A DNA stretch of 42,405 bases, from assembly GCA_012517255.1 (NCBI GenBank), contig JAAYVH010000167.1, positions 1 to 42,405 on the forward strand, written 5' to 3'. The DNA is from Chthonomonadales bacterium (GTDB lineage: Bacteria; Armatimonadota; Chthonomonadetes; Chthonomonadales; CAJBBX01). Below the pieces are notes generated by a model. That model ran no database searches, was not told where the DNA came from, and saw only the letters and a program-made list of their open reading frames with translations. The position numbers were made by a program, and so were the translations under genes. Below, one piece after another: positions 1-42,405 of the stretch (positions are counted from its first letter, which is position 1; every line of letters starts with the position of its first letter).

Positions 1-25
1 AACCGCTGTCGGCAGGCTGGCGAGG

Positions 26-31
26 TACAAT
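26..31 (+). promoter_or_regulatory. Possible -10 box for tRNA-Lys
   Basis: TACAAT lies 10 bases upstream of the tRNA 5' end, the right distance for a start just before the mature tRNA. No good -35 hexamer is seen at 16-18 bases upstream, so this is only a tentative -10 element. Confidence 0.35.
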
Positions 32-41
32 ACGGTGTCGT

Positions 42-114
42 GAGGGTATAGCTCAGTCGGTAGAGCACCGCCCTTTTAAGGCGGGTGTCCTGGGTTCGAG
101 TCCCAGTGCCCTCA
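42..114 (+). tRNA. tRNA-Lys (anticodon TTT)
   Basis: The cloverleaf folds completely. The acceptor stem GAGGGTA pairs with TGCCCTC (one T-G pair). The D arm is GCTC/GAGC, the anticodon stem is CCGCC/GGCGG with loop CTTTTAA, and the T arm is CTGGG/CCCAG with loop TTCGAGT. The discriminator base is A. The anticodon TTT at 75-77 reads AAA/AAG, hence lysine. CCA is not encoded (CTC follows), so the 3' end must be added by CCA-adding enzyme. It lies tail-to-tail with the minus-strand gene that ends at 133. Confidence 0.97.
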
Positions 115-132
115 CTCTCCGGAACCTTCGCA

Positions 133-606
133 TCAGCCGGACCGCGCCTTCCGCCGAAGGAGCTCCTCCTCTTCCGCGCGGCTCAGATCATCGCTCGTCG
201 GGCGCATAGCGGGCTTCTCCTCGGTCTGCTTCGTAGCGCGAGCCGACGGCTGCGACGCCGCGTCGTCCGTGGCAGGAGCCGGCTCCAGATCCCTGGCTGC
301 CACCAACACCACATACCGCAGGCGGAAGTCCTTCTCCCGTTCGGTGAGCCGACTCCGCCCTTCCTCCGACAGCCCTTCCAGCCACTTGGTTTTCATCTGG
401 TCTCGCACACTGTTGTGGCGAGCGCGCATCTCGGCTGTCAGGGACTCCGGCTCTACTTCGACCGCCACCTCATCGCCCTCATACACGTGCTGGACGGTAC
501 CGGTCAGTCCGGCCAGATGCGGATAGTAGAGGCCGGACTTAGCGTCATCTGGTGTGGCAGGTCGCGTCTTGATGCGGACGCGGCTGCCTGGTTTTGGCGT
601 GGCCAT
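133..606 (-). CDS. Small hypothetical protein with SH3-like segment
   Basis: A 157-residue protein with no assignable function. Residues 7-50 (GSRVRIKTRP, then HLAGLTGTVQHVYEGDEVAVEV) look like a small SH3-like or KOW-like beta barrel, as found in ribosome-associated proteins and in nitrile hydratase beta subunits. The rest is charged and helical, ending in a Glu/Arg-rich tail. The ATG at 606 is preferred over longer in-frame starts because GAGGAGAT sits just upstream and because the longer versions run far into holB. It begins 15 bases after the holB stop and is probably the last gene of the GH172-GAF-trxB-holB cluster. The domain reading is by eye and weak; the gene itself is likely real. 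Confidence 0.6.
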   Translation of the reverse strand: MATPKPGSRVRIKTRPATPDDAKSGLYYPHLAGLTGTVQHVYEGDEVAVEVEPESLTAEMRARHNSVRDQMKTKWLEGLSEEGRSRLTEREKDFRLRYVVLVAARDLEPAPATDDAASQPSARATKQTEEKPAMRPTSDDLSRAEEEELLRRKARSG

Positions 607-620
607 CGCAATGGATCTCC

Positions 621-1816
<1,196 letters not shown>

Positions 1817-1823
<7 letters not shown>

Positions 1824-2815
1824 TCGGGAGTGCTGCCCGCTCCTTCGGCGGCGAGATAGCGTTCAGCCTGGATTGCTGCCATACAGCCGGACCCTGCCGC
1901 GGTGATGGCCTGTCGGTACTCGTGATCCTGAAGGTCGCCGCATGCGAACACGCCGCGAACTGAAGTGCGCACCTCGTTATGGGTGACGACATAACCGTTC
2001 GGATCGAGATCCAGTTGGCCGACGAACAGGTCGCTGTTCGGCTTGTGACCGATGGCAATGAAGACGCCGCTGCACTCGCGCAGAGTCTCCTCACCGTTGG
2101 TCGTATCCCTCAGCGTAACGCCGGTCACACGTTTTTCTGTCACGCTATGGATCTCCGTGACGACCTTGTTCCACAGCACGGTGATCTTCGGATTCTCGAA
2201 GAGGCGCTTCTGCATGATCTGCGAAGCGCGCAGGGCATCGCGGCGATGGACAAGGTAGACATGCGAAGCGAAGTGGGTCAGGAACAGCGCCTCCTCGGCT
2301 GCGGTGTCGCCGCCTCCGACGACGATCAGCTCCTTATCGCGGAAAACGGGCATGGGGCCGTCGCAAGTGGCGCATGCCGACACGCCCGCACCGCCGAGAC
2401 CTCCCTCCCAGACGGGCTTCTCGGCGTCCAGTCCGAGCCATCGGGCCGATGCGCCTGTCGCCAGGATGAGCACGTCGGCGCGATAGACGTCGTCGCGGAC
2501 CCAGACAGTGAAGGGGCGCTGCGACAGGTCCACGCGGGTGGCGATCTCCTCGACGAACTCTGTGCCAAAGCGCGCCACCTGTTCGCGCATGCGGGCCATG
2601 AGATCGGGTCCCATGATCCCTTCTGGGAAGCCGGGGTAGTTCTCGACCTCCGATGTGATGGTGAGTTGGCCGCCCTGGCCTTGCATAGCCTGGCCCAGTC
2701 CCGGGCCTCCGTCGATCAGCAGCGGATGCAACGAGGCGCGTGCCGTATAGAGCGCTGCGGTGTAGCCGGCAGGGCCGCTGCCGATGATGATCACAGATCG
2801 GTGGGTCTCAGACAT
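1817..2815 (-). CDS. trxB: Thioredoxin reductase (NADPH)
   Basis: A 332-residue low-molecular-weight FAD enzyme that passes electrons from NADPH to thioredoxin. It shows an FAD dinucleotide fold at 11-16 (IGSGPAG), the redox-active CATC at 148-151, and an NADPH fold at 165-176 (VVGGGDTAAEEA) followed by HRRDALRA at 190-197, whose arginines suit NADPH. Near the C-terminus GVFACGD is the second FAD motif. Length is normal for the family. AAGGAG lies 10 bases before the ATG. It follows the multi-GAF gene by about 60 bases and overlaps holB at its 3' end. No thioredoxin gene is seen in the window. Confidence 0.95.
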
Positions 2816-2874
2816 GAGTCATGGTCTCCTTGGTTTCGACAATGGGTCATGTGCGGTGGCGCGAAGGGAAGAGC

Positions 2875-4941
2875 TCAGGGCTCCTGAAGCCGCGCGCCGA
2901 TGCCGGCGCGGCTTACGAACTGCGACAGATGGCGGATCTCCTCCGGAGCGAATGTCCGAGGCTCGCGCGTCACGAGCTCAAGCACGCCGACGGTCTTGCG
3001 TCCAACCTTCAGCGGCAGCCCCAAGTACGAAGCCACCTGGTCGCGTCCGGCCCACAGGTGAGTTGCCGTGCGTTCATCCTCCGACAGTGCGGGCACTGCC
3101 AGGGCACGCCCACGGGCAGCAACCCATCCGGTCAGGCCCTGTCCTGCGGCGACTTCGGGGTCCGGCGGTCCGTAGCCGGTGAGGCGACTGTCGCACTCAA
3201 GGCGCAGGACAGCGCCGTCGAGCGCATAGATGGCGCAGCGTTCGGCTTCCATGACATCCAGCGCGACGTCCGCTACGAGCTGAAGGATGCGGGACCGATC
3301 CACGATGGCTCCCAGAGCGGCTGCGAGGCGGCGGAAGTAGCGCCGCATGGCCTGCGCACGGGCGCTGGCTCTCGCGTAGTTCATGGCGTTCATCACCGCC
3401 GCCGCAGCCTGGTTCGCGACGGTGTAGAGCAGTTCCAGCTCCGACACCGTGAAGAGCCGACGCCGCGAGGACATGGCCAGCAGGACACCCAGAACAGTGT
3501 CGCCTGAGGCCACCGGCACGCACATGCAGGACGCGACGCCCTCTTGATGGATCGGATACACTCTGTCGCGGGAGTCCGCAGCCACGTCAGCCACGGCCGT
3601 CGGAGCGGTCCACGCGTACACCCATCCGGGGATGCCCTCGCCAGAACGTGGCGTTACCTGCGAGAACGATGCTGGATCGAGACCGCGCATTGTGTGGGCA
3701 TGAAGCCGTCCGTCGCGGTGATCCATGAGCATGGCCGCGAACTTGTCCACCTGGAGCAGCGCCACCACGTGGTCCGCAGCGGATGCGAGGGCCTCTTCGG
3801 CATCCAACGTGGAGCCGATCTGCTGAGAAAGGCTGTAGAGAGCGCTGGCCGCCTCGGCTCGACGAGTGGCGTCCTCGAAGAGCGTGGCATTCTCCATGGC
3901 GATCCCGGCTTGCGAAGCCACTGCCGTCAACAGGCGGAGTTCGTCGGTGCCATAGGCCGCAGGTTCGGCGCTGGTTACCAGCAGGAGCCCGAGAGTATCC
4001 GATGCGCTGCGAATGGGAGCCACCATCGCCGATCGGGTGCGCGAGCTCGCCGACGCGATGTCCAGGTCGCCGACCTCATCGCCGTGCAGCGGCTGCTCGT
4101 CTGCTACGCTGTCCTCTTCCGGGTGCCGCTCGACGTCCCCGAGCCTGGCGGCGCCCCGGCGCTTGTCGTGGATCAACCGAGCCTCGCCCGATGCAAGCAC
4201 CGCCGCCGCCGTGCCGGAATCGGCCGCGAGCTGAACCTCGCGTTCATCATCCGTTAGCCCACGGTCGGCTGCCACGAAAAGATGCGTCCGCTCGTCGTTG
4301 AGCAGATAGAGCACGGCGGCCTGAACAGGAATGTGGTGACAGATCGCATCCAGCACCGAATCGAGGACAGCCTGGATGTTCAGGCTGGACGTGATCGTGC
4401 GGGCCGACTCGTAGAGGACCGACAACTCCCGCTGTTTCTCGGTCAGGTCACGTGCCGTCTGCTCAAACTCGATCGCCAGGGCGGCAGCCTGAGCGAACAG
4501 CGTCATGATGGAAAGGTCCGTGTCGCCGAACGCTCCGCCGTCATCCTTGTCCAGGGCATACAGCGCGCCGCGGATGCCGGCTGAGGTGACGATAGGCGCG
4601 ATCGCGCCGCCCCGCAAACCGCCACGGGCATCAGGCGGCAGCAGCGATGCCTGACCGAGCCGGAGAGCCGTGACCGACAGCGTGTCATCGGCGGCTACGC
4701 GCAATCCCACGATCTCACGCGGGTCGCGGCCAGCCACGGCCACAAACTCCATCGGCTCGCCGAGGGCGGAGGTGAGTCCCACTGCCACCGACGAAGCTCC
4801 GATGAGCGGCTGGAGTTCGGCCGCGATGAACCGATAGGTGTCGAGGGGGCGCTGGCGCATGGCCGCGGCACGCAGGACGCGACTGAGCGCCTGGCGCTCA
4901 ATGTCGCGCTGAGCATTATCCCGAGTGCCCGAGTCGGTCAT
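2875..4941 (-). CDS. Multi-GAF-domain sensor protein without output domain
   Basis: A 688-residue soluble protein that appears to consist of four GAF-type sensor domains: about 32-160, 186-353, 376-520 and 545-683, joined by helical linkers with coiled-coil character (for example QTARDLTEKQRELSVLYESA at 161-180). No histidine kinase, GGDEF, EAL, phosphatase or DNA-binding domain follows; the protein ends at the fourth GAF. GAF2 carries a charged insertion at about 257-300. GAF domains bind small ligands such as cyclic nucleotides, haem or bilins; no ligand can be named here. The ATG at 4941 is chosen over one at 4998 because GGAG lies 8 bases upstream and because the longer form overlaps the preceding gene. 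It follows the GH172 gene by 17 bases and precedes trxB. Confidence 0.8.
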   Translation of the reverse strand: MTDSGTRDNAQRDIERQALSRVLRAAAMRQRPLDTYRFIAAELQPLIGASSVAVGLTSALGEPMEFVAVAGRDPREIVGLRVAADDTLSVTALRLGQASLLPPDARGGLRGGAIAPIVTSAGIRGALYALDKDDGGAFGDTDLSIMTLFAQAAALAIEFEQTARDLTEKQRELSVLYESARTITSSLNIQAVLDSVLDAICHHIPVQAAVLYLLNDERTHLFVAADRGLTDDEREVQLAADSGTAAAVLASGEARLIHDKRRGAARLGDVERHPEEDSVADEQPLHGDEVGDLDIASASSRTRSAMVAPIRSASDTLGLLLVTSAEPAAYGTDELRLLTAVASQAGIAMENATLFEDATRRAEAASALYSLSQQIGSTLDAEEALASAADHVVALLQVDKFAAMLMDHRDGRLHAHTMRGLDPASFSQVTPRSGEGIPGWVYAWTAPTAVADVAADSRDRVYPIHQEGVASCMCVPVASGDTVLGVLLAMSSRRRLFTVSELELLYTVANQAAAAVMNAMNYARASARAQAMRRYFRRLAAALGAIVDRSRILQLVADVALDVMEAERCAIYALDGAVLRLECDSRLTGYGPPDPEVAAGQGLTGWVAARGRALAVPALSEDERTATHLWAGRDQVASYLGLPLKVGRKTVGVLELVTREPRTFAPEEIRHLSQFVSRAGIGARLQEP

Positions 4942-4958
4942 GTCCGTCACTCCGCTCT

Positions 4959-6620
4959 CTAGCGCCGCGCGTCCAGTCCTTGCCAGCGGTGCGTCCATCC
5001 CGGGGCGCGAACCACCATGGAATCTCCATCTCGCTGCGCCTCGAGCGGCACGCCGTTCTCGTCGCTTAGATAGCGCTCATCCATGATCCCGTCGGCCACC
5101 AGTTCCTCGAGCGTATCAGGAAGCTTGCCGAAGGCAAGGCGATGAGCGTACAACGCGCGACCGATGCCGAGCCGTATGAAGTGCGCTTCGTTGCGGCCCT
5201 TGATGGGGCGGCTTGCCTCGGGTGGCAGCTCCAGCATGCGCAATCGGTCTACCCGCAGCACGCCGGTGCGCGATGGCAACGCTCGGAACGCGAGCGTGTG
5301 CATTCCCTCCTCCAGCACATGGGTGCCCAGCGACAACTCACGGGCAGTGGTGTCTGAGGCGCACATGTCGCATGCCTCGGACACCTGGGTACCGTCAATC
5401 TCCACATCGAAGGCGCCACCGTCGGGAGCCGCGAGGATGCGCAGACGCACGGCGAAACGACCGGTCCGGGGAGCGACGAAGGGTACGGTCATCACGGCTT
5501 CGGGATCTGCGTTGGGCCACTCCAGCACGGGCTGGCCGCCGAACATGCCCTCGAGCCCTATGCGCGGCCTGGCTTCTCCGATGACGCGAACAGCCAGAAA
5601 TGCCTCAAGCAGGTGCTGGCTGTGCCACGGCACGTTGCGTTCAGGCCAGTTCGGAAGCTCCGGTCTGCGCGAGGCGACGCCGCGCTGGTACCAGTAGGCG
5701 ATGCTGCTCAAGAAGTCGGGTCTCTCAATGAAGAAGCCGTCCTCCGATCGAGGCAGGTTACCCTTGTGCTCGATGCTGACGCGCAGCGACTTCGAGAAGC
5801 ACACTGGATCGGGCACATGCCACCGATAGCAGACCCCCGAATCGCCGGTAGCATAGCCCTCCCAGCGGGGTTGACCGAACCAGAGGCCGGTGCGCTCGCG
5901 GAAACCCCAGGCGTCGTTGAAGTAGTCCTCGGTGCCTGTTCCCTGCAGGCTGGGCACCGCCTCGCCATCCACATAGAAGAAGTCGTCGCCTTCGCCGAAC
6001 CAGCCGTCCTGGGCCAGCGTCACCGTCATGACGGTTCCCACATATCTGCCGCAGCCGTCTATGTCGGCGATCAGGTAGTCGGAACCCGATTGCGCCGGGA
6101 ACTCCTGGCGATACGCGGCATGGAAAAGCAGAGTGTCTTCGGGTAGATCCGCAATCTGCTCCCAGTCCACCTGCCAGTAGAGGCCGGTGCCTCGATGGGG
6201 ATTGTCGTTCGTCACCGTGATCCGGGCAGACCTGAAGAACGGCATCGGCCAGTAGCACGTGAGGCTGCCCGTCGGGGAGACCTGAACCGGGATGCTCTCA
6301 ACAGGAGCAGGGCTTCCCTGTCCTACGGCGAAAAACATGCCTACCGGCACCTCGACCGACGGAGTATCGCTTCCGTCCCAGTACATGCGCAGGCTCAGGG
6401 TGTCGAGTTCACCCATTCCGCCCGAGTGGCTCGTGAACCAGATATGGCGGATCACCCCCGGCCCCTCGAGCAGCGGCATCTCCAGCATCTCGCCGGGCTG
6501 GAGCCAGGTCATGTCCATGTTGCCGTCATTCCAGTTGGGCTGTTCGTTGCTGGAGACGCGGCGCGTGCGGCCCGACGGTGGGCGGCATAGATCACTGAGT
6601 AGGCCGAAATCGGTCGGCAT
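4959..6620 (-). CDS. GH172-family (DUF2961) glycoside hydrolase
   Basis: A 553-residue protein with the DUF2961 core (about 10-350). This family is now glycoside hydrolase family 172, whose known members act on alpha-D-fructofuranosides and alpha-D-arabinofuranosides. Diagnostic stretches are VEVPVGMFFAVGQG at 89-102 and GTGTEDYFNDAWGF at 227-240. Glu210 (GEGDDFF) and Glu231 (GTEDYF) are 21 residues apart, the same spacing as the catalytic pair I recall for the characterised Bifidobacterium enzyme (E270/E291). A beta-sandwich-like region follows (about 375-465). The last 75 residues (LPDTLEELVADGIMDERYL) resemble the tail of type II secretion pseudopilins. There is no signal peptide. The start at 6620 has GGAGGT 5 bases upstream and lies downstream of the promoter at 6666-6694, which rules out longer starts. 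The substrate is unknown. Confidence 0.85.
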   Translation of the reverse strand: MPTDFGLLSDLCRPPSGRTRRVSSNEQPNWNDGNMDMTWLQPGEMLEMPLLEGPGVIRHIWFTSHSGGMGELDTLSLRMYWDGSDTPSVEVPVGMFFAVGQGSPAPVESIPVQVSPTGSLTCYWPMPFFRSARITVTNDNPHRGTGLYWQVDWEQIADLPEDTLLFHAAYRQEFPAQSGSDYLIADIDGCGRYVGTVMTVTLAQDGWFGEGDDFFYVDGEAVPSLQGTGTEDYFNDAWGFRERTGLWFGQPRWEGYATGDSGVCYRWHVPDPVCFSKSLRVSIEHKGNLPRSEDGFFIERPDFLSSIAYWYQRGVASRRPELPNWPERNVPWHSQHLLEAFLAVRVIGEARPRIGLEGMFGGQPVLEWPNADPEAVMTVPFVAPRTGRFAVRLRILAAPDGGAFDVEIDGTQVSEACDMCASDTTARELSLGTHVLEEGMHTLAFRALPSRTGVLRVDRLRMLELPPEASRPIKGRNEAHFIRLGIGRALYAHRLAFGKLPDTLEELVADGIMDERYLSDENGVPLEAQRDGDSMVVRAPGWTHRWQGLDARR

Positions 6621-6665
6621 CGTTACCTCCGCGGGGGACTGCCCGTATGCGTGCAGAGTCATCGC

Positions 6666-6694
6666 ATGATACTCTGCCGATCTCGCCACGTCAA
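6666..6694 (-). promoter_or_regulatory. Sigma-70-type promoter for the GH172 cluster
   Basis: On the minus strand TTGACG is followed by exactly 17 bases and TATCAT. The predicted transcription start, near 6659, leaves a leader of about 40 bases before the ATG at 6620. It probably drives GH172, the GAF gene, trxB, holB and the small gene. Confidence 0.65.
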
Positions 6695-6747
6695 CAGCGG
6701 ATGTGACGCATGGCCGCCGGACGAACCGGACACAACGCAGCCCATGT

Positions 6748-6753
6748 TACAAT
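6748..6753 (+). promoter_or_regulatory. Possible -10 box upstream of TIM-barrel gene
   Basis: TACAAT lies 49 bases before the ATG at 6803. No convincing -35 hexamer is seen at 16-18 bases upstream, so the call is weak. The same hexamer occurs before the tRNA-Lys gene. Confidence 0.3.
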
Positions 6754-6802
6754 ACGCTGCGGGCCTGAAGAGGTAGGCCAGTGACCGTGAGGAGATGCTT
6801 CA

Positions 6803-7741
6803 ATGAAGAACAGCTTGACCGTCATGTGGGATGCGCTGGCGAGCGGCTCGGCCCTTCTGGGTAGCACGGCAGCGCAGTCGGGGATTGCGCAGAAGCGCAC
6901 CATCCACGTTGCATCCAACGCCTACTCGTGGCAGGTCTATCTGGCACGCGAAGGACGGGACTTTCAGGGCGACCTGGCGTCGGGCCTGAGAATGGTGCGC
7001 GAATCCGGTTCGGACGGTCTGGAGCCTCTGCTCACATCCGTCGAAGACGCGAAACGCATGGGCGAGGCCCTGCGATCTCAAGGCTTGGAGATGCGCTCGG
7101 CCTACGTCAATACGACGCTCCACACCGAGCAGGCGGTAGGGCAGAGCATTCGCGATGTCCTCGCAATCGCTCAAGAGGCGCGCAAGCACGGGACGCGGAT
7201 CATAGTGACCAATCCCGTGCCTGTCCAGTGGGGAGGATCCGAAGACAAGTCCGATGCGCAGCTTCGCGTGCAGGCTGACGCCCTCAACACCCTGGGACGT
7301 GAGCTCAGGGGTCTGGGCATGACCCTCGCCTATCACAACCACGACAGCGAACTCCGGCAGGCGGCGCGTGAGCTTCATCATATGATGGTTGGGACCGACC
7401 CCAGGGCCGTGAAGCTCTGCCTTGATGCCCACTGGATATATCGGGGCGCCGGCAACTCCCAGGTAGCCCTGCAGGACTTCGTTACGCTCTACGGGAAGAG
7501 GATCATCGAGGTTCATGTCCGCCAGTCGAGCGGCGGCACATGGTCGGAAACGTTCGGCGTCGGCGACATTGACTACGCGCGTCTTGTGGCAATGCTGCGC
7601 GGCTTGCGCCTTCGACCGCATATCGTCGTCGAACAGGCCGTCGAGGCGGGAACGGCCCATACGATGGACGCGTTGGCCGCGATGCGCCTGAGCATCGAGC
7701 GCGTTCGAACTCTGTTCACGGTCACGTCCGACGGGCAGTGA
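6803..7741 (+). CDS. Sugar phosphate isomerase/epimerase-like TIM barrel
   Basis: A 312-residue member of the xylose-isomerase-like TIM-barrel superfamily (AP endonuclease 2 fold). Members isomerise or epimerise sugars or inositols with a divalent metal. Typical strand ends are seen: ESGSDGLEPL, TLAYHNHDSEL, KLCLDAHW, IIEVHVRQ and HIVVEQA, which would supply the His, Asp and Glu metal ligands. The N-terminal 30 residues are moderately hydrophobic but do not form a clear signal peptide. GAGGAG sits 8 bases before the ATG, fixing the start. It is divergent from the GH172 gene, which fits a sugar-degrading role, but the substrate cannot be told from the sequence. Confidence 0.8.
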   Translation: MKNSLTVMWDALASGSALLGSTAAQSGIAQKRTIHVASNAYSWQVYLAREGRDFQGDLASGLRMVRESGSDGLEPLLTSVEDAKRMGEALRSQGLEMRSAYVNTTLHTEQAVGQSIRDVLAIAQEARKHGTRIIVTNPVPVQWGGSEDKSDAQLRVQADALNTLGRELRGLGMTLAYHNHDSELRQAARELHHMMVGTDPRAVKLCLDAHWIYRGAGNSQVALQDFVTLYGKRIIEVHVRQSSGGTWSETFGVGDIDYARLVAMLRGLRLRPHIVVEQAVEAGTAHTMDALAAMRLSIERVRTLFTVTSDGQ

Positions 7742-7915
7742 TCGCCGGACGTAACCGCTCCGTCATGACGCTAAGAGGGAGCGGAGCTCGCCAAAGGGGT
7801 CTCGCTCCGCAACGCAGCATCTGAGTCAATCCCATCTCGTTCGGCAGTGTCGCGCATGGGTCCGCAGGATGGTCGCATCTCGTGCAGGCCACTGGGGTCT
7901 CGCCCGCCTGGTGCG
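7742..7915. other. Intergenic region between convergent genes
   Basis: 174 bases lie between two genes that point at each other. A loose inverted repeat (GGAGCG near 7779 with CGCTCC near 7803) could form a 6-bp stem, but no T-run follows on either strand. I therefore do not call a terminator. Nothing else is seen. Confidence 0.4.
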
Positions 7916-10900
7916 CTACGGATGTGAGCTGGTCTGTGCGGGCTTTCCGCTGATCCTGGCCCGCTCCGGTCTGTGGACGTAGTCCGGCCACAAGGGGCAG
8001 TTCAGGTCGGTCCACGTCTTGATGCGGAGGATGTCTTCGGCGCTCATCCTGACGCCGTGGTGATCCTTGCCCAGAACCTGCCACAGTCGGCTGCGGCGAG
8101 AGCCGAACGTAAGCGGCTCTGCCTTCTCGTTTCCGCCCGGGTTATAGCTCCAGTCGAAGTAGTGCAGCCACCCCTGCGATATGAGTGTCCGGTAGGATTG
8201 CGGCACAAGATCATCGCCGAGGTCGCCTCGCAGATCAATGCCGCTCTCATGGTCTGCGTTATGGCATGGGACACAGTGCCGGTCGAGAACGGGCTGCACG
8301 TCGCGCTCGAAGGAGAAGGGGCGCCGATCCCACGGGTACGCGCGCACCGGGGCCGATGCATTGGCTGTTGGGCGCTTCCCCGCGCGTGGCGCTCGCGAGC
8401 GCGGCTCATGGCAACCGATGCACCCGCGGCGTTCGCCGGGTGCAAGCTGGACGACGCTGCGCATCCGCTGGACCTCGTCGTAGTTGGCGTCCAGAGCGGA
8501 GAAGTAGAGTACCTTGCCTGCAGGAGCGCGGAACCTCGCGGACCCATCGGACTCTACCGGAACGAGTCCCCAGGATGCCTTGGCCACATAGCTTGGCCAG
8601 CCGAACGGGCCGCTCACAAGGTGGACAGGAGTGGCGTACCAGTCCATGAAGTCCTCGTGATCAGCTCGGTAGCCCCCCGGCACACGCTCGAGGTTGGCAC
8701 GGACTTCCTGACAGATGCGGATCCACTTGACTGTTCCACGCCGCACCCGCGGCTCCAAACCCGCGTAGACGTCGGCGATGTAGAACTCACCTTCGGCAGC
8801 ATCCGGGTCTGCGGCAAGGCGCGTTAGGGGAGGGGCAACACGCCGCTGGACGCATGGCGTCGGGCACATGACGGAGAACGAGGGATCCGAGAACAGCAGC
8901 TCGCGATTTCCATATCGGTCCAGGAGATACACGCCGAACCGTCGCTGGGGAGCATGGGAACAGAGGAAGTAGTCGCGCGAGACAGGCACGGGGTCGCGGA
9001 AGCATTCCTCGGCAGGCCATAGGCCGGGCCACGGCACCTCCGGTGTCAGGCTGCGAATCGCCTGCGGGTCGAACCTTCCGCGCGTGCGGTCAATGAGCGC
9101 AATCGGCCCGTTCAGATCGCCGAAATGCGATATCAGCGTGCAGACTATCTCCTGAGTACCCGGAACTTCGTGCGCTCCGGCATAGCCGTTGGGTTGGATG
9201 AGCGTGTTTCCGAACACGAGGTCGGCATGTGTGCCGTCGGGGCGAACCGACCAGAGCGTGTGGCTGAAGTCCGCTCCCTTGTCCTGGTACTCGGAGCGTG
9301 TCCACAGAATCCTCCCGTCGCGCATGATGCTGGGGGCCCACTCGCTCAGATTGGCGTAGGAAAGGGGAGCGATCGAGTCCCCGTCCTTCCGGAACAGCAC
9401 GTACGCCTGGGGGCGCCAGCACAAGAACCGGGCCTTGCAGCGCGTGCTGATGAAGGCGAGACCGCCATCGGGAAGCGGAGTGGGATAAAGGTCATGGAAC
9501 GGCCCCGCGGTGAGCTGCTGGACGTGCTTGCCATCGCGCCCGACGCGCATGAGGTGGAAGAAGCCATCCCGTTTCTCGCGCCACGCGAAGTAGACCGAGC
9601 TGAGATCGTAGGACGACGCGGCATCGCGAACGACGCCGGAGGCGCCGGCATCGAAGAGGGTCTTGGCCGACGCTCGCGACGGGTCGAGGCGATCGCCGGT
9701 TCGCGGTATCGAGAGCAGCGAGACGGACCCGCCGGGAGGACCGCTCGCATCCAGCAGGTCGCTGTAGTTGTGGCTGGGTTCGTAGGCGTGCCGGCGGACG
9801 CACAGAACGCGTTGGGCTGCCGCCAGATCGGGATCGCGAAGCATCAGCTCCCGCTTCGCGCGCCTAGCCTCGAGATATGCCGATCGGTCCTTGCGCAGGG
9901 AGAGATCCACCGTGCCAAGAACGCGACGCCGTGCGTTGTACTCGGCTGTCTCCCGCGATACGTCAACGCCTTTGGCGGCGAGCCGGGCGAGCATCGGCCC
10001 CGTCAGGGCCAGCGTCCGGCGCAGCGGGTCGTATTCGAACATGCGGAGTGCGTACCGCCTCTGCGGTCCGTGCGCAACGATAAGGTCGCACTCGTTGCCG
10101 ATGGGACCCGCGACTGCCCGCGCGTGCACGATGCGGGTTTCGTTCGGCGCGAGGCTGATGGTGATCGCGGGCTCGGTCGGACGTTCCAGCGTGAGATCAG
10201 CGCCAGCCGGACCTGCTGCCAACCGCACGGGGAACCGACCGCCTGCGCACGGTCCAGACTGAGCAACGGCGATGGCGTCGAAACGCAGGTGGATAGGTCG
10301 CCCCAGATGCGAAGTGTGTTTGCCGCCGATCCCGAGACCGAGGCGCAGCCCGTAACGCCGCGCCCCAGGGAACCAGCTCAGCGGGACGCGAAGCTCGGCT
10401 GTCATGGACTTCCGGTCCAGCGTTCCGTCAATAGCGTGGGTCTCCGATGCTCGGAATGCGCCGTCGGCCTCGCGCTGGTAGCGGACAAATGCCAGACCAT
10501 CGCCTGCGCTCTGAATCACGCCGCACCCGGACCAGTCGCCGGCTGAGAGCGCCGCGAGGTGTGAGCTCAGGAAGCGGTCCGCTTTCAGCGCCAGGTAGAG
10601 GTAATCGTCAGCGAGGCACGCGCTGGCCCTCTGCTCGACGAGCGGACCCGATGCCGGCTCATTCATCGACGCCACGCGCACGGTTCCGCGGCTGGCTCGA
10701 TGCCAGAAGCCCTCGGACGGCTGACCGTCGAGGATCGGTCTGCCGGACACAGAGGGCAGCGGCAGATCATCATCGCCATGGTGGTCGGGGTACTCCCACA
10801 CTCGCACATACTCGGTCAGACCCGGGTCCAGATCGGCGCGGCCGAATGTCTTGAGCCAGGCGTGTTCTTCGCCGAGAAAGGCCATCTGAAGCGCTTCCGA

Positions 10901-12499
10901 GTAGGCCGGGGCGCCACCGGTCGGCCAGTCGTCGAACCGGCCGATCCGAGCCTCGGGGATCGATTCGGAGCTTCCGTAGACCTCCAGTTCATCGATGCGG
11001 GCAGCCCCGTCGCGTGATGCCTCAATAGCAACCCGGACCCATCGTGCGCGAATGGGCCGGAACACGCGCTCCGCGCGGGCTCGCGAACCCTCGCCGCGGG
11101 ATTCCGCCACAGCCTTCCACACCGATGACGAGCTGTCGGGGTCATACCGGGTTGCGGTCAGGACCCTCCAGGCAGTCGGGACTCGGTCCGTATACTTGCC
11201 CGTTCGGTCGCTGCTGAAGGCGACACGGTAGACATAGCGCTCTGAACCGAGGTCAATCTCGGCCCATGACGGCTCGCCGGTAGATACCCAGCTATGGGCA
11301 TTGCCGTAGACGCCGTCATTGAGGTGACGCACCGAGTGGATCTCTGCATGGCCGGGAATGGTGGCAGAGGCGGCGGCTGTAGCCTGGCTGGAAAGGGCAA
11401 GATTGGCGAAGCCAAGCGCGTCATGCCGGGGTACCGCCGTCTCATCCGCGGACGTTGCGAAGCTCTCGAACGGCGGCGGTGGAGGCACGTCGCCCCATCC
11501 TTCGCGGGCAACGGTCTTCCAGCGCTGACCGTCGAGCGATATGTCTACGGTGAAGGCGCGAGGGAAGCTTCCGGCGAGGTCGCCCGCCGCACGGACGAGG
11601 GTGATGCGGTTCACCTCGACACGATCTGCCAGTTGGATCTGGACCCACTGACGGTCGACGGCGGCGGCGCTCCAGACCGTCTGGTCTTGGCCGTCTGTCA
11701 ACGCGAAGGCGGACTCCGGGTTCGTAGACGTTGTTGCCTTCCCGCCGGCGGACGGGGCTGCGAGGTCCACATCAGGCTCCGTGCCATAGAGACGCACTTC
11801 AGCCAGCGCAGGGGCAGCGCCATTCTCTGTGCCCAGCACGCTGACCCGCACATAGCGGGCATGCTCCTGCCGGAAAGGAATGGCCCGCCCGACCGGGTCC
11901 CAGCCCGATGGCGCAGGCTCGCCGCGCATCTCGCCGGCCTTCTCCCATTGGCTTCCGTCGGTCGAGACCAGCACATCAACCCAGAGCGGCACCCGGTCGT
12001 TGTACTCGCCGCGCCGGTCGCGCGAGATCACCACCCGGTGGACTTCGCGTACGTCCGACAGCTCGACCTGCGCCCACTCGCCGGGCTCGGACCTTGCTGC
12101 GATCCAGCTGCGTGCATTGCCGTACATGCCGTCGTTGAGGTGCGAGATCCGGTGACTCGCGTACCCGGACAGACATGATGACGCGGTTGCCTTTGCGCCG
12201 GATCGCGCCAGTGCAAGGTTGGCATCCGGGTCTGCGCCGTACACTTCGAGTTCATCGAGACAGGGCTGTCCGCCGGATGAACGTAGGATCACCACGCGCA
12301 CGTACCTTGCCGGGCGCGGATCGAGACTGATCTCGATGGGCGCCGAGGCCGACACATAGTGCGGCTCCGGCACACCACGGACCGCTTGCCAGACGATAGC
12401 CAGGCCGCCTGCAAGGCCCACCACGCCCAGCAGGCGCACGATGACGGCTCCGCGGCGGCACTTGCGCGCCTCCTTGGTTGCCTGTTCGCTATCAGTCAT
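7916..12499 (-). CDS. Giant HzsA-like protein: discoidin, propeller and cytochrome c domains
   Basis: A 1527-residue, probably membrane-anchored exported protein. A basic N-terminus (KCRR) leads into one hydrophobic segment (about 17-40). Discoidin-like (F5/8 type C) repeats follow at about 91-240, 245-340 and 365-510; the first and third both contain HLNDG(M/V)YGNA(R/H)SW and end in DELEVYG-type strands. A CBM9-like region (about 580-760) comes next. Residues 890-1220 look like a TolB/WD-type beta propeller (DGGLAFISTR, DGRILWTRSE). The part after about 1220 resembles proteins annotated with the hydrazine synthase alpha middle domain. Two c-type haem motifs close the chain: CIGCH at 1360-1364 and CVPCH at 1409-1413, the latter in a VQPVLDRHCVPCH context common in planctomycete cytochromes. 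The start at 12499 overlaps the plsY stop, with AAGG upstream. The function is unknown. True hydrazine synthase is unlikely because no partner subunits are present. Confidence 0.75.
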   Translation of the reverse strand: MTDSEQATKEARKCRRGAVIVRLLGVVGLAGGLAIVWQAVRGVPEPHYVSASAPIEISLDPRPARYVRVVILRSSGGQPCLDELEVYGADPDANLALARSGAKATASSCLSGYASHRISHLNDGMYGNARSWIAARSEPGEWAQVELSDVREVHRVVISRDRRGEYNDRVPLWVDVLVSTDGSQWEKAGEMRGEPAPSGWDPVGRAIPFRQEHARYVRVSVLGTENGAAPALAEVRLYGTEPDVDLAAPSAGGKATTSTNPESAFALTDGQDQTVWSAAAVDRQWVQIQLADRVEVNRITLVRAAGDLAGSFPRAFTVDISLDGQRWKTVAREGWGDVPPPPPFESFATSADETAVPRHDALGFANLALSSQATAAASATIPGHAEIHSVRHLNDGVYGNAHSWVSTGEPSWAEIDLGSERYVYRVAFSSDRTGKYTDRVPTAWRVLTATRYDPDSSSSVWKAVAESRGEGSRARAERVFRPIRARWVRVAIEASRDGAARIDELEVYGSSESIPEARIGRFDDWPTGGAPAYSEALQMAFLGEEHAWLKTFGRADLDPGLTEYVRVWEYPDHHGDDDLPLPSVSGRPILDGQPSEGFWHRASRGTVRVASMNEPASGPLVEQRASACLADDYLYLALKADRFLSSHLAALSAGDWSGCGVIQSAGDGLAFVRYQREADGAFRASETHAIDGTLDRKSMTAELRVPLSWFPGARRYGLRLGLGIGGKHTSHLGRPIHLRFDAIAVAQSGPCAGGRFPVRLAAGPAGADLTLERPTEPAITISLAPNETRIVHARAVAGPIGNECDLIVAHGPQRRYALRMFEYDPLRRTLALTGPMLARLAAKGVDVSRETAEYNARRRVLGTVDLSLRKDRSAYLEARRAKRELMLRDPDLAAAQRVLCVRRHAYEPSHNYSDLLDASGPPGGSVSLLSIPRTGDRLDPSRASAKTLFDAGASGVVRDAASSYDLSSVYFAWREKRDGFFHLMRVGRDGKHVQQLTAGPFHDLYPTPLPDGGLAFISTRCKARFLCWRPQAYVLFRKDGDSIAPLSYANLSEWAPSIMRDGRILWTRSEYQDKGADFSHTLWSVRPDGTHADLVFGNTLIQPNGYAGAHEVPGTQEIVCTLISHFGDLNGPIALIDRTRGRFDPQAIRSLTPEVPWPGLWPAEECFRDPVPVSRDYFLCSHAPQRRFGVYLLDRYGNRELLFSDPSFSVMCPTPCVQRRVAPPLTRLAADPDAAEGEFYIADVYAGLEPRVRRGTVKWIRICQEVRANLERVPGGYRADHEDFMDWYATPVHLVSGPFGWPSYVAKASWGLVPVESDGSARFRAPAGKVLYFSALDANYDEVQRMRSVVQLAPGERRGCIGCHEPRSRAPRAGKRPTANASAPVRAYPWDRRPFSFERDVQPVLDRHCVPCHNADHESGIDLRGDLGDDLVPQSYRTLISQGWLHYFDWSYNPGGNEKAEPLTFGSRRSRLWQVLGKDHHGVRMSAEDILRIKTWTDLNCPLWPDYVHRPERARISGKPAQTSSHP

Positions 12500-13142
12500 C
12501 GGCGGCTTTCCTTTCGCTTCCGCCGTCGCTCTCGTCTCCCGACACATGCCCGAACCGGTTCTCGGTCCCGTTGAGCAGCCTCTTGATATTGGAGCTGTGG
12601 CGGGCAATGGTGAGCGCCGAGGCGCCGACGGCGAAGATGAGCCTGCTGCGATCGCCCGGGTAGATCAGCAGCGTCGAAGGAGTCAGCGATAGGGCGCCGA
12701 TGATCGTTCCCAGCGAGACATACCGGGTCACCGCGATCACTGCCGCCCAGATGCCGAACGCAATGAGCCCGACGGGCCACATGACCCCCAGCATGACGCC
12801 GAGGCTCGTGGCGGCGCCCTTGCCTCCGCGGAACCGAAGGAAGGGCGAGAAGCTGTGGCCGACAACGGCGGCTAGACCTGCTGCAATCTGCCAGCCGGCC
12901 TGTAGACCGACGAGGTTAGCGGCAACGACCGGCACGAGCCCTTTGCTGACATCGAGGCACCAGACGGCCAGTCCGGCTCGCCATCCCACGACGCGGTACA
13001 CATTCGTAGCGCCGATGTTGCCGCTGCCGTGCTCGCGCACGTCTATGCCGGCAACCCAGCGCGCGATCAGGAGGCCAAACGGGATGCCTCCGACGACGTA
13101 GCCGGCCAGTGTCAGCGCACTACCTGCCATGTTAGGGTGCAT
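12492..13142 (-). CDS. plsY: Glycerol-3-phosphate acyltransferase PlsY
   Basis: A 216-residue integral membrane enzyme that transfers an acyl group from acyl-phosphate to glycerol-3-phosphate, the first step of phospholipid synthesis. The three PlsY motifs are visible: GSGNIGATN at 39-47, HSFSPFLRFRGGKGAAT around 96-112, and RHSSNIKRLLNGTE near the C-terminus. Several hydrophobic helices fit the five-span topology. The length is normal, with a short charged tail. GGGAA precedes the ATG by 6 bases. It lies downstream of glnE and its stop overlaps the start of the HzsA-like gene. Confidence 0.95.
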   Translation of the reverse strand: MHPNMAGSALTLAGYVVGGIPFGLLIARWVAGIDVREHGSGNIGATNVYRVVGWRAGLAVWCLDVSKGLVPVVAANLVGLQAGWQIAAGLAAVVGHSFSPFLRFRGGKGAATSLGVMLGVMWPVGLIAFGIWAAVIAVTRYVSLGTIIGALSLTPSTLLIYPGDRSRLIFAVGASALTIARHSSNIKRLLNGTENRFGHVSGDESDGGSERKAADD

Positions 13143-13165
13143 CGGATATTCCCATTCGGTGGAGC

Positions 13166-16100
13166 CTATGCGCGCTCCTCCTGAGAGTGGAAACCATGAG
13201 CGCCGTAGAAGAGGCGGTCCGTGATTCGCCGTGTCTCCTCCATCCGCCGCGAGAGCCGCGAGCGCAGTGCGTCCTCGGCCCTGACGTTGCGGCTGTCGGC
13301 ATGGCCGAGCTCGATAGCCAGGGCTCGCGCCCGGCGCGCATCCATCGGAAAAACGTCCAGGGGCTGGCCTGTCAGCAAAGCAAGGCGGTTGCGGACGCTG
13401 GACAGGAGGTTATAGCATCGGGCGAGGCGCATGGCGTCCGGCGCGGGGATGATCTCGTGGGAAGCAAGCGCTTCGAGGGCATCGACGGTACCGGTCTGTC
13501 TCACGCTGGTGACCTCGGCGCCGGACCGCATCTGCCAGAGCTGGGCCGTGAACTCGATATCGCTGAGGCCGCCGTATCCCAGCTTCAGGTTGGTGTGGCG
13601 CTCATCGGGCCTCAGACGCTCCGACTCGATGCGGCGCTTCATAGCCCGGATTTCCGTTACGGCATCGTCGGATAGCGGCTCTCCATACACGGCCTGGTGG
13701 GCCATGGCCATGAAGCGGGCGCCGATGCTGGGTGAGCCTGCAACAGGCCGGGCCTTCACAAGCACCTGGCGTTCCCAGGTATCGGCCTCTTCGGCGAAGT
13801 ACCTGCGATACTGGTCCACCGACCGTACCAGCGGCCCGAACCTGCCGCCCGGCCTGAGACGGGCGTCAATGACAAAGGGTACTCCCCGGGTGCGCAGGAG
13901 CTTGGCGCAGGAGAGAACCGCCTCTGCCACCTCATTCACCAATGCATATCCGGCCGAGAGGCTGCCCGATCCGCCCTCTTCGTCGAACACAGCGTCATCA
14001 CAGACGAAGGTTACGTCGAGGTCGGAGTTGTAGGCCAGCTCTTGTCCGCCGAACTTGCCGAGGCCTATGACGGCAACGCACGGGTCTGACGATCGGTCAG
14101 TCATGCCGGCCCGACGCATGGCGGCTCGGAAGCATCGCTGCAGGACGACCTGCACGATGGCCGCGGAGAGGCGTGTCAGCTCGACAGCGATCGCATTGAC
14201 GCTTGCTTCGCCCCAGATGTCCCGGGCGCCGATGCGCAACCGTTCCCGGTGCGCATAGCGGGCCAGTTCGTCCCAGAAGGCCGGCAGCTCGAGATCGTCG
14301 CCGCTGTCGCGCGGCAGGCGGCTCTGCAGCTCCCCCTCGGTCGCTTCGATGGGCTTTGGCTCGGGCTCGAGCATCTCTTCGCTGATCAGCAGATCGAGCC
14401 ACTCAGGATGGCGAGCCAGACTCTGTACCAGTGTGCGGCTGCCCGACGCCAATCTCGCCAGCCGATGCAGCACATCCGGGCTGTCCGTCAGGGCTCCATA
14501 CCATTCGGCCCTGTTCGGGCTCGCCTGGCTCAGAATGTCGAGGCCGTGCAGGGCGCTGTCCGGGTCGCCGACTCTGGCGCAGACTTCGAGAAGCTGCGGG
14601 GCAAGTCTTAGAAACGACGAGGACGCCTCGGGGGCTTCTCGGCCGTAATCAGTCCCCGTCAGTGCGGTCCGCAGAATGGCGACGGCGCGCTCCGGCTCGC
14701 GGTACCCTTCGGCCTCGAGCCGTGCAGACAGCCGTGAATCGGCTTCCTCGTTGCCCAGGGCCGTCAGGTCATCGAGGAACTCGGCGTCTCCGAACGCTCC
14801 CTGCGGAGAGTCGGGTCTCGGCGCTCCGTCACCTGCTGCCGGTTGGGCCGAGGCGGGTCCGTCCGGACTGGCCTCGCGCCAGAACCGCCGCAGATGCACA
14901 TCGCGGACGCGTTCGGTATGCGTTGCGAATAGCCTCAGAAACTCCGAGGCATCGGCCAGCCCGAGTCGGCGCGCCAGCAGCTCGGTTTCACGTTCGGTGG
15001 CCGGGAGCCGCTCGGTCTGATGATCGTAGAGCAGTTGGAGGCGATGCTCCACATCGCGCAAGAAGACGTAGGCGTCGGTGAGGTGGCGCGCATCTGCCGC
15101 ACTGAGAGCGTGGGCCTGACGCAGCCGGGCGATAGCCTGCAATGTGTTGGGCGTTCGCACCAGCGGATCGGCAGCGCCCCGTTCCATCTGAAGCAACTGC
15201 ACCGTGAACTCAATGTCTCGGATTCCGCCGGGATCGAGCTTGACGTCGGATGGACCCGATGCCGAGCGGCGGCCTCTCTCGATTCTCCGCTTATTCTCAC
15301 GGATAGCATCGAGCATGGCCTGGGTCATGCGTCGTGGGTACGCATGCGGCGCAATCATCGCGAGAAACGCCTGGCCGAGCCGTGCGTCGCCGGCGATGGG
15401 GCGAGCCTTCAGCATGGCCTGTCGTTCCCAGACTTCCGCCCAGTTCTCGTAGTAGCTCGCATACGAGGCCAGCGTACGGACCAGGGCGCCGAACCGGCCT
15501 TCAGGCCGGAGGCGCATGTCCACGCGGAAAAGGTGGCCGTTCTGCATCTCACGACTCAGGTTCGCCACGAGACTCTCTGCGATCGCATTCGCCTGCTGCA
15601 GGGTCTTGTCCTCGTCGGAACCGTCGGGCTCGCAGACGAAGACGAGATCTATGTCGCTCGAATAGTTGAGCTCGAAGCCTCCAAGCTTCCCGAGAGCGAT
15701 CACCGCGAACCTGGGGAGCGGACTGCCATGTCGCTCGGCGGCTCGTTCCCGCGCCATGGCATAGCACTTCTGAACGCACGCCTCGGCAAGGTTGGAGAAC
15801 TCGCGCGAAGTGACCGGCATGTCGGCAATGCCGAGGATGTCGCGCACCCCGATGCGCAGCATCTCTCGGTGACGGAAGCGCCGCATGGCCTCGAGTTTCA
15901 GCTCGGGCTGCACGATGCAGTCCACAAGGTTCGACAGCTCGCGGAAAATCAGATCCGCCGGACGCGCTCCGCCGCGAACGCCAGGGTTGGCCAGCAGCTC
16001 GAACCACTCCGGATTGCGGGCGAGCAGATCGGCGAAGAACTGACTGACCCCGCACACGTTGACGAAGATGCCGAGCGCCGTGGGATGGCCCGCCAGATAG

Positions 16101-16345
16101 CGGAAATGCGTGTAGGGGTTGCCGATACCGTCGGTCCAGCGAACGAAGTTGGTCAGCGCACGGTCGGGATCGGGCGACTGAGCCAGGGCCGACAGGAGTT
16201 GCGGCAAGAGCGCCGCCACGTCGTCATCGGTCACTCCGCGACCCGCCAGACCGATCAGCAGACGCCGCGCGCGCGCCGGATCCTGAAGACCGATCTCGGC
16301 CAGTTCGTTCGTCGTGAGCGTGTCTGCGGTGCGGGGCTCAGTCAT
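13166..16345 (-). CDS. glnE: Bifunctional glutamine synthetase adenylyltransferase/deadenylase
   Basis: A 1059-residue enzyme that adenylylates and deadenylylates glutamine synthetase to match nitrogen supply. Two nucleotidyltransferase domains are visible: LGKLGGFELNYSSDIDLVF at 218-236 (deadenylylation side) and LGKFGGQELAYNSDLDVTF at 762-780 (adenylylation side). Both keep the Asp-x-Asp metal pair. The helical DIEFTVQLLQ and DIEFTAQLWQ repeats follow each domain. It is somewhat longer than the E. coli protein, with a low-complexity linker near 500-520 rich in Pro, Ala and Gly. No strong ribosome binding site precedes the ATG. Neither glnA nor glnB is in the window. It lies between der and plsY. 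Confidence 0.96.
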   Translation of the reverse strand: MTEPRTADTLTTNELAEIGLQDPARARRLLIGLAGRGVTDDDVAALLPQLLSALAQSPDPDRALTNFVRWTDGIGNPYTHFRYLAGHPTALGIFVNVCGVSQFFADLLARNPEWFELLANPGVRGGARPADLIFRELSNLVDCIVQPELKLEAMRRFRHREMLRIGVRDILGIADMPVTSREFSNLAEACVQKCYAMARERAAERHGSPLPRFAVIALGKLGGFELNYSSDIDLVFVCEPDGSDEDKTLQQANAIAESLVANLSREMQNGHLFRVDMRLRPEGRFGALVRTLASYASYYENWAEVWERQAMLKARPIAGDARLGQAFLAMIAPHAYPRRMTQAMLDAIRENKRRIERGRRSASGPSDVKLDPGGIRDIEFTVQLLQMERGAADPLVRTPNTLQAIARLRQAHALSAADARHLTDAYVFLRDVEHRLQLLYDHQTERLPATERETELLARRLGLADASEFLRLFATHTERVRDVHLRRFWREASPDGPASAQPAAGDGAPRPDSPQGAFGDAEFLDDLTALGNEEADSRLSARLEAEGYREPERAVAILRTALTGTDYGREAPEASSSFLRLAPQLLEVCARVGDPDSALHGLDILSQASPNRAEWYGALTDSPDVLHRLARLASGSRTLVQSLARHPEWLDLLISEEMLEPEPKPIEATEGELQSRLPRDSGDDLELPAFWDELARYAHRERLRIGARDIWGEASVNAIAVELTRLSAAIVQVVLQRCFRAAMRRAGMTDRSSDPCVAVIGLGKFGGQELAYNSDLDVTFVCDDAVFDEEGGSGSLSAGYALVNEVAEAVLSCAKLLRTRGVPFVIDARLRPGGRFGPLVRSVDQYRRYFAEEADTWERQVLVKARPVAGSPSIGARFMAMAHQAVYGEPLSDDAVTEIRAMKRRIESERLRPDERHTNLKLGYGGLSDIEFTAQLWQMRSGAEVTSVRQTGTVDALEALASHEIIPAPDAMRLARCYNLLSSVRNRLALLTGQPLDVFPMDARRARALAIELGHADSRNVRAEDALRSRLSRRMEETRRITDRLFYGAHGFHSQEERA

Positions 16346-16387
16346 GGGTTTCGGGCTGACGCATGCATCAGGCGCAGGATAATGATC

Positions 16388-17731
16388 TCAGGAGGATCCG
16401 TTCTCTGCCGTTCGGGCGCGGATGACGATCGGCGTGCCCTCGAGAGGATAGGACTCACGGATCCGATTCTCAAGGTAGCGCTGGTAGGAGAAGTGCAGCA
16501 TGTCGGGATCATTGACGAAGAGCAGGATCGTAGGCGGCTGGACGCGCGGCATGGTCGCATAGTAGACCTTGAGCTGCCGGCCGTGTTGCGTTCGTGGGCG
16601 TGCATCCACGGCAGCGCGGATAAGCCTGTTGAGCTCGCCGGTGGGGATCCGATGCGCGTGGTTGGCCGCAGCCGACAGCGCAGTGTCGAGCAGGTCCGTC
16701 ACTCCCATGCCGGTGACGGCGGAGCAGAACACGAGCGGCGCATACTGCAAGAACGGAACCTGTTTCCGGAAGTCGGCGGTGAACTGAGCGATGAGCGATC
16801 GGGTCGGTCGGCCCGCATGCATGGCAGGGTCCACAAGGTCCCACTTGTTCACCGCAATGACGCAGCCTCGTCCTGCCTCATGCGCCATGCCTGCAACTCG
16901 TTTGTCGCCGTCCAGCAACCCCGCGTGAGCATCAACAACGACGATGCCGACATGGCATCGTTCGATGGCGGTCTTGGCACGCAGCACGGTGTAGTACTCG
17001 ATGCTCCCCTGAATCTTGCCCGCGCGTCGAATGCCTGCTGTGTCAATCATGAGGATGCTCTGGCCGTCGCGCTCGAGCGCTGTGTCAATGGCGTCGCGCG
17101 TGGTGCCGGGTACCGGGCTGACGATGACGCGCTCCTCGCCTAGAATGGCATTGGTCAACGACGACTTGCCCACGTTCGGGCGACCGATGAGCGCCAGACG
17201 CGTGGTGGACTCGTCCTCTTCCCCCTGTTCGTCAACGGGAAGGACCTTGATCAGATCGTCCAACAGATCCGCCAGACCGTGACCGTGTACGGCGGATACG
17301 GTGTAGACCGGACCGAGACCGAGCGAGTGGAACTCCATGGCATCGGCGTCGGCGCGGCGCGTATCCACCTTGTTCGCCACGACGAATACCGGCGCAGGAG
17401 ATCGCCGGAGTACATCGGCAAGATCGCGGTCGGCGTCCAGCAGACCCTCGGGCGTATCGCAGACCAGAAGTATCGCGTCCGCCTCGTCCATGGCGATTTC
17501 AGCCTGGCGTCGAACCTGCATCACTATCGGGTCGTGCTCATCCAGCACGATGCCGCCGGTGTCGATGAGCGTGAAGTGCCGTCCCGCCCACTCGCACGGG
17601 GCATACAGGCGGTCGCGCGTGATCCCGGGCGTGTCTTCGACGATGGCAATGCGCTTGCCCGCGAGACGATTGAAGAGGGTGGATTTGCCGACGTTTGGCC
17701 GTCCCACGACGGCCACGAGCGGACTTGACAT
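16388..17731 (-). CDS. der: Ribosome biogenesis GTPase Der (EngA)
   Basis: A 447-residue tandem GTPase needed for 50S ribosomal subunit assembly. The first G domain has GRPNVGKS at 10-17, DTGG at 57-60 and NKVD at 120-123. The second has GRPNVGKS at 183-190, DTAG and NKWD. A C-terminal KH-like domain follows and ends in a basic stretch. The ATG at 17731 is preferred over one at 17770 because GGAGGT lies 9 bases upstream and because it matches the family's usual start just before the first G1 motif. It follows rsmE by 52 bases and precedes glnE by 42. Confidence 0.97.
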
Positions 17732-17783
17732 CGTGGGGTGACCTCCGCTGGTGTGCAGAGGATAGCACACGCAGGCGCTCAGG

Positions 17784-18560
17784 TCAACGCATGGTCATGG
17801 CACGGGCGATCAGGACCGATGCGGCGGTCAGGGCTGCGGTCTCGGTCCTGAGCACGTAGGGAGACGCGGACACGGCCCTGGCTCCTGCCGCCAGCGCCAT
17901 GTGCTTTTCGTCGTCTGAGAAGCCCCCCTCCGGTCCAACGAACAGCGCATAGGATCTGCGACCGGTCGCCGGTCCGGCCGGCGCCTCGTCGGCAGAGACG
18001 ACGCACAGGATGGGCGGACCGTCGGCATCCAGCAAGAGAACGTCGCCGGCGCCGCCGACGACCGAGAGCGCCTCGGGAAGGCTCGATGGCTCCATGAGTT
18101 CCGGCACGTTGTCCCGTTTGGACTGCTCGGCGGCGGAGCGCACTACCGCCTGCCATCGCTGCATCTTGTGTGCCATGCCAGCAGACCCTCGGGCTACGGA
18201 CGGGACCGTGCGTTGGGTCACCAGCGGGATGAACCGCGCGACCCCGATCTCAGTGCCGTGCTGCAGCACCTGCTCGAAACGCTCGCCCTTTCCCAGAGCC
18301 TGCACGACGGTAATGTGGCAGGGGGGAGCCGGAGGAGGATCAGCCTTGCCCGAGATCGTGAAGGTGATCGCTTGACGTTCGATGCTTTGGGCCGTGGCTA
18401 TGAAGCAGGCGCCCTCGACATCCCGCAGCGCGATGCGCTCGCCGACGCGCAGTCTCAGCACGTTGGTGAGATGGTGCCGCGTCTGGCCCGTCACGATCAC
18501 TGGCGCCGAGCCCGAGATCGTCGTCTCGAGGAAGACATGCCGCAGGTGCCTGGGATCCAT
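17784..18560 (-). CDS. rsmE: 16S rRNA m3U1498 methyltransferase RsmE
   Basis: A 258-residue SPOUT-class methyltransferase that modifies U1498 of 16S rRNA using S-adenosylmethionine. The N-terminal PUA-like domain (RHVFLETT, then [13 protein letters not shown]) is followed by the knot region with [30 protein letters not shown] and [10 protein letters not shown]. The ATG at 18560 fits the family start ([10 protein letters not shown]). A longer in-frame start at 18623 would extend into prmA without similarity. No clear ribosome binding site is seen. The prmA-rsmE order is common in dnaK-dnaJ clusters of Gram-positive bacteria. Confidence 0.93.
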
Positions 18561-18583
18561 CGCTGCCCGGGGCGTGCCTTGGC

Positions 18584-19462
18584 TTAGCGGACGGGCGATC
18601 TGCGCGCGATGATGGCACGCCACACGTCGTCGGCGCGAACCTCGGCGATCTCGAAACCGTTCTGAATGAGCGCTTGTTCGACGAGACCGTAGCGCTCCTC
18701 GACGATGCCGGAGGCGATCAGGGCCCCGTTGTCAGGAGCGACAAGCGCCGACAGAAGCGGCGCAAGCTCGACGATGGTCTCTGCGATGATGTTGCAGACG
18801 ACTAGATCGCATGTAGGCCGCAGGGCGTCGAGCTCGTCCGGGGTCAGAATGGTGACCCGATCGGCGACCCCGTTGCGCTGGGCATTCTCGGCAGCAATGC
18901 GCCGCGGAAGCGCATCAATCTCCGAAGCGTAGACATGAGCGGCCCCCAGCTTGACGGCGGCTATGGCCAGGATCCCGGAGCCGGTGCCGACATCCGCCAC
19001 GAGCATGCCCGGGCGGACAAGCTCGTCCAGAGCCTCCAGACACAGGATCGTCTTGGGGTGGCCTCCTGTGCCGAACGCCATGCCCGGGTCAAGCAGAACC
19101 ACGGCTCGATCGGTGCCAGAGGCCGACTCCTCCCATGACGGACAGACGAGCAGTCGGCGACCGAACGAACGAGCCTTGTGGTGCTTGCGCCACTCGCTCA
19201 GCCAATCGGGGTCCGCAATGCGACGCACGGTCATATCAAACGGCGCCGAGAGGCCAAACTCGCCGAACCGGTCGAACCGCTCGCGTATGCGGGTCAGGCG
19301 GGTCTCAAGCAAGTCGTCAACGGGTAGCCACCCGCTCGTCACGGTGGCGTTGGACCCCGATGCAGTCTCGGCCACTCCGGTACAGCCGTTGTCCATCAGC
19401 GCCTGCGCCACGGCCTCTGATGCATCTGGCGGGACTCGAACGGTGATCTCAGCCCATCGCAT
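18584..19462 (-). CDS. prmA: Ribosomal protein L11 methyltransferase PrmA
   Basis: A 292-residue class I methyltransferase that trimethylates ribosomal protein L11. Recognisable parts are the N-terminal substrate domain (MRWAEITVRVPP), the DPGMAFGTGGHPKT loop, the SAM motif VADVGTGSGILAI and the VVCNIIAETI motif. The start at 19462 is chosen by similarity; a longer form from 19543 overlaps dnaJ and looks non-homologous. GAGGAG is present but about 17 bases upstream, so translation may be coupled to dnaJ, whose stop lies only 10 bases before this ATG. Confidence 0.93.
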   Translation of the reverse strand: MRWAEITVRVPPDASEAVAQALMDNGCTGVAETASGSNATVTSGWLPVDDLLETRLTRIRERFDRFGEFGLSAPFDMTVRRIADPDWLSEWRKHHKARSFGRRLLVCPSWEESASGTDRAVVLLDPGMAFGTGGHPKTILCLEALDELVRPGMLVADVGTGSGILAIAAVKLGAAHVYASEIDALPRRIAAENAQRNGVADRVTILTPDELDALRPTCDLVVCNIIAETIVELAPLLSALVAPDNGALIASGIVEERYGLVEQALIQNGFEIAEVRADDVWRAIIARRSPVR

Positions 19463-19472
19463 GGGGCGCCGC

Positions 19473-20588
19473 TTATCGGTCTCCTCGGAAGAGCCTGCCA
19501 AAGAGCCCTTTCTCGTCGCCGTTGGTCTCTTCGCCCATGGCAAGGGCGTACTGCCGCAGCGCCTGTCGCTGCTCGTGGTTGAGCTTGCGCGGGACCTCTA
19601 CGCGTACGATAACGTACTGGTTGCCGCGTCCGTAGCCGTTAAGCTCCGGCATCCCTTTGCCCTTGAGCACGAACGATGCCCCGGTCTGGGTGCCTTCGGG
19701 TATGGTCAGCTTCTCGACGCCGCCGATCACGGGCACCTCGATCTGGCCCCCCAGCGCCGCCAGCGGAAACGAGATGGGCACCTCGCAGTAGAGGTCGCGG
19801 TCTCGGCGTTCGAAGATATCGTGCGGCTGCACATGAAGCACGATGTAGAGGTCACCGGGCGGTCATCCGCGCAATCCAGCGTCACCTTCGCCGCTGAGGC
19901 GTATGCGCGATCCTGTGTCAACGCCCGCCGGTATCTTGAGGTTCCGTTCGCGCGTCCTTCGCAGGCGTCCTGCTCCGGCGCACTGCGAACACGGAGCGGT
20001 GACAATGCGCCCTTCGCCCCGGCACCGCCCGCACGGAGCTGTCGTCTGGAACGTGCCGAGGAGGGTGTTCTGGGTGTGCCGCACATAACCCGTGCCTCGG
20101 CACGTGGAGCAGACTTCGGACTGCGTGCCCGGCTGAGCACCGCTGCCCTCGCAGAGATCGCATGTCTCGAGATGCGTGTAGCGAAGTCCCTTGGTGACTC
20201 CCTGCGCTGCTTCCTCGAGCGTTATTTCAACATCCTGCCGCAGGTCGTCACCGCGCACGGCGCTGGTATAGGCCGCTTGCTGGCGCTGCGATGTGCCGAA
20301 GAATGCATCGAAGATGTCCCCGAAGCCCGTGAAGCCGAAGCCCGCGTCTCCCATGCCGCCGCCATTGAGCCCGTCATGACCGAACCTGTCGTACGTCTGC
20401 CGTTTCTGGTCGTCGCTCAGGACGTCATAGGCCTCGTTGATCTCTTTGAACCGCGCCTCGGCGTCCGGGTCTTTGTTAACATCGGGGTGGTAGCGACGGG
20501 CCAGGGTTCGAAAGGCGCGCTTGATCTCGTCTGCCGTCGCGTTGCGCGACAGCCCCAGCACTTCGTAGTAATCGCGCTTTTCAGTCAT
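19473..20588 (-). pseudogene. dnaJ: Chaperone DnaJ, interrupted by an in-frame TGA
   Basis: The Hsp40 co-chaperone of DnaK. The J domain (1-70) has HPD at 34-36. A Gly/Phe-rich segment follows, then four complete zinc motifs: CDLCEGSG (143), CSTCRGTG (160), CGRCRGEG (186) and CSQCAGAG (200). After LSGEGDAGLRG (codon 241) codon 242 is TGA, at 19863-19865. The frame then continues without shift as PPGDLYIVLHVQPHD to a normal C-terminal domain and a stop at 19473. In other DnaJ proteins this position is glycine (GGPPGDLY), so one base change (GGA to TGA) explains it. Neighbours such as holB, plsY and dnaK end in TGA, so the code is standard. It could be a sequencing or assembly error, a strain-level nonsense mutation, or readthrough (the context TGAC is a weak stop in E. 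coli). The ATG overlaps dnaK by 8 bases. Confidence 0.85.
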
Positions 20589-22401
20589 TCTCATCGCTGG
20601 CAGTATCCGACCAGTCGGGCGTCTCGGGCGCCTCCGCGGCGGCGTCGGCTTCAGTGGATTGCGCGGGTTGTTCGTCGGGCCGGCTTAGCGCCGTCTCGAG
20701 CTGATACGCGGCCGATGCAAGGGCATCGGTTTTTTGCCGCATGGCCTCGACGTCCTCGCCTGCCAATGCTGCCCGCAGGTCCTGCAGAGCGTCGAGCACG
20801 CCGGTGCGTTCCAACGGAGCCCGCTCGCCAGCCTCGCGCAGCAGCCGCTGGGCGCGCTCTGCCGCGGAGTCGCCCTTGTTTCTCATCTCGAGGATGTTCC
20901 TGCGGCGTTCGTCTTCTGCGCGGTTGGCCTCGGCATCCGCCACCATGCGCGCGATGTCATCCTTGGGCAGGGCGCCCGCGCCGGTTATGGTGATGCTCTG
21001 GGCCTGTCCCGTGGCGCGGTCCTTGGCCGACACCTGGACGATTCCGTTGACATCAATGTCGAACGTCACGTCGATCTTCGGACCACCCCGTGGGCCCGGC
21101 TGAATGCCTGTCAGTTGGAAGTTGCCGAGGGGCTTGTTGTACTGGACCAGTTCCCGTTCGCCCTGAAAGACTTTGATCTCGACGGTCTTCTGATTGTCCG
21201 CGGCGGTGGTGAACGTCTCGGTCTTGCTCGTTGGGATGGTCGTGTTCCGCTCAATGAGCCTCGTCATGACCCCGCCGAGCGTCTCGATGCCGAGCGACAG
21301 GGGAGTGACGTCGAGCAGCACCACGTCCTTCACATCTCCGGAGAGCACGCCTGCCTGAATGGCCGCACCGATGGCGACGACTTCATCAGGATTAATGCCT
21401 TTGAACGGTTCCTGCCCGAACATGGTCTGTACCATCTGCTGAACCGCCGGCATCCTGGTCATGCCGCCGACGAGCAATACACGATCCACGGACGACGGCT
21501 CCAGCTTGGCGTCTTCTAGCGCCTGCTTGGTCGGTCCGACCATCCGATCCAGCAGATGCTGGGTCAGCGCCTCCATCTGGGCTCGCGTCAGGTTCAGGTC
21601 AAGGTGCAAGGGGCCGTCGGCGCCCGAGGACAGGAACGGGAGGTTGATGTTGCTGGTTACCACCGTCGAAAGCTCTATCTTCGCCTTCTCTGCGGCTTCG
21701 CGCAGGCGCTGCATCGCCACTCGATCCTTCCGCAGATCCACGCCGTGGTCACAGTAGAAGGCGTCGCACAGCCAGTCGGCGATCGCAGCGTCCCAGTCAT
21801 CCCCGCCCAACGCCGTATCGCCGTTGGTCGCCTTCACTTCATAGACCCCATTGTCGAGCTCGAGGATGGACACGTCGAACGTGCCGCCTCCCAGATCCCA
21901 TACGAGCACGGTCTGAACATCATCGCGGGTCAGGCCGTAGGCGAGAGCGGCCGCCGTCGGCTCATTGATGATCCTCAGTACCTCGAGGCCGGCGATAGTT
22001 CCCGCATCCTTGGTAGCCTGGCGCTGATGGTCCGTGAAGTAGGCAGGAACCGTGATGACGGCTTGGGTGACCTTGGCTCCGAGATAGGCCTCCGCGTCAT
22101 CTCGGAGCTTCTGCAGGATCATTGCCGAGATCTCCTGCGGAGTGTACGCGCGATCGCCGAGGACGGCCTTGTAGTCCTTGCCCATCTGGCGCTTGATGCT
22201 CGCGATGGTTCGCTCCGGACTGGACACCATCTGCCGCTTGGCCAACGTGCCGACCAGCCGTTCACCTGTCTTGCTGAATCCGACTACGGACGGAAGCAGC
22301 CGGCTGCCATCCGACAACGGAATGACGGTCGCTTCGCCGCCCTCCATGACGGCGACGACCGAGTTGGTGGTCCCGAGGTCTATGCCGACAACCCTGCTCA
22401 T
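20581..22401 (-). CDS. dnaK: Molecular chaperone DnaK (Hsp70)
   Basis: A 606-residue ATP-dependent Hsp70 chaperone. The ATPase domain begins [13 protein letters not shown] and includes the phosphate-2 loop [12 protein letters not shown] and the adenosine motif [14 protein letters not shown]. The substrate domain carries [15 protein letters not shown], and the C-terminal lid ends in an acidic tail. Length is normal. It is the first gene of a dnaK-dnaJ-prmA-rsmE block. The usual partners hrcA and grpE are not next to it, and I see no CIRCE element (TTAGCACTC-N9-GAGTGCTAA) in the 138 bases upstream. Heat-shock control must work another way or is not visible. No clear ribosome binding site is seen. 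Confidence 0.97.
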
Positions 22402-22539
22402 GGCCGGACTAATCGGCTGGAGGCCGGCAAGCGAACGGGCGACAGACGCCTCTGGATGGCGCTGCTGAGTTCGTGGCTGCTGCTATCCCACGCAGAGCAC
22501 ATAAGCGCGGCGGCTGGTCGAGATCTCCGTCCGCGAGGT

Positions 22540-23121
22540 TCACTCCTCAGTCTCTTCATCGACGCCAGCCTCTTCAGCCTCTGCGACCTCTGCAAGGGAC
22601 ACCTCTGTGTCATCGGCAGCCGCGGCGTCCTCGTCATCGTCGGCCACGATGTCCTCGACGTCCTCGGCGATTTCGTCGTCAAGCTGGGGCAAGCTGTCAT
22701 GGTCGGCTAGAGCGACGTCCCCATCGGCCTCCTCGCCGAGAGGCACGATCTCGTCCTCCTCGTCGTCTAGCTCCACGTATTCGATGTCTTCTGCGGAATA
22801 CACCGCCTCATCGTCACCGGTCGCTAAGGCGCGCAGCGCTGCGGGATCGTCCAGCGCGTCCGATCGAAGGCTGGCGAGAAGCCCCTGCAGCACCGGGCCC
22901 TTCGAAGTGGCATCCGGCAGCTTTTCGGGGCCGCCGACCTGCAGCGGCACGATCGCGCCTTCAGCGAGCTCCTCCAGCGCTACAGTCAGCGGGTTAGACG
23001 AGGCGCTGTTGACCAACTTACGCGCTCCGTCTTTGAGCTGGCGCGCACGCTTGGCCGCAACAATGACCAGCGCGTACTTGCTGCCGGCCTTATCGAGTCG
23101 GTCGGGCGACGGATATATCAT
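22540..23121 (-). CDS. rpoZ: RNA polymerase omega subunit with long acidic tail
   Basis: Residues 1-57 match the omega subunit: SKYALVIVAAKRARQL at 14-29 and NPLTVALEELAEGAI at 43-57. Omega binds the beta' subunit and helps RNA polymerase assemble. Typical omega proteins are about 70-110 residues, but this one is 193. After a 45-residue linker, residues 102-193 contain 43 Asp/Glu and no Lys or Arg. Such a tail recalls the delta subunit (RpoE) of Firmicutes, though there is no sequence relation I can see. GAGGAG lies about 10 bases before the ATG, and a good promoter lies at 23240-23268. It is upstream of dnaK, separated by 138 bases. Confidence 0.85.
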   Translation of the reverse strand: MIYPSPDRLDKAGSKYALVIVAAKRARQLKDGARKLVNSASSNPLTVALEELAEGAIVPLQVGGPEKLPDATSKGPVLQGLLASLRSDALDDPAALRALATGDDEAVYSAEDIEYVELDDEEDEIVPLGEEADGDVALADHDSLPQLDDEIAEDVEDIVADDDEDAAAADDTEVSLAEVAEAEEAGVDEETEE

Positions 23122-23239
23122 GTCAGCGAGGCTCCTCGCGCCATTGCCGAGAGAGTGACATCAACGTGGAGGTATCCCTACCGCGCGATGCCTTGCGGAA
23201 GGCGCAAACAACTATCGGTCCTTGGACGGACCGTGCTGT

Positions 23240-23268
23240 ATTATGTGCAACGATGGAGGAGAAGTCAA
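23240..23268 (-). promoter_or_regulatory. Sigma-70-type promoter for rpoZ
   Basis: On the minus strand TTGACT is followed by 17 bases and CATAAT (five of six matches to TATAAT). The expected start near 23233 gives rpoZ a leader of about 110 bases. The same AT-rich patch reads TATTAT on the plus strand (23239-23244), so a divergent promoter for the DUF192 gene may overlap it. Confidence 0.6.
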
Positions 23269-23303
23269 GCACGAGCGAACGTGTCGGTCAATCGGCGAAC
23301 GCT

Positions 23304-23654
23304 ATGCGGATTCGCAGTCTCCGGACCGGTGCAATCATTGCCGGGCGGGTGCGAATCGCATCGAGCTTGCCCGCGCTTCTGCGGGGGCTGATCGGCGAGC
23401 CAAGGCTACGACCCGGCGATGCGCTGTGGCTGGATCGCTGCAACGGCATCCACACCTTTGGCATGCGGTATGCCATCGCTGTCGTCACCTTGCGCAAGGA
23501 CGGTACGGTATTGGCGATCCATCACAAGGTAGCCCCCTCCCGCGTGATCGGTCCTGTGCGCGGAGGCGCGATAACGGTCGAGATGCTTCCCGAGACCCTG
23601 GACAGCGGCGATATCCGGATCGGCGACCGGCTTGCGCTCGAGACGTCGCCCTAA
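23304..23654 (+). CDS. DUF192 family protein
   Basis: A 116-residue protein of the DUF192 family, whose function is not established. Conserved parts are LRTGAIIAGRVRIA, LLRGLIGE, CNGIHTFGMRYAIAVV and VEMLPETLDSGDIRIGD. The start at 23304 is chosen because MRIRSLRTG lines up with the usual family N-terminus. An in-frame ATG at 23253 would add 17 residues and would sit about 8 bases after a TATTAT element, which would suit a leaderless message; I cannot exclude it. Family members often carry an export signal, but none is visible here. The gene is divergent from rpoZ. Confidence 0.75.
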   Translation: MRIRSLRTGAIIAGRVRIASSLPALLRGLIGEPRLRPGDALWLDRCNGIHTFGMRYAIAVVTLRKDGTVLAIHHKVAPSRVIGPVRGGAITVEMLPETLDSGDIRIGDRLALETSP

Positions 23655-23660
23655 CGCTGA

Positions 23661-24572
23661 TCAGGACAGGGCCGCGACCGCCTGGCGTATGGCGGCGAGC
23701 GTTCGCGGTGCGGCAGCGGCGACCGGCTCGGCGCCCTCGTATTCGAGCGTAAGGAAGCCCCGATAGCCCGAGTCGGCCAGGATCTGCACAATGCGCTTGA
23801 CATCCGCCGGCTGTTTCTGGCCGCCGGGGGGCTGGATTTCGGTCTTCAGATGCGTCGTCACGGCGTAGGGTGCGCAGGCCGCGATGTCGGCATACGGATC
23901 GTCGGTCCGGAAGTTGCCCGTGTCGAGGTTGGCGCCGACCCAGGGCGACTTCACGGCGCGCAGAATGCGCGTTACTGCCGATGCTTCGGCGACGATGCCT
24001 CCGTGGTTCTCGAGCCCGAGCATCACTCCCGTCTCGGCGGCTCGGTCGCAGCATGCCTCCAGACACTCGATGCAGCACCGCTCGGCCTCCTCGGGAGTCT
24101 GGCCTGCTTGCACATTGCCCGCGAACACGCGCAGGACGGGCGCCCCGAGTGCCTGCGCATGACCCAGCCACTCCTTGACCTTGGCGATCTCTCGGTCACG
24201 AACTTCGCCGGCAGGATGGGTGAACACGTTGCCGACACTGGAGGCCGCCACCTGCAGACCGTTGACGAAGCAGAGGCGCTTCAGGTCGGCCAGATAGGCC
24301 TGGGTGACGGGAGTGGGGATGTAGTAGGAGGTGAGCTCGACGCCGTCCCAGCCTGTCTCGGCCGCGAGGCGTACGAAATCGAGCATGGTCATGGTGGGCT
24401 GTTGCGAGCCGGTCAGCTGTTGGCGGTAGGAGTAGGCGGCTATACCCGCTTTGACGAGCGGCTTGCCGGATCGGGCAGGGGGATCGGCGGCGCGTGCCCT
24501 CACCGCTGCGCATACCGTGATACCCGTGCCGATGGCCGCTGCCATGACTTCACGACGATGGAGACCGCTCAT
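23661..24572 (-). CDS. Tat-exported sugar isomerase/epimerase-like TIM barrel (second of pair)
   Basis: A 303-residue xylose-isomerase-like TIM-barrel protein. The N-terminus has a twin-arginine-type signal (HRREVMAAAIGTGITV, then ARA for cleavage), suggesting folded export. Barrel strands include GWDGVELTSYY, VLRVFAGN, MLGLENHG, GANLDTGNFR, THLKTEI and GFLTLEYEG, which supply the expected Glu, Asp and His metal ligands. The ATG at 24572 is preferred over one at 24605: GGAGGGAG lies about 10 bases upstream, and it overlaps the preceding gene's TGA by the ATGA arrangement typical of coupled translation. The substrate is unknown; such exported proteins are common in sugar-degrading Planctomycetes, Verrucomicrobia and Armatimonadota. 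Confidence 0.8.
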   Translation of the reverse strand: MSGLHRREVMAAAIGTGITVCAAVRARAADPPARSGKPLVKAGIAAYSYRQQLTGSQQPTMTMLDFVRLAAETGWDGVELTSYYIPTPVTQAYLADLKRLCFVNGLQVAASSVGNVFTHPAGEVRDREIAKVKEWLGHAQALGAPVLRVFAGNVQAGQTPEEAERCCIECLEACCDRAAETGVMLGLENHGGIVAEASAVTRILRAVKSPWVGANLDTGNFRTDDPYADIAACAPYAVTTHLKTEIQPPGGQKQPADVKRIVQILADSGYRGFLTLEYEGAEPVAAAAPRTLAAIRQAVAALS

Positions 24573-25474
24573 CGCGCAAGCTCCCTCCACAGTCCGGCAT
24601 AGCATCGCAGGAAGAGCGTTCCCGCTTCGGGGGGAACCGGGGTGCCGACCTCACAGAGCATGAAGCGGTCATACCGGTCAGCCCGTAGCAGGGCCATAAG
24701 CTCGCGCCAGGGATAGTTGCTCCAAAGGTCCGTGATGTGGCAACACCGTATGAAGCGCCCGAGCAGCTCGTAGGCCTGTTTGACAGAACCGTCCCGCACG
24801 TCCGTGCCATTGGAGTTCCATGTCACGCACACGTTCGGGTGGCCGCAGACATCCATGATCGTGCGCATGTTGGCAGGGTCGGAGGTGCCGCCTCCATGCA
24901 CTTCGACCCATATCTCGACACCGTGGTCCGCGCCGATGCGACCGCACTCGTTCAGCGCCTTACCGATCTGCTCGAGCGTTTTCTGGACCGGAACGTCTTT
25001 GGGCAGTCCGTTCGGCCGAACCTTGACCCCACGTGCGCCGATGTCCTGAGCGAGCTTCACGAACGCTGCGCAGTCGGCAACGTGACGGCGCACCTCGGCA
25101 GGATCGGGCGAATGAAACTCGCAGACGGTGCCGAGGCTGAGCTGTTTGAGCCCTGCTTCGGAGCACATCTGCCGTACTTCCGCGCGCCGGGCAGCATCGA
25201 GCGTCGGCTCCACGCCGTGCCTGTGAGTCGTTCGGAACTCGACGCCTTCCAGACCCGCCTCCTTGCACACGCGCAGGATCGTCGGCAGATCCCAGTCGCG
25301 CGCCACATTGTAGGTCACCAAACCCAGTCGCATCTTTCGTTCCACCTCCTGAGGAAGCGCACTGTGCGGGATGCCGCGGGCCGCCGTCGGCAGCATGCCT
25401 GCGCCCCATGCCATCCCTGCGAGGCGCAGGAGCTCGCGACGGCTCAGGATGTCGTGATCCTCATAGGGTGCCAT
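24569..25474 (-). CDS. Tat-exported sugar isomerase/epimerase-like TIM barrel (first of pair)
   Basis: A 301-residue TIM-barrel protein of the same superfamily as its downstream neighbour but clearly divergent from it. It has a strong twin-arginine signal (SRRELLRLAGMAWGAG, starting about residue 11). Barrel features include RLGLVTYNVAR, GLEGVEFRTTHRHG, RGVKVRPNG, EIWVEVHGGG, NVCVTWNSNG, CCHITD and FMLCEVG. WNSNG stands where a metal-binding Asp is often found, so activity may be altered. The ATG at 25474 has AAGGTGG 5 bases upstream; the longer start at 25510 would precede the Tat signal with unrelated sequence. It is coupled to the next gene through a 4-base overlap. Confidence 0.8.
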   Translation of the reverse strand: MAPYEDHDILSRRELLRLAGMAWGAGMLPTAARGIPHSALPQEVERKMRLGLVTYNVARDWDLPTILRVCKEAGLEGVEFRTTHRHGVEPTLDAARRAEVRQMCSEAGLKQLSLGTVCEFHSPDPAEVRRHVADCAAFVKLAQDIGARGVKVRPNGLPKDVPVQKTLEQIGKALNECGRIGADHGVEIWVEVHGGGTSDPANMRTIMDVCGHPNVCVTWNSNGTDVRDGSVKQAYELLGRFIRCCHITDLWSNYPWRELMALLRADRYDRFMLCEVGTPVPPEAGTLFLRCYAGLWRELAR

Positions 25475-25589
25475 GCGTTCCACCTTCGAACTGTGCCATC
25501 GTTTGAGCAAGTTCGCCGGTCCCCTGGCCCTCTCCTCCTGGCCTGAGCGCGTCGGGCTCCGCGTCGGTCGACGAGCGGGCGTCGGGAGA

Positions 25590-26135
25590 TCATCGCAACA
25601 CTTTGTAGAAGAGCAGCTTGTCCTTCTTCAGTGGCCACGATATGTCGTATCGGCTTGCGGCATCAAGCCACAGATAGAGGTCCACGATCCTGCCCTCGTC
25701 ACCTTCTGTATAGGCTGTGTACCCGTGTCGCTTGTAGAAGCGGATGGACCGATGGGCGTCGGAGAGGCAGTGCAGCGTGAGGAGACGGAGCGACGCGTCT
25801 TCGCTGGCTGCCTGCTGCTGAAAGTGCTTCAGCAACTGCGATCCGTACCCGAGCCCCTGTTTGTCGGCGGCCACGAACAGCAGGTGCAGGTGCGCCAGCG
25901 ACGGCAGCGCTCGCCACATGGACATGCCGGCCGGACCGTCTCCGTCGCGCAGCAGAAACCATCGCGTCTGCGGGTCGGTCAGGTTCTCGGCATGGTACTC
26001 GGGATGGTAGATGGGCATGTCGTCGGGAACCTGCGTAAGAGGCAATCCTAGGTACGCACGCCGAACGATGTCGGCAATGATGGCCGCATCGTTCGGCGTG
26101 CAAGCTTCTATCGTCACGCGTCGGCGCTTGTCCAA
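25590..26135 (-). CDS. GNAT-family acetyltransferase
   Basis: A 181-residue GNAT protein. Members move an acetyl group from acetyl-CoA to an amine. The acetyl-CoA loop is visible as KQGLGYGSQLLKHF, preceded by the beta-4 strand HLHLLFVAAD and followed by SIRFYKRHGY. The substrate is unknown. The start is unusual: a GTG at 26141 directly abuts the GGAG, while a TTG at 26135 lies 5 bases after GGAGG, so TTG is the better start. It lies between the ECF sigma gene and the Tat TIM-barrel pair, with a perfect hairpin just upstream (26163-26185). Confidence 0.8.
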   Translation of the reverse strand: MDKRRRVTIEACTPNDAAIIADIVRRAYLGLPLTQVPDDMPIYHPEYHAENLTDPQTRWFLLRDGDGPAGMSMWRALPSLAHLHLLFVAADKQGLGYGSQLLKHFQQQAASEDASLRLLTLHCLSDAHRSIRFYKRHGYTAYTEGDEGRIVDLYLWLDAASRYDISWPLKKDKLLFYKVLR

Positions 26136-26162
26136 AGCCACCTCCGGCGTGCCGGCCGCACT

Positions 26163-26185
26163 CGTGCTGACTGCATGTCAGCACG
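26163..26185 (-). terminator. Perfect 9-bp hairpin after the sigma-factor gene
   Basis: CGTGCTGAC and GTCAGCACG pair perfectly around a 5-base loop, in the 56 bases between the sigma gene and the GNAT gene. There is no T-run, so it is not a canonical intrinsic terminator. It could instead protect the mRNA end or be a palindromic protein-binding site in front of the GNAT gene. Confidence 0.5.
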
Positions 26186-26191
26186 CTTAGT

Positions 26192-26821
26192 TCAGGCAGC
26201 GACCGGACTCAGCCTCGCCGTGTGCGCAGGTTTCTTGGTGGTGCCCAGCATGTGTTTGCGCAACTGCATGCGCCCGCGGTGGATGCGCGACCGCACGGTA
26301 CCTACGCTCGTGTTCATCGCGTTGGCGATCTCTTCGTAACTCATTCCTTCAACATCGCAGAGCAGAACCGCAGTTCGGAAATGCTTCGGCAACGCCTCGA
26401 TGCCCTCCTGCAATCGCTCATCCATGATGTCCTTAAGAATGATCTGCTCGGGGTCGGATTCATGATCGGCAATCTCGAAGGAATACTCGTCGTCACCGTC
26501 GGCGCCGCCGAGGGCTCGATCCAGCGAAAGGGGCGCCTGCTTGGGGCGTCGGCGCAAGCTGTCTACGAACAGGTTGCTCAGGATCCGGAAGAGCCAGTTC
26601 TCGAACGGCATGCTCCGATTGTACTTGTCGAAAGACCGGTATGCCCGGAGGTACGCCTCCTGCGTGAGATCCTCGGCGGCCTCACGATTGCCGGTCATGC
26701 GGTAGGCCATGTTATATGCTTGGCGCTTGGTGCGCGCCACCAGTTTTTCAAACTCGGCATGGATGCGGCTGGTGCTGTGGCTGTCGGTATATGTGGTCGA
26801 CGTTGTCTCGGTTGCGGTCAT
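26192..26821 (-). CDS. ECF-type RNA polymerase sigma factor
   Basis: A 209-residue sigma-70-family protein with only regions 2 and 4, as in ECF sigma factors. Region 2 (about 24-92) has DLTQEAYLRAYRSFDKY and FENWLFRILSNLFVDSLRR. Region 4 (about 137-191) has LPKHFRTAVLLCDVEGMSYEEIA and a helix-turn-helix with GTVRSRIHRGRMQLRK. The linker is acidic (GADGDDEYSFEIADHESD). GGGAGGG lies 6 bases before the ATG at 26821, which rejects a longer start at 26887. No anti-sigma gene is adjacent; instead a TetR gene lies directly upstream. The 84-base gap holds an operator-like element also found before tetR. The target genes are unknown. Confidence 0.9.
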   Translation of the reverse strand: MTATETTSTTYTDSHSTSRIHAEFEKLVARTKRQAYNMAYRMTGNREAAEDLTQEAYLRAYRSFDKYNRSMPFENWLFRILSNLFVDSLRRRPKQAPLSLDRALGGADGDDEYSFEIADHESDPEQIILKDIMDERLQEGIEALPKHFRTAVLLCDVEGMSYEEIANAMNTSVGTVRSRIHRGRMQLRKHMLGTTKKPAHTARLSPVAA

Positions 26822-26851
26822 GGTGTCCCTCCCTCTTTCGCGCTCATTGCT

Positions 26852-26865
26852 ACCGACCGGTACTA
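26852..26865 (-). promoter_or_regulatory. Operator-like site upstream of the sigma gene
   Basis: On the minus strand this reads TAGTACCGGTCGGT, which matches the site before tetR (27514-27527) at 13 of 14 positions. It contains a near-palindrome, TACCG-2-CGGTA (26851-26862). It lies 31-44 bases before the sigma ATG. I infer that the adjacent TetR protein binds here. Confidence 0.55.
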
Positions 26866-26904
26866 CTAATCTAGACTGACTAAGCATTGTCCTGGTTGCA
26901 CAAT

Positions 26905-27507
26905 CTACAGGCGGGGCCGTGCGGCGATCAGATCAATCAGCAAGTTGCCGCTGACACGAGCAGCGCGTGCATCACGATCACACTTCACGATCAAGTGCAT
27001 GCCCTGTATCGTCTGAACAAGCAATCTGGCGACTGCTTGAGCGTCAAGGTCGTCGCGTATCTGTCCGACCGACTGCCCTTCGGCTATGACGGCAGCGATG
27101 TCGCCGATCATGTCCTGGAAGACGCCGTGCAGGAAGCACCGCATGCGTTCGCTATGCTCGGTCATCTCTGCCACGAGGTTGCCGAACGGGCATCCCCGGC
27201 GCTCCAGCTCATCCTCCTGATGGTCCAGCAGAGCCGACAGAAAGCCGGCGAGTCTGCTCAATGGACCGCGCGACGTGTCCCGCAGCGTATCAACGAGCAG
27301 GCGCTCCAGCTTCTCGCGGCGAATGCTCAGCACGGCGAGGCCGAGATCCTCTTTGCTGGGGAAGTGATAGTAGAAGTTGCTCTTGCTAACGCCTGCTGCG
27401 GCGGCAATGTCATCTACACTAGTCGAGTTATAGCCCTGACGGTACAGCATCTCGCCTGCCGTTTGAAGGATGCGATCCCTGTTGTTCACGTGTCTCTCAA
27501 TAGCCAT
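26905..27507 (-). CDS. TetR/AcrR-family transcriptional regulator
   Basis: A 200-residue regulator. The N-terminal helix-turn-helix (about 10-57) has the family pattern ILQTAGEMLYRQGYNSTSVDDIA, then GVSKSNFYYHFPSKEDL. The helical ligand domain is too variable to suggest an effector; it contains ERRGCPFGNLVAEM, a stretch often seen in TetR proteins of the AcuR/NemR type. The ATG at 27507 has no ribosome binding site, but the promoter at 27539-27568 puts the start just 25 bases upstream. A probable operator (27514-27527) lies between them, so the gene likely represses itself. It is 84 bases upstream of the ECF sigma gene on the same strand. Confidence 0.88.
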   Translation of the reverse strand: MAIERHVNNRDRILQTAGEMLYRQGYNSTSVDDIAAAAGVSKSNFYYHFPSKEDLGLAVLSIRREKLERLLVDTLRDTSRGPLSRLAGFLSALLDHQEDELERRGCPFGNLVAEMTEHSERMRCFLHGVFQDMIGDIAAVIAEGQSVGQIRDDLDAQAVARLLVQTIQGMHLIVKCDRDARAARVSGNLLIDLIAARPRL

Positions 27508-27513
27508 AGTGGA

Positions 27514-27527
27514 TAGTACCGGTCAGT
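27514..27527. promoter_or_regulatory. Operator-like site in the tetR leader
   Basis: TAGTACCGGTCAGT (plus strand) is centred on the palindrome ACCGGT and sits between the predicted tetR transcription start (near 27532) and its ATG (27507). A bound repressor here would block transcription. The same 14-mer with one change occurs before the sigma gene. Autoregulation is inferred from position. Confidence 0.55.
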
Positions 27528-27538
27528 CCTATGCCGAC

Positions 27539-27568
27539 AGGATACACCAGCCATGACGAGCCTGTCAA
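27539..27568 (-). promoter_or_regulatory. Sigma-70-type promoter for tetR
   Basis: On the minus strand a perfect TTGACA is followed by 18 bases and TATCCT (four of six matches to the -10 consensus). The start would be near 27532, giving a leader of about 25 bases that contains the operator-like site. Confidence 0.6.
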
Positions 27569-27635
27569 GGGGTTCCAGAAAAAAAGTTAGCACAACTAAG
27601 GATCATCTCCCCGGCTCGGTGCGGATCCATCAGCG

Positions 27636-29387
27636 ATGAGCTTACGGGATATGAAGTCCAGACAGGTCGGCCTGCTGTGCGGCGCGGCGCTTGGGGGCAT
27701 CGCAACGCTGCTGTACTGGGCAGCGATGCGGGGCGGCTTTGTCTGGGACGATTATGTGCTGGCAGACGGCTCTGCGATCGGCGGCGGCAGCCTCGGAGCG
27801 TGTTTCACGACAGCCTTCCTCGATCACTACTACCGGCCGCTCGTCTCGTTCAGCTTCTTTCTGGATCGACTGTGGTGGCCCAATGACGCAGCGGCCTACC
27901 ATCGGGTCGGCGTGATCTTGCATGCGTGCTCCACGGTTGCAGTCATGGGTCTCTTGCGATCAGCCTACAGGCGGTGGAGCATCGCCGTGGCTGGGGCGCT
28001 CCTGTTCGGCGTGCATCCGGCTCATGTCGGAGCGGTGGCGTGGATCGGAGGCCGAACCGACGCGCTGGGTGTGTTCTGGACCGCGCTCTTCGCATGGGGG
28101 CTTATCGAGGCCGCAACTAACATGGGGGACCGCCGATCGCTGGCGCTCGCCGGATCGGTTGTCGCCTACGGTCTGGCGGTCTTCACAAAAGAGCAGTCGC
28201 TGGCGCTGCTCCCCTTGGTCCCCGCCGCATTTGTCGCGTTCAAACCCCGACGCGGCGTCAACCTCCCTGGGACCCCGTGGTTCGCTCTCGGGCCATTCGC
28301 GGTAGTGGCGGCTTTCTATCTGGCCCTGGGCGTGTTCCTGGGCATGCCCAAGCTGCCTCCCATCATGACCCCGTTGTGGGAGCATGCCATACGTGTGGGG
28401 CAGATCGCAGCCGGATACGGAGAACTGCTGTTGTGGCCAACGCAGACCATCCTGCATACCTACAGCCTCGCGCGCCTTGGAGAGGCGATGCCGTGGTCTG
28501 CCATCGCCGGTTTCGGGCTGATCGGGGCCACGGTGGGAGGCTTGCTATGGCTCTGGCGCACGGATCGGGTTAGCGCCTGGTTCCTGACGCTGGCGGCGCT
28601 TGCGCTTGCGCCCGTCTCCGGGGTGATCCCCATGCCGTTCCTCCTGTTCGCGCCCTATCGAGCTGCCGTGGCGGTCATCGGGATCGCGCCGGTTCTAGCT
28701 CGATGGGTCCTCCAATGGCAGATGCGGACAGCGACCATGACCCGGCTTCCCGCGATGATGGCGGTGAGCGTCCTGGCGTTCTGGTTTACCGTCCAGACGC
28801 TGACCGCGACCCGCTCATGGGAAACAGAGGACACGTTCTTCCAGACCATGGTGCACTACGACCCCGGCGCCGCCGTTGGACGTCTGATGCTGGCACGAAT
28901 GGCCGTCGAGCGCGGGGACGACGCAGAGGCGGAGCATCAACTCGCGGCGATTCTGAGCTGGCTATACGGCCAGGATCGCGGCCGATGGAACTGGCAGGAT
29001 CCGAAGCAGGCGCACGAAGCCCTACGGAGGAGCTGGCGTGTCCGGGCTCAGGTCATGCAGGATCGCGGCGCGGTGGGTGAGGCCGAGGACTATGTGACCA
29101 TGCTGTTTGTGCAGCTCGGCTATGCGCGCTTGCGCCAGAACAACCTCAGCGGCGCCTCGACGGCCTTTGCGACCGCTCTGGGATGGCGTCCGAACGAGCC
29201 GTCGGCCCTCACAGGACTGGCATGGTGTGAGCTTTCGAGCGGGCGCTACGTCGAAGCCGAGCGCCACTTGCGGACGGCGCTCGAAGCCGATCCGCAGATG
29301 GCGGATGCGCGACGGCTGCTGGGGTATGCCCTGGAGTACCAGGGGCGCTATGCCGAAGCGCAGGAGCAATGGCGATTGCTCCAATAG
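27636..29387 (+). CDS. TMTC-like membrane glycosyltransferase with C-terminal TPRs
   Basis: A 583-residue polytopic membrane protein. The N-terminal two thirds has about ten hydrophobic segments and the hallmarks of the TMTC-like GT-C family: FVWDDYVLAD (residues 34-43, with the DD pair in the first loop), HYYRPLVSFSFFLD, FGVHPAHVGAVAWIGGRTD and VFTKEQSLALLPL. The C-terminus (about 410-583) holds tetratricopeptide repeats, for example ALTGLAWCELSSGRYVEAE. In animals TMTC proteins O-mannosylate cadherins; the bacterial relatives are mostly uncharacterised. A role in protein or cell-surface glycosylation is inferred. No strong ribosome binding site precedes the ATG, and a second ATG lies 15 bases further in. 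It is divergent from tetR. Confidence 0.75.
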   Translation: MSLRDMKSRQVGLLCGAALGGIATLLYWAAMRGGFVWDDYVLADGSAIGGGSLGACFTTAFLDHYYRPLVSFSFFLDRLWWPNDAAAYHRVGVILHACSTVAVMGLLRSAYRRWSIAVAGALLFGVHPAHVGAVAWIGGRTDALGVFWTALFAWGLIEAATNMGDRRSLALAGSVVAYGLAVFTKEQSLALLPLVPAAFVAFKPRRGVNLPGTPWFALGPFAVVAAFYLALGVFLGMPKLPPIMTPLWEHAIRVGQIAAGYGELLLWPTQTILHTYSLARLGEAMPWSAIAGFGLIGATVGGLLWLWRTDRVSAWFLTLAALALAPVSGVIPMPFLLFAPYRAAVAVIGIAPVLARWVLQWQMRTATMTRLPAMMAVSVLAFWFTVQTLTATRSWETEDTFFQTMVHYDPGAAVGRLMLARMAVERGDDAEAEHQLAAILSWLYGQDRGRWNWQDPKQAHEALRRSWRVRAQVMQDRGAVGEAEDYVTMLFVQLGYARLRQNNLSGASTAFATALGWRPNEPSALTGLAWCELSSGRYVEAERHLRTALEADPQMADARRLLGYALEYQGRYAEAQEQWRLLQ

Positions 29388-29441
29388 GTGGGGTACCTGC
29401 GACGGTTCTGCGTCTGGCGCCGGATGGCCGTGGCCGTTAAG

Positions 29442-30425
29442 TCAGAGGTGCATGGCCTTGCGGACCATTTGCATGGTCTCGGACGCGAGGGCGCGAGCTC
29501 GCTCGGCGCCTTCCGCCAGATACCGCGTCAGCGATTCAGGATCGGACAGAAGCTCACGCCGGCGTGCTCGGAGTGGGTCGAGCAGGGCGTTGAGAATGTC
29601 GGTCAACTCGCGCTTGTTTTGCACGCATCCCCGGACTCCCTGACGATCCTCCTCCCACGATGTCTGATAGCCGACGGGATCGTACACTCTGCGTAGCTGG
29701 CATACCACGCAGTTCTCGGGAATGCCCGGATCGGTCTTGCGTATCTTCGTCGGGCACGTGAAAGCGTCGTTCACCTTACGAGCGACGGTGTCGGCGTCGT
29801 CGGAAAGGTAGATGGCGTTGTTGTACGATTTGCTCATCTTCCTTCCGTCGAGCCCCGGAATGACGGCCGTCGCCTCGTTCACCATGGACTGCGGTTCGGG
29901 GAATACCTCGCCGTAGAGGTTGTTGAACCTCCGCGCGATCTCGCGAGTGAGCTCGAGATGGGGGAGCTGATCCTTGCCGACGGGAACGGCATGCGCACGA
30001 TAGACGAGGATATCGGCGGCTTGCAGTACCGGATAGCCTAGCAGACCATAGGAGACCGACTCCTCGTTGAGCTGCAGGTTTTCGCGCTTCTCTTTGAAGG
30101 TCGGCACACGTTCCAGCCATCCCAGCGGCGTCACCATGGACAGGAGCAGATGGAGTTCGGCATGTTCCTTCACGTGCGACTGGATGAAGATGCTGACCCG
30201 GTTCGGATCCAGTCCTGCGGCAATGTAGTCTGCGGCTACCTCGCGCGCCGCCGGGCCGATCTGCTCGGTGCGATCGTACAGCGTGGTCAGCGCGTGCCAG
30301 TCCACAATGCAGCAGTACATCTGGTACTCGTGCTGCAGGCGAGCCCACGTGCGCAGGACCTCCAGGTTGCCCAGATGCAGCGAGCCAGTCGGCTGCATGC
30401 CGCTGAGGATCCGTTTCTCACCCAT
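29442..30425 (-). CDS. trpS: Tryptophanyl-tRNA synthetase
   Basis: A 327-residue class I aminoacyl-tRNA synthetase that charges tRNA-Trp. The ATP signatures are HLGN at 17-20 and KMSKS at 196-200. Other family parts are GMQPTGSLHLGN at the N-terminus, VVDWHALTT-like CIVDWHALTTLYD, and LGYPVLQAADILVY. The length is typical of bacterial TrpS. AGGAGG lies 11 bases before the ATG. It is the last of the lysA, site-2 protease, trpS run, 47 bases after the protease gene. No T-box or Trp leader peptide is visible in the gap. Confidence 0.97.
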   Translation of the reverse strand: MGEKRILSGMQPTGSLHLGNLEVLRTWARLQHEYQMYCCIVDWHALTTLYDRTEQIGPAAREVAADYIAAGLDPNRVSIFIQSHVKEHAELHLLLSMVTPLGWLERVPTFKEKRENLQLNEESVSYGLLGYPVLQAADILVYRAHAVPVGKDQLPHLELTREIARRFNNLYGEVFPEPQSMVNEATAVIPGLDGRKMSKSYNNAIYLSDDADTVARKVNDAFTCPTKIRKTDPGIPENCVVCQLRRVYDPVGYQTSWEEDRQGVRGCVQNKRELTDILNALLDPLRARRRELLSDPESLTRYLAEGAERARALASETMQMVRKAMHL

Positions 30426-30472
30426 ACTCTGACATGCCTCCTGTGGGGGTGCCGCGCGCAGCGGCTGAGCCC

Positions 30473-31123
30473 CTAAATATCAACTCCGTGGAGCAGTATC
30501 CCGCGCAGGTAGAAGACCGGCGGACCGATGACCGCGCTGAGGAAGTCACGGAAGACGAAGATCAGCAGCAAGAACACGATGGCGCCGTAGCGCGACATCC
30601 ACATCTGGTAGCGTGCTGCGAGGTTGTACGGCAGCAGCGCCGACGTTACCCACGATCCGTCCAGCGGCGTGACCGGCAGCAAGTTGAAGAAGGCGAGCGC
30701 AAGGTTGATGGTCACGCCGCTGAGGAGGAAGAGGCCCAGCGTGGAGATCATCCCCACGTCATCGCGCATGGCCCCGCCCGCGAACCGGATGATCAGGGCG
30801 AAGACGACAGCCTGAAGCATGTTGGACGCGGGGCCGGCTATGGCGACGATGCCCTGATCGCGCCGCGGGTTGCGGAAGTTGTTCGGGTTGGTCAGCACCG
30901 GCTTGCCCCACCCGATTCCGAACCCGATCCACGACGAGACCGCCATCATGATCGTTCCCAGCGGATCCAGATGGTCCGGAGGCAGCAGCGAGATTCGGCC
31001 CTGACGCCTGGGCGTGTCGTCGCCGAGACGATCCGCCGAGTAGGCATGCGCAAACTCGTGCACCGTGATGGCGAGCACCAGCACCGACATGCGGATGATG
31101 AACATCACGATGTCACCGCTCAT
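30473..31123 (-). CDS. Site-2-protease-family membrane metalloprotease
   Basis: A 216-residue M50-type intramembrane zinc protease of the short, PDZ-free group. The zinc motif HEFAH is at 22-26 inside the first helix, and the third ligand lies in NLLPVTPLDG (Asp155). At least four hydrophobic segments are visible, and GIVAIAGPASNMLQAVVFAL is the typical AGP-N stretch. The natural substrate of this group is usually unknown; some cleave anti-sigma factors. AAAGG lies 8 bases before the ATG. It begins 4 bases after the lysA stop and precedes trpS, an arrangement I treat as one transcription unit. Confidence 0.9.
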   Translation of the reverse strand: MSGDIVMFIIRMSVLVLAITVHEFAHAYSADRLGDDTPRRQGRISLLPPDHLDPLGTIMMAVSSWIGFGIGWGKPVLTNPNNFRNPRRDQGIVAIAGPASNMLQAVVFALIIRFAGGAMRDDVGMISTLGLFLLSGVTINLALAFFNLLPVTPLDGSWVTSALLPYNLAARYQMWMSRYGAIVFLLLIFVFRDFLSAVIGPPVFYLRGILLHGVDI

Positions 31124-31127
31124 CCGT

Positions 31128-32468
31128 TTAGCCTTTCATGGTTCTGGACAGCCGCTCGGGAATAAGATCGCATCGCACAACGTCCCTCAGCGTTTCCCGG
31201 CGCACGATGAGGTCGGCTTGACCATCGCCCACGAGGACGACAGCGGGCTTCGTGAAGCGGTTGTAGTTGCTCGCCATGGCATAGTTGTACGCACCCGTCG
31301 TCTGGACGGCCAGAATGTCGCCGGTCCTGAGCATGGCGCACTTGGCGTCCCAGATGAGCACGTCCGTTTCGCAGTGCTTTCCCGCAATCGTGATGCAATG
31401 GTCATGGGGCTCGGCGGCTCGGGAGGCGCAAATGGCCTCGTATCGCGCATCGTACAACTGCGGGCGCGGGTTGTCCGAGAGACCGCCGTCCACGGCTGCA
31501 TACGTGCGCTGGCCGGGGCTCGTCTCAATGGGGACGGTCTTGACGGCGCCGATGGTGTAAAGCGTGGTGCCGGCCTCGCCGATGATCGAGCGTCCGGGCT
31601 CCTGGGCCAGAATCGGCTCCGAGAGACCGTAGCGTGCAACGCACGCTTTGAGTGCGGCGACAACCGTCTCGGCGAAATCCCCCATGCTCAGCACGGGTCC
31701 GCCTTCGACGTATCGAACGCCGAGACCGCCGCCGATGTTGAGGACCTCGCACGATGCGCCGAGCTCCGACGATATCGTTGCCATCAGCTCTGCGGCAGCC
31801 TCGATCGCGCCGGTGTGAGAGTCGGCGTCTGTGAGCTGCGATCCGACGTGAAAGTGTATGCCGCAGAAGCGGAGTTGCGGTTGCCGCAGTACCTCAGCCA
31901 CGGCGTGGAGCGCCGAGCCGTCGGAGATGTTGAGTCCGAACTTGGTGTCGGCTTGACCGGTGCGAATGAACTTGTGCGTCTCGGGGTCTACGCCAGGCGC
32001 GCAGCGGACCAGCACGTCCTGGCGTCGCCGAGGATGTCGCCGGAGCACATCGGCCAGCATGCCGATCTCACCGAGATGGTCCACCGTGATGTGGCCAACG
32101 TGGTTCGCTGTGGCCAGCTCAAGCTCCTCGACGGACTTGTTGTTGCCGTGGACGTTGATGCGGGCCGGCGGGAAGCCTGCGCGCAGCGCCGTGTAGAGCT
32201 CGCCTGCCGAGGCGACGTCGAGCCCGAGCCCCTCTCCCTCGACGATCCTGGCCATCGCGGTGCAGAGAAACGCTTTGCCGGCGTAGTGGATCTGATTGCG
32301 CGGATAACGGGCTTCGAAGGCCGCTCGGTAGGTCCTGCACGCGAGCCGGAGGGCCTCCTCATCCACCACGTAGAGCGGCGTGCCGAACTCGCGAGCAAGC
32401 TCGACCGTGTCACAGCCGCCGATCTCGAGGTGTCCGTTGCTGTTGATGCGCTGCGTACCGAGGAGCAT
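31128..32468 (-). CDS. lysA: Diaminopimelate decarboxylase
   Basis: A 446-residue PLP enzyme that decarboxylates meso-diaminopimelate to lysine, the last step of lysine synthesis. The PLP lysine is K65 in HYAGKAF. The barrel has FHVGSQ at 206-211, the phosphate-binding NIGGGLG at 244-250 and QEPGRSI at 289-295. The partner active-site Cys is C366 in AGKHCETD. The ATG at 32468 is preferred over a GTG one codon upstream. No strong ribosome binding site is seen (AGGG about 14 bases upstream). A good promoter lies at 32549-32578. The roughly 75-base leader shows no lysine riboswitch but holds the palindrome at 32518-32531. Confidence 0.96.
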   Translation of the reverse strand: MLLGTQRINSNGHLEIGGCDTVELAREFGTPLYVVDEEALRLACRTYRAAFEARYPRNQIHYAGKAFLCTAMARIVEGEGLGLDVASAGELYTALRAGFPPARINVHGNNKSVEELELATANHVGHITVDHLGEIGMLADVLRRHPRRRQDVLVRCAPGVDPETHKFIRTGQADTKFGLNISDGSALHAVAEVLRQPQLRFCGIHFHVGSQLTDADSHTGAIEAAAELMATISSELGASCEVLNIGGGLGVRYVEGGPVLSMGDFAETVVAALKACVARYGLSEPILAQEPGRSIIGEAGTTLYTIGAVKTVPIETSPGQRTYAAVDGGLSDNPRPQLYDARYEAICASRAAEPHDHCITIAGKHCETDVLIWDAKCAMLRTGDILAVQTTGAYNYAMASNYNRFTKPAVVLVGDGQADLIVRRETLRDVVRCDLIPERLSRTMKG

Positions 32469-32517
32469 CACCGTCTGGGTTTCCCTGCCGTCGTAGCCAA
32501 GATGATAAACGAGCCGC

Positions 32518-32531
32518 GCCGACGCGTCGGC
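32518..32531. repeat. Perfect 14-base palindrome in the lysA leader
   Basis: GCCGACGCGTCGGC is its own reverse complement. It lies about 11 bases downstream of the predicted lysA transcription start. It could be a dimeric-regulator site or, in RNA, a short hairpin with loop CGCG. In a GC-rich genome a chance origin is also possible. Confidence 0.4.
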
Positions 32532-32548
32532 GGGCCCGCTAGCGTGGC

Positions 32549-32578
32549 ATAGTAGCCCACACGCCCGCGCGCTGTCAA
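32549..32578 (-). promoter_or_regulatory. Sigma-70-type promoter for lysA
   Basis: On the minus strand a perfect TTGACA is followed by 18 bases and TACTAT (five of six matches). The start is expected near 32542, about 74 bases before the lysA ATG. It probably drives lysA, the site-2 protease gene and trpS. Confidence 0.65.
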
Positions 32579-32890
32579 CCCGCTCGACTGCGTCGCACCA
32601 TGCCTGACGGGGCGTTTCGGCAGTCTGCAGCGTCTTTGCCTCGACCGTGTCGCTGGCCCGGCCCGAATGCGATCGGCCCTAAAGGCTGAACGGCGCCGGC
32701 CAGCATCCAGACGGATGGGTTGGGCGCTGCCGTCGGGCCGCTGTGACGGGCGCCCTTGCTCAGCCCGGTCCGGAGGGCCGGGGACTGCACGCCCTGGATC
32801 GTCACCACAGAGAGCCCGGGGGCAAGGCGCCGAGACGCCTTCAGTCAGGACCTTCCGTGAGGCAATGCGCCTGCCGCCGAGGCAGCCTGA
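32579..32890. other. Structured non-coding region between divergent promoters
   Basis: About 310 bases without a credible gene: open frames here have no protein-like composition. Several stems can be drawn on either strand: CATCC/GGATG (32704-32717), GGCGCCCTTGC with GCAAGGCGCC (32749-32759 with 32822-32831, one bulge), AAGGCG/CGCCTT (32824-32841) and CTGCC/GGCAG (32871-32885). The second and third share bases and exclude each other, as in a switch. AGTCAGGA (32843-32850) recalls the B12 box, but the other cobalamin riboswitch boxes are not convincing. It could be a regulatory leader, a separate small RNA, or just GC-rich spacer. Confidence 0.4.
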
Positions 32891-32919
32891 TTGAAGAGCG
32901 CGTGCAAAGCGGCTAGAAT
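32891..32919 (+). promoter_or_regulatory. Sigma-70-type promoter, probably leaderless, for the binding-protein gene
   Basis: TTGAAG is followed by exactly 17 bases and TAGAAT. Transcription should begin about 7 bases after the -10 box, which is at or within a base or two of the ATG at 32926. No ribosome binding site exists in front of that ATG, so the message is predicted to be leaderless. Confidence 0.6.
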
Positions 32920-32925
32920 AGCACG

Positions 32926-34254
32926 ATGCCGCCCTCACGATACCGACATTCTTTGGCGTTCTGTCTCATCGGAGCGCTGCTTCTTCTGGCCTCCTTCGGA
33001 TGTGCTCGCAAGGGACGTCAGCAACCCCAGCTCCGATGGGTGGTGGATCCAAACCCCATTCGCGCCGAGCAGATCAAGCTGTTCAATGCCAAGTACCCAG
33101 ACGTCAGAGTGATCAATGATCCGGATGCAGGTCCCCAGAGGGTGCTGACGCAGCTCGCGGGCGGCGTGCCTCCGGACGTGTTCGCGATCTACTCGCCGCA
33201 GAGCGCTGCGCTGTTCGCTCGGAAGGATGTGCTGGAGGACCTTCGCCCCTGGGTGCGCCGCTACGGCATCGACATGAACATGTTCTGGCCGCAGCTCGAC
33301 GGCTTCATCTATGAGCATGGCGACCGCACGAAGGGCCGCATCCTCGGCTTTCCGGACAACTGCGGTACCTATATGCTCTTCTACAACCGGCGCATGTTCC
33401 GCGAGGCGGGCGTGCCGGAGCCGGATACCGCCTGGACATGGGAGCAGTTCACGGAAGCCGCCAAGAAGCTGACGCGCCGCGACAGGACCGGCCGCACGGT
33501 GCAGTTCGGGGTTGTCCTGCCGCCAGCCTATCTGCTCGAGATGTTCGTGTGGCAGATGGGCGGAAGCTGGTTTAACGAGGACGGCACGCTCTGCACGGTG
33601 GATGCGCCGGAAGCAAAGGCGGCCTTTGAGTGGTGGGCTTCGCTCCGCCGGACGCATCGCGTTGCCCCGAGCCCCACGGAAGAGCAGGGCCTCGCGCCTC
33701 TGGGCGGCTGGGGCGGCTCGCAGAATCTCTTCAAGGCAGAAAAAGCCGCCATGATCGTGACGGGTCGCTGGCTCTCCATCGAATGGCGGCAGAACAAGGA
33801 CCTCGACTGGGACATTGCCCCGGTTCCCTACGGCAAGCACCGCGTGGGCATGCTCGAGAGCAAGATCTACGCCATACCGCGCTCGGCCCGCAACAAGGAG
33901 CTCTCCTTCGCGTTTCTGCGTCACCTGGTCAGCGAGGACGATGAGATGCTTGTTGCCGACTATGGTGATGGCATGCCGAGCGTCGAGGCGTACTGCCGAA
34001 CCGAGCGGTTTCTCTTCAACCCTGCCTATCCCAGGGAGCGCCGAAACCACCTCTACCTCTCGGAGATGGAGTACGCCAGGGTTAAGCAGCAGTCGCCATG
34101 GATTCAGCAACTGGATGCCGATACGATTCGGGAGGAAGAGTGCGATCGAATCTGGCAGAAGGAGATCACGCCGTCTCAGGCCGCGGCGAACATCGCGCGG
34201 CGCGTGAATGCGATCATCCGCCGCAACCGTGCCAACCCGAACCTGATGGATTGA
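32926..34254 (+). CDS. ABC-type sugar-binding lipoprotein (orphan solute-binding protein)
   Basis: A 442-residue extracellular solute-binding protein of the family-1 (sugar) type. The N-terminus has a basic start, a hydrophobic stretch (FCLIGALLLLASFGC) and a Cys at about 26 that fits a lipoprotein signal, although SFGC is a loose lipobox. Typical parts are DPNPIRAEQIKLFNAKYPDV, LTQLAGGVPPDVFAI, GTYMLFYNRRMFREAGVPEP and TWEQFTEAAKKLT. The ligand is likely a sugar or oligosaccharide, which is inference from the family. No permease or ATPase genes are adjacent, so it must share a transporter encoded elsewhere or act as a sensor. The ATG sits directly after the promoter at 32891-32919 with no ribosome binding site. 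Confidence 0.88.
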   Translation: MPPSRYRHSLAFCLIGALLLLASFGCARKGRQQPQLRWVVDPNPIRAEQIKLFNAKYPDVRVINDPDAGPQRVLTQLAGGVPPDVFAIYSPQSAALFARKDVLEDLRPWVRRYGIDMNMFWPQLDGFIYEHGDRTKGRILGFPDNCGTYMLFYNRRMFREAGVPEPDTAWTWEQFTEAAKKLTRRDRTGRTVQFGVVLPPAYLLEMFVWQMGGSWFNEDGTLCTVDAPEAKAAFEWWASLRRTHRVAPSPTEEQGLAPLGGWGGSQNLFKAEKAAMIVTGRWLSIEWRQNKDLDWDIAPVPYGKHRVGMLESKIYAIPRSARNKELSFAFLRHLVSEDDEMLVADYGDGMPSVEAYCRTERFLFNPAYPRERRNHLYLSEMEYARVKQQSPWIQQLDADTIREEECDRIWQKEITPSQAAANIARRVNAIIRRNRANPNLMD

Positions 34255-34261
34255 TCGGACG

Positions 34262-35302
34262 CTAGAGGATGTCCACCTCGTGGACGCCGCGGTGCACTTC
34301 GCCGATCAGAGACGCCGTCTCGCCCCGTTGCGCCAGCTCCGCCATGATCTCGATTGCCTCAGTTCGCTCGGCGATGAGCACCATGCCGATGCCCATGTTG
34401 AATGTCCTGTACATCTCGGCGTCGGGCACGCTGCCCAGTTCCTGGATGTAGGAGAAGATCGGCGGCGGCGTCCAGAGCCGGCGATCGATGGTGACGCTGC
34501 AGTCGGCTGGCAGAATGCGGGGGATATTGTCGTAGAACCCGCCGCCTGTGATGTGCGCTATGCCCTTGACAGTGAAACTATCCAGCAGCGGCAGCACGGC
34601 CGACGCATACGAGCGATGCGGGTCTAGCAGCACATCGCCCACGGAACGTCCGGCCAGTTGCGGCGGCGTGCTGTGCGGTGACAGGCCTGCGTTCTCGAAA
34701 AGCACGTGTCGTGCCAGCGAGTAGCCGTTGGTATGCAGGCCGTCGGAGGCGAGACCGATCACGGCGTCGCCCGGCTCGATCGAGCGGCCGTCTATGATCG
34801 CCGATCTTTCCACAATCCCCACGATGCAGCCCGCTAGATCGTATTCCCCGTCGAGATACACGCCCGGCATCTCCGCGGTCTCGCCCCCGATGAGCACGCA
34901 ACCCGCTTTCCGGCAACCCTCGGCCAGTCCCTTCACCACTGCGACCACCACGTCGGGCGACAGCTTGCTCGTCGCGAAATAGTCCAGGAAGAACAGGGGC
35001 CGCGCTCCCTGCACCAGGATGTCGTTGACGCAGTGGGCCACCAGGTCGGCGCCGATCGTGTCATGCCGCTGCATGGCAGAAGCAACCCGCACCTTCGTGC
35101 CGACGCCGTCTATGCTGCTGACCAGGACCGGCTCCTTGAGGGAACCGGTATCCATGCTGAACATGCCTCCGAAGCTGCCGACATCCGTAAGGACCTGCGG
35201 GGTGAAGGTAGAGCGAACGTGCTCGCGCATGCGGTGGACGGCGGCGTTCATGGCGTCAATGTCCACGCCGGCGTCGCGGTACGTCGTTGGGCCGGTTGGC
35301 AT
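34262..35302 (-). CDS. purM: Phosphoribosylformylglycinamidine cyclo-ligase (AIR synthetase)
   Basis: A 346-residue ATP-dependent enzyme for step five of purine synthesis, closing FGAM to AIR. Typical parts are TYRDAGVDIDAMN at the start, VSSIDGVGTKV, CVNDILVQGARPLFFLDY, LIGGETAEMPGVY, GLASDGLHTNGYSLAR and ITGGGFYDNIPRILP. The ATG at 35302 fits the family start; a longer TTG start at 35347 adds unrelated residues. The ribosome binding site is weak. It is the last gene of the purL, purF, unknown gene, purM run and ends 7 bases from the convergent binding-protein gene. Confidence 0.96.
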   Translation of the reverse strand: MPTGPTTYRDAGVDIDAMNAAVHRMREHVRSTFTPQVLTDVGSFGGMFSMDTGSLKEPVLVSSIDGVGTKVRVASAMQRHDTIGADLVAHCVNDILVQGARPLFFLDYFATSKLSPDVVVAVVKGLAEGCRKAGCVLIGGETAEMPGVYLDGEYDLAGCIVGIVERSAIIDGRSIEPGDAVIGLASDGLHTNGYSLARHVLFENAGLSPHSTPPQLAGRSVGDVLLDPHRSYASAVLPLLDSFTVKGIAHITGGGFYDNIPRILPADCSVTIDRRLWTPPPIFSYIQELGSVPDAEMYRTFNMGIGMVLIAERTEAIEIMAELAQRGETASLIGEVHRGVHEVDIL

Positions 35303-35357
35303 AGCTTGGTACCGTCGCTTTCGCCAGGAGTCTGCGGCCGCCCTCAAGGCGACCGAG

Positions 35358-36092
35358 CTATTCCTCGAGGGCAGAGTACTGCTTGAAGGTGATGCCTTCG
35401 GACAGCGACCCCTCGAAGCGTCCCACGATGTGGGTCCCGCGCGTTATGGTACCCGTCACCTCGCCAGCCTGGTCAATCTGAAGCCGTCCAACATTGTTGC
35501 GGTTGTCGGACAGATGCGCTGCGCCGGAGACATGCGTCCTCGGACCCGTGATCTGTATCAGGTTTGATGCGAACTCCAGATCGCTTTCGATGCGCGCCGC
35601 GTACCCGTTGTCGAAGCGAATGGATACCGTGTCGGGGGTGCTCATGCGCACGCTCGTACCCGAGAAGCGTGACGCCGACAGCCGGCGGCTTCCTGTGACG
35701 CGTGCCACGCCCGGCACCACTACCTCGAACTGCCATCTCGATTCGGGCTCGTGCGCCGTGGTGGTCACGATGGCGGTCACCGGCGAGTTCTCGCTGCGGA
35801 CGGTTCGCTCGTAACCGACGGGATCGAGGGTGGGAGGGCCGCTGATGCCGGCAGCGGCCTGATGCGCAACGTTCACCAGATACGCGGAGCAGGCGGCCAG
35901 AGCGGCCTCCGGCTCGGTCTCGGTGTACTGGGCAGCGTCGGACAGGCGCTCGGTATCCAGCAGCGCGTATCCCAGGCGCTCGGCGGCGTTGATTCGTTTG
36001 CTGCTAACGTATCTGGCGCCCGCGGTTGCGGCCGCAGCGCCGCCGGCCAGGATCGCCGTTCGTACTACCTGTCTCAAGAGCGCGCCGAGCAT
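35358..36092 (-). CDS. Unknown protein within the purine gene cluster
   Basis: A 244-residue protein I do not recognise. It begins with a short hydrophobic, Ala/Gly-rich segment (about 10-27: VRTAILAGGAAAATAGAR) that could be a membrane anchor or an uncleaved signal. The middle is helical; the second half (about 105-240) alternates polar and hydrophobic residues like a beta-rich domain. AGGAGG lies 5 bases before the ATG, one of the best ribosome binding sites in the window, so it is probably expressed. It lies between purF and purM on the same strand, 112 bases after purF and 55 before purM. Nothing in it suggests a purine enzyme. Confidence 0.65.
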   Translation of the reverse strand: MLGALLRQVVRTAILAGGAAAATAGARYVSSKRINAAERLGYALLDTERLSDAAQYTETEPEAALAACSAYLVNVAHQAAAGISGPPTLDPVGYERTVRSENSPVTAIVTTTAHEPESRWQFEVVVPGVARVTGSRRLSASRFSGTSVRMSTPDTVSIRFDNGYAARIESDLEFASNLIQITGPRTHVSGAAHLSDNRNNVGRLQIDQAGEVTGTITRGTHIVGRFEGSLSEGITFKQYSALEE

Positions 36093-36204
36093 ATTGGCCT
36101 CCTATGCATGGGAGATCGAATCTCTCGCCGGGTGAGCGACACGGCATAGACGGAGCAGTGCGGCCCGGGGTTTCCCGATGTTGCACACAACCGGCGGTGC
36201 GACG

Positions 36205-37665
36205 TCAGTCCGTGACCTCGTCGTCCTTCCTGGGATCCTCGAGCATCATTTTCGTGACGCGCACATGCGGGGGAATGTGTATCGGGTATTCGCCGTCGAA
36301 GCAGGCGCGGCAGAAGAGCTTCTTCGGGAGGCCGATGGCGCGCATGACGCCCTGCAGCGATAGGTACCCAAGGCTGGTGGCGCCGATGTCCTCGCGGATC
36401 TGCTCGATGGACTTGCGCGCGGCAATGAGCTCCTTCTGGTCGGCCATGTCAATGCCGTAGTAGCAGGGGAACCGCACCGGCGGCGACGTGATCCGGACAT
36501 GCACCTCTGTCGCGCCCGCCTCGCGCAGCATGCGCACGAGCTTTCCGGTCGTCGTCCCGCGAACGATCGAGTCGTCCACCATGACCACTTTGTGCCCGGC
36601 CAGGGCCTCGCGGAGCGGCGAGTACTTCATTCGGGCTCCGAGGTCTCGCATCCGCTGAACGGGCTCGATGAACGTCCGCTGAATGTAGCGGTTCTTCACG
36701 AGCCCCTCGCCGAACGGTATGCGTGAGGCCTCGGCGTAGCCCAGCGCCGCGGGCACGGCCGAGTCCGGGATTGGTATGACGATGTGTGCCCCGGGAGTGG
36801 GATGCTCGCGGGCGAGCTGATGGCCCATGCGACGGCGTGCGTCGTAGATCGTCCGCGAGTAGATCTGCGTGTCGGGCCGGGCAAAGTAGATGAACTCGAA
36901 AACGCACGTCGCACGCTTGGCGGTGGGGAGGACCTGGATCTCTCGCAGGCCGTCACGGTCCACGATCACCGCCTCGCCGGGCTCTATCTCTCGGTGAAAG
37001 TGGCCGCCCACGACGGATATGGCGCAGTTCTCCGACGCGAAGACGTATCGCCCATCGCCGAGGTGGCCGATGGAGAGCGGGCGTATGCCATAGGGATCGC
37101 GCACAGCCGCCATCTGTCTCGGTGTCATCACAACCAGCGAGTAGGCCCCCTGGAGCTGCGGCAGGACCTCTGCGAGGGCATCTTCGATACGCTCTTTGTT
37201 GCATCTGGCAAGCATACGGGCGATGAGTGCGGAGTCGTTGGTTGCGTCAAGCTCGACGCCGTCGGCGCGCAGGCGGTCACCGAGCTCCTGCGTGTTCACC
37301 AGATTGCCGTTATGCGCCACGGCGATGTCGCCATAGGCCGAGGCGTAGCAGATGGGTTGCGCGTTCTGCTCGACCGAGCTGCCGCACGTGGAATAGCGTG
37401 TGTGCCCGATGGCCATGGTTCCGTCGCCGAGAGCCTTCAGCACTTCCTCGTCGAAGACCTGAGTTACCAATCCCATGGCCTTGTGGAGAACGATCCTGTG
37501 CCCATCGGCGACGGCAATGCCCGCGCTCTCCTGTCCGCGATGCTGGAGGGCGAACAGGCCGAAATAGGTCGTGCGCGCCACCTCCTCTTCGGGGCTGTAA
37601 ACGCCGAACACCCCGCACTCTTCCTGAGGAGCTTCCAGCCACGGCGACAGTCTCTGGGAGTGCAT
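36205..37665 (-). CDS. purF: Amidophosphoribosyltransferase
   Basis: A 486-residue glutamine amidotransferase for the first committed step of purine synthesis, making phosphoribosylamine from PRPP and glutamine. The nucleophile is Cys17 (EECGVFGV), so the first 16 residues are a propeptide that must be removed. The glutaminase domain has HTRYST and AHNGNL. The PRPP loop is VVMVDDSIVRGTT (360-372). Cysteines 254, 401, 452 and 455 match the four ligands of the [4Fe-4S] cluster in the B. subtilis type. Its ATG lies 11 bases after the purL stop, so the two are likely co-transcribed. Feedback inhibition by nucleotides is typical of the family. Confidence 0.97.
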   Translation of the reverse strand: MHSQRLSPWLEAPQEECGVFGVYSPEEEVARTTYFGLFALQHRGQESAGIAVADGHRIVLHKAMGLVTQVFDEEVLKALGDGTMAIGHTRYSTCGSSVEQNAQPICYASAYGDIAVAHNGNLVNTQELGDRLRADGVELDATNDSALIARMLARCNKERIEDALAEVLPQLQGAYSLVVMTPRQMAAVRDPYGIRPLSIGHLGDGRYVFASENCAISVVGGHFHREIEPGEAVIVDRDGLREIQVLPTAKRATCVFEFIYFARPDTQIYSRTIYDARRRMGHQLAREHPTPGAHIVIPIPDSAVPAALGYAEASRIPFGEGLVKNRYIQRTFIEPVQRMRDLGARMKYSPLREALAGHKVVMVDDSIVRGTTTGKLVRMLREAGATEVHVRITSPPVRFPCYYGIDMADQKELIAARKSIEQIREDIGATSLGYLSLQGVMRAIGLPKKLFCRACFDGEYPIHIPPHVRVTKMMLEDPRKDDEVTD

Positions 37666-37676
37666 GGGCGGGGTAC

Positions 37677-39932
37677 CTAGCCCTTTCGCGCGGTCATGAT
37701 CGCCGGTATGGCGCCGAGATAGGCGGCTCTCAACGCCGTCACATCCTCCTCGATCAGCGGCTCGCCGTCAATGGACAGGCGGAGCTGGTCGCCGCCGACC
37801 GTTCCGATCCACTGAGCCCGTACCCCGGCCTCGGCAGCGAGCCTTTCCAGACGCTTCAGGCGCGCCTCGCCTCGAACCGTCAGGATAACGCGGGATTGAG
37901 CTTCGCCGAAGAAGATGGCTGACTGAGGAAGGCCTGGCCAGTCGTCATAGCGCAGCAAGAGCGACGCGCCGATGTTGCCGGCAATGGCCGACTCTGCGAG
38001 GCACACCGCCAGCCCTCCATCCGAACAGTCGTGGGCCGAGACGGCCAGCCCCTGTCGGATCGCCCATAGCGCCGCCTTTTGAACGCGGATCTCGGCCTCC
38101 ATGTCCATCCTCGGAGGCGGACCGGCGTCCACTCCGTGCACCACGGACAGATACTCGCTGCCACCCAATCCACCGGAGGGGTCGCTGTCGGCGCGCAGCA
38201 GTACGACGGAGTCTCCCTCTTCGGCGAAGGCGAGGCCGCAGCGGCGCGCAGGGTCATCGAGAATGCCGAGCATGCCGATCACCGGCGTCGGATAGACGGC
38301 GCCTTCCGGCGTCTCGTTGTAGAAGGACACGTTGCCGCTCACGACGGGAATACCCAGCGCCTCCGTTGCCGCGGCGATGCCTTCGACGGCTCTCTGGAAC
38401 TGCCAGAAGATGGTGGGTCTTTCGGGCGAACCGAAGTTGAGACAGTCGGTGACAGCCGCAGGCTGGGCGCCGACGCAGACGACGTTTCGGGCGGCCTCCA
38501 TCACGGCGATCTGGCCGCCTGTATACGGATCGAGGAAGCAATAGCGCCCGTTGCCGTCCGTCTTGAGCGCAATGCCCTTCTTCGATCCCCGAATGCGCAG
38601 CACCGCAGCATCGCCCGCTCCCGGGCCAAGGCAGGTCTGGGTCTGCACCATGGAGTCGTACTGCTCAGTGACCCAGTTCTTGTCGGCGATCGTGGGCGAC
38701 GACAGCAGTTGGACGAGAACGTCGGCGTAGTTCGTCGGCTCCTCGAAGGACAGCGGATCCACCGACTGCGCCCGCGCGATGTACTCGGGCTCCGCGGCGT
38801 CCAGGTGATAGGTGGGGCAGAGGTCCGTCAGCGCGTTGGCCGGCATCTCGGCTGCGATGACGTCGCCCTCCTTGACTCTGACCAGACCATCGTCCGTCAC
38901 GTGACCTATTACCACCGCGTTCAGACCCCACTTGCGGAACACTGCGGCGACGCGCTCCTCGGCTCCTTTGCGGCAGATCGCGAGCATCCGCTCCTGCGAC
39001 TCCGACAGCATCACCTCATAGGGGGTCATGCCGGACTCCCGCCGCGGCACCTTGAGCACATCTATCTCCATGCCGGTTCCTGCTTTGGAGGCAGTTTCCG
39101 ACGTCGAGCAGGTCAGTCCGGCGGCTCCCATGTCCTGAATGCCGACAACGTCGCCCGTTGCCAGAGCTTCGAGGGTGGCCTCGATGAGGAGCTTCTCCAT
39201 GAACGGGTCGCCCATCTGAACGTTCGGTCGTCGGCTCTCGGAGTCCGGACCGAGCTCAACCGACGCGAAGGTGGCTCCATGGATGCCGTCGCGGCCCGTG
39301 CTGGATCCGACGTAGAGGACGGGGTTGCCGGGGCCGTCGGCGCGCGCCGAGGCAATGCCCTGCAGCTCGACGACCCCCACCGCCATGGCATTCACCAGCG
39401 GATTGCCGCTGTAGCTGGGATGGAACATCACCTCGCCTGCCACGGTGGGTACGCCGACGCAGTTGCCGTAGTGGGCGATACCGTCCACGACTCCTTCGAA
39501 CAGGTACCGATTTCGGGCAGCCTCTTTGCTCCTTCCGACGATGGGACCGAACCGGAGGCTGTTCAGATTGGCGATGGGGCGTGCGCCCATGGTGAAGATG
39601 TCGCGCAGGATACCCCCGACGCCGGTCGCCGCACCCTGGAAGGGCTCCACCGCCGACGGGTGGTTGTGGCTCTCCATCTTGAAGACGATGCCGAGCTTAT
39701 CGTCGAGCGGAACCACTCCGGCGTTCTCCAGAGCGCCCTGCTCCTGCGCCTCACGGTAGTTCTTGAACAGCGAGAGGATGGGGCGCGAGAACTTGTAGCC
39801 GCAGTGCTCCGACCACATCACGGCGAACATGCCAAGCTCGGTCTCCGTGGGCTCGCGTCCGAGGATGCCTTCGACCTGCTGGTACTCGAGATCGCTGAGA
39901 CCCATCTCGCGGTAGATTTCGGGAGATATCAC
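37677..39932 (-). CDS. purL: Phosphoribosylformylglycinamidine synthase, large subunit
   Basis: A 751-residue enzyme of the small PurL type, which converts FGAR to FGAM and normally works with PurS and PurQ; neither is in the window. Recognisable parts are MWSEHCGYKFSRP, FKMESHNHPSAVEPFQGAATGVGG, IFTMGARPIA, IQDMGAAGLTCSTSE, GPGAGDAAVLR and SAHDCSDGGLAVCLAE. The start codon is GTG at 39932, with AGGAG 7 bases upstream. It heads the purL, purF, unknown, purM run, driven by a promoter at 40019-40048, with a leader of about 80 bases holding a strong inverted repeat (39967-40007). Confidence 0.97.
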   Translation of the reverse strand: MISPEIYREMGLSDLEYQQVEGILGREPTETELGMFAVMWSEHCGYKFSRPILSLFKNYREAQEQGALENAGVVPLDDKLGIVFKMESHNHPSAVEPFQGAATGVGGILRDIFTMGARPIANLNSLRFGPIVGRSKEAARNRYLFEGVVDGIAHYGNCVGVPTVAGEVMFHPSYSGNPLVNAMAVGVVELQGIASARADGPGNPVLYVGSSTGRDGIHGATFASVELGPDSESRRPNVQMGDPFMEKLLIEATLEALATGDVVGIQDMGAAGLTCSTSETASKAGTGMEIDVLKVPRRESGMTPYEVMLSESQERMLAICRKGAEERVAAVFRKWGLNAVVIGHVTDDGLVRVKEGDVIAAEMPANALTDLCPTYHLDAAEPEYIARAQSVDPLSFEEPTNYADVLVQLLSSPTIADKNWVTEQYDSMVQTQTCLGPGAGDAAVLRIRGSKKGIALKTDGNGRYCFLDPYTGGQIAVMEAARNVVCVGAQPAAVTDCLNFGSPERPTIFWQFQRAVEGIAAATEALGIPVVSGNVSFYNETPEGAVYPTPVIGMLGILDDPARRCGLAFAEEGDSVVLLRADSDPSGGLGGSEYLSVVHGVDAGPPPRMDMEAEIRVQKAALWAIRQGLAVSAHDCSDGGLAVCLAESAIAGNIGASLLLRYDDWPGLPQSAIFFGEAQSRVILTVRGEARLKRLERLAAEAGVRAQWIGTVGGDQLRLSIDGEPLIEEDVTALRAAYLGAIPAIMTARKG

Positions 39933-39966
39933 GGCGGGGCTCCTGAGGGCGCGCTGAGACGCATTA

Positions 39967-40007
39967 GGGAACAGCCGTGGCGCGGATGGTTGGCGCGAGC
40001 TGTTCCC
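39967..40007 (-). repeat. Inverted repeat in the purL leader
   Basis: GGGAACAGC and GCTGTTCCC form a perfect 9-bp stem around a 23-base loop that itself contains CGCG-type complementarity. It begins about 5 bases after the predicted transcription start. It has no T-run, and it does not match purine or ZTP riboswitch consensus by eye. It may be an operator or an mRNA-stabilising hairpin. Confidence 0.55.
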
Positions 40008-40018
40008 ATGTTAACAAG

Positions 40019-40048
40019 AGTATATCGCAAGCGTCGCCGGAGGGTCAA
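40019..40048 (-). promoter_or_regulatory. Sigma-70-type promoter for purL
   Basis: On the minus strand TTGACC is followed by 18 bases and TATACT (five of six matches). The start is expected near 40012, leaving about 80 bases of leader before the GTG at 39932. It probably serves the whole purine run. Confidence 0.6.
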
Positions 40049-40158
40049 CGCGACTGGCGGGCGCGATTCGGGCGCTTTCGGCGTATACTTGCCTGAGTAC
40101 CGCGCAGGCGGACTTGGCACATCAGGCAGTGATCCGATGAGGGAGGATCGATAACAAT

Positions 40159-40524
40159 ATGACAGCACAGGCGATCGTCGACGCTCCGGTAACATTCAGC
40201 GAGCGCGCTGTAGCCGAGATTCAGGCGGTTCTGGAGCGCGAGGAGCGGGCGGGAGATGCTCTGCGCATTTTCGTGGCGGGCGCGAGCTGCTCGGGACTCC
40301 AGTACGGCATGGGCATCGAGACCAGCCCCGATGATGGCGATACCGAGTACATGCAGCATGGGCTGCGGGTGATCATCGACAGCCAGAGCCTCCAGTACAT
40401 GCAGGGCGCCAGCGTGGAGTTCGTTGAAAGCCCGAACGGCGGCGGATTTCGCATTGACAATCCCAACGTGACCGGCGGCTGCTCTTCGTGCGCCTCGTCG
40501 GGCGGCTGCGGCAGCGCGGAATAA
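40159..40524 (+). CDS. IscA/ErpA-type iron-sulfur cluster carrier
   Basis: A 121-residue HesB/IscA-family protein that carries or inserts Fe-S clusters. The three ligand cysteines are C44 (GASCSGLQYG), C108 and C111 (GGCSSC), in the family's usual C-x(n)-CxC-like arrangement but with two residues between the last pair; C117 is extra. The C-terminus is rich in Gly, Ser and Cys. It could be named iscA or erpA, and I cannot choose. GGGAGG lies about 12 bases before the ATG. A TATACT at 40084-40089 may be its -10 box, without a clear -35. Possible clients nearby include the [4Fe-4S] PurF. Confidence 0.88.
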   Translation: MTAQAIVDAPVTFSERAVAEIQAVLEREERAGDALRIFVAGASCSGLQYGMGIETSPDDGDTEYMQHGLRVIIDSQSLQYMQGASVEFVESPNGGGFRIDNPNVTGGCSSCASSGGCGSAE

Positions 40525-40597
40525 CCGTCTCCGGTGATGTGCGACGGGAACGGCCGGCGGCGCAGTGCGACCTGCCTGCCGTTCCACTGATCCCCTC

Positions 40598-41437
40598 ATG
40601 CTCGTCTGGGCGTGCATAGCCCCCCACGGCGGCGAGGTGATACCTGAACTCGCCACACACTGCCCCGGGCGTATGGCGGCTACCAGATCCGCCATGGAAG
40701 AGCTGGGCCGACGCTGCCTGGACCGTTTGCCGGATACACTGGTGGTGTATACGCCTCATGGCGTGGCCATCGAGGGAGCAATCTCGATCAGCGTTGCCGC
40801 CATGGCAGCGGGCTTCGTTGACGGCGAGAACGGCGTCAGGATCGGCATGCGGTTCGATGTAGATCTGGAGCTGGCCGAAGCCGTCGGTCGGGCGGCATCC
40901 TCGCTCGGTGTTCAGGTCGTCGAGATCGGCTACGAGCAAGCCGGACGGCCCATTCCCGTGTTTCCAGCCGACTGGGGCGTTCTGGTGCCCCTCTACTTCC
41001 TTGGCGCCCAATGGGCGCGTCCCCCCAAGCTTGTCATTGTGTGTCCGGATCGCGCCCTACCTCGCCGCGCGCTCATGGCGTTCGGGCGGGCCACTGTCAC
41101 CGCAGCGCGCGACATCGGCCGACGCATCGGCATTGTCTGCAGCGCCGATCAGGGACACGGGCACAGCGCAGATGGGCCGTATGGGTTCGCGCCGCAGTCT
41201 GCCCCGCATGATCGGGCCTATTGCCGCGCAGTGTCGGACAACGCGTTGCGCCGATTGCTCGCCTGGCGCAACGACCGCATAGAGGCAGCCATGACGGACA
41301 GCTACTGGCAGACACTGATGTTGCACGGAGCTCTGAGCCTGTCGAGTCTGCAGCCCGAGCTCCTGTCCTATGAAGCTCCCACGTATTTCGGCATGGCGTG
41401 CGCTTCATTCGATCCGGCGCCGGCAATGCGATCGTAA
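40598..41437 (+). CDS. LigB/DODA-type class III extradiol dioxygenase-like protein
   Basis: A 279-residue protein of the LigB superfamily, which includes class III extradiol dioxygenases and the MEMO/AmmeMemoRadiSam B proteins. Probable metal-ligand regions are CIAPHGGEVIPE (His10), VVYTPHGV (His54) and the HGHSADGPYGF stretch. Dioxygenases of this class open catechol-type rings with Fe(II), but the actual substrate here is unknown and a non-dioxygenase role is possible. The ATG at 40598 matches the family start; a GTG at 40565 would add 11 residues. No clear ribosome binding site is seen. Its stop lies 6 bases before the pyrF ATG, so the two are likely co-transcribed. Confidence 0.75.
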   Translation: MLVWACIAPHGGEVIPELATHCPGRMAATRSAMEELGRRCLDRLPDTLVVYTPHGVAIEGAISISVAAMAAGFVDGENGVRIGMRFDVDLELAEAVGRAASSLGVQVVEIGYEQAGRPIPVFPADWGVLVPLYFLGAQWARPPKLVIVCPDRALPRRALMAFGRATVTAARDIGRRIGIVCSADQGHGHSADGPYGFAPQSAPHDRAYCRAVSDNALRRLLAWRNDRIEAAMTDSYWQTLMLHGALSLSSLQPELLSYEAPTYFGMACASFDPAPAMRS

Positions 41438-41443
41438 GGAGAG

Positions 41444-42184
41444 ATGAGAACGGTGGAGGCATCCGAACGCATCATCGTGCCGCTCGATGTCGCTTCGGCA
41501 TCAGCCGCTTGCGATCTCGTCTGCGCCCTCAAGGGGCATGTTGGGGCTTTCAAGGTGGGCTTGGAGCTGGTGCACGTCGCGGGCTTCGACATATTCGATG
41601 TCCTGTGCGCCGCTGGAGCCGAACGCATTTTCTATGACTGCAAGTTGCACGACATCCCCAACACGGTGGCGGGAGCCGCGCGCGCGATAGCTGGCTTCGG
41701 CGTGTGGATGTTCAACGTCCACGCCTCTGGCGGATCGCGCATGGTGCAGGCAGCGCGTCGGGGCATCAGCGAGGGGATAGACGGTCGTTGCTCCGCTGCG
41801 CCGCTGCTCCTCGGCGTGACGCTGCTCACGAGCCTGGGCGCCGAAGATCTGGCCAACGAGTTGCGCGTTGACCTTGGCCCGACCGACTATGTCGAGAGGT
41901 TGGCGCACCTGGCCACCCAGAACGGCTGTGACGGCGTTGTGTGCTCGCCCCACGAGATCACGGCCGTGAGAGAGCGGTGCGGCGACGATGCCGTCATTGT
42001 CACGCCCGGAGTCCGCCCGGCGTGGGCCTCGGCGAACGATCAGAGCAGGATCATGACGCCGAGCGAGGCTGTGCGGCGCGGGGCAGACTACCTGGTGATC
42101 GGGCGGCCCATCACCGGCGCCGAGGATCCCGTCGAGGCGGCGGATGCCATTGCCCGGGAGATCGGAGCCGTTTCGACCGTCTGA
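41444..42184 (+). CDS. pyrF: Orotidine 5'-phosphate decarboxylase
   Basis: A 246-residue TIM-barrel enzyme that decarboxylates OMP to UMP, the last step of pyrimidine synthesis. The catalytic D-x-K-x-x-D set is D65, K67 and D70 (FYDCKLHDIPNTV). Other conserved parts are IIVPLDV at the start, FKVGLEL, FNVHASGG and VTPGVRP near the end. The length is typical of the shorter bacterial group. AAGGAG precedes the ATG at 41444 by only 2 bases; a GTG three codons later (41453) has better spacing of 11 bases and may be the true start. It is probably transcribed with the LigB-like gene. Confidence 0.95.
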   Translation: MRTVEASERIIVPLDVASASAACDLVCALKGHVGAFKVGLELVHVAGFDIFDVLCAAGAERIFYDCKLHDIPNTVAGAARAIAGFGVWMFNVHASGGSRMVQAARRGISEGIDGRCSAAPLLLGVTLLTSLGAEDLANELRVDLGPTDYVERLAHLATQNGCDGVVCSPHEITAVRERCGDDAVIVTPGVRPAWASANDQSRIMTPSEAVRRGADYLVIGRPITGAEDPVEAADAIAREIGAVSTV

Positions 42185-42212
42185 CCTGGCGATCGGCCTT
42201 GCGTTCGGTTCC

Positions 42213-42405
42213 TCAAGCCGGAAAGCACTGGCGCAGGGTCTCCCTGAGGAGCGCCATGTCGGCCGGCGGCGGGGCGTCAAAGGTCATCGCATCGCCCGTG
42301 ACGGGATGCCTGATCGCCAGCCGTCCCGCGTGCAGCGCCTGTCCGGCGAGCGCGGCCAGCGCGGTCTGGATTCGATCGCGGCACACAGGATCCATGCGAT
42401 CGGCA
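42213..42405 (-). CDS. RluD-like 23S rRNA pseudouridine synthase, C-terminal fragment
   Basis: The reading frame runs off the right edge; only the last 63 or so codons are present. The visible end (QALHAGRLAIRHPVTGDAMTF, followed by DAPPPADM) matches the C-terminus of RluD-type pseudouridine synthases, which usually reads ALHA-x(2)-L-x-F-x-HP-x-TGE and then APLPxD. The catalytic Asp lies outside the window. It is convergent with pyrF, 28 bases away. RluD, RluC and related paralogues cannot be told apart from this fragment. Confidence 0.75.
   Translation of the reverse strand, partial: ADRMDPVCRDRIQTALAALAGQALHAGRLAIRHPVTGDAMTFDAPPPADMALLRETLRQCFPA

Follow-up and report, generated by a model that had tools for sequence, protein, structure and literature searches.

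The omega subunit of RNA polymerase encoded in the window, a 42,405-nucleotide stretch of DNA from a bacterium of the phylum Armatimonadota, ends in a polyanionic tail of 92 residues with a net charge of -43. The charge of this tail is held by selection, well beyond neutral expectation, while its sequence diverges fast, and a further acidic tail is found on the C-terminus of beta'. The prevailing view of omega is that of a small assembly factor that the cell can almost do without; in a phylum where it bears a polyanionic tail under selection, with a second one on beta', a regulatory role is likely.

The omega subunit and its C-terminal tail

The rpoZ gene is located at positions 22540-23121 of the minus strand, with the ATG start at 23121-23119, the stop codon at 22542-22540, and an AGGAG 10 nt upstream of the ATG as likely ribosome-binding site. 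Its 193-residue product was matched by PF01192 over residues 8-57 (2.4e-17, 63.1 bits against a cut-off of 26; Pfam) and by TIGR00690 (rpoZ, 39.5 bits against a cut-off of 23.6; NCBIfam), and is the single omega copy found by profile match in the source genome, as one copy is the rule in nearly all relatives. PF01192 was the only domain matched; HARE-HTH was absent, so the protein is not a delta subunit, and no match to PF03979 (sigma region 1.1) was obtained. By every sequence criterion tested, the protein is an omega subunit (RpoZ/Rpb6 family), the core of which (residues 1-63, 22933-23121) presumably binds beta' as in other bacteria. The source genome belongs to the same order as Chthonomonas, and to a family other than that of Chthonomonas calidirosea; core identity is 0.65-0.81 to most members of the window's own family and 0.52 to G005.

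The core is followed by a linker of 38 nearly uncharged residues (residues 64-101, 22819-22932; 5 Asp/Glu, 4 Lys/Arg) with the consensus 'pe.lP.s.p..PVL.GL' in family f1, including a family-conserved island LPxxxxxxPVLxGL at residues 68-81. The polyanionic tail proper comprises residues 102-193 (22543-22818), contains 43 Asp/Glu and no Lys or Arg, and is disordered according to charge/hydropathy prediction; an AlphaFold model of the single omega sequence, with a mean pLDDT of 43.6, was too poor to be informative. Close to its end, residues 175-180 (22582-22599) read SLAEVA, an instance of a motif of the type [ST]-hydrophobic-x-[DE]-hydrophobic-[hydrophobic/A] that recurs in these tails. As only seven residues precede the PF01192 match, the acidic tail is C-terminal, with no N-terminal tail as in RPB6. 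The gene coordinates and residue counts of an earlier note on this DNA were exact, and its statement that the tail more than doubles the usual length of omega is fair: E. coli RpoZ (91 residues) is homologous to the core over about 50 residues, and the solved bacterial omegas, at 59-119 residues, are too short for such a tail.

Conservation of the acidic tails and selection on the charge of the omega tail

All 28 omegas extracted from the order carry the tail; the core is followed by 77-130 residues, and the net charge ranges from -22 to -44. Across Armatimonadota, a tail, defined by thresholds of our own choice as at least 30 residues with a net charge of -10 or lower, was found in 127 of 161 omegas (44 families), most of the genomes surveyed being fragmented assemblies; tail length among the tailed omegas was 41-203 residues. 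Families without an omega tail include f4, f10, f12, f16, f17, f21, f23, f26, f32-f35, f39 and f42. On an RpoB tree, the large clade of the window comprises 19 rows, 17 of them tailed, and over the whole tree the trait switches no fewer than nine times; this was a quick tree, with two badly extracted or fragmentary rows (G038, G046) misplaced. The outgroup consisted of the solved structures and a single omega sequence, L031 (labelled Actinomycetota), in which the core is followed by 11-23 residues, depending on where the boundary is set, with a net charge of -3 to -7, so that a restriction of the tail to Armatimonadota is not proven. According to the literature, most bacterial omegas lack an acidic tail of the RPB6 type (PMC8754651), and our literature search turned up no paper dealing with acidic tails of omega or with the rpoZ gene of Armatimonadota.

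Several variants were encountered in this survey. In four loci of f19 and f31 (L085, L082, L007, L078), a lysine/arginine-rich cluster of the type PKRKRKSKAD interrupts or terminates the acidic stretch of omega. The tail of L041 (G009) ends in SRRGRMSS and that of the near-identical G007 in YHGDDE, which points to an apparent frameshift at the tail end. In three omegas of f16 (L049, L053, L212), the conserved core is interrupted by about 25 inserted residues, and the acidic tail is missing.

The earlier note had made conservation among close relatives the test of its proposal; all of these are tailed, with length and charge constrained and sequence not. In a same-genus relative, identity is 0.49 in the tail and 0.81 in the core, and within the window's family tail identity drops to 32-40%, the conserved part being mainly the linker island, not the acidic stretch. 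For the neutral expectation, the window's tail was mutated at random in 500 runs to an identity of either 50% or 35%. On average, these runs left the last 92 residues with a net charge of -20 and -12, respectively, with extremes of -32 and -24, compared to whole-tail net charges of -22 to -44 in the relatives. As the charge is kept by selection despite the drifting sequence, the tail probably does a job, and a composition that is kept while the sequence is not is the pattern predicted by bulk electrostatics. An acidic proteome as the cause of the tail was rejected: among about 645 genes sampled from the source genome, two family members and C. calidirosea, no comparable C-terminus was found, with a net charge of -16 for the next most acidic C-terminal 92 residues versus -43 for omega.

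Beta' was examined because omega binds its C-terminus (PMC7700224). In the source genome, beta' ends in an acidic tail of 130 residues with a net charge of -37, which together with the omega tail amounts to -81. Of the 59 rpoC loci extracted (e.g. L270, 6085-10734), among them one truncated by the locus end, 48 encode a beta' tail with a net charge of -10 or lower. Among the 58 scorable polymerases, 34 have both tails, 52 have at least one, and six have neither, namely all four genomes scored in f12, f16 and f23, G169 of f29 and G186 of f33. The notion of an omega-only tail, as in the earlier note, was not borne out, since lineages without an omega tail mostly keep the one on beta' (14 of 20 genomes); with 52 of 58 polymerases tailed on omega, beta' or both, the charge appears to belong to the site and not to one subunit. 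The charges of the omega and beta' tails are uncorrelated (Spearman 0.17, p 0.2), which rules against simple compensation between the two. For E. coli beta', the tail after the same anchor has 45 residues and a net charge of only -3, yet it holds the sequence SLAELL.

Possible roles of the tails

Among elements of known function, the C-terminal region of the Firmicutes delta subunit (RpoE) is the closest parallel, a disordered polyanion of 83 residues with a net charge of -47 that is tethered to RNA polymerase (PMC7749165). The omega tail, with its 92 residues, net charge of -43 and predicted disorder, falls within the delta trait of a polyanionic disordered C-terminal region of 80-100 residues, so that the likeness drawn in the earlier note holds. 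Delta is anchored on the beta' shelf, and its binding repositions beta' elements into the site of omega (PMC7749165), which makes the anchors of delta and omega neighbours. The two differ in their setting: delta bears its tail on a protein of its own that includes a HARE-HTH domain, whereas here the tail resides on omega, with another on beta'. Of the earlier proposal that an acidic activity is fused to omega, the match in size and charge thus stands, and the confinement to omega does not, beta' being usually tailed too. A search for HARE-HTH, which covers the check for absence of delta suggested in the earlier note, detected no delta in the source genome: the sole HARE-HTH protein (L067, 1201-1770, C18) is a basic protein of 189 residues, encoded beside a ParB-like/methylase gene in what looks like a mobile element, and was rejected as a delta in disguise.

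Other acidic elements of known function are more remote. RPB6, the eukaryotic omega homologue, likewise has an acidic disordered tail (PMC8754651), but this is N-terminal, shorter, and docks onto TFIIH p62, which bacteria lack. Region 1.1 of sigma-70 is an acidic element that competes with DNA in the main channel (PMC7749165), but is a folded domain on sigma. A PF03979 match is present elsewhere in the source genome, in a frame of 402 residues; as region 1.1 and the omega tail occur in the same genomes, the tail is not supported as a stand-in for it. For Hfq, an acidic, disordered C-terminal tip is reported to mimic nucleic acid and to aid its release (PMC5606850); Hfq is an unrelated protein with a far shorter acidic tip.

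Our favoured reading, to which we assign a little less than an even chance, is that the tails form a polyanion tethered to the enzyme, which competes with nucleic acids and acts in release, in recycling or in suppressing non-specific binding. A disordered polyanion of about 92 residues, attached to omega via a short conserved linker, and a second one on the neighbouring beta' C-terminus would place some 80 net negative charges at the omega/beta' corner of the source genome's polymerase. As long and flexible nucleic-acid mimics, the tails could enter the channels for DNA and RNA and there compete, by virtue of their charge, with loosely bound nucleic acid, which may result in faster release after termination, in less non-specific DNA binding, or in a favoured exchange of sigma; what we infer here is that the tails are disordered, that they extend into the channels and that they act biochemically at all. 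The delta C-terminal region acts likewise from a neighbouring anchor point, and this precedent, the adjacency of the anchors and the lack of a detected delta in the genome are the grounds on which we favour the polyanion; an omega with such a tail may work like delta. It is possible, if somewhat doubtful, that Armatimonadota have an independent counterpart of delta in the form of a nucleic-acid-competing polyanionic module at the omega/beta' corner, interchangeable between two subunits and combined with a shared short docking motif. Several observations count against the polyanion. The polymerases devoid of an acidic tail on either subunit (f12, f16, f23, G169, G186) do without it, and a weak charge on one of the two subunits is not made up for by the other. 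Sigma region 1.1, which in other bacteria occupies the same channel, is present as well, so that the channel already has an acidic guest. The tails also contain non-random hydrophobic islands, which a pure polyanion would not need.

These islands are the basis of the main rival reading, in which the acidic tails of omega and beta' are a docking handle that offers short hydrophobic motifs to a partner protein, after the model of RPB6 and TFIIH p62 (PMC8754651); candidate partners would be the ribosome or a factor of transcription, repair or processing. The motif [ST][LIVM]x[DE][LIVM][LIVAM] occurs in 42 of 121 omega tails versus 5.5 in shuffles, and drops to the null level when reversed or permuted. 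Short conserved islands include the near-invariant EPSLEDIIGAGPV in f3, SL.DiaeqE in f14 and PVLxGL in f1; the motif [ST][LIVM]x[DE][LIVM][LIVAM] also ends the beta' tails of f14, f28 and f37, six genomes of these families have it in both subunits, and E. coli beta' also ends in ...SLAELLNAGLGGSDNE. However, the motif was chosen after looking at the tails, and its excess is marginal when f14 and f3 are left out (p 0.048); the beta' tails outside f14 have it no more often than expected by chance (p 0.25). The strict form is absent from most families, an unsupervised search returned non-random but mixed islands and not one universal tail motif, and the window's family conserves mainly the linker island and not the acidic part. 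We regard docking as rather unlikely to be what the tails are for.

Third comes an aid to assembly or solubility, by which the tail would keep nascent omega and beta' soluble and off nucleic acid, together with the DnaJ and DnaK encoded by the next genes. Such a role, which we deem improbable, would fit the part of omega in the folding of beta', for which GroEL covers in E. coli when omega is absent (PMC7700224), and the position of rpoZ directly before dnaJ/dnaK in most genomes. This linkage, detailed below, is equally present in tail-less families and may reflect no more than shared expression. That the tail has no specific role, being an acidic low-complexity C-terminus in free drift, is already disfavoured and appears very improbable: it would account for the loss or shortness of the tail in several lineages and for its wide range of lengths, but runs against the retention of charge beyond neutral expectation, the lack of any similar protein among the sampled genes, and the occurrence of the tail in most omegas over deep divergence. 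Armatimonadota offer an experiment of nature on whether a release of RNA polymerase driven by polyanions arose repeatedly in evolution; with C. calidirosea cultured and its genome complete, in vitro tests are within reach.

Gene neighbourhood of rpoZ

In the window, the gene order is rpoZ, dnaK, dnaJ, prmA, rsmE, all on the minus strand and likely forming an operon (17784-23121). The gene for DnaK (Hsp70; 20581-22401, PF00012 9e-232) is next downstream of rpoZ. It is followed by dnaJ (19473-20594), which is split into two frames, 20594-19863 with the J domain, the Zn domain and the start of DnaJ_C, and 19841-19473 with the rest of DnaJ_C; the split around 19841-19863 represents a frameshift or an assembly error. 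The likely operon is completed by prmA, for the ribosomal protein L11 methyltransferase (18584-19543, PF06325 2.9e-70), and an rsmE-type 16S rRNA methyltransferase gene (17784-18623, PF04452 1.8e-37).

The usual neighbours of dnaJ and dnaK are hrcA and grpE, the place of which is taken here by rpoZ. In 146 of 159 testable Armatimonadota omegas, rpoZ is located directly upstream of dnaJ or dnaK on the same strand, with a median gap of 28.5 nt, while in the one outgroup locus gmk is found upstream of rpoZ instead. This link is remarkable by itself as a feature of the phylum; no report of a conserved rpoZ-dnaJ/dnaK pair was found in the literature searched, and the pair gives a further, independent starting point for tests of polymerase assembly. 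The tail is not explained by it, as the link is also present in the tail-less families f4, f10, f21, f32-f35 and f42. A family-level association of tail and linkage (Fisher p 0.006) is uncorrected for relatedness, and on the RpoB tree, with the two misplaced rows, linkage changes only twice independently as against nine changes of the tail, so that a tie between the tail and the dnaK/dnaJ context by joint change is not shown.

Some deviating arrangements were noted. In the three f16 loci with the core insertion, rpoZ does not adjoin dnaJ/dnaK, and in two f7 genomes (G034:C20, G048:C2) the omega gene has as its divergently oriented neighbour a gene for a sigma factor that contains region 1.1. 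In 8 of 50 Armatimonadota genomes (G037:C50, G040:C180, G049:C1 (L269), G211:C51, G044:C40, G235:C184, G181:C122 and G074:C1), a second RpoB-like frame was observed, which is divergent in sequence, about 890-1120 residues long and matches PF00562 only in part.
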